This document shows, piece by piece, positions 1 through 64,000 of a stretch of 64,000 bases of DNA. This DNA comes from Picosynechococcus sp. PCC 7117 (GTDB taxonomy: Bacteria; Cyanobacteriota; Cyanobacteriia; Cyanobacteriales; MRBY01). The translations under genes were made by a program, and so were the position numbers. Under the pieces are notes generated by a model, which was given only the letters and a program-made list of their open reading frames with translations, searched no databases and was not told where the DNA came from. The stretch lies in NCBI RefSeq assembly GCF_001693275.1, contig NZ_CP016482.1, positions 62,001 to 126,000 on the forward strand, in the 5' to 3' direction. Numbering within the stretch: the first letter of the stretch is position 1; each line of letters starts with the position of its first letter.

Positions 1-2
1 TT

Positions 3-1004
3 ACTTCATTGTTCGTTAGAAAAGTTGTCGGAGTCGTTGAAGATGCCCTCGACAAAAATAACCTCTTGAAATCGCTCGGTATTGATCCAGATAGTGCCGC
101 TGATCCCTCCCAGATGGTTTCTGATACGGATTACTATTCCTTTCTAGAAAAGATTGCCATAGCCGAAAATAATGGTACAACTTTGCCACTGCGAGCGGGG
201 GCGGCAATGCGTTGTGATGATTATGGTGCTTTTGGCCTGGCCTGGAAGTCAGCCACAAATCTGGGCGGCTCCTATGAACGGGCAGAACGTTATGCTCGTG
301 TGCTGACGAGCGTTTCGACCTATACAGTTGAGCGAGTAGACCAAGGCGCATTTATACACTTACACCGAATGGGCGACCGCCGCCTGGGAATGCGACTTTC
401 CAATGAAGCAACAATTGCCAGTATTGTCTCAATTAGCCGGCAAGTCTCTACCAAGCCCTTTACACCGCTAGCCGTTTACTTCAAGCACCAGGCCCCTAAA
501 CGCATCAGAGAACATCAAGCCTATTTTGGCTGTCCAATGCGCTTCGATGCAGACCAAGACGCATTATTAGTTTCCAATGAGTCGCTGCAAACCCCCAACC
601 AGCTTGGCGACAAAAGTATTTCCCAATTTTTTGATACCCATCTTGAGACTGAACTCTCTAAACTAGCAGACCCCCATTCCCTCGAACACCAGGTGCGTAT
701 TTACGTTTCTCGATGCCTGAGTGAAGGTGTGCCAACGATCTCTGATGTTGCCGAGCACTTCACCATAAGCGGACGCACCTTACAGCGCCGACTCTCAGAG
801 CTAGGTTACTCCTACAAAACGCTGGTGGATGAGTCACGACGTCAGTTGGCAGAGCGGCTTTTACAGCAGACTGATTATTCTCTAGCGGAAGTCGCTTTCA
901 TGACGGGCTTTTCTGAGCAAAGTGCTTTTACACGAGCTTTTAAGCGCTGGGCTGGACAGACACCACGTTCTTTCCGTCTTAATCTCCAGACCAAACCAAA
1001 TTAA
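3..1004 (+). CDS. AraC-family transcriptional regulator, 5' end cut by window edge
   Basis: The frame is open to the left edge, so the start lies outside the window; a TTG at 9 is available but not convincing. The C-terminal ~90 residues form an AraC-type double helix-turn-helix (SGRTLQRRLSELGYSY, then SLAEVAFMTGFSEQSAFTRA and FKRWAGQTPRSFR). The N-terminal ~190 residues resemble the arabinose-binding-like sensory domain of OruR/ArgR-type AraC proteins. It probably binds DNA in response to a small molecule. The next gene on the same strand, an NmrA-type oxidoreductase 109 bp downstream, is the obvious candidate target. The ligand is unknown. Confidence 0.85.
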   Translation, partial: TSLFVRKVVGVVEDALDKNNLLKSLGIDPDSAADPSQMVSDTDYYSFLEKIAIAENNGTTLPLRAGAAMRCDDYGAFGLAWKSATNLGGSYERAERYARVLTSVSTYTVERVDQGAFIHLHRMGDRRLGMRLSNEATIASIVSISRQVSTKPFTPLAVYFKHQAPKRIREHQAYFGCPMRFDADQDALLVSNESLQTPNQLGDKSISQFFDTHLETELSKLADPHSLEHQVRIYVSRCLSEGVPTISDVAEHFTISGRTLQRRLSELGYSYKTLVDESRRQLAERLLQQTDYSLAEVAFMTGFSEQSAFTRAFKRWAGQTPRSFRLNLQTKPN

Positions 1005-1112
1005 GCCGAACTTGGCGCACTCAGTCAAAATTTCGGCAGCAACTGTCAAGAAATTCCCTAGTTGGGCTTTTTATAGTGGGCTTACAGTTCACCCAACAAA
1101 GGGAAGCAAACC

Positions 1113-1973
1113 ATGAACACTATTCAACATCAAGCTTATAATTCAAACAGCTTAACCCTTGTCCTTGGTGGCACCGGCAAGACAGGACGACGGATTGTTA
1201 CTGCGCTAGAAGCAAAGGGCATACCGACCCGGATCGGTTCACGCTCAGCCACACCAGCCTTCGATTGGCACCATGAAACCAGCTGGGATGCCTGTCTTAA
1301 AAATGTAGCAGCGGTTTACATCAACTATGCGCCAGATCTAGCCATGCCGGGAGCGACAGATGCTATTCAGGCTTTTATTGATCGCGCTAAAGGTCATGGT
1401 GTTAAACGCTTGGTACTCCTGTCGGGTCGAGGCGAAATCGAAGCCCAAGCCTGTGAACAGATTGTGCAGGAGAGTGGTCTTGATTGGACAATCATCCGAG
1501 CCAGTTGGTTTAATCAAAATTTCTCAGAGGGTGCGTTCCTCGAAATGGTCACGGCTGGACAAATCACTCTCCCAGCGGGTGATATTTCTGAACCTTTTGT
1601 AGATGTCGATGATATTGCCGAGGTTGCTGTTGCTGCCCTGACAGAAACGGGGCATGCCGGAGAAATTTACGAAGTCACTGGCCCTCGCTTAATGACCTTT
1701 GCTGATATTGCGGCTGAGTTGTCAAATGCCAGCGGCTGTGAGATTACCTATGTGCCAGTTCCCCACGATGCTTTTGTGGCTGGTATCAAAGAATCTGGCG
1801 CCCCCAAAGAAGTAGTTTGGATGCTGGACTATCTTTTTAACACTGTGCTTGATGGCCGCAATGCCTATCTCACCGATGGCATTCAGCGTGCCTTAGGACG
1901 TTCACCCAAGGATTTTGCTGATTATGCTAGCGAGGTTGCTGCCACCGGCCGATGGCGACCAGTGACCCTGTAG
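1113..1973 (+). CDS. NmrA-like NAD(P)-binding oxidoreductase (atypical SDR)
   Basis: A 286-residue protein with the Rossmann glycine motif VLGGTGKTGRR near residue 18, followed by the pattern of NmrA/YtfG-type atypical short-chain dehydrogenases (VKRLVLLSGRGE, then LDWTIIRASWFNQNF). No classical Tyr-x3-Lys catalytic pair is evident, as is common in NmrA-like sensors and quinone-reductase relatives. It is expected to be cytoplasmic and to bind NADP(H) or NAD(P)H. The ATG at 1113 follows an AAAGGGAAG ribosome-binding stretch. It lies directly after an AraC-type regulator, suggesting an inducible pair. Substrate unknown. Confidence 0.8.
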   Translation: MNTIQHQAYNSNSLTLVLGGTGKTGRRIVTALEAKGIPTRIGSRSATPAFDWHHETSWDACLKNVAAVYINYAPDLAMPGATDAIQAFIDRAKGHGVKRLVLLSGRGEIEAQACEQIVQESGLDWTIIRASWFNQNFSEGAFLEMVTAGQITLPAGDISEPFVDVDDIAEVAVAALTETGHAGEIYEVTGPRLMTFADIAAELSNASGCEITYVPVPHDAFVAGIKESGAPKEVVWMLDYLFNTVLDGRNAYLTDGIQRALGRSPKDFADYASEVAATGRWRPVTL

Positions 1974-2020
1974 GAAAACACGAGAAGTTTGAGGCAGGAC
2001 GCAGAAGTTGGCAATTGTTA

Positions 2021-2641
2021 TCAATATTTTTGTGCGTCCTGTTTAAACCGATAAAACTGGTCGACCGCTAACCCTAGGGAATACATCATCAGGCTGTTGC
2101 TCGAAACCCCGACCACTGTACCCACCAGGGGAATCATTTCGAGAAAACTTAGGCCTGTTTTGAGACCATTGCCACCGAGGGACAAGCCAAAAATTGCCAG
2201 AATTTCTGCCCGGCGACGGGGATCCTGGAGATTCAGCCCATGGAGGCCAGAAATTTGATAAACCATCTCCGCCTGGAGTCTTGTCATACTTGCCAACTCC
2301 CAGCCGAATAATGCCAGGGCCAAAGGGGGCAAAAGATTGGCCACAAACCCTAATTTGGCAGCTTCTAGACTTTTTGCTTGGATAACTCGCTGGGTTAGTT
2401 GGGTTGGATTTTCGTTGGGATAAGCCTGTTTTAACCGCTGAATCTCAGCCTGAGCCATTGCCACATCCACATCTCCGACAATTGCTGCTAGCCAACCAAA
2501 GCCAAAGATTTTCTGAATTGTTTTAAAAATAGGATTGTTGGCGATCGCCGCCAGATTTTGCCCTGTATTAGCAGTGAGGGTTTCAATGAAATCGTGGAGA
2601 TCTTTTTGGCGGGCTTTGGAATCGAAGGGATTAGTCGGCAT
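2021..2641 (-). CDS. EcsC-like / uncharacterised cyanobacterial protein
   Basis: A 206-residue protein without a signal peptide. The N-terminal half is mixed helical and polar. Residues ~100-190 carry hydrophobic glycine-rich segments, including LGFVANLLPPLALALFGW and FLEMIPLVGTVVGVSSN, which recall the C-terminal part of the EcsC family. This family call is by eye and weak. It is transcribed convergently with the preceding oxidoreductase gene. Function unknown; a membrane-associated role is likely from the hydrophobic segments. Confidence 0.55.
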   Translation of the reverse strand: MPTNPFDSKARQKDLHDFIETLTANTGQNLAAIANNPIFKTIQKIFGFGWLAAIVGDVDVAMAQAEIQRLKQAYPNENPTQLTQRVIQAKSLEAAKLGFVANLLPPLALALFGWELASMTRLQAEMVYQISGLHGLNLQDPRRRAEILAIFGLSLGGNGLKTGLSFLEMIPLVGTVVGVSSNSLMMYSLGLAVDQFYRFKQDAQKY

Positions 2642-3055
2642 AAACTCCCAAATAACTTACAGGCTAATAGTCGTTCCTTTACCGTAACAAGTTGCTCCCC
2701 AATCAACCTCTGTAAAGAGAAGCAGTTTGATGCTAATCACCCAGCATAGAGTGCTAGGAAAAATTGTCTGGAGGTCGTGAAAGAGCTTTGATGGGGCTAG
2801 GGGAAAGCTTGACGTAGGCCAGTCTTCAAGCCATGGTGGGGAAAATAGTTATTGTTCACAGTATCCTTTAGGATATGGATAGCTTCCCTAAAATGTTTTC
2901 TCCTGTTTTTGCTGGACTTTCCATGTAGAAAGCTTTTTAGGGCTTGTGTTTGTCAAGCGGCTTAAGTTGACAATGCCGTTTAGCCCCATCCATATTTTGG
3001 ATTGCTGAAAGTCAGTATATTTTTACCATTACTAACATTCATCAACTTTTTTAAA
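2642..3055. other. Intergenic region, no gene seen
   Basis: About 410 bp between divergent genes. I see no convincing ORF, tRNA or recognisable riboswitch. A short TATCC-TTTA-GGATA hairpin lies near 2863-2876. Both upstream promoters must lie here. Confidence 0.5.
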
Positions 3056-5254
3056 ATGCCTTTAAAAACTAGCTCTACCGCTGTTACGACGCCAGCAGAC
3101 AAAGCAGGGCTAGGTATGTTCGGTGGGGTCTTTACCCCTTCGCTGCTGACCATTTTGGGGGTGATTATGTACCTCCGCTTTGGTTGGGTAGTTGGCAATG
3201 TCGGTCTTTTTGGCACATGGCTGATTGTCACGATGGCTGTGAGCATTACCTTTCTGACGACGTTGTCAATTTGTGCGATCGCCACTGATCGGGTCGTGCG
3301 AACTGGTGGCGCTTATTTTATGATTAGCCGCTCCCTAGGGATCGAGACCGGAGGAGCCGTAGGGATTCCCCTCTACTTTGCCCAGGCGCTGTCAGTTGCA
3401 CTTTATACCATTGGATTTGCCGAAAGCGTTGTCAATGCCTTTGGCCGCTTCAACCAGACTTACATTGCCCTAATTGTCACCATTCTTGTGGCAGTATTAG
3501 CAATTACCTCAGCCGAAATTGCCATCAAAGCCCAGTACTTCATCATGGCGATCATCGCCTTATCGCTTGTTTCCCTAGCTTTCGGTTCACCACTGGAAGC
3601 AACTCAGCTAGAACCCTGGGGTACGGATAGTGGCGAATCTTTCTGGACAGTTTTTGCCGTCTTTTTCCCAGCCGTGACCGGAATTATGGCCGGGGTTAAT
3701 ATGTCCGGCGATCTCAAAGAACCGACAAAGGCAATTCCTACAGGTACATTGGCAGCCGTCGGCGTTGGTTACTTGATCTATATGGCTCTGCCTTTTTTTC
3801 TTGCCACTCGAGCCGATGCCAGTACGTTAGTTGAAAATCCCCTAATTATGCAGCAGATCGCCTTTTGGGGGCCATCAATTCTGTTAGGCATTTGGGGAGC
3901 GACATTATCGAGTGCTATCGGTAGCATTTTAGGTGCCCCCCGGATTTTACAAGCCTTGGCAAGGGACCGCGTCTTACCGCGATGGCTAAGCTTCCTAGGC
4001 AAAGGCAGTGGTCCTAATAACGAACCACGCATCGGCACAGCGATCACCTTAGGGATCGTCACAGTAGCGGTCATGGTGGGTGATTTAAACTTAATCGCAC
4101 CAGTGCTGAGTATGTTTTTTCTCACAACCTACCTAGTACTCAACATTGCCGCTGGCGTTGAAGGATTTCTCGATAGTCCCTCTTTTCGCCCTCTATTTGC
4201 GGTGCATTGGTCTTTCTCGCTGCTTGGGGCTCTCGGATGTTTAGCGGTTATGTTTTTAATTAATCCAGTGGCGACCATCGTTGCTGGGTTAATTGTTGCG
4301 ATGATCTTTTTGTGGATTCAGCGACGGGAGTTAAAGAGTACTTGGGGAGATGCCCGTCGCGGTATTTGGATGATGCTGTTGAGAACAAGCTTATTTCAAC
4401 TGGGTCATCACCCCGATCCGAGAACATGGCGGCCCCATATGTTAGTTCTTTCTGGTGCACCAACGCGGCGTTGGGGATTAATCGAATTAGCAGATGGGTT
4501 AAATCGCAATCGGGGCCTGTTTACCATTGCAAGTATTTTGCCGATGGATTCTCGCAGTATCCGTCAGCAGCAGCAAATGGAAAAGAGCATTAATGATTAT
4601 CTGCAAGAGCGAAATATACAAGCATTGGTCAGAGTCTTGACCGCCCAAGATCCATTTGTGGGCGTGGAGCGGCTTGTTGAAATTTATGGCCTTGGCCCCA
4701 TCGTGCCTGATACAGTCCTCCTTGGTAATAATGAAACCCCCGAAAATCGCAGTAGCTATTGTCAGCTTATCCATGCACTGCATCGCGCTGAGCGTAATGT
4801 GATTATCTATCGAGAGAAATCTCAGCCCGAAAGTAAGCAGCATCATCAAATTGATGTTTGGTGGGGAGGTTTGCACGCTAATGGTGCACTGATGATGATC
4901 TTGGCAGAGCTACTGCGGGACAGTATGGAATGGCGTAGCGCTCAAATTTATTTGAAGCTAGTGGTGCCGGATCAATCAGCCGCAGCAACTGCCAAACAAA
5001 ATATTAATGTCCTGGTACAAACGCTTCGCATTGATGCAGAGATTTGTATCTTGGTGGCAGAAGGTCGATCATTTGATGAGATTTTGTCTGAGTCTTCGCG
5101 TAATGCAGATCAAGTCATCCTCGGTATCGCAGAACCGAACGAGAATTTTTGTGATTACTATGCCTCCATTGAAGAGAGAATCCATGATCTACCATCTACA
5201 ATGTTGGTTCTTGCTGCACCAAGCTTCGCCTTTGCTGAAGTCCTAAAAAAGTAG
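3056..5254 (+). CDS. Cation-chloride cotransporter family permease (SLC12-like)
   Basis: A 732-residue inner-membrane transporter. Residues ~20-420 hold about 12 hydrophobic segments, starting with the family hallmark GMFGGVFTPSLLTILGVIMY and including GVNMSGDLKEPTKAIPTGT, typical of Na-K-Cl and K-Cl cotransporters of the APC superfamily. The C-terminal ~300 residues are soluble (LVLSGAPTRRWGLIELADG; ILGIAEPNENF) and match the SLC12 regulatory domain, which has a universal-stress-like fold. I chose the ATG at 3056 because it begins just before the conserved core; the frame extends upstream to a TTG at 3002 with no ribosome-binding site. Expected role: coupled K+/Na+ and Cl- movement in osmotic balance. 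Confidence 0.85.
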   Translation: MPLKTSSTAVTTPADKAGLGMFGGVFTPSLLTILGVIMYLRFGWVVGNVGLFGTWLIVTMAVSITFLTTLSICAIATDRVVRTGGAYFMISRSLGIETGGAVGIPLYFAQALSVALYTIGFAESVVNAFGRFNQTYIALIVTILVAVLAITSAEIAIKAQYFIMAIIALSLVSLAFGSPLEATQLEPWGTDSGESFWTVFAVFFPAVTGIMAGVNMSGDLKEPTKAIPTGTLAAVGVGYLIYMALPFFLATRADASTLVENPLIMQQIAFWGPSILLGIWGATLSSAIGSILGAPRILQALARDRVLPRWLSFLGKGSGPNNEPRIGTAITLGIVTVAVMVGDLNLIAPVLSMFFLTTYLVLNIAAGVEGFLDSPSFRPLFAVHWSFSLLGALGCLAVMFLINPVATIVAGLIVAMIFLWIQRRELKSTWGDARRGIWMMLLRTSLFQLGHHPDPRTWRPHMLVLSGAPTRRWGLIELADGLNRNRGLFTIASILPMDSRSIRQQQQMEKSINDYLQERNIQALVRVLTAQDPFVGVERLVEIYGLGPIVPDTVLLGNNETPENRSSYCQLIHALHRAERNVIIYREKSQPESKQHHQIDVWWGGLHANGALMMILAELLRDSMEWRSAQIYLKLVVPDQSAAATAKQNINVLVQTLRIDAEICILVAEGRSFDEILSESSRNADQVILGIAEPNENFCDYYASIEERIHDLPSTMLVLAAPSFAFAEVLKK

Positions 5255-5371
5255 TACTTATTTTTTTTGATCCAACTTCAAATCCTGCTGTATCAAAAAA
5301 TCTGCACTTCATGACTCTGTAATGGGCATTAGGTCGTTCACAATAAGGGGGTTCCGCAGCTCTCGCTACCC

Positions 5372-5947
5372 ATGGATATTATTTTAGCTCTTTGTATTGG
5401 CGTTACTCTCAGTGCTGCTGCTGGCTTTCGTATTTTCATTCCCCCGCTAATACTCAGTGGGATGGCGATCTTCGGCGATCTATCCCTCGGTGAAGATTTT
5501 GTCTGGTTGGGAACTTACCCAGCCTTTTTTGCTTTTGGAATAGCGACGATCGTTGAAATACTTGCTTACTACATTCCTGTTGTTGACAATTTATTAGATG
5601 GGATTGAGATTCCTTTGGCGATCGCTGTTGGTACTCTTTTAACTTCTGCCAGCCTGGGGCAGCTAACTGAACTGGAACCGTTACTCCAATGGACTTTAGC
5701 AATTCTTGCAGGTGGAAGTACTGCCGGTACCATTGAAACTTTTACGGCGGTAACGCGAGGCGCTTCAACTACGGCTACTGGCGGCATTGCTAATCCAGTG
5801 GTGTCAACGGTCGAGGCTCTTAGTGCTGGAGTTTTATCTTTACTGGCACTATTTGTGCCGTTCCTGGCAATAGCGATTGTTGTTGGGGTTCTGGGAGTTG
5901 CGCTACAGCGACTATTTCGTGTTTTTGTTCGAAAATCTAGATCTTAG
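5372..5947 (+). CDS. DUF4126 family membrane protein
   Basis: A 191-residue, very hydrophobic protein with five to six membrane segments. The start, MDIILALCIGVTLSAAAGF, and the internal GGSTAGTIETFTAVTRGAST are typical of the DUF4126 family, which is widespread in cyanobacteria. Function unknown; it acts in a membrane. It follows the cation-chloride cotransporter by 117 bp on the same strand, so a functional link is possible but unproven. Confidence 0.75.
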   Translation: MDIILALCIGVTLSAAAGFRIFIPPLILSGMAIFGDLSLGEDFVWLGTYPAFFAFGIATIVEILAYYIPVVDNLLDGIEIPLAIAVGTLLTSASLGQLTELEPLLQWTLAILAGGSTAGTIETFTAVTRGASTTATGGIANPVVSTVEALSAGVLSLLALFVPFLAIAIVVGVLGVALQRLFRVFVRKSRS

Positions 5948-6368
5948 TGATCTCAGAGCAATTGATTATGAGATTGCTGAGGAAAACAATCTTGCAATTT
6001 TTGACCAGACAATATTTCTGATAATGTGCCCAAGCTGTTAAATGACCTGACTGCCATTGGTCATCAAGGCCCAGTCTTTGAAAAGGTTGCAGTGAATCCT
6101 TACGGAGCCTGTTTTGGCAGGAGCAACTATTTATTGTAGGTTTGGCGGTCTCTTCATGTTTTCTTTTTATTTATGCTTGCGAAATTTGTATACTTGCCAG
6201 ATTGTCAAGTCATAGCGCAAGAAAATTAACATTGCGTTACAATACAATCAAGGTGATAGCGTCAGTGCCCCATAAAAAATCGAGGATGACAATCTTCGCC
6301 GCGAAGACTAAAACTTACTCAATATTCACGGCGATCGCCTTTACTGATAGCTACTGGTTTACGTACTC
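5948..6368. other. Intergenic region, no gene supported
   Basis: About 420 AT-rich bases. A 91-codon frame (6142-6417) covers part of it but has low-complexity composition, no ribosome-binding site and overlaps the next gene in another frame, so I do not call it. One HIP1-like site lies near 6332. Confidence 0.4.
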
Positions 6369-6644
6369 ATGTTTCCTAACCTCCTCAATGCCACCCAAGA
6401 ATACTGGCGCAAGCTAGACGCCCTGGAAGCAAGGTATCAGCAGGGTGAAATTTCATTACAAGAAGTTAATGCAAAGGTGACCAGACTAATACGAGAATTA
6501 GGAAATGAGCGACGCCGCAGCCTACACAATTTCAAGAATATGCTGCAGGGGTGGTTTAGTCAGCAAAAGGAATTCGTTTACGGGTTAATCCTGTTGGCAG
6601 TTGTAACCTATGGTTGGGTCATTTCAACGACACAGTTCTCTTAG
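6369..6644 (+). CDS. Small single-pass membrane protein, unknown
   Basis: A 91-residue protein. Residues 5-60 form a charged, probably coiled-coil helix (EYWRKLDALEARYQQGEISL). Residues ~68-88 form one membrane segment (EFVYGLILLAVVTYGWVIS), giving a C-terminal tail anchor. It matches nothing I recognise. Coding is plausible from the regular amphipathic pattern and composition, but there is no strong ribosome-binding site and no operon partner. It stands next to the MITE/IS5 insertion. Confidence 0.5.
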   Translation: MFPNLLNATQEYWRKLDALEARYQQGEISLQEVNAKVTRLIRELGNERRRSLHNFKNMLQGWFSQQKEFVYGLILLAVVTYGWVISTTQFS

Positions 6645-6816
6645 CTCGACTTTATCCATTGAAAGAAGTGAGGAAACGGTAACGGTAGCAAGATCAGAAT
6701 AGAAGATTTGCAGAGGTTCTGAGGCAATGCTACCGGGGGCGAGGGAGCCAAATTCTGGTTATCAGTGCTCAATGAAATCTACCATCGCGGGGTAGAGAAC
6801 ATTTGGGTAGTACTAA

Positions 6817-7730
6817 GAGGGTATTTATAAAGTAAAGATAAAGAGAATAGGATTGTTGCCCGTGAAGTCGTTAAGGTCAAACATAAGCATAACGACACAG
6901 GAAACTAGCACCAATGTCTCAAGCTTCCTATCCCAGTGACTTAAGCGATGCAGAATGGGCTTTACTAGAACCCTTAATTCCTGCTCCAAAGTCCGGCGGT
7001 CATCCACGTACCACTGATATGCGACAGGTCTGCAATGGAATTTTCTATCTCCTCAAAACGGGTTGTCAATGGGCCTATCTGCCCAAGGACTTTCCTCCCT
7101 CTTCCACAGTCTACTACTACTATCGCAAATGGCAGAGGCAAGGAGTCTGGGAAGAAATCAACCATGCTCTGCGTACCCGCTGTCGCCAATCAGTGGGGAA
7201 AAGCGCAGAACCTAGCGTCTTGATTGCTGATAGCCAATCGGTTAAAACGACAGAAAAAAGGGCGAAGTCTATGGCTTCGATGGTGGTAAGCAGGTCAAAG
7301 GAAGACGGAGAAACCTGCTAGTCGACAGTTTAGGGCTACTCTACAAAGTCCTGGTCTCTGAAGGGAATGGCTCAGAGCGTAGCCTTACCCTGGCGGCAGT
7401 GATGGAACTCAGGGAACAGCAGCAGGAACTATTGAGACGATTTCGGTTGATGTGGGTCGATGCCGGATATCGGGGAGGGCGTTTTGCCTTAAGTCTGTGG
7501 TTAATGGTTCAAGCCAAGGTGGAAGTGATTAGCAGAAACAGTAAGGCATTTGTGGTGTTACCAAAACGTTGGATTGTTGAGCGTACATTCGGTTGGTTGA
7601 ATTGGTATCGTCGCCTTAGTAAGGACTATGAGCAATTACCAGAGGTATCGGAGGCAGGGATTTACGCTTCCATGAGTCGTCTTATGCTACGTCGGCTAGT
7701 TTCCTAAAGATTTACTTTATAAACGGCCTC
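6817..7730 (+). mobile_element. IS5-family insertion sequence (IS427-like), 914 bp
   Basis: Terminal inverted repeats are GAGGGTATTTATAAAGTAAA at 6817 and GAGGCCGTTTATAAAGTAAA reading inward from 7730. They match except at three bases after GAGG. A TAA trinucleotide flanks both sides (6814-6816 and 7731-7733), the TNA-type 3-bp duplication expected for this group. It carries one transposase in two overlapping frames. It is inserted inside an older IS1-derived miniature element. Confidence 0.88.
6914..7707 (+). CDS. IS5/IS427-type transposase, made by frameshifting
   Basis: The first frame (6914-7321) encodes the N-terminal half, starting MSQASYPSDLSDAEWALLEP and carrying the first catalytic Asp in LIADSQSVKT. 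The second half runs in the -1 frame to 7707 and carries the second Asp (WVDAGYRG) and the Glu (IVERTFGWLNWYRR) of the DDE triad. The frames join at an A6G run near 7254-7260, after which the -1 frame reads on as the conserved YGFDGGKQVKGRRR segment. This fits programmed -1 frameshifting, common in the group, rather than decay. Total ~264 residues, normal for the family. Confidence 0.85.
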
Positions 7731-7935
7731 TAAAGGGGTAATGATGAATTTTAGTGATGGATAAAATTCCACAGCAGTTCAATGTGATTAAATACACACC
7801 TGGAAAAAACTAAGTGGCTATGTCCACATTTTTGATGGTGTATTGAGATAGACCGCAACAAACCCATCATTACCTTTTAGGTTTCACCTAATTGCGTAAG
7901 CAAAAAGCACTAGCACAACAAAAGCCAGATGTTAC

Positions 7936-8562
7936 TTAAGAACAAGGAATAAAGCCAAACTCAATACGGTAAATGACATCCTCTAAAGTCACATCCACCG
8001 TATCAATACCCATAGAAGTAACTTCATCACCGGAACGGGGTCCCCAAGCACTAATGTTAGTGTTAATGCCAAAGTTTGTTGTAACCGGTCGAGTGCAAGC
8101 ATTGACTGCTGAAAGGGCAATATCGACATTACGTTCAAAATCGCTTTGAAAGCCTGGGCCAAAGTTGCTGCGATCAACCCACCCGCCACTTGCACCGAAA
8201 CTCGCAAAAGTATTCAGCGTACTACGTGCCCCCGATACATTAGGAATATTGGCATAGCCTAAATAGCGGAGATTCACCGGTTGTACTGTGTAACCGCTAG
8301 GAACATCGAGCTTCATACGAATGTTGCAAGAAGCCCGTTTAAATTCCCGTCGGGCCGCTTCGGTATACATTTCACTAAAAATAATTGAAACCGAATTCCC
8401 ATTCACAATCCCAAAAGCACTGCCAGGAGGACAGCCACTACCATTTACAATGACTGGTACACGTTTAAAGGCAAACCCTTCTTCTGCCTTGACGGCTTGA
8501 ACATTCGCAGTGACTATACCCGAAGCAGCCAATAGACCTAAAAAAGCGTGTTCTAACTTCAT
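7936..8562 (-). CDS. Secreted DUF4360-family protein
   Basis: I place the start at the ATG at 8562, preceded by GAGGT, which gives a clean signal peptide (MKLEHAFLGLLAASGIVTAN, then AVKA). The frame is open further upstream to 8754, but that part lacks secretion logic. The mature ~185 residues have the features of DUF4360: an early GCPPGS, paired cysteines (GSGC, ASC, NAC, IPCS) suggesting disulfides, and a C-terminal beta-rich IYRIEFGFIPC. Exported or outer-surface protein; function unknown. It is a lone gene beside the MITE/IS5 insertion. Confidence 0.7.
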   Translation of the reverse strand: MKLEHAFLGLLAASGIVTANVQAVKAEEGFAFKRVPVIVNGSGCPPGSAFGIVNGNSVSIIFSEMYTEAARREFKRASCNIRMKLDVPSGYTVQPVNLRYLGYANIPNVSGARSTLNTFASFGASGGWVDRSNFGPGFQSDFERNVDIALSAVNACTRPVTTNFGINTNISAWGPRSGDEVTSMGIDTVDVTLEDVIYRIEFGFIPCS

Positions 8563-9230
8563 TTCAATTACCTCATTAATGATGCAGTTTCCAATTCGTT
8601 TTTCTAGATTTAAAGTTCTAGATTTCAAGAAAGTCAAAAGTTCGCCAAAAGATTTGACGCAGCTATTTATTAACTGGTGATGGTGTATTAATGCTTTCTT
8701 TTTTGAAGAGGTATTGCAGATTGTGTTAGGGTATTTGACTAGATTGGTTATCAATTGTTTCCAATTTTTAGATTTATTTTACGGGAACAAAATTCAAGAT
8801 TTTTAGTCGATCCAGACGCTGTTTTCAGAATCGTTCAAAATTAATATTTTTTTGCATCTAAATTCCAACTAGGTACCTCTCTTTTTTTCAGAGATATTAA
8901 TAAGCCAATTAAGAATCTCCTGATACCTGAGTTTTAATTAATTGGCCAATATTTCAGCAAGCTCCAGGAATAGCACTAATTCGGAAGGAATATATCCATT
9001 AAATCTGAGAGGATACCTGAACGACATCAAATGCTATTGAGTCGCTACCCTAAATCTCTTCATGTGGGGGACGAGACTGCATTGACTTAGCATTTAGGGG
9101 ATTTTCCTAGCCTGGGGGAGCAAGGGGGGCTTTGCCAGCATTATTCCAAACCAACCCTAAGAAGAGTGAACAGCTCTCCACAAAATAAGTCGACGTCCAA
9201 ATGCTTGAACCGTAGTGTAGAATATTAGAG
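8563..9230. other. AT-rich intergenic region, no gene seen
   Basis: About 670 bp of AT-rich sequence between the DUF4360 gene and hemB. No ORF on either strand is convincing. It should contain the promoter of the minus-strand secreted protein and the distal part of the hemB promoter. Confidence 0.45.
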
Positions 9231-10336
<1,106 letters not shown>

Positions 10337-10457
10337 TTCGCTGATCTTCCCTACATCTAAAACCAGTCAGTCATCCTTCGGCGCGTTGCCGCATAAAACT
10401 TGCAGGGCGATCGCCCTCCGACAACCAACAAACCACTAATTGATAAAACTTAATCCC

Positions 10458-11096
10458 ATGGACTTACCCATTTCCTTGACCGATATTCGCCAACAAACCA
10501 TTAATACTGAAATCAAACCACCAGTTTCAGAAGCCGAAATGCAGGCAGCCGTGCGCACTTTATTACTCGGCTTAGGCGAAGATCCAGATCGTGAAGGATT
10601 ACGCGATACGCCGAAACGATTGGTCAAAGCCCTTAAATTTTTGACATCTGGCTACCATCAATCCCTTGATGAACTCCTCAATGGGGCCGTGTTCCATGAA
10701 AATACCAATGAAATGGTCTTAGTGCGAGATATTGATCTGTTTAGCTCTTGCGAACACCATATTTTGCCGATTTTAGGCCGCGCCCATGTGGCCTACATTC
10801 CAAATGGTAAGGTGATCGGCCTCTCGAAAATTGCCCGTATTTGTGAAATGTATGCCCGGCGTTTGCAAGTACAAGAACGCTTAACCCAACAAATTGCCGA
10901 TGCCCTTCATGGATTATTACAACCCCAGGGAGTCGCTGTTGTGGTTGAGGCAACCCACATGTGCATGGTGATGCGTGGGGTCGAGAAACCAGGCTCTTGG
11001 ACAGTAACCAGTTCAATGCAGGGCATATTTGCCGACAATGACGCCACTCGCCAAGAATTCATGGAGTTAATTCGCCATCGTCCTTCGTTCCACTAG
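10458..11096 (+). CDS. folE: GTP cyclohydrolase I
   Basis: Converts GTP to 7,8-dihydroneopterin triphosphate for folate and pterins. Conserved blocks: [17 protein letters not shown], the zinc-binding [11 protein letters not shown] (Cys and His ligands), GLSKIARI and the second cysteine in [14 protein letters not shown]. It is therefore the zinc-dependent FolE1 type, not the zinc-independent FolE2 type. The ATG at 10458 is preferred; a TTG 18 bp upstream is in frame. It lies 121 bp after hemB, probably co-transcribed from the Zur-like operator. Duplicated folE under Zur control is known from other cyanobacteria; whether this is a second copy cannot be seen here. Confidence 0.93.
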
Positions 11097-11129
11097 CAAA
11101 TATTGATTCCCCTGAGAATCTAAAAAAAT

Positions 11130-11164
11130 CCCCCTAAACCACCAAAAAAAGGTAATTTAGGGGG
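11130..11164. terminator. Bidirectional terminator between folE and the minus-strand operon
   Basis: CCCCCTAAA (11130-11138) pairs perfectly with TTTAGGGGG (11156-11164), giving a 9-bp stem with a 17-nt loop. A-rich and T-rich flanks lie outside. It sits between two convergent transcription units. Confidence 0.7.
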
Positions 11165-11190
11165 AAATTCTGCTATTAGAGGGCAAAAAA

Positions 11191-11952
11191 TCAACCAAAT
11201 CCCGCTCTACCATAACGCACTGTCCGAAAGGTCACTTGGTCTGTATTGGGATTGTAGAGGGTGTAGGTGGCTTGCTTGGGGACTCGGCCCACACTGCCAA
11301 CACCAACAATCAAACGGGCGGCAGTACCAACAGAGTCGCCAATAGTATAGTTCTGACTGATCGCAGTCTGGTCAAGGGTAGTGACTGTAGCCGCCAATTT
11401 TCCGGTGCTCACCTGATATTGGAAGGTTTGGCCCGATCGCCCGCAAAAAAGACGATTACTCCCCGTGCGGGACAGACGATCTAATAAAACCAAAGGAGAA
11501 ATGTCCGGTGTGAGGGCTTCAAACACCGTCAGGCTACTGCCATGGAGCAAAAGACAGTCTAATTCTGCAAAGCCGAAGTGGAGTTGTCTAAACCATTGCA
11601 CCGTTTCTAAGGGAACATGATCCCAGAGTCGTTTGAGAATGGCACCACCTTTTTCTGCGAGAAAAGGATTTTCTTCGGGTTCTGCTGCTAAACCCCGCAC
11701 GATTAGACATTGTTCTTCCCAAGCACCCTTACAGACCTGGGGCATCAGTTCGCCTTGTTTCGGGTGGCGGATGCGCTCTACAACGGCATTACCTGCCGGG
11801 GTTCCGTCAATTAGATCGCCTAGAATATATAGCTCTGTGACCTTGGGGGTTTGTCGCCGAATATCTTGGAGTACCGCTTCATAGGCCGCTAAATTCCCTT
11901 CGATACCGCTTAAAATTGCCCACTGCATCATCGTTATACTCCCCGTTCGCAA
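11191..11952 (-). CDS. Degenerate metallophosphoesterase-fold protein, metal ligands lost
   Basis: A 253-residue protein aligning along its length with its upstream neighbour (11934-12758) and the calcineurin-like YfcE group. The metal-binding motifs are eroded: the usual DxHGN reads SGIEGN, GDxxG reads GDLIDG, the GNHE site reads RGLAAE and GHTH reads GRSG. One HG remains (LLHGSS). It is unlikely to be an active phosphatase and is better read as a regulatory or structural partner of its neighbour. The two genes overlap by 19 bp, so they are translationally coupled, in the operon that starts at the Zur-like box at 13701. Confidence 0.75.
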   Translation of the reverse strand: MRTGSITMMQWAILSGIEGNLAAYEAVLQDIRRQTPKVTELYILGDLIDGTPAGNAVVERIRHPKQGELMPQVCKGAWEEQCLIVRGLAAEPEENPFLAEKGGAILKRLWDHVPLETVQWFRQLHFGFAELDCLLLHGSSLTVFEALTPDISPLVLLDRLSRTGSNRLFCGRSGQTFQYQVSTGKLAATVTTLDQTAISQNYTIGDSVGTAARLIVGVGSVGRVPKQATYTLYNPNTDQVTFRTVRYGRAGFG

Positions 11953-12758
11953 AGGTGGCTTGGATCGTCGGCTCGTTCGGCAAATTCCATCCCCTGAGCT
12001 AAGCGCCAGGCAAAAATTGGCGGTAATCCTTTTTCGATAATCGCCGCACAGGTTTTGTGATAGTCATATTCCACTTCCCGTAATGCCACCTGATCGCGAT
12101 CGCCATCGTAAATGACATAGGTGGCATTGGGACGACCATGGCGCGGCTCACCGACAGACCCAGCATTGATAATCCGTTTGACGGGGGCGGTAAATTCCTG
12201 CTCCGGGGCGATCGCCTTCCCGGAATTGGTGCGGACAGAAAATTTCAGAGAATGCTGATCAAGGGTGCGCACATAGGGCACATGGGTATGGCCACAAAAC
12301 AGAATATCTGCCCCCGTACTCAAAACCCGCTCTAGGGCGAGGAAACCATCTAGTTCTGGCAGTAAATATTCATGCTGACTTTGGGGACTGCCGTGGGTAA
12401 AAGCCAGTTGATCCTGCTTGAGTACTTTTGGTAACTGGGCTAGATAGGTGCGGGTTTCGGGGTGAATTTCTTGGTCTGTCCATTGGTGGGCAACTTTACC
12501 CCGTTTTTCTGCGAGCAATGATGGATAACTGCATTCGCAGGCATTTAAGCCATCGACAATATCTTCATCCCAGCAGCCTTGGACAGTGGGAATATCCAGC
12601 GATCGCACGAGGGTCACCACTTCATTGGGGTAGGGGCCATAGCCGACCAAATCCCCTAAACAATAAATCTGGTCTACATTTTGGCTGTCAATGTCCTTAA
12701 GCACCGTCGTTAAGGCTTCATAATTCCCATGAATACAGGAAATAACGGCAATTTTCAT
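11934..12758 (-). CDS. Calcineurin-like metallophosphoesterase (YfcE/MJ0936-like)
   Basis: A 274-residue protein with the metallophosphoesterase motifs in order: ISCIHGNYEAL (where most relatives have DxH), YCLGDLVGYGPYPNEV, CWDED, FTHGSP, FCGHTHVPY and INAGSVGEPRHGRP. All metal-site motifs remain except that the first Asp is replaced by Cys. It probably hydrolyses a phosphoester in the cytoplasm; the substrate is unknown. It lies 67 bp downstream of the CobW-like gene and overlaps the degenerate paralogue downstream. Cys at a metal ligand position in a zinc-controlled operon may alter metal choice, but that is inference. Confidence 0.82.
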   Translation of the reverse strand: MKIAVISCIHGNYEALTTVLKDIDSQNVDQIYCLGDLVGYGPYPNEVVTLVRSLDIPTVQGCWDEDIVDGLNACECSYPSLLAEKRGKVAHQWTDQEIHPETRTYLAQLPKVLKQDQLAFTHGSPQSQHEYLLPELDGFLALERVLSTGADILFCGHTHVPYVRTLDQHSLKFSVRTNSGKAIAPEQEFTAPVKRIINAGSVGEPRHGRPNATYVIYDGDRDQVALREVEYDYHKTCAAIIEKGLPPIFAWRLAQGMEFAERADDPSHLCERGV

Positions 12759-12825
12759 AATTTTGAGAAGGTTTTATTAATTTTGTTAGACGTTTTAGCA
12801 GGCTAAATGAATTAGGCGTTTAATT

Positions 12826-13635
12826 TTAGGTATAGGCATACTGTTGTTTTGAGTCAGGTTGCTGCCGTTGTCGCCGTATTTGCCCTTGGTAATAAGCCAG
12901 TAATTCATCGTTAAGACAGCAATCTGGGATGGTAGCGGCCATTTGTCGCCCATCGAGTTGAGTACCGACTACTTCTAGGCCACTAAAGCGTTCGGGTCTA
13001 CCTTCCAGCCAAAGTTCACAGGGAAGCTCACGGTAGAAGCTGTCCGCCATCCCTGCCACATAGTCGAGATAAAAAGCTCTGCCATCAATGATTTCGACAA
13101 TGCCCTTGGCACGCTGGATCTGGCCATAGGCCCCGGCGGTGAGTTCATCCCAAAAAATATTGAGGCTCGCCGGATCAAAGACCTGACCCCTCAGGGGCGA
13201 TCGCCACACCTGAATTTCATTCGTCGGCAGCGGTAGGGGTACTTCAATCAATTGATCGGCCCAATCATGCCAAGGGGAACTGGCGATCTGCTCGGAGACA
13301 AAGGCCAATCGCTGACAGGGAAAACCAGCCTCTTCCAATGCTTTTAGCAATTCTTCCCCAGACGCTAAGGCCACATAAAAACCAAGCTCTAAGATGGCGA
13401 TCGCCCCCTGTTCTACAGCGCGGATCAGTTCAATTTCCTGCCCTTCTTCTAAAAACTGCCAATGGGGAAATTCAAGGGCGAGACAATGGCGATCGATGGC
13501 ACAGTCCACCGTCCGCGGTGCGAAATAGGTAACAGGCACCGTTTTCCCCTGGAATTGCTGCCGGAGCCACTGGGTTTTTCCGGAGCCCGCCAGACCGGCG
13601 ATCGCCACGATAGCTGTTGTTGTCCAATCGATCAT
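12826..13635 (-). CDS. CobW/COG0523-like P-loop protein
   Basis: A 269-residue protein with a Walker A loop GLAGSGKTQWL near residue 14. The C-terminal region (GRAFYLDYVAG, then PERFSGLEVVGTQLD) resembles the CobW C-terminal domain. The CxCC metal-binding motif typical of COG0523 metallochaperones is absent, so it is a divergent or reduced member. COG0523 proteins are linked to zinc allocation under limitation. The ATG at 13635 follows AGGAAG. It is the first gene of a three-gene minus-strand operon and diverges from the flavoprotein gene across a perfect Zur-like palindrome. Confidence 0.65.
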   Translation of the reverse strand: MIDWTTTAIVAIAGLAGSGKTQWLRQQFQGKTVPVTYFAPRTVDCAIDRHCLALEFPHWQFLEEGQEIELIRAVEQGAIAILELGFYVALASGEELLKALEEAGFPCQRLAFVSEQIASSPWHDWADQLIEVPLPLPTNEIQVWRSPLRGQVFDPASLNIFWDELTAGAYGQIQRAKGIVEIIDGRAFYLDYVAGMADSFYRELPCELWLEGRPERFSGLEVVGTQLDGRQMAATIPDCCLNDELLAYYQGQIRRQRQQPDSKQQYAYT

Positions 13636-13700
13636 TATGTTTTCTTCCTGCTAGCGGACAAGCCAGCGCTTGGTTCAGTGATTTGTTATTATCGATATTT

Positions 13701-13715
13701 TGATAATAATTATCA
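13701..13715. promoter_or_regulatory. Zur-type operator in the divergent promoter
   Basis: TGATAATAATTATCA is a perfect 15-bp palindrome of the form TGATAATnATTATCA, like cyanobacterial Zur boxes. It lies 66 bp from the CobW-like start and 22 bp from the flavoprotein start, so one site could repress both directions. Confidence 0.72.
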
Positions 13716-13736
13716 TTTTTATTTAAAGTCGTGAAA

Positions 13737-15002
13737 ATGTCTATCCCCCCAAGAATTTCCGTCAAGGCGATGCAGCAGTGTGACATTGCAATTATTGGCG
13801 CAGGTGTCCAGGCCCTGACCTTGGTGCTTCATCTTTTAAAAAAACGTCCCCAGTGGCGTAAGCGAATTGTTGTTTTTGATCCCCATGGTTGTTGGTTGGC
13901 CCGCTGGTCTCACCAGTTTGCGGCCCAGGAGATTCCCCATTTGCGATCGCCGGCGGTACATCATCCCCACCCAGATCCCTTTGCCCTGCGTAGATTTGCT
14001 GAGGGACGTCCCAATGAACTTTTTCCGCCCTATGATTTACCCAGTACCCGACTTTTTGAAGATTTTTGCCGAGAGGCGATCGCCGAATTTCAGTTAGAGC
14101 AACGACTAATTGCCGCAGCGGTTACAGAGTTAATCCCTCCCCAGAGAGGTCAACGCAAATTTTGTTTAACCCTCGATAATGGCCAACAGTGGCAAGCCAA
14201 GCGGGTCGTTCTAGCGACGAACCAAACCCAACGACAGCTACCAGATTGGCTGGAACAGATCGAAGCTAGCTATCCATTTGATCGTCTTTGCCACAGTGAT
14301 CGCGTTGATTTACGGAAATTACATCTTCAGGGTGAAAAAATTGTCATTGTTGGTGGTGGTCTCTCCACAGGTCATCTCGCATTGGGGGCGATCGCCCGCC
14401 AAGCCCAGGTTACGATCGTTGCCCGTCGCCCTTTCCAGGAGAAACTTTTTGATGCCGATGCAGGTTGGTTAGGGCCGAAATATCTCAAGGGATTTGCCGC
14501 TGAAACCGATTGGCAAAAACGCCACCAAATGATTCTGGAAGCCCGTAATGGCGGTTCCCTCACGCCAGCGGTGATGACCCAGCTCCGCCGCGCCGAACGC
14601 CAGGACAAAGTTACCCTCAAGCCCAATTGCCAAATCCAAGCCGCCCATTGGCAAGGGAATCACTGGCAGTTGCACTGTGACAATGGGGAAATTCTCCAGG
14701 GCGATCGCCTCTGGTTAGCAACGGGGAGTCGCTTTGATGTCATGGCCGAACCCCTACTCACCAAGGTGATGGATCGCTATCGCCAACCAATCTTGAACGG
14801 TCTCCCTATTTTGGATGAATATTTACGCTGGCAAGGCTGTGATCTGTTCCTCATGGGAGGATTAGCCGCCCTGCAACTTGGCCCCACTGCCCGCAATATC
14901 TCCGGGGCGCGTCTGGCTTGCGATCGCCTTGTCCCTGCCCTAACCAAGTCAAGTCTACAACGCATTTACCAAGCGAATACCTGCTCTGGAGTTAGCGCCT
15001 AG
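13737..15002 (+). CDS. FAD/NAD(P)-binding oxidoreductase, SidA/IucD-like
   Basis: About 421 residues. The FAD-binding GxGxxx motif is in CDIAIIGAGVQALTL and a second nucleotide-binding motif is in KIVIVGGGLSTGHLAL, near residue 200. Further segments (RSPAVHHPHPDP, LATNQTQRQLPDWL, LATGSRFDVM) follow the order of N-hydroxylating flavoprotein monooxygenases and related FAD/NAD(P) proteins. The substrate is unknown; an amine hydroxylase making a metallophore precursor is possible but unproven, as no other synthesis genes are nearby. The ATG at 13737 and a GTG at 13731 are both possible. The Zur-like palindrome 22 bp upstream indicates induction under zinc limitation. Confidence 0.68.
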   Translation: MSIPPRISVKAMQQCDIAIIGAGVQALTLVLHLLKKRPQWRKRIVVFDPHGCWLARWSHQFAAQEIPHLRSPAVHHPHPDPFALRRFAEGRPNELFPPYDLPSTRLFEDFCREAIAEFQLEQRLIAAAVTELIPPQRGQRKFCLTLDNGQQWQAKRVVLATNQTQRQLPDWLEQIEASYPFDRLCHSDRVDLRKLHLQGEKIVIVGGGLSTGHLALGAIARQAQVTIVARRPFQEKLFDADAGWLGPKYLKGFAAETDWQKRHQMILEARNGGSLTPAVMTQLRRAERQDKVTLKPNCQIQAAHWQGNHWQLHCDNGEILQGDRLWLATGSRFDVMAEPLLTKVMDRYRQPILNGLPILDEYLRWQGCDLFLMGGLAALQLGPTARNISGARLACDRLVPALTKSSLQRIYQANTCSGVSA

Positions 15003-15385
15003 CAATGTAGGTGTGAATGAAGAGTTTTTAGGAGTTTGCTCTAAGTTTAGAGACATAAAAGGCGATCGCGGTGGGATCATTACTTCAAAAGCACAAATTG
15101 CCCACCTAGCCTGCTGGAGTTTTTGTGTACTTTTGTTAAATTATGGCTGATCTATGACTTCGGCTAAATACTTCCAGAATACTTTGCTTCTCATCGCGCT
15201 AGCCCATCAATATTAAGCTGGCCTGTGCTGATCTTGGGCGATCGCCTTTTCTTTTCCTGGAGAAGATCCTGTAGAATTAGAGAAATTTAAAAAAGATGAG
15301 GGTCGGCGAAAATCTGCTTCCACCAACCCAACAAAGAACTTTTAGCGGGGTTCTTGATGGGTACATTCTAGCAGCTTTTTTGCTG
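15003..15385. other. Intergenic leader region
   Basis: About 380 bp with HIP1-type sites near 15062 and 15239 and no convincing ORF. Near 15337-15357 AAGAAC can pair with GTTCTT, one of two consecutive small hairpins before the Rep-like gene. Confidence 0.4.
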
Positions 15386-15411
15386 ATTCTCCAACCCCCC
15401 ATCTGGAGAAT
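15386..15411 (+). promoter_or_regulatory. Hairpin sequestering the ribosome-binding site of the Rep-like gene
   Basis: ATTCTCCA (15386-15393) pairs perfectly with TGGAGAAT (15404-15411), an 8-bp stem with a 10-nt loop. The 3' arm contains the GGAG ribosome-binding site, 6 bp before the ATG at 15418. In the folded mRNA the site is closed, so translation should depend on opening this hairpin. Confidence 0.55.
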
Positions 15412-15417
15412 AAAAAA

Positions 15418-16647
15418 ATGACCGCCTTTGCCATGATTACCGCCGATAGTGACTGCCTCCTCAACCAAGTAAGTCGCTGCGCCGCCACCCTCTACAACTG
15501 GCTTCTACGCAAACGTCCCGCCGGTACAACCTTTGAAGTAGACCTCGATACTTTCCGCCACTGGACTGGCAAATTCCGCAAGAAACCCTATTGCTTCAAG
15601 TGGATCCGCCAGGCCGTGACCGAACTCGTAAACATTGGTCTCGTCAATATTCAGCGCCAGTACAACAGCAAAATCTACAAACTCGCCGCTTATCGTCCCG
15701 GGAATAAAACTTCCCAAATCGAGAACAAAACTTCCCAGTTTGGGAATAAAACTTCCCAAAAACGCGCCTCAAACCCTGATGCTGCCGTACCTTCTTATAT
15801 AGATACTAAAGATTCAACAGATCAGGATTGTTCTGCTGTTCAATTAAAATTTTCTTTTTTGGATCCTCAGGCTACTGATGTACTGGAACAGAAAACTCAG
15901 TCTAGCCAAGGGGAAAATGTTAAAAACCATGAAGCTGGAAATGCAGTTACTGGTGAAACCCACAAGTTAGACCAAGAAAAAGAAAAAGCGGCGGGTCAAA
16001 GTGTAGAATCAACAAGAAATATCGATGGAGATGATGGTGGGCTGATATCTGGGGAACAAGTAATTAATCCACAGGAAGTGGCTGAAACCATGACTGGGGA
16101 CAAGACTGGGGCTGTTGGGTTTGCCAGGGAATTGAAGCAAAAAGAGAAAGAAAAAGATAAGCGAACTCCAGTTCAGGAAGCTGGGAACAGTACAACTCAG
16201 GCTATTGAGGAAAAACAACTGCAGACGGAAGAAGCGGATAAAGCGGATGTGGTGGTGAATTCCCAAGCCAAGGCTCATTTGGAGCGGCTTGATGATCTAG
16301 GGATTGTGTTGAATCCTTCTCTGGTGCGGTTAGTGAAGACGACGGCGGCAGAAATCATTGAAGGGGCGATCGCCGCCTATCAGCGGTATCGGCGTGACCA
16401 CTATGTGAAAAATCCAGCGGGCTTTTTTGTTTATGCAGTCAAGAATGCAGTGGCAAATAATCACACAAGTGAAAGGGCGAATTTCTTCTACTGGTTTGAG
16501 GCGATGAAGAAGTTGGGGCGTTTGGGCTACTACGAAGAGGTGGATGGGGATTATCTGGTGCGGGATGGTATTCATCTGGTGTCCTGGCAGGTGCTAGTGG
16601 ACCGGGGCTGGACTTGTGAGTATTTGCAGAAACGATTACAGCGCTAA
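15418..16647 (+). CDS. Winged-helix, plasmid replication-like protein
   Basis: A 409-residue protein in three parts. Residues ~15-95 look like a winged helix (CAATLYNWLLRKRPAGTTFE, then WIRQAVTELVNIGLVNIQRQ). Residues ~95-285 are polar, low in complexity and probably disordered, and start with three tandem NKTSQ units. Residues ~290-409 form a helical C-terminal domain (RYRRDHYVKNPAGFFVYAVK), of a kind seen in cyanobacterial plasmid and phage replication proteins. I infer a DNA-binding replication-type role with low certainty. A ribosome-binding-site hairpin precedes it. Middle-region base use is less GC-rich than that of its neighbours. Confidence 0.45.
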   Translation: MTAFAMITADSDCLLNQVSRCAATLYNWLLRKRPAGTTFEVDLDTFRHWTGKFRKKPYCFKWIRQAVTELVNIGLVNIQRQYNSKIYKLAAYRPGNKTSQIENKTSQFGNKTSQKRASNPDAAVPSYIDTKDSTDQDCSAVQLKFSFLDPQATDVLEQKTQSSQGENVKNHEAGNAVTGETHKLDQEKEKAAGQSVESTRNIDGDDGGLISGEQVINPQEVAETMTGDKTGAVGFARELKQKEKEKDKRTPVQEAGNSTTQAIEEKQLQTEEADKADVVVNSQAKAHLERLDDLGIVLNPSLVRLVKTTAAEIIEGAIAAYQRYRRDHYVKNPAGFFVYAVKNAVANNHTSERANFFYWFEAMKKLGRLGYYEEVDGDYLVRDGIHLVSWQVLVDRGWTCEYLQKRLQR

Positions 16648-16773
16648 AGGCTCTAACATCAAGTGATTTGGCTTCGTAACTTACCTTGAAGACAGATATC
16701 GATTTTCAGTTGAAAATTGATCTATGGAAAAAATCACAATGCATTCTCGATCAAAAACAATTAATCAAAAACG

Positions 16774-18294
16774 ATGACCAAAGTCGCGATCGCCGCTGAT
16801 TCTAAACTTGCCGCCAATATCAGCGCAGAGATTATCGCCCAGGGAGGTAACGCCATCGATGCCGCCCTCGCCGCCACATTAACTTCCATGTGTTGCGAAC
16901 TGGGGGTCATGGCACCGGGCGGCAGTGGTTTCATCACGATTTGGCCCCAGGATCGAGAACCCGTTGTCATTGATGCCTATGCAGCGATGCCTGGTAAAGA
17001 TTTCCCTGGCGATCGCCCCTACCCAGAGTTACAAAAGACCTTGCTGAACTATGGTGGTGGCATTTATACCGGAATTGGTTATGGTGCGGTGGCAGTGCCA
17101 GGGATGTTCGCCGGGATCGCCAAAGCCTCAGCAGAATACGGCCAATTGTCTTGGGCAGAATTAATCACGCCCGTGGCCAAAGTGGTAGAGCAAGGCAGTC
17201 TCCTTTCCCGTGTCTCAGGAATGTATTTAGAACAGGCCCATGCAGCGATTTTTGGGTGGCATCCCGAAAGTTATCAGCTTGTTCATCCAAACGGCAAAGA
17301 TTATCTCAAGGCTGATGAGATCGTCCGCTTACCGGGCCTCGCTAAAACTCTAAAGCTGATGGCTGATGAAGGCCCTGACTGTTTGTATCAAGGGACTTTA
17401 GCCCAGGAATTAGTCGCTGCAATGGAGCGATCGCACGGTGCCATTACCCAAGCTGACTTGGCAAGCTACGAAGCGATTATCAGAGAACCAATTCGGCTGA
17501 ACTACGGTGACTGGGAAATTGTTACCAACCCGGCCCCCGCAGTGGGTGGTGCCTGTTTAGCCGCTTTACTCCTTCTTCAGCAGACCCGTCAAAGTCTCGA
17601 CCATAAAACCATTGCTGCGATCCAAGAGGCCGTCCTTAACTATCGTTTTGAACATCTCAATGTTGATCAAGATCGATGGCAAGCAGTCACGGATCTGCTA
17701 CATTTTGCTCGGACAAATCAGCTCGATCATTACCGCAGTTCACCTTCTACGATCCATGTGTCCACGGTCGATGATCAAGGTTGTGCCTGTTCGCTGACGG
17801 CATCGGCGGGTTATGGTTCTGGGGCGGTGATTCCCGGTCGTAATTTTTGGTTAAATAATTCCCTGGGTGAGTTGGAGCTGCATCGAGAGCAGAGTGAACC
17901 CATTGCGCCAGGCACGAGATTGATTTCAAATATGGCCCCCACCATTGCGCGTCACCGGAATGGATCTGTACTGTCGATTGGTTCCCCTGGTGCGTCGCGG
18001 ATCACCACGGCGATCGCCCAGTCACTGACCAACTTTATAGTGCATGGCGATTCTCTCAGTGAGGCCATCCGACGACCGCGCCTCCATGTGGAAGCATTTG
18101 ACGACCAATTGATGCTTGCCTACGAAGAAAATTTAAGGGCTGAGAATTTATTGAATCTGTCGATGCCACTCCGGGAGTTTCCGCCGCTATCAATGTATTT
18201 TGGTGGCGTACAGGCCGCATTGTGGTCTAAAGAAGCGCAGCAATTGCAGGCGATCGCCGATCCCCGACGGGAGGGCAGTGTCGCTTTTGCCTAA
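16774..18294 (+). CDS. ggt: Gamma-glutamyltransferase family protein
   Basis: A 506-residue Ntn-hydrolase that cleaves gamma-glutamyl bonds, for example of glutathione. Family landmarks: GGNAIDAALAATL near residue 27, LGVMAPGGSGFITIW, GAVAVPGMFAGI, the autoprocessing/catalytic STIHVSTVDDQG (first Thr of the small subunit), MAPTIARHRNG and GSPGASRITTAI. No N-terminal signal peptide is visible, unlike periplasmic relatives, so it may be cytoplasmic. Length is normal for the family. It stands alone, 126 bp after the Rep-like gene, and converges with the next gene. Confidence 0.88.
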   Translation: MTKVAIAADSKLAANISAEIIAQGGNAIDAALAATLTSMCCELGVMAPGGSGFITIWPQDREPVVIDAYAAMPGKDFPGDRPYPELQKTLLNYGGGIYTGIGYGAVAVPGMFAGIAKASAEYGQLSWAELITPVAKVVEQGSLLSRVSGMYLEQAHAAIFGWHPESYQLVHPNGKDYLKADEIVRLPGLAKTLKLMADEGPDCLYQGTLAQELVAAMERSHGAITQADLASYEAIIREPIRLNYGDWEIVTNPAPAVGGACLAALLLLQQTRQSLDHKTIAAIQEAVLNYRFEHLNVDQDRWQAVTDLLHFARTNQLDHYRSSPSTIHVSTVDDQGCACSLTASAGYGSGAVIPGRNFWLNNSLGELELHREQSEPIAPGTRLISNMAPTIARHRNGSVLSIGSPGASRITTAIAQSLTNFIVHGDSLSEAIRRPRLHVEAFDDQLMLAYEENLRAENLLNLSMPLREFPPLSMYFGGVQAALWSKEAQQLQAIADPRREGSVAFA

Positions 18295-18338
18295 AATCCA
18301 AAATTTTAGGTGTGGTTACTGGAAAAGGCTACTTTTCT

Positions 18339-19307
18339 CTAATGAGAGGAGGTTTGGGATAAATTTTGCAGCTTAAATTGGGGATATCTTTCGGCTGTTG
18401 GCACCTTGCAACCACCCCGGAGGTGGATGTTTTGTGTTGGGTCTTCGACAATCTCTGCGGTATAAATTATTTGGCGATCGCCTTCTTGTTGAGCCGTGAT
18501 CTGACACCGAAAAAACGTCTCGTCTTTATTCGCGTCTAATATTTGAAAATCAACCCCGTAGTCTAACCATTGCCAACCATGACGGTACCATAATTCTCGC
18601 TCTAAGATTTGTACCGGCGCAGGTAAAACGCCCCAGCCTCGATAAACTTTTTTGAGAAAATCTAAATCGCCTTGACGGGTCAGTAAAGATTGCAAGGAAG
18701 CCTCATCTAACCTGCCATAATAACGTCCTCCAGGAAACTCGATGGCCGTGGGCGCAAAGCGATGTCCACCGAAATGAGTTGCTTGCCAAATGCGCACTCG
18801 ATCTTCAAGGTTTAATTCTTGAACCAATCGTACTGCTTGCCGATAAAAGGGCTTGCCATATTTTCCACAACACTTGTCATAAGTGCCGTGGGTACAAATA
18901 AGAATATCCCGTTGTTGTTGGCTTGAATCTGTTGTAGCAAAAAAACTATCTGAATCAGTGAAACAAGTTTCTAGGATTGGAATAGCTTCTGCTAACTTCG
19001 AAATTGTAAATTCTTGGCGTTTGTAACCTCGAATAAATCCTTGCTCTTGTTTTAATAAAATAGCTCGACTTCGATCTTTTGACGACGATTCACCCCAAAT
19101 AAATATGGGCCGGATTTGGATTTTTCTCGGTGCCAAAAAAGTTTGGTAAAACTTTAGGAGCGGTATAAATTGGGGATCACTCTCTAAAATGTTTTCGCGC
19201 CAAGGCTGGGCATATTCTAACAAAAGATAATAGGTTGTATTGACACCCCAGCCGATAGGATCTTCTCCTAGTTTGCGGGATGACTCGGCACAAAAAAATG
19301 AATTCAT
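18339..19307 (-). CDS. Sucrase/ferredoxin-like family protein
   Basis: A 322-residue protein of the SUC-Fer-like family (thioredoxin-like ferredoxin fold). The Cys cluster CTHGTYDKCCGKYGKPFY at about residue 137 and ATHFGGHRFAPTAIEFPGG are the family signatures and probably bind a [2Fe-2S] cluster. The N-terminal FFCAESSRKLGEDPIGWG is also typical. Soluble, with an electron-transfer or redox role that is not defined. Convergent with ggt. No operon partner is apparent, although exbD follows 84 bp further on the same strand. Confidence 0.8.
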   Translation of the reverse strand: MNSFFCAESSRKLGEDPIGWGVNTTYYLLLEYAQPWRENILESDPQFIPLLKFYQTFLAPRKIQIRPIFIWGESSSKDRSRAILLKQEQGFIRGYKRQEFTISKLAEAIPILETCFTDSDSFFATTDSSQQQRDILICTHGTYDKCCGKYGKPFYRQAVRLVQELNLEDRVRIWQATHFGGHRFAPTAIEFPGGRYYGRLDEASLQSLLTRQGDLDFLKKVYRGWGVLPAPVQILERELWYRHGWQWLDYGVDFQILDANKDETFFRCQITAQQEGDRQIIYTAEIVEDPTQNIHLRGGCKVPTAERYPQFKLQNLSQTSSH

Positions 19308-19391
19308 ATCTCGATTAGTTAATCCCCCAAAAATCCTGTAAGGCTTTGAGATGTAGGAGCGAAGCCTTGTAGCCGTAAATCATACTTCGTA

Positions 19392-19814
19392 TTAATTAGT
19401 GCTAGTGGATGTTGTTTCTTTTTGGGCGGCGATCGCCAATCTTGCTCCTTCAATTTGCCGCAGTTCATCCATTACTTCAATTACGGATCCATGGCTAACT
19501 GCTTCATCGGCATTGATAATCACCAAGGTTTCTGGGTTCTCAACCATTAGATTTCGGACACCAGCTTGGAGTGTAGCGATTTCAACGGGTGCTTCGTTGA
19601 GAAAAATATCTCCCGCCGCATCTACGGTCACCGTAATTTCAGTGCTCGGTTGCTGTTGTGCTGTATTTGCCCCAGGTAGATTAACCGGTAGGCCCTCAGA
19701 TTTCGTCAAATAGAGGGTCGAAATAATAAAATAGGCCAAAATTGAAAAGATAATATCAATCATCGGCACAATATTAATGCCTGCGGATTTTTGTTCTTCC
19801 TGGGGAATACGCAT
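19392..19814 (-). CDS. exbD: ExbD/TolR-type biopolymer transport protein
   Basis: A 140-residue protein with a short cytoplasmic N-terminus, one membrane segment (INIVPMIDIIFSILAYFIIS) with the conserved Asp of the proton path, and a periplasmic C-terminal domain. It works with ExbB and TonB to energise outer-membrane receptors. It lies 88 bp downstream of exbB and diverges as a unit from a TonB-dependent receptor gene, so its likely role is siderophore uptake. No tonB gene is seen in the window. Confidence 0.88.
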   Translation of the reverse strand: MRIPQEEQKSAGINIVPMIDIIFSILAYFIISTLYLTKSEGLPVNLPGANTAQQQPSTEITVTVDAAGDIFLNEAPVEIATLQAGVRNLMVENPETLVIINADEAVSHGSVIEVMDELRQIEGARLAIAAQKETTSTSTN

Positions 19815-19902
19815 AGTGGTGAATTTTTAAAATAAAAGAATTAAGCTTAAATGGATGGCTTATACATAAAAAAATAGCTGCGCATCGTTTGATTAGCAGG
19901 CA

Positions 19903-20550
19903 TTAGCGGTTCATAATTGCTTCTTCACTCTTTTCATAGAAGCGGCGATATAGTAATTCTAACTGGCCACCATACTCTTGGATAAATGCTAGGTTACGTT
20001 GATATAACCCATTAAAGAGATTGGCAAAGAGCAGGGTGAAGATTGCCACAACCAGACCCATCACAGTCGAAACCAATGCTTCACTAATTCCACCAGTCAC
20101 CCCAGCGGCATTGGTATTACCCACATCACCAATGTTGAGCGCCGAAAAGGATTGCATCAAACCGAGGATCGTTCCCAACAATCCCAGTAGGGGCGCAACA
20201 GCAATAATTGTGTCAAACACAGTATTAAACCGTTTTAGGGTCGGGATTTCGGCTTGGGTTGCACTTTCGAGGGCGAGACGAAACTCTTCACTGTTGGGAT
20301 TTTCTAAATCAAGGGCTTCTAAAAAAATCCGGGCAATGGGTAGATCCGCGTTACGCTTCAAAAATTTCATCGCATTGAACGGATCTTGCCGATATAGACC
20401 GAGGGCGTCCCGGACAACTTGACGCTGCCGACGATTAATCCGCCACCAAAAAACGGCTCGCTCAATAATGCAGGCTACACCGGCCAAAGAGAAGAGGAGC
20501 AAGGGATAAGCAACGATGCCACCGGCGGCAAAGAAATTTGTGATGTTCAT
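19903..20550 (-). CDS. exbB: ExbB/TolQ/MotA-type proton channel protein
   Basis: A 215-residue inner-membrane protein with three membrane segments: residues ~10-30, then the conserved pair from VAPLLGLLGTILGLMQSF to ISEALVSTVMGLVVAIFTLL, the MotA/TolQ/ExbB signature. The cytoplasmic loop is rich in charged residues. It forms the proton-driven motor with the downstream ExbD. The operon diverges from the receptor gene at 20881 across 330 bp. Confidence 0.9.
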   Translation of the reverse strand: MNITNFFAAGGIVAYPLLLFSLAGVACIIERAVFWWRINRRQRQVVRDALGLYRQDPFNAMKFLKRNADLPIARIFLEALDLENPNSEEFRLALESATQAEIPTLKRFNTVFDTIIAVAPLLGLLGTILGLMQSFSALNIGDVGNTNAAGVTGGISEALVSTVMGLVVAIFTLLFANLFNGLYQRNLAFIQEYGGQLELLYRRFYEKSEEAIMNR

Positions 20551-20880
20551 AGTGCTATGGGTTCAAATGTGTGAGGGCGTTTAAGAAGCATTATCTGGCA
20601 CTGCTGCCCAAATGACTAGAGCCTAACTCAAACTATTTTCAATAAATTATCCTTGTATATCAGAAGACTTAGCAAAAACAAAGCCTTTAATCTGAAATGG
20701 TAATTCCTGAAAATACTTTTAGTTCTTAGTTTCAGTGGCTTTTAGCCGATAAATGTGGCTTTGTGAAAATTTTAAATACAAGATATTCTCGATAAAGAAC
20801 TTGACAGTGGTTGAGATAATCTCTTAATCTTCCTGATCTAACGCAATTTTTTAGCAATAAGTAAGTGTGAGGGAAGTTTC
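20551..20880. promoter_or_regulatory. Divergent promoter region between exbB and the TonB-dependent receptor gene
   Basis: About 330 AT-rich bases. Iron control is expected from the genes, but I find no good Fur palindrome; fragments such as AATAAATTATCC (near 20641) and GATATTCTCGATAAA (near 20782) are weak. GAGGGAAG at 20870 is a fair ribosome-binding site for the TTG start at 20881. Confidence 0.35.
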
Positions 20881-23298
20881 TTGAAAGAGTTGACCTATAG
20901 TCTGGGGGTTGCCAGTGGGATGCTGGTTGTTCTGGCTCCGGCGGTAGTGGCCCAAACAGTAATTAGTAATATTCGGATTAACCCGACCTCCTTGAGTGTA
21001 GAAGTTTTTCTGGATAGTGATCAGGCGATCGCCCCTGAAGTGAATCAACGGCTGGAAGGCGATCGTCTCATCCTCGAAGTCGAAAATGCCCAGTTAACAG
21101 ATGGTGCAATTTTGCCTGATTTTGCGCCCCAAGCTGGTCTAGAGGCCATTGAAATTACGCAAATATCTGAAAATACCGTTGAAATTATTCTTGTGGGTGA
21201 AACAGCAGCGCCCTTTGTTGATGTACTGTCTCAACCCTCTGGTTTGCTTGTACAGGTAACACCGGATGATTTTGTTGATAATTTGGAATTAATCGTTACG
21301 GCAACTCGGACGGAAGCAGAGGAAGCGGCGGTACCCCGGTCTGTGACAGTGATTTCCCAGGCAGAAATTCCCCGTCAAGCGGATCTCAACCGCGATCTTT
21401 CCAGCATTTTGGCGAAGCTGGTGCCTGGTCTCTCACCTTCGACAGAAACCACCAGTATTTTTGGGCAAAGCCTCCGGGGTCGTAATATTTCGGTCTTGGT
21501 TGATGGGATACCCCAGAGCACAAATCGTAATGCCCAACGGGATTTGCGCACCATTGATCCGGGCGTGATTGAGCGGATTGAAATTGTCCGTGGCCCTAGC
21601 GCAATCTATGGAGACGGTGCCACTGGTGGGATCATCAATATCATCACTAAGCAGGGAGCTGCCACCGGAGTAGAATCCCGCAGCACTATCGGCTTTGAAT
21701 TTTCCACGACCAATCCGGAAGACAGTTTTGGTTACTCTCTCCAGCATTCTGTGTCTGGTACAGAGGACAAGTTTGATTATGTTGCGGATTTTGCGATTTC
21801 CAAGACAGGTGGTTTCTTTGATGCCGATGGCGATCGCATTCCGCCCGATCCGCTGGGTCAAGGGGGTTTAGCTGACCTCAGAAGCATCAATTTGTTTGGA
21901 AAATTGGGCTACAACATCGACGACAACCAACGGCTCCAATTCAGCTTTAATTACTTCTCCGATGACCAAGATTCTGACTTTGCCCTCAATCCATCTCCTA
22001 GTGGCGATAAAGCAGAAGCCAGACCTGGCCTTGTCTTGCCTGACCAACCCGGCACCGAAAATACATTGGTTAGTTTGGCCTACAGCAATGATGATCTCTT
22101 TGGCAGTCAGTTAAACAGTCAGCTTTACTATCGAGATTACTCCACCCGTTTCTATCCTTTCGATGATGATTTTGGCACCTTCGGGGGTGAAGTTTTGCAA
22201 TCGGAAGTGGAGTCCGAAAAAATTGGTGGTCGTTTAGATATCAATACGCCCCTCGCGGCAGGCGATCGCCTCAGTTTACTTTGGGGTGTGGACTATTTTT
22301 ACGAAGAATCTGCTCAACCTGCTGATCTCTTTGATGAACCTACCTTTGAAGCGAGTAATGGCCTAGTTTTTGAGCGAATTGGCACTGGTTTCCTTTCCCC
22401 ACCCACAGAACAGAAAAATCTCGGTCTATTTGCCCAGTTAAATTGGAATGTGACCGATCAGTTAGTTCTCAATGGTGGCATTCGCCAAGAATTTATTGAT
22501 GTCAGTGTGGATGATTTCACCACTCTAGCGGGCAATGATGTCACAGGGGGCGAACTGAACTACGATGCGACCCTCTTTAATGTGGGCGCTGTGTATGCTC
22601 TCAATGACAATGTAAATATTTTTGGGAACTTTGCCCAAGGCTTTTCCATTGCGGATGTGGCCCGTTCCCTACGGACTTCTCCGGGGGGCAGTGTGGAAAA
22701 TCTACGGCCTGAAGCCCAACGAGTTGATAACTATGAGTTAGGGATTCGCGGCAACTGGGGTAATGTGCAAGCTTCCATTGCTGGCTTTTATAGCTACTCA
22801 GATCTCGGTACTACCTTTGATAGTGCGTTTACAACGATTCGTGATCCCCAGCGCATCTACGGTGTTGAGGCCGATCTACGTACTCAACTCAGTGAACAAC
22901 TCGCCCTAGGGGGAACCTTTACTTACACCGATGGCGAGCGGGATGCCAATAACGATGGCGATTTTGAAAGTGGCTTACCTAGTTTCCAAATTCCCCCTGT
23001 TAAACTAACCGGTTTTGTGGAATATGAACCCGTTGAAGGTTGGGAAAATCGTCTGCAATTACTGTATTCAGCGGGCCGTGATCCCAAGGGTGATGGCTTT
23101 GGTTTAGGGGAAGTAGAAAGTTACTTAACTGCTGATTTTATCAGTAGCTATGATACTGGTGTTGGCAAGATTCAGCTCGGCGTTGAAAATCTTTTTAATG
23201 CTGAATATTTCCCCATCATTGCCCAGGTTTATGGGGGCAGAAATCAATTTGCTGGCAGAGGTCGCACCATCAGTTTAAGCTACAGTTTAGATTGGTAA
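20881..23298 (+). CDS. TonB-dependent siderophore receptor with N-terminal AMIN domain
   Basis: An 805-residue outer-membrane barrel. It starts at TTG with GAGGGAAG upstream. A signal peptide (residues 1-~24, ending VVAQ) is followed by an AMIN domain (~25-125), typical of cyanobacterial receptors. The plug domain (~140-260: ELIVTATRTEAEEAAVPRSV, VLVDGIPQSTNRN, IERIEIVRGPSAIYGDGATG, GIINIIT) and a barrel of ~540 residues ending YSLDW complete it; the terminal aromatic is the usual insertion signal. It imports a ferric siderophore using ExbB/ExbD energy. A substrate-binding lipoprotein follows. The ligand is unknown. Confidence 0.93.
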   Translation: MKELTYSLGVASGMLVVLAPAVVAQTVISNIRINPTSLSVEVFLDSDQAIAPEVNQRLEGDRLILEVENAQLTDGAILPDFAPQAGLEAIEITQISENTVEIILVGETAAPFVDVLSQPSGLLVQVTPDDFVDNLELIVTATRTEAEEAAVPRSVTVISQAEIPRQADLNRDLSSILAKLVPGLSPSTETTSIFGQSLRGRNISVLVDGIPQSTNRNAQRDLRTIDPGVIERIEIVRGPSAIYGDGATGGIINIITKQGAATGVESRSTIGFEFSTTNPEDSFGYSLQHSVSGTEDKFDYVADFAISKTGGFFDADGDRIPPDPLGQGGLADLRSINLFGKLGYNIDDNQRLQFSFNYFSDDQDSDFALNPSPSGDKAEARPGLVLPDQPGTENTLVSLAYSNDDLFGSQLNSQLYYRDYSTRFYPFDDDFGTFGGEVLQSEVESEKIGGRLDINTPLAAGDRLSLLWGVDYFYEESAQPADLFDEPTFEASNGLVFERIGTGFLSPPTEQKNLGLFAQLNWNVTDQLVLNGGIRQEFIDVSVDDFTTLAGNDVTGGELNYDATLFNVGAVYALNDNVNIFGNFAQGFSIADVARSLRTSPGGSVENLRPEAQRVDNYELGIRGNWGNVQASIAGFYSYSDLGTTFDSAFTTIRDPQRIYGVEADLRTQLSEQLALGGTFTYTDGERDANNDGDFESGLPSFQIPPVKLTGFVEYEPVEGWENRLQLLYSAGRDPKGDGFGLGEVESYLTADFISSYDTGVGKIQLGVENLFNAEYFPIIAQVYGGRNQFAGRGRTISLSYSLDW

Positions 23299-23418
23299 AA
23301 TCCAGGGCGATCGCCTGCGTATTTCAGAAGTTAATTACGTCTTAGTTTGGGATGGAGAGGAGGATTTTGTTTTGCCTTTTCATCCTATTTTTTTAAAATT
23401 AAAAAACCTTTAAAATTT

Positions 23419-24417
23419 ATGCAATATCAAAAAAATAAACCTACAATTCGACGCCAGATCCTCGGCTTAATTTGCCTAGCAAGTATGAGTTTGAGTGGTT
23501 GTTTTGCCACGACCCAAAATCCATCTCCCACAACGACCCCAGAGCCTGTTTCCCAAGTTTCTGATGAAGCAACCCGCACCATTGAACATGCCATGGGAAC
23601 GACGGAAATTAGCGGCACTCCCGAACGAATCGTCGTGCTCACCAACGAAGGCACAGATATGTTAGTTGCCCTAGGGGTAACACCCGTCGGTGCTGTTAAA
23701 TCCTGGCAAGGCGATCCCTATTACGAGTATCTCAGCGCCGAATTAGAAGATGTACCCATGATTGGTGACGAATTTCAGCCAAATTTAGAAAATATTGTCG
23801 CTTTAAAGCCAGATTTGATTATCGGCTCTAAAGTCCGGCAGGAGCAACTCTATGGCAAATTGCAGGCGATCGCCCCGACCGTTTTTTCCGAAACCCTGGG
23901 TGCCACCTGGAAAGATAATTTTAAACTCTACGCCAAAGCCCTCAACCGGGAAGCCGAAGCCCAAACTTTACTTGAGCAATGGGATCAGCGGGTCACCAAC
24001 CTCAAAGAACAATTAGGTGATCAGCCGCCAACTGTTTCCCTCGTTCGGTTTATGCCAGGGACAGCGAGGATCTATTATGAACAATCCTTTCCGGGGCAAA
24101 TTGTCGCTGAAGTGGGCTTACGACGGCCTGAAGTACAACAAAAAAATGACTTTGCCGCCGAAATTAGCCTAGAAAGTATCCAGGATCTCGAAGCCGACCA
24201 TCTGTTTTATTTCACATTTAATGAGACCGAAAACCGAGGTGAAGATACCCAAAATCAATGGCAAGATCATCCCCTTTGGCAAAATCTCGCTGTGGTTGAA
24301 AACGGTAATATTTATCAAGTTAATGATGGGGAATGGACAAGTTCTAGTGGTATTTTAGCGGCTCATCAAGTTCTTAATGATCTCGCGAAACACATTTTAG
24401 ATGAAACACAAAATTAG
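23419..24417 (+). CDS. Ferric siderophore-binding lipoprotein (FecB/FhuD-like)
   Basis: A 332-residue ABC substrate-binding protein of the cobalamin/Fe3+-siderophore class. The lipobox LSGC lies at about residue 29 after a positively charged, hydrophobic leader; a Thr/Pro linker follows. Characteristic motifs: TPERIVVLTNEGTDMLVALG, VPMIGDEFQPNLENIVALKP, DLIIGS and DHPLWQNLAVVENGNIYQV. I chose the ATG at 23419; the frame is open to 23347. It probably passes iron-siderophore from the receptor upstream to a permease that is not in this window. A hairpin terminator follows. Confidence 0.9.
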   Translation: MQYQKNKPTIRRQILGLICLASMSLSGCFATTQNPSPTTTPEPVSQVSDEATRTIEHAMGTTEISGTPERIVVLTNEGTDMLVALGVTPVGAVKSWQGDPYYEYLSAELEDVPMIGDEFQPNLENIVALKPDLIIGSKVRQEQLYGKLQAIAPTVFSETLGATWKDNFKLYAKALNREAEAQTLLEQWDQRVTNLKEQLGDQPPTVSLVRFMPGTARIYYEQSFPGQIVAEVGLRRPEVQQKNDFAAEISLESIQDLEADHLFYFTFNETENRGEDTQNQWQDHPLWQNLAVVENGNIYQVNDGEWTSSSGILAAHQVLNDLAKHILDETQN

Positions 24418-24448
24418 TAATTATTTGAAGTGTGGCAACTAAAAAAGA

Positions 24449-24466
24449 GAGTATTTTTCAATACTC
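24449..24466. terminator. Convergent hairpin terminator
   Basis: GAGTATT-TTTC-AATACTC forms a perfect 7-bp stem with a 4-nt loop, flanked by A-rich runs on both sides. It lies between the convergent siderophore-binding protein and Ro60 genes. Confidence 0.65.
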
Positions 24467-24487
24467 CCTGAAAAAAGAAATAATTTG

Positions 24488-26089
24488 CTATGCCAAATCA
24501 TCCTGGGCAATCATTTGGATCAAGCGTGGCATCGTCGGATCAAACCCTCCTAAATCCCATGACAAAGGATCTTTTGGATCAACCAAACTCAATTTGTAGG
24601 GGGCCAGGGTCACATAAATGGCCTTGACATTAGGGTTTAATTTGCGGCGATATTCCGCCAGTTTTTGGCAGGGTTGCGTGCCCGCCCAGGATTCGCAATC
24701 TGTCCAGAAGCAAATTACATCGGCATGAAAGCGATGTTTAAGCGCCCATTTGTAGACAGAGGAAGCATCGGTGCCGCCGAAATTTTGATCACTCGTTTTT
24801 TGTAAGGCCGTGCGGAAACTATCGCTGGCGGTAATGCCTAGATCTTTAAACGCGGTAGAAAAGCCACGAATGGCATAATTTTTCTCGGCTTTTGCGGTGA
24901 CCAGGGCCATGGTTGCGGCTATCTCGGCACAGGTTAAATGGACAGAACCCACAGAGTAATAGGACATCGACCCCGACACATCCACCGCATGGAGAAACGT
25001 TTTCCCGGTGGCAGGCACTGTTTCAAAGGACATCTCCAGGGCTTTTTCGAGGATGTCGATAATGCGGGGTACAGGTTCCCAGGTTTTTTTGCTGCGCCCC
25101 AATCGACCCCCAGATTGATAGGTTTTTAGGGCTTTGAGGATGTCAATGGGATGGATGCGACCTTTGCGCAAGCGTTGTTTATCGTTTAAAACCATCGCCA
25201 CGTGCTTGAGGTTTTTCTGGCGGTTGACCCGCAATACCCCAATTTCGGTTAGGGAACCCAGGTTCCGTAACAGGGCACCAATGGGCATCTCCAGCATCAA
25301 CAGTTTCCAGGTCTGCTCATCCATTTGACCAATGGGGGCGACCATTTCGTGGGTAAGGTGGCCTTGGGCGATCGCCTTTTTCGTTTGGTCGGGGTTGCGT
25401 TTTAGCCATTCGTACCACCAAATTTGTTCAAGGGCAGTTGCAGGGGGCTGTTTCGGTAACTGCTCCCAACCGTTAATGACCCAGTTATACAAGGTTTGAT
25501 GCTCGACACTTGGGGGTTTAACGTGGAATAAACGCAACGCATCCCGGTGGCTAAACCCGTACCGTTGTTGATACTTCAGCAGTTGGTAGGCCAAAGCTTG
25601 CACATCGTCCTGACTGAGCCAACCTTTACCACACTCACGCACCACTTTTCCGAACCCGCGCAGGGCCTTGGTATAGCTTAACCATTCATAGAAATGGCTC
25701 CCGGTGCGCACCACCTGGGGAAAGATTTTCATAAATGCCTGTTTCGCTGCTGGGGTTTCCCCCATGGATAACAGCGTTAATGCATATAAAGGGGCGCTAT
25801 TGTTGAGCGATCGCCCATCGCTCGCATAGAAAATTTCCTGGGCGACCCGGCCTGGATCCGCCACCACGCACTGCTGCACAACCTGGGTAAACTCACCCGT
25901 CAACTCATGTTTATCAGCATAAAAAGTATTTTGGGCGGTACCGATTAACAAACAGCGCCGTAACATGACCCAAATCCCCGGATCGAAGTGATAACCACCG
26001 GCTCGCCCCTGCACCATTTCTGTCGCTCGACCCGGAATTGGTTGCGATTGGGGCGTTTGGCCACGGGCTGTAAAAAATTGATATGACAT
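24488..26089 (-). CDS. rsr: Ro60-like TROVE domain RNA-binding protein
   Basis: A 533-residue orthologue of the Ro60 autoantigen / bacterial Rsr. Residues ~10-340 are the TROVE (HEAT-repeat ring) domain, with GRAGGYHFDPGIWVMLRRCL, ASDGRSLNNSAPLYALTLLS and HPIDILKALKTYQSGGRLGR. Residues ~360-525 are a von Willebrand A domain with the metal site HAVDVSGSMS, FGGTDASS and FWTDCES. Ro60 rings bind misfolded RNA and Y RNAs and can act with PNPase. GGAG lies before the ATG. Three tRNA-like genes end 57 bp upstream on the same strand and are probable RNA partners. No RtcB ligase is seen in the window. Confidence 0.93.
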   Translation of the reverse strand: MSYQFFTARGQTPQSQPIPGRATEMVQGRAGGYHFDPGIWVMLRRCLLIGTAQNTFYADKHELTGEFTQVVQQCVVADPGRVAQEIFYASDGRSLNNSAPLYALTLLSMGETPAAKQAFMKIFPQVVRTGSHFYEWLSYTKALRGFGKVVRECGKGWLSQDDVQALAYQLLKYQQRYGFSHRDALRLFHVKPPSVEHQTLYNWVINGWEQLPKQPPATALEQIWWYEWLKRNPDQTKKAIAQGHLTHEMVAPIGQMDEQTWKLLMLEMPIGALLRNLGSLTEIGVLRVNRQKNLKHVAMVLNDKQRLRKGRIHPIDILKALKTYQSGGRLGRSKKTWEPVPRIIDILEKALEMSFETVPATGKTFLHAVDVSGSMSYYSVGSVHLTCAEIAATMALVTAKAEKNYAIRGFSTAFKDLGITASDSFRTALQKTSDQNFGGTDASSVYKWALKHRFHADVICFWTDCESWAGTQPCQKLAEYRRKLNPNVKAIYVTLAPYKLSLVDPKDPLSWDLGGFDPTMPRLIQMIAQDDLA

Positions 26090-26145
26090 GACAACTCCGT
26101 CCCTCGCGGGATAACAACTTTAGATCAAAACCCCATGCGGGGAAG

Positions 26146-26269
26146 GGAGACGAGCCGGAATCGAACCCGCATCTCGGCGGACAAAAGGGAGATTCGTCCA
26201 TAGCGATAACCTTTAGTCCTGCGGCCCCTAAGGGCAAATATTGCGCTCTACCATTGAGCTACCGTCTCC
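26146..26269 (-). ncRNA. tRNA-like RNA 1 with anticodon-arm insert (candidate Y RNA)
   Basis: Read on the minus strand. Acceptor GAGACGG pairs with TCGTCTC (one G.U), with an extra 5' G that can pair with C73, as in tRNA-His. The D arm is GCTC-AATGGTA-GAGC and the T arm GCGGG-TTCGATT-CCGGC has one G-G mismatch. No CCA is encoded. The anticodon arm is replaced by ~70 nt containing hairpin GCCC-TTAG-GGGC, then CGC, 11 nt and TTATCG (the core shared with RNAs 2 and 3), and a second stem GGACGAA / TTTGTCC. No standard anticodon loop is evident. It lies 57 bp upstream of the Ro60 gene. Either an intron-bearing tRNA or, more likely, a YrlA-like tRNA mimic. Confidence 0.6.
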
Positions 26270-26293
26270 AGGTTTGACATTTTTCTAAATGGG

Positions 26294-26400
26294 GGGACAG
26301 GGAAAGACTCGAACTTTCGACCCGATAATCTTGATACGGCGACCCGTTGGGGTAAAAAAATTGCAGCAAGAATCTGCTCTACCAACTGAGCTACCTGCCC
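26294..26400 (-). ncRNA. tRNA-like RNA 2 lacking a normal anticodon arm (candidate Y RNA)
   Basis: Acceptor GGGCAGG pairs with CCTGTCC (one G.U). D arm GCTC-AGTTGGTA-GAGC and T arm GAAAG-TTCGAGT-CTTTC are perfect. No CCA is encoded. In place of the anticodon arm there is a ~50-nt extension: helix GAT+TCTTG pairs with CAAGA+ATC across a TT bulge and encloses hairpin ACCC-CAAC-GGGT followed by CGC. The core GGGTCGC, 10 nt, TTATCG matches RNAs 1 and 3. Excising the insert at the RNA 3 position leaves no anticodon loop, so this one looks like a tRNA mimic rather than a decoding tRNA. Confidence 0.6.
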
Positions 26401-26421
26401 AAGTCATTTAGGAAAAGATCG

Positions 26422-26548
26422 TGGCGAACGGAGGAGGAATCGAACCTCCATCTCCCGCTTAACAGGCGATAACCCTGAATTCAGCGACCCTTACGGATAA
26501 ATAAATGAATCAGGGAAGATTGGTGTTTTGCCATTAAACTATCCGTTC
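26422..26548 (-). tRNA. tRNA-Asn(GUU) interrupted by a 53-nt insert
   Basis: Acceptor GAACGGA/TCCGTTC, D arm GTTT-AATGGCA-AAAC and T arm GGAGG-TTCGATT-CCTCC pair perfectly; discriminator G and CCA are encoded (26425-26422). The anticodon loop CTGTTAA (anticodon GUU) is canonical for tRNA-Asn. The 5' half of the anticodon stem is split: CC at 26523-26522, then 53 nt (26521-26469), then CGC. Joining them gives CCCGC, which pairs with GCGGG, and a complete 74-nt tRNA. The insert holds helix CCCTGATTCA / TGAATTCAGGG and the core GGGTCGC, 11 nt, TTATCG. It is too small for a known group I or II intron. Confidence 0.72.
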
Positions 26549-26641
26549 ATTGCGTTGCTTTTAATGTATGGGCTGTTGCTCCCCCGATTCCAATGGGAGT
26601 TAAATCACCTGAAATGGTTACGATATCGGGCTTTGGGATTA

Positions 26642-26672
26642 GGGGGGCCGATAAAAGTTATGGTCTCCCCCC
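26642..26672 (-). terminator. GC-rich hairpin downstream of phnC
   Basis: GGGGGG and CCCCCC form a 6-bp stem with a 19-nt loop, beginning 29 bp after the phnC stop on the minus strand. There is no strong T-run, so termination may be partial. It lies before the tRNA-like cluster and could separate it from the transporter genes. Confidence 0.4.
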
Positions 26673-26700
26673 AACTTTCTAAAAATAGAGCATCAAAGAT

Positions 26701-27432
26701 TTATTGATAGATAGCATTGGCGATGTCGTCGTTAAAGGCCGTGGTGGGCACATCCAAAATAATCTGACCCGCACGCATCCCTAAAATGCGATCGCCGTAG
26801 CGTTTGGCGAGATGAACCTGATGGAGGCTACAAATCACAGTGAGGCGTTTTTCATTACAGAGGGAGCGCAGTAGTTGTAGCACTAATGCCGCAGTTTCTG
26901 GATCAAGGCTCGCAATGGGTTCATCGGCCAGGAGCAGTTGGGCTTTTTGGGTCAGGGCGCGGGCGATCGCCACCCGTTGTTTTTGTCCCCCAGATAGTTG
27001 GTCAGCCCGTTGAAAAGCAACATCGAGGAGCTGCACCCGTTCTAGGGCGGCTAAAGCTTCACAGAGCATCGCTTCAGGAAAACGTCCCAGTAAACATCGC
27101 CAGAGAGGTAACTCTGGTAACCGTCCGCCCAGGCAATTTTCGAGGGCCGTGCGGCGTCGCACTAAATTAAATTGTTGGGCAATCATCGCCATTTTTTGCC
27201 TGGCTTGGCGTAACTGTCGAGGTGATGCGGTGGTTAGATCAAGACCTTGAAAATAAACTTGGCCAGCATCGAGGGACACCAATTGGGGCAAGCAGCGCAG
27301 CAAGCTTGTTTTGCCCGCACCACTGGAGCCAAGGAGAACAGTAAAGCTATGGGGCTCGATGGTAAAGCTAATGTCCTGGAGGCTGAATTGACCGTGGGAA
27401 TAGGCTTTTGTGAGTTGGTGAACCTGCAGCAT
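26701..27432 (-). CDS. phnC: PhnC-like phosphonate/phosphite ABC transporter ATPase
   Basis: A 243-residue ABC ATPase: Walker A LLGSSGAGKTSLLRC, Q-loop AMIAQQFNLVRRRTALENCL (FNLV.R.T.L.N is typical of PhnC), signature LSGGQKQRVAIARAL, Walker B LLLADEPIASLD and H-loop ICSLHQ. It powers uptake through PhnE of a phosphonate-like anion captured by PhnD. A 257-bp gap without an ORF separates it from phnE, longer than usual, so it may have an additional promoter. No C-P lyase or phosphite dehydrogenase genes are visible, so the substrate stays open. Confidence 0.87.
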   Translation of the reverse strand: MLQVHQLTKAYSHGQFSLQDISFTIEPHSFTVLLGSSGAGKTSLLRCLPQLVSLDAGQVYFQGLDLTTASPRQLRQARQKMAMIAQQFNLVRRRTALENCLGGRLPELPLWRCLLGRFPEAMLCEALAALERVQLLDVAFQRADQLSGGQKQRVAIARALTQKAQLLLADEPIASLDPETAALVLQLLRSLCNEKRLTVICSLHQVHLAKRYGDRILGMRAGQIILDVPTTAFNDDIANAIYQ

Positions 27433-27689
27433 AGAATTTTTTTGAAAATGAATTTTTTAACCCAACGTTAGTTGTGAGGTAAATGTAAAAGTGAATTTTT
27501 CAGTGCGGCGATCGCCCTTGATCTGCACCATTGGACGGCGTGATCAGGGCGAAACTTTGTTTAGGGCAATCAATATTCCAGAATTACTGTAAAAATACCT
27601 TAAATAAAATGATAAAATGGAAAAAGTTAGTGAATTGAGAGTAATTACATCAAATTAAGCGAAAATCTTCCTTTGTAAGGCCATAAAGG

Positions 27690-28526
27690 CTACTGTAAGC
27701 GACGGCGTAAATAGGCACTCAAGGCATCAATTAAACTCACCATAATCAAAATCAAGATCAAAATTGTGGCCAAGCGGGGAAAGTCGAGTAGCTTCAGGCT
27801 AACCAGCAATTCGTAGCCAATGCCGCCGGCCCCGACAATGCCGAGGATTACGGAGGAACGCACGTTAAACTCCCAGAGGTAGAGACTAATGCCTACCAAA
27901 CCCGGTAATGCTTCGGGAAATACCGCAAAGGCAAAGGTGCGCAGGCGATCGCTACCGGTGACTTCGATGGCTTCGATGGGTTCAGGGGGAATTGATTCGA
28001 GCACTTCACCGTAGAGTTTGGCCATGGAACCCGCCGTGTGACAGGCGACTCCCAACACCCCAGCAAAGGGGCCAAGGCCGACAATTGACACAAAAAAGAG
28101 AGCAAAGATCGCGGTATCAATGCCCCGCAGTAAATTTAAAAAACTTCGTAAGCCCGTGGCTAACCAGCGATTTGGGGTTGTATTGCGGGCCACGCACAGG
28201 GCGAGGGGTAAGGCCACCAGCATCGCCGCCCCTGTGCCGACAATGGCGATCGCCAACGTTTCCCAGATCGCCACCAAAAAATTGGGCAACTCCGAAAAAT
28301 CCGGCGGAAATAATTGCTGCAGCCATTGACCCACCGTTGGTAAGCGCTGCCAAAACTGCTGGGGATCAATCTCGGCGGTGCGCACGGCCATGACCAGGAT
28401 CGCTACTCCCAGGACTCCCCAAAAACCAGACCTGAGTAATCGCCACAAACTATATCGGCGGCGTCGTTCCTGTCGGAGGATTTGGGCAAAATCGCTTGCT
28501 TTGGCGGGTTGCTGCAAGAGGGTCAC
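27690..28526 (-). CDS. phnE: PhnE-like ABC transporter permease
   Basis: A 278-residue permease with about six membrane segments and the binding-protein-dependent transport signature (EVTGSDRLRTFAFAVFPEAL; VGAGGIGYELLVSLKLLDF) of the PhnE/phosphonate group. It starts at GTG, whose first base is the last base of the phnD stop, so translation is coupled. It forms the channel for the PhnD-bound substrate with PhnC as the motor. Confidence 0.87.
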   Translation of the reverse strand: MTLLQQPAKASDFAQILRQERRRRYSLWRLLRSGFWGVLGVAILVMAVRTAEIDPQQFWQRLPTVGQWLQQLFPPDFSELPNFLVAIWETLAIAIVGTGAAMLVALPLALCVARNTTPNRWLATGLRSFLNLLRGIDTAIFALFFVSIVGLGPFAGVLGVACHTAGSMAKLYGEVLESIPPEPIEAIEVTGSDRLRTFAFAVFPEALPGLVGISLYLWEFNVRSSVILGIVGAGGIGYELLVSLKLLDFPRLATILILILIMVSLIDALSAYLRRRLQ

Positions 28527-29443
28527 TACTCCAATACCTCTAGGGCAAGACCTGCTGCTTCGATGGGCTGATAGTTGCTGCCATCGGAAGCGACAAAACC
28601 GGTGTAGTTCTCTGGTAAAAGGGCGGCGGCCTCGGCGGGAGTGAGATTGACTAATTTTTGTTGGAGTTGTTTTTTGTAGGCTTCTGGAAAATTGCCCCGC
28701 ACCACAATGGGATCGTTGGGTAAAGGTTCAGACTGCCAAATGATTTTAATTTCGTCAGCCTGAATGCGTCCTTCAGCAATCATCACATCGAGGTTGCGGT
28801 TGTAATCGGAAGCAATGTCGATCTGGCCCGTGCTCACACCAATCACCTGGGCGGCATGGCTCGCTCCTTCGCTATAGTCAAACACGGCTTCGGGATCGAG
28901 GTTGCGTCGCTTAAATTCTGCCTGGGGAATTAACCAACCAGATGTGGAACCGACATCGGCCAAGCTAAGTTTCAGTTTTTCACCTTGCTGACTGAGGGCG
29001 ATCGCCTCTTCGAGGGTGTCAAAGGGGGCATCGGCGCGGGCAATCAAAACGCTGTAGTAAACAGGTTCGTCCTGGTATTTTACGGTGGCGATCGCCTCTA
29101 GGGAAGGATCATTATGGTGCGCCAAAACGTAACCCCAAGGCCCCAACCAAGCCACATCTAAGGTGCCAGAACGTAGGGCTTCAGAAATGCCAATCCAATC
29201 TTCGGTAACGGTGACATCTCCGGGGAGATCCAGTTCAGCGGCGAGGGCATCGAAGAAAGGCTCGAACTGTTGGCGGTTCTCGTTGGGCGTCGGGAAATAG
29301 GGGCCAACACCAAAGGAAATGCTATCGAGGGTCATTGTACTCTCTGGCCCAGGATCAGACTGGTTATTGGCCGAGGCACAGCCCACTAACAGGACACCCA
29401 CAGTCCCGATCAAGATATTTTTCCACTTTCTGATCCGTTGCAT
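28526..29443 (-). CDS. phnD: PhnD-like phosphonate/phosphite-binding lipoprotein
   Basis: A 305-residue periplasmic substrate-binding protein of the phosphate/phosphite/phosphonate class. A lipobox VGCA sits at about residue 22. Family motifs: ISFGVGPYFPTPNENRQQFEPF, DVAWLGPWGYVLAHH, KLSLADVGSTSGWLIPQAEF and EIKIIWQSEPLPNDPIVVRG. First gene of phnD-phnE-phnC. The intergenic region to the divergent atpD is ~210-255 bp and should hold both promoters; I see no clear Pho box. Confidence 0.88.
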   Translation of the reverse strand: MQRIRKWKNILIGTVGVLLVGCASANNQSDPGPESTMTLDSISFGVGPYFPTPNENRQQFEPFFDALAAELDLPGDVTVTEDWIGISEALRSGTLDVAWLGPWGYVLAHHNDPSLEAIATVKYQDEPVYYSVLIARADAPFDTLEEAIALSQQGEKLKLSLADVGSTSGWLIPQAEFKRRNLDPEAVFDYSEGASHAAQVIGVSTGQIDIASDYNRNLDVMIAEGRIQADEIKIIWQSEPLPNDPIVVRGNFPEAYKKQLQQKLVNLTPAEAAALLPENYTGFVASDGSNYQPIEAAGLALEVLE

Positions 29444-29602
29444 TTGCCTGATTATGCTTCCATCAAAATTTGATCAACAAAGCCTAAACCTTGATTTAGA
29501 CCCAGCTACGTTCAGCATAGCGAAAATGATTTGAGAAAAATGAAAAATACCTTAAAAATTTGTTGATTTCCCTGATTTATGACGTTCTGAAGCATGATCT
29601 GA

Positions 29603-31490
<1,888 letters not shown>

Positions 31491-31494
<4 letters not shown>

Positions 31495-31790
31495 CCACGC
31501 CAGAAGGCGATCGCCACCGGGAAGATTTTGAACGGCAGATCCAGCAAAAATCCCAACAAAAACTCCAGGCCAAACGGGAAGGCGATCGCAGTTTGTGGTT
31601 AGGATTTGGGGTTTTTGGGATGGTGGGTTGGTCGGTGATGGGGCCGACCCTACTGGGGATCTTTCTGGGGATTTGGCTCGACCGCCGCTTTCCGAGTCCC
31701 TATTCTTGGACATTAACGGGCTTATTTTTGGGGATTATTCTCGGCTGCTGGAATGCATGGTTATGGATTCAACGGGAGCAAAATCGATGA
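31491..31790 (+). CDS. atpQ: N-ATPase accessory membrane subunit AtpQ
   Basis: A 99-residue protein with a basic, Gln-rich N-terminus (EDFERQIQQKSQQKLQAKRE) and two membrane helices (FGMVGWSVMGPTLLGIFLGI; LTGLFLGIILGCWNAWLWI), matching the AtpQ/AtpI-like fold (DUF of F0-associated proteins). Probably helps c-ring assembly or ion access, as proposed for AtpI/AtpZ proteins. A 116-bp gap with a HIP1 site separates it from atpR. Confidence 0.82.
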
Positions 31791-31906
31791 AGTTTAATTA
31801 TTTAACTGTTCCTGCAAAAGATAAAAATATCAAAGGCGATCGCCTAATCCAATCACTAATCTAAACCCGATTAAAAAACGAATTTAAAAACTCAATTAAA
31901 ATCACA

Positions 31907-32218
31907 ATGAATCTATTTTTAGAAAAAATAACGCCTAATTTATTTGTTTTTCCCCTTGGCTTTGGGTTGGGATTATTTTACTTCACGGCACTGTGGTTTA
32001 CCGTTAAACAATTAACTCGTTCTCAACATCCAGTATTACTAATAATTACCAGCGGTGTAGTGCGCTTAATCCTTGCTATGACAGCCTTATATTTTATGAT
32101 TGGTGGCCATTGGGAACGAGTACTAATTGCTCTCGCGGGTTTTTTGTTAGCACGAACGATTTTAATCAATCGTTGGCGGCCACAAACTTCATTATCGGAA
32201 CTGTTGCTGGAGGAATAA
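31907..32218 (+). CDS. atpR: N-ATPase accessory membrane subunit AtpR
   Basis: A 103-residue protein with three predicted membrane helices (PLGFGLGLFYFTALWFTV; LLIITSGVVRLILAMTALYF; LIALAGFLLARTILI). Found only in N-ATPase operons. Conserved Arg residues in the second and third helices have been proposed to face the c-ring during assembly. It ends 7 bp before atpB. Role inferred from position and family. Confidence 0.82.
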   Translation: MNLFLEKITPNLFVFPLGFGLGLFYFTALWFTVKQLTRSQHPVLLIITSGVVRLILAMTALYFMIGGHWERVLIALAGFLLARTILINRWRPQTSLSELLLEE

Positions 32219-32225
32219 ATGTAGG

Positions 32226-32927
32226 ATGCAAATTACACCGGATAACATCATTTTCTATCAATATCAGTTTGTGGTAATTAATGCCACTTTAGTTTACACA
32301 TGGCTCACCATGGCCCTATTAGTAATAGGAGCAGCTTGGGTAACGAAAAAATTAGTGGTGCGTCCCAAACTACCCCCTTGGCAAAATTTTTTAGAAATAG
32401 TTGTTGATGACATTTATCAACACATTGCAGAAGTCACCCAACAGGAACCGGAACCCTATCTTGCTTTTGTGGGTACTTTATTTTTATTCATTTTAACGGC
32501 TAACTTATTAACTGTAGTTCCCGGTTATCAAGCTCCCACTGGCTCCCTTTCAACCACCACTGCTTTGGCGATCGCCGTATTTATTGCGGTGCCGATCTAC
32601 GGAATCCGTCAGCGGGGAATCTTAGGGTATCTCAAAAGTTACCTCCAGCCGACGCCAATTATGCTGCCCTTTCAAATCATTGGTGAATTTTCCCGAACTT
32701 TAGCCCTGGCCGTGCGTCTTTTTGGCAATATTATGAGTGGAAACCTTTTGGCGGCAATTTTATTAGCCCTTGTCCCGTTATTTGTACCTGTGGCGATGAA
32801 TTTACTGGGACTTGTATTTGGCGTTATTCAAGCCTATGTGTTTGCGATTTTAGCCTTGGTTTACATTGCTTCTGCCGCAACGGTGCAGGAGAAAAAACAA
32901 AGTATTTCGATGGAGGAAAATTCATGA
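32226..32927 (+). CDS. atpB: N-ATPase subunit a
   Basis: A 233-residue membrane subunit with five to six helices. The essential arginine is visible in FSRTLALAVRLFGNIMSGNL, and the C-terminal helix (VFGVIQAYVFAILALVYI) is typical. It forms the two ion half-channels facing the c-ring. The stop overlaps the atpE start (ATGA). Confidence 0.92.
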   Translation: MQITPDNIIFYQYQFVVINATLVYTWLTMALLVIGAAWVTKKLVVRPKLPPWQNFLEIVVDDIYQHIAEVTQQEPEPYLAFVGTLFLFILTANLLTVVPGYQAPTGSLSTTTALAIAVFIAVPIYGIRQRGILGYLKSYLQPTPIMLPFQIIGEFSRTLALAVRLFGNIMSGNLLAAILLALVPLFVPVAMNLLGLVFGVIQAYVFAILALVYIASAATVQEKKQSISMEENS

Positions 32928-33199
32928 GTGATCTCGCATTAATCGGCTCGGTGGCGATGGTGACCGCCGGCATTACCATTGCCATTGGTTCCATTGGCCC
33001 GGCCCTAGGGGAAGGCATGGCTGTAGCCAGGGCTTTGGGGGCGATCGCCCAACAACCCGATAAGGCGAATATGATTACCCGCACTCTATTTGTGGGCCTC
33101 GCGATGGTGGAATCAACGGCGATTTATTGCTTGGTGGTGTCAATGATTTTGTTGTTTGTCAATCCATTCTGGAACTATTTTCTCAACCAGGGGGGTTAA
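32924..33199 (+). CDS. atpE: N-ATPase subunit c (rotor ring)
   Basis: A 91-residue hairpin of two membrane helices. Helix 1 has GSIGPALGEGMAVARAL, with Glu30 where the Na+-binding Ilyobacter subunit has Gln32. Helix 2 has GLAMVESTAIYCLVV, with Glu63, Ser64, Thr65 and Tyr68 in the spacing of the Na+ site. Two carboxylates per subunit are known from N-ATPase rings, so the ion (Na+ or H+) cannot be settled by sequence alone. It lies between atpB and atpF in the conserved order. Confidence 0.93.
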   Translation: MSDLALIGSVAMVTAGITIAIGSIGPALGEGMAVARALGAIAQQPDKANMITRTLFVGLAMVESTAIYCLVVSMILLFVNPFWNYFLNQGG

Positions 33200-33201
33200 C
33201 G

Positions 33202-33954
33202 GTGTTAATTGACTGGTTTACGGTGTTTGCCCAAATCCTCAACTTTGTCATTTTGCTGGGGTTGTTGCGCTGGTTTTTGTACAAGCCCATTTTGCAGGTG
33301 ATGGCCAAGCGTCAGGCCCAACTGGCAGAACAATGGCAAACGGCCACGGATCTCCAAGCCCAGGCCCACCAAGCCCTAGAACAATATCACCAGGAACAAC
33401 AGTCACTTCAAGCGCAACGGGCTTCATTTTTGGCGGCAGCGCGGGCAGCAGCAGATGAGGAGCGACAACGGCAATTACTAACCCTGCGTGAGGATATCCA
33501 AGCGCAACGGGAAGCTTGGGAAGCGGATCTGCACCAAGAACAGAGGGCTTTTTTCCATACGCTCCGGCAACAGGTCAGCCAACAGGTGGTGGCGATCGCC
33601 CGGCAAGCCCTCCGGGATTTGGCGAATGTAAACCTCGAGCAACAAATAGTAGAGCGTTTCTGTGAACAACTGCAACACCTTTCTCCGGCCCAACGACAAC
33701 AGATCAATCATTTAGAAACCCCACCAGAAGCTGTCTTTATCCGGACAGCATTCCCCCTGGATGTCACCCACCAAGCGCAAATCAAACAAAGTCTTGCCAC
33801 CGTTCTAGAGCTTGACGGAACGCCCATTCATTTTGTCACGGTGCCGGAGTTGGGCTGTGGCATTGAACTGAAACTGGCTGGCCAAGAAATCGTTTGGGGC
33901 CTTGATCCCTATCTCGATCAACTCGAACAAACTTTGGCGATCGCCACCCGTTAA
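33202..33954 (+). CDS. atpF: N-ATPase subunit b with delta-like C-terminal extension
   Basis: I start this gene at GTG 33202, preceded by an AGGGGGG site; the upstream ATG at 33127 overlaps atpE and adds unrelated residues. The protein has one N-terminal membrane helix (FAQILNFVILLGLLRWFLY), a long charged coiled coil (~residues 40-160) and a C-terminal globular part (~165-250). N-ATPase operons lack a separate delta gene, and this extension probably takes its place at the top of the peripheral stalk. It ends 30 bp before atpA. Confidence 0.87.
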   Translation: MLIDWFTVFAQILNFVILLGLLRWFLYKPILQVMAKRQAQLAEQWQTATDLQAQAHQALEQYHQEQQSLQAQRASFLAAARAAADEERQRQLLTLREDIQAQREAWEADLHQEQRAFFHTLRQQVSQQVVAIARQALRDLANVNLEQQIVERFCEQLQHLSPAQRQQINHLETPPEAVFIRTAFPLDVTHQAQIKQSLATVLELDGTPIHFVTVPELGCGIELKLAGQEIVWGLDPYLDQLEQTLAIATR

Positions 33955-33984
33955 AGCCCTGAATTTTTTGACCCACTGCTCACC

Positions 33985-35523
33985 ATGGAACTCCTGGCCC
34001 AATCTCTCCAAGGCACTTACACAGAAGCCTTACAGCAAATTCAGCAAACCCTGGCAACCTTTCCGGCCCAACTGACATTCCGGGAAACGGGGGTTGTGGA
34101 ATCTGTCCGGCCCGGCATCGCCAGAGTGAAGGGATTACCCAACGTCCAAGCCGATGAATTGGTTTATTTTTCGCACTCCAGTGCTGGGGGTGAACCGCTG
34201 CTGGGGATCGCCTTTAACCTCGATCCCGACGAAGTGGGCGTAATTTTGCTAGGAGATAGCCACGCCCTCCAGGCAGGGGATGAGGTCTACCGCACCGAAA
34301 GGGTGATGGATGTGCCTGTGGGAGAAATGCTACTAGGGCGGGTGTTGACCGTGCTGGGGGAACCTTTGGATGGTCGGGGTGCCCTCAAAGCAGTGGAATG
34401 GAAACCCGTCGAACGGGAGGCCGCCGCAATTTTGGATCGCGCCCCGGTAACGGTGCCTTTGCAGACAGGGCTGAAAGTGGTAGATGCCCTGATTCCCATT
34501 GGTCGGGGACAACGGGAATTGATCATTGGCGATCGCCAAACAGGAAAAACCACCATCGCCATCGATACGATCCTCAACCAAAAAGACCAGGATGTGATTT
34601 GTCTCTACTGTGCCATCGGTCAACGGTCAGCGGCGATCGCCAAGGTGATTGCGACCCTCCGGGAACAGGGGGCCATGGACTACACCATCGTCATTGTGGC
34701 GGCGGGCCAGGATCCCCTTGGACTGCAATACATTACCCCCTATGGCGCGACGACGATGGCGGAATATTTTATGGAACAGGGGCGCGATGTGTTGATCGTT
34801 TACGATGACCTGACCCACCACGCCCGCACCTACCGTGAACTGTCCCTCTTGCTGCGACGGCCACCGGGGCGCGAGGCGTATCCTGGGGACATTTTTTACC
34901 TCCATTCGCGGCTTTTGGAACGGGCAACCCACCTGGCAGAAGCTTTGGGGGGCGGCTCCCTGACCGCTTTGCCGATTATCGAAACCCAAGCCCAAAACCT
35001 CTCAGCCTACATCCCCACCAATTTAATTTCCATTACCGACGGCCAAATTTATCTCTCACCAGAGCTGTTCCAAAAGAGTATTTTCCCAGCGGTGGATGTG
35101 GGTAAATCCGTGTCCCGGGTTGGTGGGAAAACCCAACTAGCCGCCTACCAAGCTGTTTCTGGGGCGTTGCGCCTCGCCTATGCCCAATTCCAAGAGGTCG
35201 AAGTATTTGCCCGGTTTGGGACGCAACTGGATGAACAAACCAAACAAACCCTCCAACGGGGAAAACGCATCCGGGAGGTGCTCAAACAAAATCAAAGTCA
35301 ACCCCTGACGGCGGCAGCCCAAATTGCCATTTTGATCGCCGTCACCCAAGGTTTATTAGACCACGTGGCCCTAGAAGAAATCTTAACGGTAGAACAAAAA
35401 TTAGCTCAGGCGATCGCCCAAGAATTACCCGACCTTGTGGAACGCATTCAATATTCCCATCCCCTCACCGAGGCCGATCAAACCCTCCTTTTGGAAACCC
35501 TCCAAGCCGCCATCAAAACCTAA
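33985..35523 (+). CDS. atpA: N-type ATPase subunit alpha
   Basis: A 512-residue nucleotide-binding subunit: [20 protein letters not shown], Walker [31 protein letters not shown], Walker [20 protein letters not shown] and [18 protein letters not shown]. It alternates with beta in the catalytic head. atpG follows after 3 bp. Confidence 0.93.
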
Positions 35524-35526
35524 GCA

Positions 35527-36450
35527 ATGCACACCCTCGAATCCCTGCGCAACACCATCAACAGTATTGAAGATCTCCGGGCCGTTGTCCGCACCATGAA
35601 AGCCTTGGCCATGGTTAGCATTCGGCAATATGAACAGGCCCGCACGGCTCTCCAAGATTACAACCACAGCCTCGACTTAGGTTTTCAAGCCCTGCTCCAG
35701 CATCGGCGCTTTGCAGAAACCGATCTTGATCAGCCGTTGCCCTTGGTTAGCAATTCTCCACAGGGAAAAGTGGGGTTGATTTTGTTTGGCTCTGACCATG
35801 GTCTGTGTGGTCAATTTAACGAACAGCTTGCCACCTATGCTCTGCAAGCTTGCCAACAACGGCATCTGACAACTGCTGATTATGCTTTGGCTACCGTCGG
35901 CGATCGCCTTTTGCCCTATTTACAGCCCTTAAACCACCCCCACCACACAACCTTCCGACTGCCCAATTCCCTCGCAGGAACGCCCCGCTTGATCCAAAAC
36001 CTCCTAGGCTTGATTGATCAATGGTATTTCGAGGCCGAAACATCACCCGTTCGCCAGATTCTCTTGATCTATCATCAATCCCAATCCAAAACCCTTTACC
36101 AGCCCGTCACCCGACAACTATTACCCCTAGACCGTCAATGGCTCCGGGAAATGGGCGATCGCCCCTGGCAATCCAACGCCTTTCCCCTCCTCAATGGCCC
36201 CTGGGCACCTACTTTTGCAGGTGTTGTTCGCCAATACCTTTTTTTAAGTCTGTACCGTGCCGCCGTAGAATCCCTCGCCAGTGAAAATGCAGCTCGCCTT
36301 GCATCCATGCAGGCTGCCGAAAAAAATATCGAAGAGCGACTGGGTGATCTCCAGGCCAACTATCGTCAGCAACGACAAAATTCTATTACCGAAGAACTCT
36401 TAGACATCGTTTCTGGGTTTGAAGCCCTCAACCCCAACCGTACCCGTTAG
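35527..36450 (+). CDS. atpG: N-type ATPase subunit gamma
   Basis: A 307-residue central-stalk subunit. The N-terminal helix (RNTINSIEDLRAVVRTMKAL, ending AMVSIRQYEQA) and the C-terminal helix (LASENAARLASMQAAEKNIE) form the rotor coiled coil, with a Rossmann-like middle (GLILFGSDHGLCGQFNEQLA). It is the last gene of the operon and converges on the GGDEF gene 17 bp away, leaving little room for a terminator. Confidence 0.9.
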   Translation: MHTLESLRNTINSIEDLRAVVRTMKALAMVSIRQYEQARTALQDYNHSLDLGFQALLQHRRFAETDLDQPLPLVSNSPQGKVGLILFGSDHGLCGQFNEQLATYALQACQQRHLTTADYALATVGDRLLPYLQPLNHPHHTTFRLPNSLAGTPRLIQNLLGLIDQWYFEAETSPVRQILLIYHQSQSKTLYQPVTRQLLPLDRQWLREMGDRPWQSNAFPLLNGPWAPTFAGVVRQYLFLSLYRAAVESLASENAARLASMQAAEKNIEERLGDLQANYRQQRQNSITEELLDIVSGFEALNPNRTR

Positions 36451-36467
36451 TGACAACACCCAAACAT

Positions 36468-38564
36468 CTAACCCACACAAACTTGATTACGTCCACTGCG
36501 TTTGGCGCGGTAACAAGCCTGATCCGCCTGGGCCATCAAATCATCCACGGAAGGCAAAGGAGCCGATTCTGACGTGAGCAAAATTAAACCAATGCTGATT
36601 GTGATCTGAAAGATTTCTTGTTGCCAAGTAAACGTATAGTTTTTGAGAACGCTGACTATTGCCTCTGCAATGGCAAGACCATTTTCTAGGGTGCAATTCC
36701 GCAATAGCAGGGCAAATTCATCGCCTCCCACCCGGGCAACTTGGTCTTCAGCGCGGACCTGTTGGGCAAGTAAATGGGCAATATCCCTCAGGAGGACATC
36801 GCCAGCATTGTGACCGACGGTGTCATTGACGGGCTTGAAATGATCCAGGTCGCAAAACAGCAATACATGGTTGGCTAAACCAGAATTTGCCTCACTCCGG
36901 GCTTGTTCTAAGGTGGCAAAAAAGGCCCGCCGATTTAACAAATCCGTTAACGGATCATGGCTGGCCTGGTAGCTATTGATGACTGCTTGGCGACGCTCGG
37001 CCAATTCCTCGGCGGTGACCAATAACAGGAAAGATTCGTTGAACAATAACAAAATAAGGGCAATGGTTAAGACCAACTGAGGTGTGTAGGATTTTTTGGC
37101 CCAAATTAAAGCTTCAGTGGGCTGAATTTGGAGTTGCCAAGTGCGCCCCCAGTAACGAATGGGTACAGTAATGGGCTCGGTTTCGGTGGTGGCGATCTCT
37201 CCGAGATCCGCTTTGCGGTGCGCCGTTGGATTGGGTGGATCTAACTGGTCAAGATTAAGGGTCTGACCCGATTCCGTAGTGTAGAGCAAGGCCACCCGTA
37301 AATTTTGTTGCTGGGCGCAGGTGCCGACTGAAAAAACTTCCGCCAAGAGATTATCCAAGCGGTAAACACCCACCGCAAATCCTCGCACCGATTCTCCTTG
37401 TGAATTGACCGGTAGTAGCACGAGGATACTCCGTTGTCCATTGGTGTCTTGGAGCAAGGTCAGGGGTTCTGTGGCATAGGCTTGGCCGGTTTCCATGCTG
37501 TTGATAACTGCCGCTGCCCGTTGGGGATCCGATTGAATATCAAAGCCTTGGACGATTCGATGTTTTTCATTAAAGGGTTCGATAAACTGCACGACCACGT
37601 AGGATGGCCGTTTTTGGGCCGGAATTAGTTCGCCATTGGGGAGCCGTTCAGTAATTTGAAAATCGTCTGGTATTAAGGGATCGAGCCGTTGCTGGGTCTC
37701 GAAGGCTTGGCGTTCTGCATCAAGGACAAATGGATTCCAAGAGAGGGCAGATAAACCCGGCAGGCGCTCTAAACTGTGGCGGGTAAAGGTGCGAAATTCG
37801 CTGGCTGTAACGGTTTCGCTAGAGAGGATAAAACTTTCAACACCTTGGAGGGCTTCGGTGTGGCGGGTTAGATTTTTCTCGAATTGGTGCGCCATATTTT
37901 GGGCACATTCTTGTAACTCTAGGCGAATCCGTTGTGTTTCAAAGGCGTAAATTTGGTCGTAGGCGATCGCCGCCATGATCATCAACAGGAGAGACGGAAA
38001 AAGTACCTTTGCGCGACGTCCCTGCCACTGATACTGCATCGTGGGGAGAAACATCAAAGTTGCTGGGGTAAACACAATGATCCCCAAAACATCGCCAGCC
38101 CACCAGGTAAAGGCAGAAAAAGGAATTTGGCTAGCAGTGATTTCTCCAAAAAAATATTGAGCGTAGGCCCCCACACTACTGCCTAAGAGACTACAAACTG
38201 GCCCCATCACAATCAAGAAAGGCAGAATTTCTTTGGGATGACGCAGGGCGGGAGTAACCCCAGAGATGCGACGGCCACACCAAGCTGCGAGGGCTATTTG
38301 CAAAGTCGATCCAGCCGCTAAAGTCAGCGCTAAAGGCAGATGCCAATCGCTTAAAACCCCATCGACCAGTACAGACCCCAGGGCGATCGCCGGTAGGTAA
38401 CGGTATCCATGGGCCAAAACAATGGCGATCGCCAAGCCCGCCGCAGGCCAGAAGGGAAAAGATAGACTTAAACCCTGGGCGAGATAACTTGTGCTGAGGC
38501 CGATCCCTGCATAGGCTAATGTCAGAGCAACACTGCGCCATAATAATTTTGTTCGAGCCTTCAC
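36468..38564 (-). CDS. MASE1-CHASE-GGDEF diguanylate cyclase
   Basis: A 698-residue membrane signalling protein. Residues 1-~200 form a multi-pass MASE1 sensor (STSYLAQGLSLSFPFWPAAG). Residues ~225-430 are an extracytoplasmic CHASE-like domain (FILSSETVTASEFRTFTRHS, LPGLSALSWNPFVLDAERQA). One more helix precedes a GGDEF domain (~535-698) with the intact active motif RVGGDEFALLLRN, so it should make c-di-GMP. No EAL domain. Residues around TAHRKADLGEIA (37191-37226), in the sensory part before the last helix, are encoded by a 36-bp palindromic repeat also found in the NACHT gene. Confidence 0.88.
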   Translation of the reverse strand: MKARTKLLWRSVALTLAYAGIGLSTSYLAQGLSLSFPFWPAAGLAIAIVLAHGYRYLPAIALGSVLVDGVLSDWHLPLALTLAAGSTLQIALAAWCGRRISGVTPALRHPKEILPFLIVMGPVCSLLGSSVGAYAQYFFGEITASQIPFSAFTWWAGDVLGIIVFTPATLMFLPTMQYQWQGRRAKVLFPSLLLMIMAAIAYDQIYAFETQRIRLELQECAQNMAHQFEKNLTRHTEALQGVESFILSSETVTASEFRTFTRHSLERLPGLSALSWNPFVLDAERQAFETQQRLDPLIPDDFQITERLPNGELIPAQKRPSYVVVQFIEPFNEKHRIVQGFDIQSDPQRAAAVINSMETGQAYATEPLTLLQDTNGQRSILVLLPVNSQGESVRGFAVGVYRLDNLLAEVFSVGTCAQQQNLRVALLYTTESGQTLNLDQLDPPNPTAHRKADLGEIATTETEPITVPIRYWGRTWQLQIQPTEALIWAKKSYTPQLVLTIALILLLFNESFLLLVTAEELAERRQAVINSYQASHDPLTDLLNRRAFFATLEQARSEANSGLANHVLLFCDLDHFKPVNDTVGHNAGDVLLRDIAHLLAQQVRAEDQVARVGGDEFALLLRNCTLENGLAIAEAIVSVLKNYTFTWQQEIFQITISIGLILLTSESAPLPSVDDLMAQADQACYRAKRSGRNQVCVG
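37191..37226. repeat. 36-bp structured dispersed repeat, copy A
   Basis: This stretch is identical to 57675-57710. It contains hairpin GATCTC-TCC-GAGATC followed by CCGC-TTT-GCGG, with GGC and GCC at its ends able to close an outer stem. It lies inside the GGDEF gene and adds 12 codons in frame. Confidence 0.75.
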
Positions 38565-38927
38565 CCTGAAAAAAGTCTCCCTGTGCCGTGGAATGGAACT
38601 TTTAAAATCAATGCCAAAACGAAAGCAACGCTAACAGACATTAATTATATGGCTTACTGGATAGCTAAGTGTTTATTTTTCTGTTTGCTCTGGTCTGCAT
38701 CGGACTGATTGTTGCTAGAAAAATATCGAGGCGATCGCCAAAAGACCTAGTCTTAAAATTCCCTGAAGAATTTCTGCAGAAATCACCGTAGTGAACTAAG
38801 TTTCCAATAGTGTCGTGAAAATGATTACCATTAAAAATGTCTTCTCAATTGATAATCAATGTAAAAAAATCTCAGTAAATTTTGTCTTATGAGAAGGATG
38901 AAAAATCTTAAATTTTGCATAACTAAA
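38565..38927. other. Intergenic region, no gene seen
   Basis: About 360 AT-rich bases between the GGDEF start and the egtD stop. It should hold the GGDEF promoter. A HIP1-like site lies near 38730. No ORF or RNA gene is apparent. Confidence 0.4.
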
Positions 38928-39896
38928 TTAATCTGCTAATTTCTGCCAAACGGAATTTACATAATATTTTTGTTGATCTGAAAAAGTATGTAGTACCCGA
39001 AAGTGATGCTGCTCCGCTAGTTCCTTAATTTGCTTGCGGGAATATTTCCGGGAGGTTTCCATGTGAATCGCCTCCCATGCCTCGAAAATATAACTCTGGG
39101 ACAGTTTATTGAGAGTAACGGTTTGGGTACAGGTACTAACGAGATAACTTTGTGCCTCGCCGGTGAGGGGATGATAAATGGGGCAATGTTGAAAATGATC
39201 CAGTTGAAAATCACCCTCTAGTTCTCGATTAATTCGTTCGAGTAAATTGAGGTTAAAAGCACGGGTCACTCCCTGGCTATCGTCGTAAGCTTTGAGGATA
39301 ATTTGGGGATCTTTCATCAGGTCAAAACCCAACATGATCAAGTCGCCTGGATCAAGATTGCGGGTAATATTTTGCAGAAAATCAGCGGTTTCTTGGTCTG
39401 AAAGATTACCAATGGTTGAACCTAAGAATAATAAAATCTTGCGCCGACTTAAATCATGATCCAGAAAATCGGTATGAACATAATCTCCTTGAATTGGGGC
39501 GATGGTTAGATTGGGTAAATCAGCCTGAATGGTCTCTGTTAAATGGGTCAGAATATTTTCAGAAATATCGACGGGGGCATAGATAAAATCAACAGCTTGA
39601 CTTAGAAAGTAATCAAGTAAAATCTTGGTTTTTGAACCATCTCCAGCACCCAACTCCACCAGGGTAAACGGTTGGCGATCGCCATAAAATAAGTCTAGGA
39701 TATGTTGCTTTTGGGTTAAAAAGATTTCCCGCTCACAACGGGTTAAATAATATTCATCTAAGGTCATAATTTGCTGAAATAAAGCATCACCTTGGGCATC
39801 ATAAAAATATTTACAAGGTAAACTTTTGGGAGAGTGAGATAAGCCCCGGTGGACATCTAAAGCAAAAGAATTAAGGGTTAAATTTTGACTGGGCAT
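38928..39896 (-). CDS. egtD: L-histidine N-alpha-methyltransferase, EgtD-like
   Basis: A 322-residue SAM methyltransferase of the EgtD family (DUF2260). Motifs: KSLPCKYFYDAQGDALFQQI, TRCEREIF, SAM loop LVELGAGDGSKTKIL, FLGSTIGNL and IHMETSRKYS near the C-terminus. EgtD trimethylates histidine to hercynine, the first step to ergothioneine, a thiol antioxidant. I chose the ATG at 39896; an upstream start at 39959 would overlap egtB. It lies 46 bp after egtB, completing a minimal two-enzyme pathway. Confidence 0.9.
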   Translation of the reverse strand: MPSQNLTLNSFALDVHRGLSHSPKSLPCKYFYDAQGDALFQQIMTLDEYYLTRCEREIFLTQKQHILDLFYGDRQPFTLVELGAGDGSKTKILLDYFLSQAVDFIYAPVDISENILTHLTETIQADLPNLTIAPIQGDYVHTDFLDHDLSRRKILLFLGSTIGNLSDQETADFLQNITRNLDPGDLIMLGFDLMKDPQIILKAYDDSQGVTRAFNLNLLERINRELEGDFQLDHFQHCPIYHPLTGEAQSYLVSTCTQTVTLNKLSQSYIFEAWEAIHMETSRKYSRKQIKELAEQHHFRVLHTFSDQQKYYVNSVWQKLAD

Positions 39897-39942
39897 AACA
39901 TTGTGAATTAGTAAAAATAAAAGATGGCAAGATTTTCTGGAC

Positions 39943-41250
39943 TCAAGAATATTCCGCAAGGCGTAAACCGGAAAATTGCCAACGCATTTGTGGGTGAAAA
40001 AAGTTACGGTATGTGGGTCGGATATGTTCCCTTAAGGTCGCACAGGAACCACCCCGGAGTACCATCTGATTCACCATAAATTTACCGTTATATTCCCCTA
40101 GGGCACCCGCCGGAATTTCATAGTACGGATAGGGGCAATAGGGACTACTGGTCCATTCCCAAACATCCCCATAAAATTGTTGACTGTGTTGTGTTCGTGG
40201 TTGGGGATGCAGTTGCTGGGAATTCAAAAAATTAGCAGTTTGAGGAATCTCAGGTTCGGATAAATTGCAAGCCACTTCCCACTCAAATTCAGTGGGTAGA
40301 CGTTTTCCGGCCCACCGGGCAAAGGCATCCGCTTCGTAGAAACTAATGTGGGTGACGGGAGCGTCCCAATCGAGGGCTTCGTAGCCATGTAATGTGTAGT
40401 GGCACCAACCTTGCTGCTCTGGGCTTTGATCCAAGTGCCAATATAGGGGAGCTGTGAGGTTTTCTGCCTGGATCCATTCCCAACCTTCCATGAGCCAATA
40501 TTGGGGATTTTGATAGCCGCCAGATTCGATAAATTCTCGGTATTCACCGCAGGTAATTAGACGGTCGAGGATGCGGTACTGATGCAAAAAAACTTGATGT
40601 CTGCCCCGTTCATTATCAAAATAAAATGAGTCACCTTGATGGCCAATTTTATAGATACCTTCAGGAATTTCTAAATAATGTTGTGGTGGAGTTGGTGTTA
40701 GTGTATGAGGTCTTTGTTGGGCCTCCAAAGGAGATTTGGTTACATAGGCCGGAAACAAGGGATTATGACCGAGAATATATTTTAAATCGTATAACAATAG
40801 TTCTTGGTGTTGCTGTTCGTGGTGAATACCGAGGGTAATTGTTTCGTAGATTTGTTCCTGTTTGGGTAAATCAAATGCTTCGATATCTAGTAATAATGTT
40901 TTGAGGAATTGATCAACAGCATGACGGTATTCGATAATTTCAGCGACGGTTGGTCGTGATAAAAAACCCCGTTGCGATCGCCCCCATCTTTCTCCAGCCT
41001 GTTCATAGTAACTATTGAAAAGATAGGCATATTGGGGATGATGAGCTTGGTAATCTTTAAGGTTTTTTTGGAGGACAAAAGTTTCAAAGAACCAAGTGGT
41101 ATGGGCGAGGTGCCATTTGGGAGGGCTCACGTAGGGCACAGGCTGAACAACCTGATCTTCTGGGGCGAGGGGCTCGGCCAGTTTAAGGGTGAGTGATCGC
41201 GTTTTTTGATAGTTTTCAAGGAGTGAAGCAAACATGGGCGATGTGATCAT
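39943..41250 (-). CDS. egtB: Ergothioneine-type sulfoxide synthase, EgtB-like
   Basis: A 435-residue protein. The N-terminal DinB-like domain holds the iron-ligand motif LGIHHEQQHQELLLYDL plus an upstream His (KWHLAHTTWFFETF). The C-terminal formylglycine-generating-enzyme-like domain has HISFYEADAFARWAGKRLPT, VWEWTSSPYCPYP and VLRGGSCATLREHIRPTYRN. EgtB joins hercynine to a thiol donor with O2. Together with the adjacent egtD it indicates ergothioneine synthesis; no egtA, egtC or egtE is visible. The preceding DUF427 gene is 34 bp upstream on the same strand. Confidence 0.9.
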   Translation of the reverse strand: MITSPMFASLLENYQKTRSLTLKLAEPLAPEDQVVQPVPYVSPPKWHLAHTTWFFETFVLQKNLKDYQAHHPQYAYLFNSYYEQAGERWGRSQRGFLSRPTVAEIIEYRHAVDQFLKTLLLDIEAFDLPKQEQIYETITLGIHHEQQHQELLLYDLKYILGHNPLFPAYVTKSPLEAQQRPHTLTPTPPQHYLEIPEGIYKIGHQGDSFYFDNERGRHQVFLHQYRILDRLITCGEYREFIESGGYQNPQYWLMEGWEWIQAENLTAPLYWHLDQSPEQQGWCHYTLHGYEALDWDAPVTHISFYEADAFARWAGKRLPTEFEWEVACNLSEPEIPQTANFLNSQQLHPQPRTQHSQQFYGDVWEWTSSPYCPYPYYEIPAGALGEYNGKFMVNQMVLRGGSCATLREHIRPTYRNFFHPQMRWQFSGLRLAEYS

Positions 41251-41284
41251 GCGGGTAAAGTAAAAGTAATTTTAGAAGAGGCGT

Positions 41285-41779
41285 TTACCAACCCCATGTG
41301 CCCACTTCTCCTTTAAAGGGGCCGACAATATCAGCGGTAATCCAACCGCCATAAAAATTACCCGCTTGGGGGGTGACTTTTTCTCCATTAACGTAGCAGG
41401 CATCCATCCCCTTGGCACTAAAGCCGTAGAAATTTTCAATGTCTTGGAAGGCTGGGGTCGGTTGAAAAAATCGCCAGGCAGCAGCTTCAAGACGGCGATC
41501 GCCCACCACCACATCGTAGTATTCGTAGCGGCCTTTCCATTCACAGATTCCCCGTTGAAGGTTGGGCACGAGGTACTGGCATTGGACGGCGGCGGCGGGA
41601 AAATAATAGCTTGGTGGATGGCTGGTTTCGAGCACCCGTTTTCCCCCAGTGGTCTCGGCAATGGTGATCTGATTACAGATAACGATGAGATGTTTTGCCG
41701 TGTCTTCTAGGCGGGCGGGACGGGGATAGTCCCAGACGGATTCTTGGTGGGGTTCAGGCTGAATTGGAATTGGGCGCAT
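41285..41779 (-). CDS. DUF427 domain protein
   Basis: A 164-residue single-domain protein: VWDYPRPARLEDTAKHL, SYYFPAAAVQCQYLVP, CEWKGRYEYYDVVVG and AKGMDACYVNGEKV. The CxWKG.a.Yy core is the DUF427 signature. Beta-rich, cytoplasmic, with no known activity. It is the first gene of a probable DUF427-egtB-egtD operon (34- and 46-bp gaps), which suggests a role beside ergothioneine synthesis. A second DUF427 gene at 60-61 kb is broken by an IS1. Confidence 0.85.
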   Translation of the reverse strand: MRPIPIQPEPHQESVWDYPRPARLEDTAKHLIVICNQITIAETTGGKRVLETSHPPSYYFPAAAVQCQYLVPNLQRGICEWKGRYEYYDVVVGDRRLEAAAWRFFQPTPAFQDIENFYGFSAKGMDACYVNGEKVTPQAGNFYGGWITADIVGPFKGEVGTWGW

Positions 41780-41907
41780 GAAAACATCTTTCCTCTCGAA
41801 AAATTATCCCGCCAAAGGCGATCGCCTTCTAGTGTGTGCTGTTTTGGCCTGGAAATTCAAGTCTGAGAGGTTTTCCGAAGGGTGTTGTCCGAAATTTCAA
41901 TGCGCCG

Positions 41908-42837
41908 CTATAAGCTTGGGGTCACTTGTCCATAGGGAATTGCCTTCTCGGAGCCAGACTGTTCTACGAAGACACGACCGATTTCTCTGTCAACCCTTGC
42001 CACGGTGTATTCGCCAAATGAAGCCCCAAAAACCGCTTGCACTGTATCCCCTGCCTCTACATCGGGGACGAGCGGTACAGGTTTACAATCTGCTTTGTCA
42101 TAAACCTTCATTCTGCCCGCAAAACCCAGGGTCAAGACTTTTTCGCCCGCAACTTTGACAATTTGCACAGAATTCCATCTTTCGCCATCATTGGCCGCAA
42201 TCATATTGCCTTCTTGCCAAGGGTCGGTAATCTTTACGAAGGAATCAGGCGCAAGTGGATATTCCGTTGCACCGATAGATTTACCGCTGTCTTGGTCTGT
42301 TGCCGGATTGTCATAGGCCAAATCCAAATACATAACCACGGGTTCTTGGGGGTTTGCATCATCCACAACGATTGCGCGTTGCATCCCGGAGCCAGTTTGC
42401 CACCAGGTCAGGACGATGTCGCCTTTTTGCGCTGTTTGCCCTTTTGGGATCGGGATAATCATCGCGTTCGGCATTGTGACAATCCCGTCAAAGGTTGAGT
42501 CAATATCTGATTCAACTTCTCCTGGTGCGGACATCTGTGCAGAATAGTAAATGTAGGTTTCGTTCGCCGGGTTTTCTGAGGTTATGGCATTTGTCCACAT
42601 CCTGTTTGTGGGGGTCAGTACATAGTCGCCGGCTTCGGCTGTGATGCCCACTGTCGGGAAATCGAAGGGAGTCATGCCAGGGGCGATCGCTGTTGTTTCT
42701 TCTGTCACTTCGACTTCTGAAGTTTCAACTTGTGGCGTATTTTCGGTGTTGCTGTTTTCATTAGTACCGCAACTGCTCAAGGACACTAGCATACCGCTTG
42801 CTATTAGGGCTGTGGCAACAAATTTTTTGAACGTCAT
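41908..42837 (-). CDS. Lipoprotein of unknown function
   Basis: A 309-residue exported lipoprotein with a charged N-terminus, hydrophobic stretch and lipobox SLSSCG at about residue 23, then an Asn/Glu/Thr-rich linker (~25-50). The rest is beta-rich with repeated acidic patches; two segments (KGDIVLTWWQTGSGMQRAIV; GDTVQAVFGASFGEYTVARV) look like related beta modules. I do not recognise the family. It is monocistronic, 128 bp upstream of the DUF427 operon on the same strand. Confidence 0.6.
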   Translation of the reverse strand: MTFKKFVATALIASGMLVSLSSCGTNENSNTENTPQVETSEVEVTEETTAIAPGMTPFDFPTVGITAEAGDYVLTPTNRMWTNAITSENPANETYIYYSAQMSAPGEVESDIDSTFDGIVTMPNAMIIPIPKGQTAQKGDIVLTWWQTGSGMQRAIVVDDANPQEPVVMYLDLAYDNPATDQDSGKSIGATEYPLAPDSFVKITDPWQEGNMIAANDGERWNSVQIVKVAGEKVLTLGFAGRMKVYDKADCKPVPLVPDVEAGDTVQAVFGASFGEYTVARVDREIGRVFVEQSGSEKAIPYGQVTPSL

Positions 42838-43248
42838 AATCCAGAGAGTTTAACTTTTTTCTAATCTATTTGTTTCTCAGATTAGGAGAGACTTACCTCA
42901 ACAAAAATTAATCCTAAGAAAACCCTTAGAAAGTCTCTGGTTATGATGGTGACTACACAACTTTTACCGGATTTACTGCCTGAATAGTTTATCTTTGGGT
43001 TGAGATGGTTGCGATAAAAGCTATTATTAAATCTTTTTTGAATATCTTTTTAGTTGTAAATTAAATCTGTTGATCTCTCTTGGCAACTGTGAAATGATCA
43101 GAAGGAAATCAAGAAAAATTTGTGATAATTTGCGGTTTGAATCCACTAAAATTTTGTCTAAATAAAAAATATTTTAGCGAGAAAAATAGTGACAACTAAA
43201 TAAGCTTTATTGCACTTTGGTCTCATGCGCTAAAAACTGTTTTGAAAT
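42838..43248. other. AT-rich intergenic region, no gene seen
   Basis: About 410 bp of AT-rich sequence between two minus-strand units. No ORF, RNA gene or repeat is recognised; it should contain the lipoprotein promoter. Confidence 0.4.
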
Positions 43249-43920
43249 TTATTTTAAGACGTAGCCCACACTGCGTACCGTATGGATCAATCGCTTCGGA
43301 TTGGTTGCTTCGAGTTTCAGCCGTAAAGCCCGAATATAGACTTCAATCACGTTGGATTCTCCCATAAAGTCATAGCCCCAAACTTTTTCGAGGATCTGCT
43401 CGCGGGTTAGGACTTGCCGTGGGTGGCGCAGGAGTAACTCTAACAAATCAAATTCCTTGGCGGTGAGCTGGATCAGTTGGCGATCGCGGTAAACTTCGCG
43501 GGTAATGCCATTGAGAGAAAGATCCTCAAATTCTAATTGGTCAACCACTTCCCGGCGAGCACGGCGGAGATGGGCATTGACACGGGCCAGTAGTTCTTCA
43601 ATGCTAAAGGGCTTTGTGACATAATCATCGGCCCCGGCATTTAACCCAGAGACCCGATCAGAAATTTCATCCTTTGCGGTCAACAGAAGAATTGGCGTTT
43701 CGATGCCACTAGAGCGGAGTCGTAGACATAAATCTAGCCCCGACAAGCCCGGCATGAGCCAATCGAAAATCAATAGGTCATAGGTATTTTCTCGGATTAA
43801 ATTTAGACTATCGATGCCGTTGTGGGCAACGGTGATCAAATAACCTTCTAGGCGTAATTCGGAGGCAACGAATTGAGCGAGGTTTTGGTCATCTTCGGCC
43901 AGTAAAATATGGGGTTTCAT
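43249..43920 (-). CDS. OmpR/PhoB-family response regulator
   Basis: A 223-residue regulator. The receiver domain (1-~118) has the acidic pair LLAEDDQNLA, the phospho-acceptor Asp in DLLIFDWLMPGLSGLD, the Thr of PILLLTAKDE and the Lys of YVTKPF. The C-terminal winged helix (~130-223) ends IHTVRSVGYVLK. The ATG at 43920 begins the standard KPHILLAEDD; an upstream ATG adds an unrelated leader. It follows its kinase gene by 106 bp. Targets are unknown; the adjacent cupin and thiol-type genes are candidates. Confidence 0.92.
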   Translation of the reverse strand: MKPHILLAEDDQNLAQFVASELRLEGYLITVAHNGIDSLNLIRENTYDLLIFDWLMPGLSGLDLCLRLRSSGIETPILLLTAKDEISDRVSGLNAGADDYVTKPFSIEELLARVNAHLRRARREVVDQLEFEDLSLNGITREVYRDRQLIQLTAKEFDLLELLLRHPRQVLTREQILEKVWGYDFMGESNVIEVYIRALRLKLEATNPKRLIHTVRSVGYVLK

Positions 43921-44026
43921 GGTCAGTGGGTGGTCGTTGGTAAGGGAAATTAATAAAGATGTGGTGGTGCATATTTGCAGAAAACTCAATGATCAACGTC
44001 TTTGTATAAGGAGAAATGCTTGGGGT

Positions 44027-45535
44027 TTAACCATGGCGGCGTAGTCCATCCTGCTCAGAGTTGTGGCTTGTGAAGACGGACTGAATATCCCACAGGGGAA
44101 GCTTTAGGGTAAAGCAACTGCCTTGGTGGGGCTGGGAACGGAGGCTAATTTTGCCACCCATGCCTTCGATGAGACTTTTGGCGATCGCCAAACCTAACCC
44201 TGTGCCATCCCGGGAGCGAGTCATGGTTTCATCCACCCGATAAAATCGTTCAAAAATGCGAGCTTGGTGGGCCAAGGCAATGCCAATACCCTGATCAACG
44301 ATGTGAATCAAAGCTAGTGATGAAGCGGTTTCGAGGCAAATTTCAATGGCCTGGTCAGGGGCAGAATACTTTAGGGCATTATCAATTAGATTTAACATCA
44401 CCTGTTGCAGTCGGTCTTGATCGGCGCGAATCACGACATCTTCTGGGGGCGTTTTGAGGTGAATGGGGCGTTGGTTGATCTGTTGACCCATGGCGCTGAC
44501 TTCTTCGAGAAATGTATTGAGCATGACGGGCTGGGTGCGGAAATGTAAATGGCCCCCGTCGGCCCTGGCCAAATCCAACAAATCTTGGAGCATTTGAATG
44601 GTGTGGGTTGTTTCGGTGGCAGCGGTGGCGATCGCCTGTTGTTGATATTCACTGAGGCCATCGCCGCGACGCAGGAGACTCTGGAGATAACCTTCGATAA
44701 TCGTCAGGGGAGTACGGAGTTCGTGGGAAACATTGCCGACAAACTGCCGTTGGTTGTCCCAGGCACTCGATAACCGGGACAACATTTCGTTAAATACCTG
44801 GGCCAAACCTAAAATTTCATCGGGCGCTTGCTGGAGTTCTAACTTTGCCCCTTGGAGGTCATCCGCAGAAATCGCCTGGGCCATGTGACTCATTTGGGCG
44901 AGGGGTTGGGTGACTTTTTGAATGCGGTGTATGATCGCGGCGATTAATAAAATAAGCGTTGCTCCACTGACCAGGCGCAGCCGCCACAAACTGACATAGA
45001 GTTTTTGCAGATCGGCGGTGATGTCCTGGGATAAATACAGTTGGCCTACAGGTTCCCCCGCGATCGCTAGGGAACTAATGCAAAGGACAATTTGGCGATC
45101 GCCTACGCGCACAATTTGGGGGGGCATTGCCCCTTGCTCAAAGGTCATCAGATCGGGCACTTGGGCGACAAAATCAGCCGTCGCCGTTGATTGGGTCACC
45201 AGTTGACCGTCAGGATCTTTCACCCAAGCCATAACATCAGCAGTCGTCACCCGCTGGAGAGTTCGTACCAGACTGGTTTCCACGGGTTCCATTTCGCTAT
45301 ACAGTTCTAACTGTTCCGGGAATCGCGAGGCAATGTAATCTAGGGTTTGTTTGTGGGCTGCCACGAGGTTTTGCTCCATCTGCCAGCCCGCCCAAATGGC
45401 AACGATGCCGAGGCCACAGATCGATAAACCAGCCAGCTCAAAGGTGAGGCGAAATTGCAGGGAACTCGTCGAAAAATGCCAATGGTCTAATTTCAAGCGT
45501 TTGGCGATCGCCTTTTTTAGTTTTTTTAGCCCCAT
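44027..45535 (-). CDS. Membrane sensor histidine kinase
   Basis: A 502-residue kinase: two membrane helices (~residues 30-50 and ~190-208) flank a ~140-residue periplasmic sensor, then HAMP, a HisKA box (FVGNVSHELRTPLTIIEGYL, phospho-His) and a HATPase_c domain with LIDNALKYSAPDQAI (N box), VDQGIGIA (G1) and GTGLGLAIAK (G2). It pairs with the response regulator downstream. The architecture resembles metal and stress sensors of cyanobacteria, but the signal cannot be read from sequence. Confidence 0.92.
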   Translation of the reverse strand: MGLKKLKKAIAKRLKLDHWHFSTSSLQFRLTFELAGLSICGLGIVAIWAGWQMEQNLVAAHKQTLDYIASRFPEQLELYSEMEPVETSLVRTLQRVTTADVMAWVKDPDGQLVTQSTATADFVAQVPDLMTFEQGAMPPQIVRVGDRQIVLCISSLAIAGEPVGQLYLSQDITADLQKLYVSLWRLRLVSGATLILLIAAIIHRIQKVTQPLAQMSHMAQAISADDLQGAKLELQQAPDEILGLAQVFNEMLSRLSSAWDNQRQFVGNVSHELRTPLTIIEGYLQSLLRRGDGLSEYQQQAIATAATETTHTIQMLQDLLDLARADGGHLHFRTQPVMLNTFLEEVSAMGQQINQRPIHLKTPPEDVVIRADQDRLQQVMLNLIDNALKYSAPDQAIEICLETASSLALIHIVDQGIGIALAHQARIFERFYRVDETMTRSRDGTGLGLAIAKSLIEGMGGKISLRSQPHQGSCFTLKLPLWDIQSVFTSHNSEQDGLRRHG

Positions 45536-45556
45536 CGCTTACTACCGGAAAAAAGA

Positions 45557-46174
45557 TTAAAAATTTGTTGCCCTGCCCTGGTCGAGGTCAAATTCAAAGC
45601 GCTGGTCATAGTCGGTCTCCCCATACACATTAAAGCTAATGGTTGGCGTCGTGCCCAATGCTTTCACCCGATGGATTGCGTCTGGCATTAAACAAACCAA
45701 ATCCCCAGGATTTAATACTAAGCTCCCAGCCTCCACTAACTGGGTCGAATCTCCAGGCGATCGCCGCCAAAATTGATTTTCTTCCTGGCCTTGCAATAGA
45801 GCGACCAAGCCCCAACATCCATGGTTATGGATCGGCGAGACCCGTTGGGGTTCCCAGGCCACAAGCTGCACTGTGAGCGGAAAATCCGGTTCATCATACA
45901 AAATTTCCACAGCCCAACCTGTTTTTGGATCTGGCGCAATGGGGATCAGTTGCAGCCATTCTGAACTCTGCAACAAACGCTGCACTAAAGGGTATAGGGC
46001 CTGTAAACGTTGGCGATCGCCTGGCTCACGGTTTAGCAGATCTTCCAAATCTGTCAGGAAACGGTAAAGCCGATAGGGTTGTATTTCTGATGTCGGGGAC
46101 TCAGTGGCTGGCCAAAGCTCCTGGGTGCCGCCGCGATCAATAAACCAAGTTTGTGGGGCCATAAATTCATGCAA
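45557..46174 (-). CDS. Cysteine dioxygenase-like cupin
   Basis: A 205-residue protein of the cysteine/thiol dioxygenase class. Metal-ligand histidines are visible in VSPIHNHGCWGLVALL and PDAIHRVKAL, and an acid-rich loop lies between. It probably binds Fe(II) and oxidises a small thiol such as cysteine to a sulfinate. ATGs at 46174 and 46162 are both possible. It lies 21 bp upstream of the kinase gene on the same strand, so the thiol enzyme and the two-component system may be co-transcribed. Confidence 0.8.
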   Translation of the reverse strand: MHEFMAPQTWFIDRGGTQELWPATESPTSEIQPYRLYRFLTDLEDLLNREPGDRQRLQALYPLVQRLLQSSEWLQLIPIAPDPKTGWAVEILYDEPDFPLTVQLVAWEPQRVSPIHNHGCWGLVALLQGQEENQFWRRSPGDSTQLVEAGSLVLNPGDLVCLMPDAIHRVKALGTTPTISFNVYGETDYDQRFEFDLDQGRATNF

Positions 46175-46402
46175 AAGATGGGACGGCTTGTTTTTCTACA
46201 ATGACATTTTTGCCTGAGCGATCGCTGATGGCAGTCTGAATTTTTCCTGAAGATTGCTCGACATTTTATTGCTCAATATTTTTAAGTTTTCTCTAGTTTC
46301 CCCTCATCTGCGCTTCATGTTTAGCCGATTTAATCAAGCTCAAGAACCACGGCAAAGCTTTGGTTTTAACTCAGCAATCTAATTAATTTCAGGAGAATGA
46401 CC

Positions 46403-46687
46403 ATGAAAATTCGCTATGCTGCCACCCTCGTATCAATCTCTCTATTGAGTCTCGGGGCGATCGCCGGCTGTTCCGGTGTCAAAAACCCTTGCGCTGGACT
46501 GTTTAAAAATCCCTGTGCGAGTAAAACAGAAATAACCGATCCCTGTGCCTCAAAGGCAAATCCCTGCGCGGCGAAGGAAAACCCCTGTGCTTCTAAAACC
46601 AATCCTTGTGCAAGTAAAACAGAAACAGTCGATCCTTGTGCTTCCAAAGCAAATCCCTGTGCCGCGAAGGCCAATGAAGCGGAATAA
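46403..46687 (+). CDS. Small Cys-rich lipoprotein with (N/D)PCA repeats
   Basis: A 94-residue exported lipoprotein. AGGAG lies 7 bp before the ATG at 46403; the upstream ATG at 46397 is too close to it. The leader ends at lipobox AIAGC. The rest is built from about nine short repeats of the form (N/D)PCA(S/A)K, each with one Cys, for example NPCASKTNPCASKTETVDPC. The regular Cys spacing suggests metal or thiol chemistry at the membrane surface. It starts a same-strand run with two membrane-protein genes. I know no defined function. Confidence 0.75.
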   Translation: MKIRYAATLVSISLLSLGAIAGCSGVKNPCAGLFKNPCASKTEITDPCASKANPCAAKENPCASKTNPCASKTETVDPCASKANPCAAKANEAE

Positions 46688-46720
46688 AAATATTTGCTGG
46701 CGATCGCTGCTGAAAACATT

Positions 46721-47137
46721 ATGAGTTTACGAAAAAAAATCATGAAACAGGTGTCGCGTCTTGCGTTGTCGTTATTGCTGTTACGGCTCAGTATTTTTAT
46801 TGTGATGTTTGTCTGGACATTGGATAAATTTTTTAACCCAGACCACGCCAGGGCCGTTTTCGAGAATTTTTATCTGATTTCTGGCCTCAGCAACGGGGTG
46901 ATTTTTCTCATCGGTATTGTGCAACTGGCCATTGTGTTGGGTTTCGTGACGGGGTTCCAAAAAAATCGGTGTTATTTTTTGGTGCTGCTGCTCCATGCCG
47001 GGTCAACTTTTGCTTCCTTTCGGCAATACCTCGATCCCTTTAATAACCTCCTCTTCTTTGCGGCCTTACCGATGCTGGCGGCTTGTTTTACGCTGTTTTT
47101 GTTGCGGGATGCAGACACCCTCTGGACGGTGGATTAG
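46721..47137 (+). CDS. DoxX-like membrane protein
   Basis: About 138 residues with four predicted membrane helices (LALSLLLLRLSIFIVMFVW; LISGLSNGVIFLIGIVQLAI; CYFLVLLLHAGSTFASF; LPMLAACFTLFLLRDAD), in the size and pattern of DoxX/SURF4-like proteins. The start is ambiguous among TTG 46694, ATG 46721 and ATG 46742. It follows the Cys-repeat lipoprotein by ~35 bp and precedes a TVP38-type gene by 45 bp, so the three probably form one unit. Confidence 0.65.
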   Translation: MSLRKKIMKQVSRLALSLLLLRLSIFIVMFVWTLDKFFNPDHARAVFENFYLISGLSNGVIFLIGIVQLAIVLGFVTGFQKNRCYFLVLLLHAGSTFASFRQYLDPFNNLLFFAALPMLAACFTLFLLRDADTLWTVD

Positions 47138-47182
47138 GGGCGATCGCCGGATACAAAGAATGATTAACTTGAGGGGAATTTG

Positions 47183-48028
47183 ATGAAACCTGCTAACTTA
47201 AAGAGTGACACCAATCAAAAAATTAGGCATCGACGGCAACCAAAAAAATTACCTTGTTGGACAAGCTTTACGGGTTTCGCCTTGGGTGCATTCGGGGTAA
47301 GTATGCTTTTAGAAGTGGTTGCACTCTCAACATTTTTCGCTGGCATGGCGACGGCGGCCAGTTCAACATCAACCTTTGTCCAGGGGCTTTTTGGCACAGG
47401 ATTTGATCCCCAGGCTTGGTTACTCCAGGGCTTGCAATGGAGCGATAGTCTGGGTGCCCTGGGGGCGATCGCCTTTATGGTGCTTTATGTGGTGGCGACG
47501 GTGGCCTTTCTGCCGGGGTCGATTCTGACCTTGGGAGCCGGGGTGGTTTTTGGTGTCGCTTTAGGGTCAATTTACGTCTTTGTTGGGGCAACCCTAGGGG
47601 CGATCGCCGCTTTCCTGGTGGGACGCTACCTGGCCCGCCAATGGGTCAGTAAAAAAATCGCCGACAACCCGAAATTTCGTGCCATCGACGAAGCTGTGGG
47701 CAAGGAAGGCCTGAAGATTGTTCTCCTGACGCGTCTCTCACCTGTATTTCCCTTTAATCTCCTTAACTATGCCTATGGGGTCACGGGTGTTTCCCTAAAA
47801 GACTATGTCCTCGGCTCTGTGGGGATGATCCCTGGCACCATCATGTACGTCTATATTGGCTCCCTGGCCGGAAATCTCGCAACCCTCGGCACAGGAAGCA
47901 CCAGCGCTAACCCCATTGCCCAGTGGTCGATCCGGATTCTTGGTTTTGTGGCTACTGTTGCTGTGACTGTCTATGTCACCAAAATCGCCAGGCAAGCCCT
48001 AAACAAAACCGTGACTGATTTAAAGTGA
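47183..48028 (+). CDS. TVP38/TMEM64 (SNARE-associated/DedA-like) membrane protein
   Basis: A 281-residue protein. A basic N-terminus precedes one helix, a linker, and the core SNARE-associated domain (~95-225): VVATVAFLPGSILTLGAGVV, ATLGAIAAFLVGRYLARQWV, LTRLSPVFPFNLLNYAYGVT and VGMIPGTIMYVYIGSLAG. The family is linked to lipid or ion transport across the inner membrane. The ATG at 47183 has GAGGGG upstream. It ends 20 bp from the convergent D-lactate dehydrogenase gene. Confidence 0.85.
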   Translation: MKPANLKSDTNQKIRHRRQPKKLPCWTSFTGFALGAFGVSMLLEVVALSTFFAGMATAASSTSTFVQGLFGTGFDPQAWLLQGLQWSDSLGALGAIAFMVLYVVATVAFLPGSILTLGAGVVFGVALGSIYVFVGATLGAIAAFLVGRYLARQWVSKKIADNPKFRAIDEAVGKEGLKIVLLTRLSPVFPFNLLNYAYGVTGVSLKDYVLGSVGMIPGTIMYVYIGSLAGNLATLGTGSTSANPIAQWSIRILGFVATVAVTVYVTKIARQALNKTVTDLK

Positions 48029-48047
48029 GCTATTCTTGGCGCAGTTT

Positions 48048-49040
48048 CTAGGGACATAACTGATTCGTGCAAGCTTTGCCTTTCTCCAGTGCCTGTAAAT
48101 TATTTAAGGTCGTCGTTGCAATATTTCCCAAGGCTTCCTGGGTGAAAAAGGCTTGATGGGCAGTGATCACTACATTCGGAAAAGATTGTAATAACTGAAA
48201 TGTATCATCTTGAATCACCGTATCCGATAGATCTTCAAAAAAGAGATTTTCTTCCTCTTCGTAGACATCGGTGCCAAAATAACCCAATTGACCTGTTTTC
48301 AGTGCCTCGATAACGGCTCTGGTATCAATTAAGCCACCTCGACTGGTATTAATCAGCATGGCACCGGGTTTGATCTGGGCGAGGGAGTTGGTGTTAATCA
48401 GGTGATAGGTGTCGGGTACTAAAGGACAGTGGAGGGAAATCACATCGGCTTGGGTGAGCAGATCTGGTAAATCTGTGTATTGGACACCCAAATCTAAACA
48501 GACAGAATTTTCTTGGGGATCGTGGGCCAATAAACGACAGCCAAACCCTTGCATAATTTTGGCAAAGCATTCGCCAATTTTTCCGGTGCCAATAATCCCG
48601 ACTGTTTTACCGTGGAGATCGAAACCCAGGAGGCCATTAAGGGCAAAGTTATCGTCCCGGACACGGTTGTAGGCGCGATAGAGTTTGCGGTTGAGCATCA
48701 AAATCAGTCCCACGGCATGTTCGGCCACGGCATAGGGGGAGTAGGCAGGCACCCGAACAACGGTCAAGCCTAATTTGCGGGCGACCTCAAGGTTGATATT
48801 GTTAAACCCGGCACAGCGTAGGGCAATATATTGAGTGCCGTTGTGGGCGAGTTGTTTGAGGACGGCTTCACCCAAGTCATCGTTGATAAATGCACAAATG
48901 GCCGGAAAACCAGCGGCGAGGCTAACGGTATCGGGGGTGAGGCGTGGTTCGAGGAAGACCAGTTCGTGGTGAAAACGTTGGTTGGTCTTGTTAAAAGAGA
49001 CTTGATCGTAGGGTTTGCTGCTAAAGAAGGCGATTTTCAT
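48048..49040 (-). CDS. ldhA: D-lactate dehydrogenase (2-hydroxyacid dehydrogenase)
   Basis: A 330-residue NAD-dependent enzyme: [13 protein letters not shown]-terminus, [17 protein letters not shown], Rossmann [33 protein letters not shown] with the substrate Arg region, and [18 protein letters not shown] with the catalytic His. Reduces pyruvate to D-lactate in fermentation. The ATG at 49040 matches the family start; the longer frame to 49115 adds an unrelated Pro/Lys-rich leader. Confidence 0.9.
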
Positions 49041-49200
49041 GGTGCTTTGGGGTAATGGAGATGGTTTTTTTGGTGATTTCTTAATAATTAGGGTTAGAAT
49101 CACGAAATAGGTCACAAAACAGACGGTATTGGCTGTGATGTTGGCCAGAATTTTTTAATACTGTAGCGATTTCAGGATTATCTTGCGGCGCTAGGTTTAG

Positions 49201-49503
49201 ATGAAACATTCTTCTCGATATTCTGATGATTGGCAGGCGATCGCCTTACAAGTAAAAGAGGATGCCGACTGGTGCTGTGAACTCTGTGGCCTGGTTTGTA
49301 TTCCGTCGGATGTGAAGGTCAAAGGCATTGATCGTCACCTGCGGGCTGTTTTAACCTTAAGCGTTCACCACAAAAATTACATCCCCGAAGACAATCGTCG
49401 GGAAAATCTCATCGCCCTTTGCTCGGCCTGTCATTTACGCCAACACCAACGCCGTTACGGCTCCCTCCCCCTTGGTCAGTTGAGTTTGTTCGGGGAAGCT
49501 TAA
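49201..49503 (+). CDS. HNH endonuclease domain protein
   Basis: A 100-residue HNH protein: CCELCGLVC supplies one zinc knuckle, LSVHHKNYIPEDN the first His pair with the central Asn region, and LIALCSACHLRQHQRR the second knuckle. Basic C-terminus. Such stand-alone HNH proteins are nucleases of varied roles, including mobile elements and restriction. It lies 85 bp upstream of parA on the same strand. Confidence 0.8.
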   Translation: MKHSSRYSDDWQAIALQVKEDADWCCELCGLVCIPSDVKVKGIDRHLRAVLTLSVHHKNYIPEDNRRENLIALCSACHLRQHQRRYGSLPLGQLSLFGEA

Positions 49504-49587
49504 GCGCCTCTGGTCTTCTGGGTCTGGGGGAAGTGGGTTAAACTTTCAGCTAGATCAATTGCTGTAATTTGATGTGGTCTGTGGGAA

Positions 49588-50181
49588 ATGTCTATGAAAA
49601 AAATTGCGATTGTTAGTCGAAAAGGGGGCGTCGGCAAGTCCACATTAACGATGAATTTAGCTGTGGTGGCTGGGCCATCAACGATCATTGATACCGACCC
49701 CCAGGCGAGTTGTGCCGATTGGGGCGATCGCCGCGCCGATGATCCGCCGTTAGTCCATACCGTCCCCGCAGGTCGCGTCCAAGTTTCCCTCAAGCGTTGT
49801 CAGACCGATTGGCTGTTTGTGGATACCCAACCCAGTGCCGAAGCGAGTTTAATTGAAATTGCCCAAATTGCCGATCTCTGCGTGGTGGTGTTACGACCGG
49901 GCCAACTCGAACTCGATGCCCTGGGAGCGACCCTCGCGGCAATCCGGGCGGCCCAAGCCCAAGCGGTTTTTTGCATTAACCAAGCCCATCCCCAGGCCAA
50001 TTTGACGGAATTGATCGAGGGGCTCGCCGTCTACTACCCTGTCGGGCCATTGATTCGCAGTCGTGCCGATTTTCCTGCTTCTGTTGCCGAGGGGCGTGCT
50101 GTTACAGAATGGAATCCGGACGGCAAAGCAGCGATGGAAATTAAAAATTATTGGTTGTGGCTCCAGGAGTACCTAAACTAA
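49588..50181 (+). CDS. parA: ParA-type partition ATPase
   Basis: A 197-residue small ParA with the deviant Walker A SRKGGVGKSTLTMNLAVVA, switch I IIDTDPQASCADWGDRR and switch II WLFVDTQPSA. It lacks the N-terminal DNA-binding domain of large ParA proteins, so it is type Ib. Its stop codon shares one base with the parB start (TAATG). It probably segregates the replicon or, if chromosomal, a carboxysome-like or mobile cargo. Confidence 0.88.
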   Translation: MSMKKIAIVSRKGGVGKSTLTMNLAVVAGPSTIIDTDPQASCADWGDRRADDPPLVHTVPAGRVQVSLKRCQTDWLFVDTQPSAEASLIEIAQIADLCVVVLRPGQLELDALGATLAAIRAAQAQAVFCINQAHPQANLTELIEGLAVYYPVGPLIRSRADFPASVAEGRAVTEWNPDGKAAMEIKNYWLWLQEYLN

Positions 50182-50936
50182 TGGCCCGTAAAAAAGCGAC
50201 CCTGAATCTTGATCGACTCAACCAACGGGCGACGGCAGAATTCACCGCCGAAAAAGCCTATGAAAATGAAGTTAACCAAAATCTAAAGCTCCTGTTGTTT
50301 GAGGATATTTTGGATCGTCCGGGGGGAGATGCCCGTCCCCTCAATGATAAACACGTCCAGGAATTGGTCGATTCGATCCTGGTGCTGGGTTTAATTACTC
50401 CTTTGACGGTGGATCGCCATGGCCATTTGCTAGCTGGGGGACATCGTCGGGAGGCCCTTTATCAAATTAAACTAGCCCACCCCGATCAATATGCGAGTTT
50501 ATTTCCCGAAGGAATTCCGGTGCGGGTGGTGGATATTGACGCGGCGGCAGATGCTGTGGATGCCCTGCAAATTGAAATTGAAGAAAATACCCAACGGAAA
50601 AATTTTACGGTGACAGAAATTCGGGAGGCGGCAAAAAAGCTAGAAACTGCTGGTTATAAACGCTTACGGGGCCGACCCAAGACGGGAGAAAAATCCTTGA
50701 AACGGGAACTGGCTAAGGTTTTTCGGCTTTCTGAGGATCGGATTCAGCGCATTTTAAATGATTCTGCCCCAAAAGGTAGGCGTACACCTACCTTTTCGCC
50801 GGAGTCGGCGATCGCCACCGTCGAGAAATGGTCAAAACAACTGGCAGACAGTGAGGATCCAACCCTGGGGCCAGTTCAAGGGCAATTAAAAAAACTCCTC
50901 GGAGAACTGCGCAAACTACCACCGTCGAATCCTTAA
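50181..50936 (+). CDS. parB: ParB-like DNA-binding partition protein
   Basis: A 251-residue ParB/Spo0J-like protein. Residues ~30-125 form the N-terminal domain (LLLFEDILDRPGGDARPLND, HLLAGGHRREALYQI, EIEENTQRKNFT). A middle helix-turn-helix follows (ELAKVFRLSEDRIQRILND), and a basic GRPKTG hook near residue 170. The start overlaps parA by one base. A near-palindrome (50771-50796) lies inside its 3' coding part and a perfect copy (50953-50978) follows the stop; these are parS candidates. Confidence 0.83.
   Translation: MARKKATLNLDRLNQRATAEFTAEKAYENEVNQNLKLLLFEDILDRPGGDARPLNDKHVQELVDSILVLGLITPLTVDRHGHLLAGGHRREALYQIKLAHPDQYASLFPEGIPVRVVDIDAAADAVDALQIEIEENTQRKNFTVTEIREAAKKLETAGYKRLRGRPKTGEKSLKRELAKVFRLSEDRIQRILNDSAPKGRRTPTFSPESAIATVEKWSKQLADSEDPTLGPVQGQLKKLLGELRKLPPSNP
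50771..50796. promoter_or_regulatory. Candidate parS-like palindrome 1, inside parB
   Basis: A 26-bp inverted repeat built on AAAAGGTAGG and CCTACCTTTT with one mismatched pair. It is nearly identical to the perfect palindrome at 50953-50978. Its conservation inside coding sequence suggests a selected DNA site. Confidence 0.55.
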
Positions 50937-50952
50937 AAAAAGGTATGTTTCT

Positions 50953-50978
50953 AAAAGGTAGGTGCGCACCTACCTTTT
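50953..50978. promoter_or_regulatory. Candidate parS-like palindrome 2 / parB terminator
   Basis: AAAAGGTAGGTGC followed by its exact complement is a perfect 26-bp palindrome, then a run of T. It could terminate parAB and also serve as the ParB-binding site. A partial half-site (AAAAAAAGGTATG) lies at about 50937. Confidence 0.55.
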
Positions 50979-51037
50979 TTTTTTAACTTTCCGAAGACCC
51001 AATGGAATTAACCCAAGACATGGAGTAAAAAAGCGCG

Positions 51038-51613
51038 ATGTATCGTCAACCGTCGGAAATTTGTTTTCGTTTGCCCCAATGGTTGCAGGCATACAGCAGC
51101 CAATATCAACCGACCCCAGGCGATCGCCAAAAAATGCGCTTTGTGGTGGGTGCCGCCCGGGAAAATATTATTCAAAAAACAGGCGGGCCTTTCGGGGCCG
51201 GGATTTTTAACATCGAAACCGGGGAACTGATCGCCCTAGGGGTGAACCTCGTGACTAGCGAAAATTTATCATTGCTCCACGCGGAGATGGTGGCAATGGC
51301 GATCGCCCAACGCAAATTTAACCAATACAATCTCAGCACTGCAAATTTGTCTGCCCTGGAGTTGGTTACCAGTACCGAACCCTGTGCGATGTGTCTGGGG
51401 GGAATCCATTGGTCAGGTTTAAAGCGCGTAGTCAGTGGGGCTAGGGGCGTTGATGCGGAGGCCATTGGTTTCGACGAAGGGCCAAAACCCCCAAATTGGC
51501 AAACAGCCCTCGAACAGCGCGGCATCGTCGTGAAAACAGAAGTGGAGCTGTCTCTAGCCCAAGGGGTCTTGCAGTTTTATCAAGCGCAACAGGGGCCAAT
51601 TTATAATGCCTAG
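51038..51613 (+). CDS. Cytidine/guanine deaminase-type zinc hydrolase
   Basis: A 191-residue nucleoside/nucleobase deaminase: the zinc motif HAEMVAMAIAQ (His, catalytic Glu) and TSTEPCAMCLGGIHWSGL (PCxxC). The C-terminal VSGARGVDAEAIGFDEGPKP resembles guanine deaminase-like members. Soluble. The N-terminal ~50 residues are an extension. It converges on, and overlaps by 4 bp, the 2H phosphoesterase gene. Confidence 0.83.
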   Translation: MYRQPSEICFRLPQWLQAYSSQYQPTPGDRQKMRFVVGAARENIIQKTGGPFGAGIFNIETGELIALGVNLVTSENLSLLHAEMVAMAIAQRKFNQYNLSTANLSALELVTSTEPCAMCLGGIHWSGLKRVVSGARGVDAEAIGFDEGPKPPNWQTALEQRGIVVKTEVELSLAQGVLQFYQAQQGPIYNA

Positions 51614-52137
51614 GCCAGGGTATGAAACGGAAAATTTGCCCGAACTTGCCAATGGCGGCCATTGTGTTGTAGCAAACTCAAACCCCCAGCGGTAAAACAA
51701 TGGTTTAGAGAACGCTCCCGAAAAAAGGCCCAGGCCCGGTCAAAATTAGTACGGCTTAAATCTTTAAAAGCGATGGTCACATGGGGACAAAAAGGGCGAT
51801 CGCCATAACGTTGATCCTGAATGTTTAACTGTGTCCCAAAGGCCGTTTTTAATTGGGATTGGCAGTCTTGGAGTGGGGGAGTCAGTTGGACATCAATGTA
51901 AACCACGCGCGGTGCAAAACAGTTAAAACCCGTCAACTGAATCGAGAAACTAATTTGGCTTTGGGTAAAGGTTTGGGGAATGTTTTCGAGGTGATCGATG
52001 TCTGCGACTGGAAACTTAAAGGGCGGTTGCAGGGTGATGTGGGGCGGCGAATTGAGAGCCTTTTTAGTTTGGAATCGCTCAACACAATAATGTTGCCAAC
52101 CAGAGGCGATCGCCCCTAGGTCGGGCGGTAACAACAA
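51610..52137 (-). CDS. 2'-5' RNA ligase-like 2H phosphoesterase
   Basis: About 175 residues with both HxTx catalytic motifs: SPPHITLQPPFKF and CPHVTIAFKDL, spaced as in LigT/ThpR-type 2H phosphoesterases, which act on 2',3'-cyclic phosphates or 2'-5' linkages of RNA. The only usual start is TTG at 52137, without a ribosome-binding site. The conserved sequence (QLFFVAL) continues upstream in frame to about 52195 without ATG or GTG, so a rare start codon or a lost start must be considered. Confidence 0.75.
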   Translation of the reverse strand: MLLPPDLGAIASGWQHYCVERFQTKKALNSPPHITLQPPFKFPVADIDHLENIPQTFTQSQISFSIQLTGFNCFAPRVVYIDVQLTPPLQDCQSQLKTAFGTQLNIQDQRYGDRPFCPHVTIAFKDLSRTNFDRAWAFFRERSLNHCFTAGGLSLLQHNGRHWQVRANFPFHTLA

Positions 52138-52307
52138 CGCTACAAAAAATAACTGTCGATTGGCAGTGCCGATAATCTTACCTAGGATTAACCATCAAAA
52201 AAAACAAATCCCAAAACCTGCGCCAAAAGCACTAGACCCTTGCACAAATCTTGAACCCTACTGATTAGCCAAGTAGAATAGCGAAATACACAATCAAGTT
52301 TCTTACA

Positions 52308-53297
52308 CTACTCTTGTTCGAGTAAATAATAAAATAAATCATCCACCACAGCATTCGCGGCGATCAAACTAGGGACATTCCAATAGGCATCAATCTCGTA
52401 AACCTTATTGTTCTGCACAGCCTGGAGTTGTAACCATAAAGGATCTTGCTTAAACGTTTCTAAAGCCGCTTGGGCCGAATGACTAATTTCTGGCGTTGCG
52501 CCAAACGTCCAAACAAACAACACATCCCCATCGGCCCGTTGTAACTCTTCTTTACTGATCACTTCTTGAAAAGGGTGTTCACCGAAGACGCCTCGATCTT
52601 GATAGTCAGGACGTGCTAAACCTGCATCTTGCAAAATTGTGCCCGCAAAAGAATTTTTGAGATAAACACTAATCCGATCAGGATAAATACGAACTAGCGA
52701 GACTTCCAAATTCCTCAGTCGTTCTCCCATTTTCTCCCGGAAAAGATCAAGGTGCCGTTGATATTCTGCCAAGAGAGCTTGGGCGCGATTTTGTTTCCCC
52801 AAAGCCTCAGCATTCAATAACAAAATATCTTGCCATTCGCCATTTGTTTCTGCCCCCTCCAAAACCGTAGGGGCAATTTGAGACAATTGTTCATAAATTG
52901 CCCCATCATTGTATACTGCTCCCAAAATTAAATCTGGCTGTAACGATAATATTTTTTCAAGATTTGCAGATCCCTCCATACCCACAATTTCAGCCCCCTG
53001 TACCTTTTGTCGTAAAAGCTCAGGGGTATTACTAATCGTCCCAACAGGTTGCATCTCCAAAACAAGAACACTGTCTAGAGCCGCATTGCTCAAAGTAATA
53101 ATTCTTTCAGGTGCCAGGGGGACACAGGTTTCTCCCAGAGCATGTTCAATAGGACGACATTCCTGGGTCTCTGCAACCCTAGTGACCCCGTCAGAATAAC
53201 AGCCTATAACTAAGCTACAACTCAAAAATAAGAGTAAAAAAAAGCGCCAGTAATAGAACTTGGATTGGTGCTTTAAGGCTCTATACAGAAATTCCAT
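52308..53297 (-). CDS. Ferric siderophore-binding lipoprotein (FecB-like), second copy
   Basis: A 329-residue substrate-binding lipoprotein with lipobox LVIGC near residue 33. Motifs: LAPERIITLSNAALDSVLVL, VGMEGSANLEKILSLQPDLI, LGAVYNDGAIYEQLSQIAPT and DPLWLQLQAVQNNKVYEID. It resembles the protein at 23.4-24.4 kb in order of motifs. Last gene of a minus-strand AraC - receptor - binding protein unit; 5 bp separate it from the receptor stop. Confidence 0.88.
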   Translation of the reverse strand: MEFLYRALKHQSKFYYWRFFLLLFLSCSLVIGCYSDGVTRVAETQECRPIEHALGETCVPLAPERIITLSNAALDSVLVLEMQPVGTISNTPELLRQKVQGAEIVGMEGSANLEKILSLQPDLILGAVYNDGAIYEQLSQIAPTVLEGAETNGEWQDILLLNAEALGKQNRAQALLAEYQRHLDLFREKMGERLRNLEVSLVRIYPDRISVYLKNSFAGTILQDAGLARPDYQDRGVFGEHPFQEVISKEELQRADGDVLFVWTFGATPEISHSAQAALETFKQDPLWLQLQAVQNNKVYEIDAYWNVPSLIAANAVVDDLFYYLLEQE

Positions 53298-53302
53298 AGT
53301 TT

Positions 53303-55800
53303 CTAAAAAGTTAAAGAGTAACGAAGACTAAGGGTCCGACCACTGCCAGCGCTGTTAAAAGTGTCAGAAAAACCAGCACTACGTTGGGCATAGGCCGGAA
53401 AATACAAAGTATCAAACAGATTTTTAACACCAATCTGAAGGGTGCCTTGACCGAGCTGGATGCTACTGAGCCAATCCACCAGAAAATAACTATCAATCTC
53501 TCGAGGATCAATATCTTCTTGAAAAGCACGGTCTCGACTGCCGACATATAACGCTTGTAAGCGATTCGTCCAACCTGGCAGTGTCTCATTTTCTACATAA
53601 GCCGTCAGCTTTAAGGGTTGGATTCTTGCGCTGCTCAAGGGAAGATAAGTGCCATTGTTTTCGAGATCTGCTTCGCCTTCTGACCAACTGATCGTTCCTC
53701 CTAGGTTCCAAGTGTCATTGAGCTGAGCATCAACGGTTGCTTCAATGCCATAAACACGTTCGGGAGCCCGTAAGATATCAAATAATCCAGTGCTCGGATT
53801 AAATTCAAAGGTAGAGCCTAGATCTGATTGATTATAAAAACCAGCAATAGAGGCTTGAATATTACGCCAATTACCCCGAATACCAAGTTCAAACTCGTCA
53901 ACTTTTTGAGGTTGGTTAACCGTCACATCTGACGCTACAGAAAATCCAGGGTCTGGAAAGCCTAAAACCAAGCCAAAATCAGGTACAGAAAAACCCTGGG
54001 CAAAATTCGCAAACAAATTGGTATGATCACTGGCATCATAAACAAGACCTGCGTTGAAAAGTACAGTGTCAAAGTCCTTACGCCCTCCTTCGATAAAGTC
54101 TCCGAAGAACGTTGTGTAATCTCCAACCGCAAGATCGATCTTTTCGTAGCGGATGCCTCCCACCAGTTGTAAACGTTCTGTCGCATCCCATTGCACCTGG
54201 GTAAATAAGCCAAGGCTATTGAGATCAAAGGGAGGCACTAAAGCGCGTTGTTCAGTGAGTACATTAACTTGGCCATTGCTAGCATCAAATGCATTGGGGT
54301 CAAAAAGATTAAATGTATTTGAGGTGGTTTCTTGATCGTAGTCTGCCCCCAGAGTAGGCTCAATTTGGGTGTCAGCGGAGTTTGTACGCCAAGACGTCCG
54401 CCCCAATTTTCAGAATTGAGCTCCCCTTGAAAAATGCCAAAAGGACGAGGGCGACGGTCACGGGGATCAGTGCGGCTCAGGTTGTCTCGATAATAGACTT
54501 GGGCAGAAACGTTGCTACCCCATAGATCTGCGTGATTGTAGCTCACATTAAAAACTGTGTTGCGATCCGTTTGGGGGCCTCCTCCTGCGGGGAATTGGAG
54601 TTCTCCGACTTCTAGGGCTTGGGCTTTTTGGACACCGGGTATCGCATCTACGATGGGATCAGAAATGACATCTGTGGTTCGTTTACTGTTATAGTGATTA
54701 GCCGAAAACTGGAGCCGTTGTTGTTCTCCGAGGGCAATCCCCACTTTGCCTAGGATATTGAATGTCTCACTCTCATCATTTCCTTGGATGACAGGGATGC
54801 GATTGCCTTCCGCATCAAAAATGGCTCCACTACTGGTGCGGGATAAATCGACTAAATAATCAACATTGTTTTCCTGGCCAGATAAGCCATAACGAAGAAA
54901 ATTACCAAAGCTTTCCCCCTCAAAATTCCCTAGAGCAGCATCAACACCCAATTCAACCTGCGTGACCAGTCTCTCTTCCCCTGCCCTACGGGTAATAATA
55001 TTGATAATGCCCCCAGTCGCCTCACCACCATAGAGAGCAGAAGGGCCTCGTACCACTTCAATCCGCTCAATAGCATTTGGGGCAATCGTCTTTAATTCCC
55101 GGTCAAAATCACGGTTATTCACATTAAGGGGAACGCCATCTACCAAGATCGAAGCCGTACGACCCCGCAAAGATGCAGCCGTAAACGCTCGGTCTGAGGT
55201 GGGGCCAAAACCCGGTACTAACTGTCCTAAAATATCACCTAAATTTTGATTGAGAGCAGCTTGGGTGACAATTTGGTCGCGTGTAATAATCGTGACAGAG
55301 CGGGAAATATCCTCTGGATCTTCTGGTGTACGAGTTGCCGTAACCACCAACTCAAGGGTTTCCGTTCCATCGTCCGTTACCCGGTTAGGCTCAGAGCCTT
55401 GTGCCCGGAGAAACAAACCGTCTATCGTTAAATCTGTGCTGATTTCCGGCAATGCATTCATGCCTGTGATCTGAATTTGGACGCTATTTTCTGTAGCCTG
55501 GAAAACTTCTACACTTTCGATTGTGTTGCTAAAGCTAGTTTGTTGCAGAGGCTGTCCTTCTGGCAAACGCAATTGGGCATTGGTAATCTCAGTGATCAGG
55601 GTATTGCCTGATTGAGTTGTCGATATTTCTAATGCTTGAGTCGTCGTTGTCTGTAAAAATACTTCAGCCCCTGTCAATGTTTCAATAATTTCAATGCCTG
55701 TAATGGCTGATGTTTGTGCCTGGGCGGGCTGGGTGGCAATTAATACTGGCATCATACTTCCCACCGCCAGGGCAAAAGAACCGCGTGCTTGTTGCTTCAT
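53303..55800 (-). pseudogene. TonB-dependent siderophore receptor with AMIN domain, frameshifted
   Basis: The N-terminal part (55800-54238) has a signal peptide, AMIN domain, and plug (LELVVTATRTPEDPEDISRS, ILVDGVPLNVNNR, IERIEVVRGPSALYGGEATG). It goes out of frame after KLSLLWG. The C-terminal barrel continues in another frame (54406-53303: ADYDQETTSNTFNLFDPNAF to LRYSLTF). The break is at a five-C run (54346-54350, G on the sense strand); one more G restores the frame and yields an ~830-residue receptor similar to that at 20.9 kb. Either a recent pseudogene or a sequencing error. Confidence 0.85.
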
Positions 55801-55825
55801 GTCTCACACCATCTACTTTACTAAA

Positions 55826-55836
55826 AATAATTCTCA
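55826..55836 (-). promoter_or_regulatory. TGAGAATTATT motif before the receptor gene
   Basis: Read on the minus strand, this 11-mer lies 26 bp upstream of the receptor ATG. The same 11-mer occurs at 56965-56975 upstream of the AraC gene, in the opposite orientation. It resembles a Fur half-site or an AraC-type operator; too short for certainty. Confidence 0.35.
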
Positions 55837-55901
55837 AATACCTGGGTATAGGCTTTGGATAGTAAAGGATTTAGCAGATTCTTTTTTGCCCGAAACGGAG
55901 T

Positions 55902-56930
55902 TTATTTTGCCCCGGAGGGATCCGTTTTATATCCATGGAGTTGTTTTTGATAGGTTCTGGGCGTCATGCCAAATTGCCGTTTAAAAGCATCGCAAAATCG
56001 ACTGGGGCTGTTGTAACCGATGGATTGGGCTACCCCCGCCAAAGTCAGATGTGATTCTGCAATTAATTGTTTGGCTTGTTCCATGCGATAGGCACGTAAA
56101 TATCCAAATACGGTTGTCCCAAAACAGTGACGAAAGCCTCGCTTTAGTTTGTGATCGTTTAAACCCACCTGTCGAGCCAGATCTAGTAGAGAAGGCGGAT
56201 TATCAAAATTATTGATTAAAATTTCTTTGGCATGGTGAATACGATCAATATCTGCCCTGGGTAAAGGGGGGCAGTTAGCCGTAGATTTAGTTGTGAACTG
56301 TTCCAATTGAAGGACAAATAATTCTAAGACTTTACTCTCTAAGTACATCTGGGCCATCAATCCTTGGTAAGGACAACTCAAGATCTGTTTGAGGATGACT
56401 TGCATATTAGAAGTTGTAATGCCTGTGGTAAGAAATGGCGCTACTGTTTTTTGATCGATCCATCTTTGAAGCGGCGAAGGTAATTGGTATGTTGGCTGAT
56501 TGCTAAAACTCTGAAGGAAGCAGGGCTCAATTTGCAATTTGATCGAAATAATTTGTTCCTGGCCTGGGATTTCATCAATTTCTTTGGTATCTGCCATCAA
56601 AAACATTTGATTTGACTTAATATTCAAATGACGATGATCGCTTATGCCCGGCACAATTGATTGATAATTACCTGCTAAGTAAAAGCTAGAGACAAAGTGT
56701 GGTGACGCTTCAGTTTGTCCATATTCAATGATTGAGTCATGGCAAGTGTAGTCTTGAATCAATAAATTAATACCCGAACGTAACTGAATATCACGCCAAT
56801 AGCCTTTTCCTAATTGTTTCGGAAATTCAGTGAAGGTAGCTAGTGCATCGGAATATTGAACAATTGTCCCTGTTTCTAAGCTATCATTCCAAATTTGATA
56901 CAGATCATTTGTGGACAGCGTAATAGTCAT
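55902..56930 (-). CDS. AraC-family regulator, PchR-like
   Basis: A 342-residue regulator. Residues ~1-220 form the sensory part typical of PchR-like siderophore regulators; the C-terminal ~100 residues hold the AraC HTH pair (LLDLARQVGLNDHKLKRGFR; LAGVAQSIGYNSPSRFCDAF; FKRQFGMTPRTYQKQ). It lies 101 bp upstream of the receptor gene on the same strand and probably activates it when the ferric siderophore is present. The motif TGAGAATTATT occurs in front of both genes. Confidence 0.87.
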   Translation of the reverse strand: MTITLSTNDLYQIWNDSLETGTIVQYSDALATFTEFPKQLGKGYWRDIQLRSGINLLIQDYTCHDSIIEYGQTEASPHFVSSFYLAGNYQSIVPGISDHRHLNIKSNQMFLMADTKEIDEIPGQEQIISIKLQIEPCFLQSFSNQPTYQLPSPLQRWIDQKTVAPFLTTGITTSNMQVILKQILSCPYQGLMAQMYLESKVLELFVLQLEQFTTKSTANCPPLPRADIDRIHHAKEILINNFDNPPSLLDLARQVGLNDHKLKRGFRHCFGTTVFGYLRAYRMEQAKQLIAESHLTLAGVAQSIGYNSPSRFCDAFKRQFGMTPRTYQKQLHGYKTDPSGAK

Positions 56931-57295
56931 CGTCGGTGTAGAAGCTAATTAGTAGGGGAGTAAATGAGAATTATTAGCATCATACTGTAATTGACGAACT
57001 TAATGTTCATTGTTATGGCATTTTTCATTGAAACAAACGCTTTAATGTGAGGAAATCTTAGCGTCCATGGGTCATTTTGGAACTATTGCCATTATGGAAA
57101 ATTGATCCCAACAAAATTATTTTGTTGGTTTTAAGTTGTTTGCAAATAGGTTCTCAACGGAAAATTTTTTGATTTTACGGGCGGTAGATATTTTTTGCAA
57201 AAAGATGTTTACCCATAAAGTGATTGATCGATTAAAAAATTATCTACTGTGTTTCAAAATCCCCCCTTGAGGTGAAGGCGATTGCCGGGATAAAT
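56931..57295. other. Intergenic region upstream of the AraC regulator
   Basis: About 365 AT-rich bases. It contains TGAGAATTATT at 56965-56975, shared with the receptor promoter. Otherwise no ORF or RNA is seen. Confidence 0.4.
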
Positions 57296-60095
57296 TTAAA
57301 AAGACGACCAAGCCCGTTGAAAGGCTTCGTAAGGCAAAGTTTTTGACCAGTCCCAGAGCAATTTATAACAGTAGCGTCGATTGGGAGAATTGGGGTTTAC
57401 TGTCTGATAAATGTGTTTCACCTGGGGCAAAATGAGGGGTAATTGTTCCGTCTCAATTAATTGACCGAGGGTGTCAACGGCCAACTTGAGGGTACTTTTG
57501 CGGCGGGCCTGACGAAGGGTTGTGAGCAGATTGGGAATCAGATCCGGGTGGTCAGGCAGATAACCACTGAGACGGGCAACTAGCCTGGTGCGCTGATCGA
57601 GATTAGTTTCTAGGCTTAATTTTTTTAAAAGACTTTGGCTAGCTAGAGTCTGCTCACGGGGCGATTTTGGCTGGGGCGATCTCTCCGAGATCCGCTTTGC
57701 GGTGCGCCGTCGGGCGGGCAGAGTTTGACTAACAGTATCTGTTTGCACCAAGGGATGATCCGGACAAATTTCCTGGAGGGTGGCGATCGCCTGGGGATGA
57801 TGGGGCTGGAGTTTACCGAGACGCAGGGCGGCTTTACGGCGGATGGTTGCTTTTTGATCCGCTGCCAGCAGGCGGGTAAGACTGGCAATGACTAGGGCAT
57901 TATCGGGAACGATGGCCCCTAAACTACGGCAGAGATTAAGTTGAAAATTCGGATCTGCGGTTTCCGTCAGCAGATCTTCGAGGTTGGCGATCGCCGTTGG
58001 ATTGCCGAAATCATGGTTTTTGCCGAGGCTATGGGCTGCTAACCAACGGTCAAAGGCATCAGGATGGGTCGCTAAAAATTGCTCGAGGGTAACCACCACC
58101 CGCTGGCGATCGCTTCTGGAGAGCGCAATGCCTGCCTCTTCAACTAGGGGCGATGGTAACTTGGGTTGCCTCTGGGCGGTGACAAAACGCCATTGCACCA
58201 GTTGATCGATCACTGCTTGCCCTTGGGAAAATTCCGGAAACTCGGCTAAAGCTTTGCCAACAAAACAGGTGGCGCGTACTTCGTAGAAACCACCACAATG
58301 GTCTTGCCAGTGCAAAAGCGCTTGCAGAAAATTTTCTTTTTCGCCAGCGGCAATTTCTTCGCGCCCCAGCCACAGTAAAATCGTTTCCTGCCAACCCAAC
58401 GAAAATATCGGATATTCGCCGCCTTCGTCAATAAAAATCTCCCAGTGGGCGATCGCCGTTGCCGCAAAGTATTCTTGAAACGTTAAATGATGGAAAGCGT
58501 AGACATTTTCCCCCGTTGTTGCAGAGCGACTGACCCGCTTTAACCACCCCAACTGGAGCGCGAGGGTAAAAAAATCAGGATCAACGGCATCGAAAAACGG
58601 TTGAATTTCAGCCTGACGAAACCGAGCTTTTGCGGGATTTTTTTGAAGCACCTTGAGAGCGCACTGCCCTAAAATCTGATTGAGTTGCTGGCGTTGGGTC
58701 TGGGTTGTGGGAAAAGTATCTTGTTTCCAGTCATAGAAAGCCTCCACAAACTGGCGATACAAAATGGCTTTTGTCCCCGGCAATTTGCCTTGGGTGAGCT
58801 GCCAGGTGCGACACAGTAAGGTCAAATACAGCGGCTGGCGCGCAACCCCACGGATGCGACTATGGATACTGCGGTTTAGTTCACCATAGAGGCGATCGCC
58901 GAGTTGAGGTTGTCCTTGAAACCATTTTTGGATAAAGCATTGCACTTGTTGGCGCTGGGCATCATCACTAAAGCCCTGGCAACGGTGGATCACAAAATCA
59001 GTAAGGGCATTTTTCCCTGTGTCCCACACCGCACTGCGACAACTTAAAACGACGGAAGCATTGCCTAACCAGCCCTGGAGTTCCCGGTCGAGTTTTAATG
59101 ACGCTTGGCTGAGATTGTCCCCCATTTCATCAAGGGCATCTAAAAATAACCAGACCCGTTTGTTTTGAATCAGTTCAGCAAATTCAGTCTGGATTTTTGG
59201 CGCGATGGTAAATTGCTTAAAAAGCTGCTTTAGCCAAACTTCAAGCAAATAATTTTCTAGCGATCGCCCCCCCCACATCGGCCAGGGGGATCCAAACGGG
59301 TAGATCTTCGGTTGCCGACAAAGCCAGAGCCAACTGTTGCAAAAAAGTCGTTTTTCCGGCCCCTGGCTCCCCAATGATCGCCAGTCGATTATGGGAGAGA
59401 TGGCGATATTGCGCCAAAAAATCCTGGGGATCATCGCTGGGAGAATCTTCCTCTGCATGGGTGGCAGTTACTCCCAAGGGCACGTACAAATCCGCTAATT
59501 CAAAGGCCATGCCATCCCCCGCCGTTAGGGGATTACTGGTTAAGTGGGTATCCAGCGCTTGCCGACACAGGCTTTGCCAGTCCGGGTGAGTTGCGCCGTG
59601 ATTTGTTTGGGAATTCTCCTGAAAATTATTTTGCTTCTTCTCGGATATCCCCAAGCGACGCGCGGCCCAAGTGTGATTAAACTGTTGTATATTTTCTGCC
59701 CGTGCCCAGCGATCGCCCCAGAAATTTAAGGAAAAATGCCAAGTATCAGACCCCCGGATCGTCGTGCGATGATCCTCTAAAATCCCCAAAAAACTTTCTA
59801 AATCCTTGAGGGCCGTTTTCAATTGGGGTACGGTTAAAGGCGTAGTAGTGAGTGCCGTTAAAGTTTGCAAATAGCGCAATTTTGTCTGCACCACCAGTCG
59901 TCTGGGCGATTGCCAATGGACTTTTATCGTCGCCCGTAGTCGGTCTAGTTGGCGTTCATCTGCATCGAGGGCATCATTCGCGAAATCAAGCAAGCCAAAC
60001 AGTAGCGTTTGCGATCGCCCCTGGGGAATTTTTCCGTAACTTTGCTTTGGCATACCCTCTAGTGTCCCATAAGGATCACCAACCAAAACAACCAC
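57296..60095 (-). pseudogene. NACHT-HEAT STAND ATPase split at a G8 tract
   Basis: The N-terminal frame (60095 or ATG 60053 to 59241) has an unrecognised ~150-residue head, then Walker A LAIIGEPGAGKTTFLQQLAL and VWIPLADVGG. There it leaves frame at eight G (sense strand; 59266-59273). Seven G would continue as VGGRSLENYLLEVWLKQLF into the second frame (ending 57296), which has Walker B KRVWLFLDALDEMG, sensor CRSAVWDTG, the NACHT C-terminal helices and HEAT-like repeats. The restored protein is ~930 residues. STAND NTPases of this type often act in defence or signalling. One 36-bp repeat is embedded near the C-terminus. Confidence 0.83.
57675..57710. repeat. 36-bp structured dispersed repeat, copy B
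   Basis: Identical to 37191-37226. Here it lies in the linker before the HEAT-like repeats and is read in a different frame, giving RRTAKRISERSP. Composed of two small hairpins in a possible outer stem. Confidence 0.75.
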
Positions 60096-60352
60096 AACCC
60101 ATTGGCGATCGCCTTAACCCTTCAAATCCTAAGACTCGACTTTGACGCCGCGCCAAAACGCCACGTAGCCTTTAATATTCGCCGCTTTCTCCTTGGGTTC
60201 TGGGTAATACCAAGCCGCATCCTTATTTTCTTCTCCGGCTACGGACAGGGTGTAATAGCTAGCCTGACCCTTCCAAGAACAAGTGGTGTGGGTGTTACTC
60301 GGCTTAAAATACTCTGTTTTAATGGTATCGGGGGGAAAATAATAGGGTAGTA

Positions 60353-60844
60353 CTAAAGGGGTAATGAGGAATTGTAGTGATGGATGAAATTCCACAATAG
60401 TCCAATGTGATTAAATACACACTTGGAGAAGGCTAGACTGCGTCTCACAAACCGTGACATCCTTTGCCTCACAGTACAATTAAAGCGCTCAATATAACTG
60501 GTTTTACCACTCTGTTTGCTAACCACCCGATGACGCTTTGAAGGGAATACGCCACGGTAGGCTTCCCACTCATCCGTGTAGAAGACTCCACATTGCCGAT
60601 ATACCCCAGGCAATGACGCCCACAGTGCTTTTGCACTCTCTCGACCACGGCAACCAACGTGCAGACCAATAATTTCCCGGGTTTGAACGTCAAGGGCCAG
60701 CCAGACCCACTGTTTATTGCCTTTGTGGTCAACAAAAGACCAGAGTTCGTCACACTGCACCTTTAAAGACCCCTTTTTTTGGGGACAACTTTGGCCCTTC
60801 TTGGTACTTGTGCTGCTTTCATATTGACGTAATTTTGCAGCCAT
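60353..60844 (-). CDS. insB: IS1 InsB catalytic part, copy 1
   Basis: A 163-codon frame carrying the catalytic residues: CDELWSFVDHKG, FYTDEWEAYRG and YIERFNCTVRQR (D, D, E). It is normally produced as a fusion with InsA by -1 frameshifting on the A7 run near 60773-60781 (minus-strand sense AAAAAAAGGGG). Confidence 0.85.
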   Translation of the reverse strand: MAAKLRQYESSTSTKKGQSCPQKKGSLKVQCDELWSFVDHKGNKQWVWLALDVQTREIIGLHVGCRGRESAKALWASLPGVYRQCGVFYTDEWEAYRGVFPSKRHRVVSKQSGKTSYIERFNCTVRQRMSRFVRRSLAFSKCVFNHIGLLWNFIHHYNSSLPL

Positions 60845-61062
60845 TGTTCAGAAACTTGAACAGCTCTGGCGATGCCGGCCATCGAAATACGTTCGAAAAG
60901 CAGACGGTCAATCAGAGCGCGGGTTTCAGCATCAATGAGTTTATTGGTGGGATGTTCCACGAATTGACGACCGCATTGCTTGCAGAGAAAGCGCTGTTTA
61001 CCGTTGTGGATGTGCCCATTTTTGACTGTATGTTGGGATTGACAGCTGGGACATTGAGGCAT
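60763..61062 (-). CDS. insA: IS1 InsA DNA-binding protein, copy 1
   Basis: A 99-residue protein with a zinc-finger-like N-terminus (MPQCPSCQSQHTVKNG, FLCKQCGRQFVEHPT) and a helix-turn-helix (ISMAGIARAVQVSEQWLQNY). It binds the element ends and supplies the N-terminus of the transposase fusion. Confidence 0.87.
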   Translation of the reverse strand: MPQCPSCQSQHTVKNGHIHNGKQRFLCKQCGRQFVEHPTNKLIDAETRALIDRLLFERISMAGIARAVQVSEQWLQNYVNMKAAQVPRRAKVVPKKRGL

Positions 61063-61533
61063 GGGTCGGAGTCAATGACTTCCGTTCTACCTTAACAAAA
61101 CCGTCATTACCCTTTTAGTACCACCAATAATAGTTGCCTTCTACCACCTCGCAGCGATCGCTTTCTGCCACCACTGCACCATTCCAAATTGCCTGAGCCA
61201 TCGATATAATCTCCTAATTTTTGCCGTAAAATTATTACGTTTAGAGTTTAACGCACCTGCCTATCTGCTGTGGCGAAAACCGGAGTCAATTCAGTCTTAC
61301 AAGCTGCTTTGAATTGTGGGCCTGATCTCCAAGCTTTAATCAGGATTAATTCTGTCAGAAATTATTCTAAGGATAGTCAGCTTAGTGATGAATTCAAAAA
61401 ATTAAATGAACAGTCACAATATTGTTGGAATTTATAAAATTAAACACTATATTTTAGGTTAATACAGTGCAAAGAACCCACGCAATAAAATAGATGAACT
61501 GCTATTATTTGCCTCTGGATTCTGCCTTAAGCG

Positions 61534-61573
61534 CAAAAAAAAATTCGCCCCAATTGCCTAGATCGGGACGAAT
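61534..61573 (-). terminator. Rho-independent terminator, minus strand
   Basis: On the minus strand ATTCGTCCC pairs with GGGGCGAAT (9 bp, one G.U), followed by eight T. The G.U reads as a C-A mismatch on the plus strand, which fixes the direction. It ends a transcript whose only recognisable frame is the 24-codon ORF at 61595-61669. Confidence 0.7.
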
Positions 61574-61594
61574 ATAGCTTGATGGAGGAAACTT

Positions 61595-61669
61595 TTAAAA
61601 AACTATGGACGACACCCGGTTGTCATGGGTCAGGTAACTGTGGCGAGCATCGGGGGCGTAGTTGGGCAT
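61595..61669 (-). CDS. 24-codon ORF before a terminator; gene tail or small protein
   Basis: Encodes a 24-residue peptide beginning MPNYAPDARHSYL. No ribosome-binding site is visible before the ATG, and the codons look coding-like, so it is more likely the 3' remnant of a lost gene than a functional small protein. It lies 22 bp before the terminator stem. Confidence 0.25.
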   Translation of the reverse strand: MPNYAPDARHSYLTHDNRVSSIVF

Positions 61670-62103
61670 TCAGTCAAGGGTCGCAATAACCAAAAAATCA
61701 GAATGCTTGTATTGGTACATAGTTTCTTTTTGTAATGCTGTAATTGACTGAGACGTTAGAGGACAAGGGAATTTTGAGGGAAAAGGCAAAACCCCATAGA
61801 ACTTTGCCTTTAGGGTTGGTGATATAAATTTGACAATAGTATTTAAGCTATGGACTTGAAATTTAGTATAGCTATTATTCAATGAAATGTAAACAGGTTC
61901 AGCCTTAGTATTCCGAGGAAAAATATAAGCAAAACTTATGATAGTGCTGTTTTTTAGGGTGGCGATCACCTTCAAAGTAGCGACAGTGATGCTGAAATGC
62001 CCCAAGCTACCGGAGATTGAGGGGAGTTTTGGTTTAAATTTCTAGAAAAAATTTTTTAATGTTTGGAATGAAGAGGTCTTTTTAGATCAAAGAAAAGAGT
62101 CAA

Positions 62104-62736
62104 TTATTCAAGAGTTGTATGGATAAGAGAAAAACTTCTACACGTAAAACCCTCCCCAGGAATAGCCTCAATGGACAAACGGCGAGAATCAACTGAATAA
62201 AGCATCGTTGGGTTTTGCAATTCAGCGAGAATTCCATCCATTGCACTGGGAGATTGCGCTTCAACAATTGCCCTTTCTTCTGCATTTAAAAACGCAATGG
62301 TTTCTGATGTTTCATTTATACTTTCTGAACAACGCAGCAGAACTGCCTCAGCGGGAATTTCTATGGCATCTAAGATTCGATTGTAAGCTCTACCATCATC
62401 AAAATTAGAGATTGAATCAAAGAATAAAAAATATTGCTGCTCAAATTGAAAAATATTGACACCCAAGGAACTTGGCGCGAACACGTCATTACTCGGAATA
62501 TCCAACAACCATCCCCCTTGATTGCTCCCTTGCTGAGGCAGACCGATGAAAATACCAGGGCGATTAATGGGCATTCCCCTCGTATTTGGGTCTTGGTAAT
62601 AAACCAAACCCTGGAAATCCTCGGCTTGTAATAAGGGAGTAGCACTAATTTGGGAACTTGCCCCAGGAATAACGGCTATAGAACCTAAAATTACAAACGC
62701 GATCACCGCACTATTTTTAATTAAAGTTTTGAACAT
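62104..62736 (-). CDS. Secreted protein of unknown function
   Basis: A 210-residue protein with a signal peptide (MFKTLIKNSAVIAFVILGSI, cleaved after ~GASSQ). The mature part is acidic, with two cysteines (LLRCSES; GFTCRSF) that may pair, and a repeated aromatic-rich centre (FQFEQQYFLFFDSISNFDDG). I do not recognise the family. It lies between two IS1 copies and has no partner gene. Confidence 0.55.
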   Translation of the reverse strand: MFKTLIKNSAVIAFVILGSIAVIPGASSQISATPLLQAEDFQGLVYYQDPNTRGMPINRPGIFIGLPQQGSNQGGWLLDIPSNDVFAPSSLGVNIFQFEQQYFLFFDSISNFDDGRAYNRILDAIEIPAEAVLLRCSESINETSETIAFLNAEERAIVEAQSPSAMDGILAELQNPTMLYSVDSRRLSIEAIPGEGFTCRSFSLIHTTLE

Positions 62737-62806
62737 GGGCCATAGAAGTAAATATTAAGGTGACAGACCTAGACTAAATTGTGAGTCTAATCTTTCTATG
62801 GTAGTA

Positions 62807-63298
62807 CTAAAGGGGTAATGAGGAATTGTAGTGATGGATGAAATTCCACAATAGTCCAATGTGATTAAATACACACTTGGAGAAGGCTAGACTGCGTCTC
62901 ACAAACCGTGACATCCTTTGCCTCACAGTACAATTAAAGCGCTCAATATAACTGGTTTTACCACTCTGTTTGCTAACCACCCGATGACGCTTTGAAGGGA
63001 ATACGCCACGGTAGGCTTCCCACTCATCCGTGTAGAAGACTCCACATTGCCGATATACCCCAGGCAATGACGCCCACAGTGCTTTTGCACTCTCTCGACC
63101 ACGGCAACCAACGTGCAGACCAATAATTTCCCGGGTTTGAACGTCAAGGGCCAGCCAGACCCACTGTTTATTGCCTTTGTGGTCAACAAAAGACCAGAGT
63201 TCGTCACACTGCACCTTTAAAGACCCCTTTTTTTGGGGACAACCTTGGCCCTTCTTGGTACTTGTGCTGCTTTCATATTGACGTAATTTTGCAGCCAT
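62807..63298 (-). CDS. insB: IS1 InsB catalytic part, copy 2
   Basis: Same protein as in copy 1 except Gly for Ser in TKKGQGCPQKKG. D, D and E residues are intact (CDELWSF, YTDEWEA, YIERFN). Produced with InsA by -1 frameshifting. Confidence 0.85.
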   Translation of the reverse strand: MAAKLRQYESSTSTKKGQGCPQKKGSLKVQCDELWSFVDHKGNKQWVWLALDVQTREIIGLHVGCRGRESAKALWASLPGVYRQCGVFYTDEWEAYRGVFPSKRHRVVSKQSGKTSYIERFNCTVRQRMSRFVRRSLAFSKCVFNHIGLLWNFIHHYNSSLPL

Positions 63299-63516
63299 TG
63301 TTCAGAAACTTGAACAGCTCTGGCGATGCCGGCCATCGAAATACGTTCGAAAAGCAGACGGTCAATCAGAGCGCGGGTTTCAGCATCAATGAGTTTATTG
63401 GTGGGATGTTCCACGAATTGACGACCGCATTGCTTGCAGAGAAAGCGCTGTTTACCGTTGTGGATGTGCCCATTTTTGACTGTATGTTGGGATTGACAGC
63501 TGGGACATTGAGGCAT
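63217..63516 (-). CDS. insA: IS1 InsA DNA-binding protein, copy 2
   Basis: Identical in sequence to the InsA of copy 1, with the zinc-finger-like CPSC and CKQC pairs and the helix-turn-helix. Confidence 0.87.
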   Translation of the reverse strand: MPQCPSCQSQHTVKNGHIHNGKQRFLCKQCGRQFVEHPTNKLIDAETRALIDRLLFERISMAGIARAVQVSEQWLQNYVNMKAAQVPRRAKVVPKKRGL

Positions 63517-63609
63517 GGGTCGGAGTCAATGACTTCCGTTCTACCTTAACAAAACCGTCATTACCCTTTTAGTACCACCCTTTCTATTAGTCGCTCTCTC
63601 TGGATTTAG

Positions 63610-63788
63610 TTAAGATATCCTGTGAGATATTTCTTTAATTCTAGCCAATTTTTTCCATTAAATTTCCCTAAAGAGCCGACATCAATGCGGTGGTGTAAAT
63701 AAGTCATGCAAGCAAATAATGATGTAAAGAATCGTTGACGCTTATCAGAAGAGATGTTTGTCTTAGCATGGGTTGTGACAGCATCAAA
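63610..63788 (-). pseudogene. 3' remnant of an unidentified gene
   Basis: A minus-strand frame of 59 codons between two stops, ending KKYLTGYLN. It has no start codon near its 5' end and begins with FDAVTTHAKTNISSDKRQRF. The composition looks coding-like, so it is probably the tail of a truncated gene. Family not recognised. It lies between IS1 copy 2 and the P-type ATPase. Confidence 0.35.
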
Positions 63789-63817
63789 TTAATTGTTTGT
63801 CCTGGTGGATCGCTGTG

Positions 63818-64000
63818 ATGGAACCAAGTCATATTTGGACATTTGCTCCGGAAGATGTTTATGCTGTTTTGGAATCCCGGCCTGGTGGTTTATCGGCCCA
63901 AGTAGCGCAGCGACGTTTAGAAAAATTTGGGCCAAATGCGCTACCGGAACCGCCACAACGGCCCCTATGGTTGCGTTTTTTAGATCAAGTCACTCACTTT
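63818..64000 (+). CDS. P-type cation-transporting ATPase, 3' end outside the window
   Basis: The first 61 residues are present: HIWTFAPEDVYAVLESRPGG, LSAQVAQRRLEKFGPNALPE, then PLWLRFLDQVTHF. This is the N-terminal cytoplasmic domain of P2-type (Ca2+- or Na+/K+-like) ATPases, just before the first membrane helix. GTG at 63815 is an alternative start. Ion and completeness cannot be judged. Confidence 0.8.
   Translation, partial: MEPSHIWTFAPEDVYAVLESRPGGLSAQVAQRRLEKFGPNALPEPPQRPLWLRFLDQVTHF

Follow-up and report, generated by a model that had tools for sequence, protein, structure and literature searches.

The Ro60 locus and its three tRNA-like RNAs

The window, that is, the whole stretch of 64,000 nucleotides analysed in this study, belongs to contig C6, which is 264,782 bp long, in a Picosynechococcus genome of 3.43 Mb. 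Three Picosynechococcus plasmids match its 2,301-base Ro60 region, most closely pAQ7 of PCC 7002, a tractable laboratory strain, at 98.2% identity. Ro60 is a ring-shaped RNA chaperone. Its gene (TROVE/vWA_Ro60) occupies 24488..26089 on the minus strand, and the product matched the Pfam TROVE and vWA_Ro60 models; phmmer returned Rsr (2nvo; 2.3e-69) and Ro60 (entries 1yvp and 9nen), with 5.6e-67 for Xenopus Ro60. In the phmmer alignment, counted by hand, the equivalents of Xenopus K170, R174, and H187, which we take to be residues with a role in RNA binding, are conserved. The first-pass annotation, which placed a Ro60 gene 57 bp downstream of the RNA genes on the same strand, was correct, and the Pfam and phmmer matches confirm a true Ro60. 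In the PLSDB annotation of the pAQ7-type plasmid the gene is named TROVE domain protein, and the RNA array region carries no listed gene in a table that leaves out RNA genes.

Upstream of Ro60, the genes run in the order RNA3, RNA2, RNA1, Ro60, all on the minus strand, with few differences in the three RNAs among the four strains compared. RNA3 (26426..26548, minus strand) is a Y-armed tRNA-like RNA of the five-armed form with a 7-bp acceptor, scoring 105.5 bits with the model R2, which was built from 50 sequences including RNA3 itself. Its stems are fully paired (acceptor 7/7, T 5/5, D 4/4), and GCCA follows directly at 26422-26425. The extra arm, here called the Y arm, extends over 26467..26515 (minus strand) and comprises both strands, a tetraloop hairpin, and the sequence through UUAUCG, as placed by the core alignment and by a match of 1.6e-11 to the core model R1, of whose training set it is a member. 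The anticodon loop CUGUUAA (26459..26465, minus strand), with the anticodon GUU, is closed by the stem CGC-CUGUUAA-GCG.

In RNA2 (26294..26400, minus strand; Rfam tRNA 44.7 bits), the Y arm (26323..26370, minus strand; R1 match 1.6e-5, also a training-set member) substitutes for the anticodon arm. RNA1 (26146..26268, minus strand; Rfam tRNA 37 bits) has a strand-swapped form: besides the lower Y hairpin GCCC-UUAG-GGGC (26224..26235, minus strand), a downstream strand CCCUUUUGUCC (26179..26189, minus strand) pairs with GGACUAAAGG of the conserved strand, both by sequence and in the minimum-energy fold, and thus forms the upper Y helix, at the tip of which lies the anticodon-like loop CUAUGGA (26197..26203, minus strand). 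RNA2 and RNA1 are outside the R2 training set and scored 56.4 and 49.5 bits with that model; R1 gave no match to RNA1 in the search of its own genome. The Rfam tRNA model matched RNA3 only partially, at 27.5 bits under the 29-bit cut-off, whereas RNA1 and RNA2 exceeded it. Compared with shuffles, the minimum-energy folds had z values of -1.81 (RNA1), -0.84 (RNA2, no better than shuffles), and -2.91 (RNA3). ARAGORN called no tRNA in the window and likewise left the Y-armed units of loci L031, L034, L044, and L054 uncalled. No clear parent for RNA1-RNA3 emerged among 29 of the about 42 tRNAs of the same genome.

The annotated tandem of three tRNA-like genes with a common core upstream of Ro60 was borne out, the succession of hairpin, CGC, 10 or 11 nt, and TTATCG being present in all three. 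RNA1, RNA2, and RNA3 have three different architectures. In the common form, the insert is not an enlarged anticodon loop: it is a separate arm between the D arm and the anticodon arm, and TTATCG is the 5' strand of the anticodon stem, as in the RNA3 stem given above.

Scans of the window locus for promoters and for terminators found none. By eye, a possible weak terminator, CCCC-GCAU-GGGG-UUUU, lies in the gap between RNA1 and Ro60 (26127..26142, minus strand), which the terminator scan did not call.

Structure and conservation of the Y arm

Structure counts were taken from MAFFT alignments. In 64 cores from Ro60 loci, 94.1% of the cells of the 14-pair arm were paired, compared with 36-59% in slid controls. 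The covariation of the hairpin, read from the three RNAs alone as a sign of selected RNA structure, goes beyond chance in this larger set, with 72 doubly changed cells versus 16.7 in shuffles; one of five measures, further pair types, equals the shuffles (78 of 500).

The conserved strand of the arm is about GGYCGAnGAAUUGAGGGUUAUCG and its partner strand UCCUUrUUC...CUUGYC, with a small-loop hairpin between them. In the lower arm, a 4-pair helix is followed by a bulged C and by two further pairs, U-G and U-A; the facing strand has a larger bulge. Human Y RNAs have GGUCCGA and UUGAC in common. The cyanobacterial module appears to share with vertebrate and Deinococcus Y RNAs a conserved strand (helix, bulged C, GA) and an opposite strand with CUUG, but it differs from them in being an internal tRNA arm with reversed strand order and a shorter lower helix. 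The vertebrate Ro60 site, as given in an excerpt of PMC4726728, is a 7-bp helix with a single bulged C and a 3-nt bulge opposite; compared with that description, the bulged C and the opposite bulge are common to both, whereas here there are 4 pairs rather than 7 and the bulge is larger. The insert is an extra arm that resembles the Ro60-binding stem of Y RNAs, alike but not identical.

Distribution among cyanobacteria

A protein search yielded 31 cyanobacterial Ro60 loci, 25 of which hold at least one core (one of them, L061, with a Ro60 fragment only). Among the six core-less loci, L056, L058, and L059 begin at a contig end and L055 and L057 hold a 5'-truncated Ro60; the true exception is L052 of Hyella patelloides, where an intact Ro60 with the leader element described below has no recognised Y-armed unit in about 3.7 kb upstream.

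We then ran R1 and the Ro60 protein against the same 386 cyanobacterial genomes. R1 had been built from cores adjoining Ro60; some of these came from species that were also searched, and its sources include some of the 31 genomes with a full Ro60 described below, so that its recovery of cores beside Ro60 is not independent, whereas their near-absence elsewhere is. Cores elsewhere may be missed, since few candidates (14 per genome) were scored with strict filters. A core was found at E<=0.01 in 38 genomes, and a Ro60 at 1e-10 in 38. Of these Ro60s, 31 have full or nearly full length at 67-100% identity, and cores adjoin them in all 31 genomes, which represent 22 genera in the sample (Fisher p about 6e-45, shared ancestry ignored). 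The other seven Ro60 genomes, five with a divergent or partial Ro60 (G021, G038, G041, G044, G125) and two with short fragments (G030, G358), had no adjoining core.

Of the 96 R1 matches at E<=1e-4, 75 lay upstream and 19 downstream of Ro60, on its strand and within 1.7 kb (14 weaker matches excluded); the remaining two were far from Ro60 (G141) and in a genome without Ro60 (G048). With 150 candidates scored in the genome of the window, R1 found no core away from the Ro60 locus. Outside the 31 genomes, matches at E<=0.01 occurred in seven: by eye, G383 resembles a decayed locus that lacks Ro60, the core of G048 looks degenerate, and the other five (G217, G082, G152, G248, G363) are near the chance expectation (0.01 x 386 = 3.9). 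The covariance search beside TROVE genes proposed in advance as a check of the annotation was positive in 31 of 31 genomes with a full Ro60, with one match at E<=1e-4 outside them.

Two core patterns and one Ro60 scan found no carrier among viral contigs; Ro60 is present in 339 phage records, in each case at less than 60% identity.

Two loci deserve separate mention. In Prochloron didemni (L044, 767-3958), eleven units matching R2 lie in the 3.2 kb before Ro60, and by eye the D arms of some resemble those of Leu or Ser tRNAs. G141, which also has a normal locus, holds a further architecture at a site far from Ro60 (L132; G141:C3:861366-861426, minus strand), where a Y module and then a long hairpin come after a tRNA-like sequence.

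The tRNA body and its variants

Of 176 core hits, 141 could be framed as tRNAs; the 35 others include some cut at locus ends and some false hits, and a few framed units are visibly misframed (L035, L041 3456, L051, L099). A perfect 7-bp acceptor together with a 5-bp T stem was present in 128 of the 141 framed units and U8 in 136, in a framing that demanded at least 6 acceptor and at least 4 T-stem pairs and favoured U8. In 72 framed units the Y arm sits between the D arm and the anticodon arm. Fifty of these have a 7-nt anticodon loop closed by three pairs, and the other 22 miss the strict anticodon stem. In the 50 strict units, U33 and a purine at 37 each occur in 49, neither having been a selection criterion, with 22 anticodons; the closing pair varies among C-G, A-U, U-A, and G-C, the pairing itself having been selected for.

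The 34-pair full-length structure is paired in 98.1% of 1699 cells across these 50 five-armed units (40-54% in slides), which were picked partly by acceptor, T, and anticodon pairing. Doubly changed cells numbered 208 versus 52.2 in shuffles, with changes on both sides in all six helices; further pair types were no better than shuffles (72 of 500).

The remaining forms were sorted by eye. About 14 are strand-swapped like RNA1; in about 12 a separate hairpin precedes the arm, which sits in the variable region; and three or four have the arm in the D loop. About 16 short units have no D arm, and about 14 of these are found downstream of Ro60. Short Y RNAs of this kind keep the acceptor and the T arm; in many genomes they lie just 3' of Ro60, as at L034 5657, at L053 5658, and near 3140-3170 in several of L097-L118, and they are perhaps a second class.

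An extra G-1:C73 pair was found in 63 of the 74 U1-A72 units, giving an 8-bp acceptor stem, and in 55 of the 65 units starting with UG. The Y-armed units share with tRNA (Rfam RF00005) the acceptor, D, T, and usually anticodon arms with U33 and purine 37, but differ from it in a fifth arm of about 45 nt and an acceptor that is often 8-bp. Held against an elongator tRNA, which has four arms and a 7-bp acceptor, they depart in the fifth arm and the eighth pair (63/74); a closed 7-nt anticodon loop is found in 50 of the 72 candidates, with U33 in 49 of the 50, and is lacking in RNA2.

These features bear on whether the units could be working translation tRNAs, with the extra arm letting Ro60 monitor or protect them. 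The anticodon loops do follow tRNA rules at U33 and purine 37 and across 22 anticodons, G37 is present in 12 of the 14 loops whose anticodon ends in G, and CCA directly follows one base in 28 of the 141 framed units (52 by a looser rule). However, the genome of the window has ordinary tRNAs, including Asn-GUU, A34 occurs in 9 of the 50 loops (AGG, AAA, ACC), and 3 of the 50 would read stop codons (UUA, UCA). As the eighth acceptor pair and the missing anticodon arm of RNA2 also speak against translation, we consider this reading improbable.

Relation to YrlA and other RNA families

At Rfam 15 cut-offs, tRNA was the sole family matched in the window and in 29 of the 31 related loci (L056 and L059 lay outside the scan). 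The annotation's statement that the insert matches no established RNA family therefore holds at these cut-offs, with YrlA sub-threshold, and its more general view of Ro60-linked tRNA mimics with an unrecognised structured insert is supported by these scans together with the linkage in 31 of 31 genomes. A tmRNA is a tRNA mimic with RNA added between its arms; no cut-off match to tmRNA occurs here, with sub-threshold fragments only, in 3 of 7 loci.

YrlA (RF02553; Salmonella, Mycobacterium smegmatis) shares with the present family its place beside Ro60 and the combination of a tRNA-like D/T/acceptor module with a Ro60-binding stem. In the Rfam YrlA model structure, the tRNA part is permuted and the acceptor is closed, and an excerpt of PMC8394870 describes the large stem of YrlA as made by the RNA's own 5' and 3' ends. 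In the present family, by contrast, the predicted ends lie in the acceptor stem of a tRNA in normal order, a small loop closes the Ro60-type stem, and many units also have an anticodon arm. The family thus has the tRNA-like module of YrlA, but the ends, judged from sequence, pair in the acceptor stem and not in the Ro60-binding stem.

Sub-threshold YrlA matches spanned neighbouring units in the window (31.7 bits) and in L041 (40.5 bits), compared with a cut-off of 69 bits, and weaker ones occurred in 4 more of the 7 loci scanned; the cut-off was reached in none of 40 genomes. YrlA was accordingly rejected as the identity of this family. Weak matches far from Ro60 were ignored, because 12 of 14 control genomes also match below the cut-off. 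RNAs of YrlA order beside a divergent Ro60 in the same phylum also fell under the cut-off (G038, 42.7 bits; G044, 38.4 bits), and that of G044 has, by eye, a similar conserved strand, GGGCCGAAAG. At this G044 locus (L139; G044:C179), the divergent Ro60 adjoins both the YrlA-order RNA and a cluster of seemingly ordinary tRNA genes. Matches that span units are expected if YrlA and the Y-armed tRNA are circular permutations of one fold.

The same matches could also mean that the real products are YrlA-like RNAs, each composed of one unit's 3' half and the following unit's 5' half, and 9 of 53 neighbour pairs could indeed form all 7 acceptor pairs (RNA3 with RNA2 could form 6). This is very unlikely: every match is under the 69-bit cut-off, acceptor pairing averages 6.98 of 7 within units versus 5.08 across neighbours in the 53 pairs (within-unit pairing having also been used in framing), and loci with a single recognised unit occur (G008; L035), each in whole tRNA order.

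Still less probable is that tRNA precursors lose the Y arm as an intron and are then ligated by RtcB. The insert lies in the anticodon region, and RtcB was found in 31 of 31 genomes with Y-armed tRNAs versus 96 of 355 others (Fisher p about 7e-17, ancestry ignored), a co-occurrence weakened by its confounding with ancestry. However, the site of the arm varies (between the D and anticodon arms, in the D loop, in the variable region), which leaves no single splice site, the conserved Y strand continues into the anticodon stem, and its sequence, conserved in the manner of a Ro60 site, is linked to Ro60. That the units are functionless tRNA-derived repeats or pseudogenes, as their tandem copies, varied copy number, and some damaged units might suggest, is scarcely credible given the pair changes on both sides in all six helices and the occurrence in 31 genomes and 22 genera of the sample, linked to Ro60.

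The Ro60 leader

The leader of the Ro60 mRNA in the window contains the element UUAUCCC-GCGA-GGGACGGAG (26095..26114, minus strand), which resembles the lower Y hairpin and lies over the Shine-Dalgarno site. At most loci, an element UUGCC-N4-GGC-Y-GG(G)AG of the same likeness stands just before Ro60, again over the Shine-Dalgarno site. It was present in 46 of 57 leaders, some of which represent one locus from two sources, whereas in the same loci 151 of 5814 windows on the plus strand and 135 of 5814 on the minus strand contained it, as did 214 of 11400 shuffles, all counted with a regular expression written after the leaders were seen. Of the 11 misses, about eight are near variants by eye, the start of L106 is misplaced, and L045 and L116 are without the element.

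In 29 distinct leaders, some with a hand-set register, 94.3% of cells were paired, and 14 were doubly changed versus 4.4 in shuffles; two pairs only change on both sides, which is not above shuffles, and a one-column slide still pairs 75.3%. The proposed hairpin is absent from the minimum-energy fold of the 51-nt leader of the window (z 0.32). Locus-by-locus agreement of the leader element with the Y arms at the variable pair was also considered and was dropped as inconsistent by eye. As a copy of the lower hairpin over the Shine-Dalgarno site, the element suggests that Ro60 may autoregulate its own translation.

Proposed mechanism and possible function

The sequences establish that the family exists, how it is built, and that it lies beside Ro60. 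We hold with high confidence that these RNAs are cyanobacterial Y RNAs, each a tRNA in normal order, with its ends in the acceptor stem, that carries a predicted Ro60-binding Y stem as an additional arm capped by a small loop. The Y-armed tRNAs are, in other words, probably Y RNAs with an order reverse to that of the known bacterial ones. We did not find this putative form, a normal-order tRNA with a Y arm, described in the literature searched, which held no report on cyanobacterial Y RNAs; the main Y RNA papers lie outside it, so a prior description is possible. If true, this explanation would provide cyanobacterial Ro60 with its Y RNA partner and give an unpermuted tRNA-Y fusion with a real anticodon loop, which bears on why bacterial Y RNAs mimic tRNAs.

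In the proposed mechanism, the Y-armed RNAs would be transcribed and processed as tRNAs, and the outer surface of Ro60 would bind the Y arm. Enzymes that handle tRNAs would recognise the tRNA body, in which a real anticodon loop is often present, and Ro60 would thereby be brought to tRNA-like or damaged RNAs, or gated, in RNA repair and decay under stress. In RNA repair, a possible role of these RNAs would thus be to steer Ro60 to substrates that resemble tRNAs; RtcB, as given above, is present in 31 of 31 of the genomes. Once the Y-armed tRNAs are saturated, free Ro60 may bind the look-alike over its own ribosome-binding site and so lower its own synthesis.

Several observations from the literature touch on this proposal. 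According to an excerpt of PMC6424891, a TROVE gene of Chlorogloeopsis is strongly induced by erythromycin, and an excerpt of PMC11423583 reports that TROVE and RtcB genes rise together in coculture. Hughes et al. suggested, in an excerpt of PMC7790460, that YrlA might act as a competitive inhibitor of an anticodon nuclease; Y-armed RNAs with real anticodon loops would suit this idea. A bolder joint reading, tentative and in our judgement rather doubtful, would take the Y-armed tRNAs as a Ro60-bound set of false tRNAs, each with its own anticodon, that serve as bait or substitute substrates for the cutting or mending enzymes of anticodon loops. Ro60 would sense the number of free ones and set its own synthesis through the leader copy, and YrlA and the Y-armed tRNA would be two circular permutations of one tRNA-plus-Y fold.

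The RtcB genes do not adjoin Ro60 at the places listed, and in the genome of the window RtcB is on contig C1. At the locus of G383 noted above (L134; G383:C1:2448123), apparently decayed upstream and downstream units have no Ro60 match, and the RtcB match of this genome contains five internal stops, perhaps a joint loss of the Ro60 locus and RtcB.
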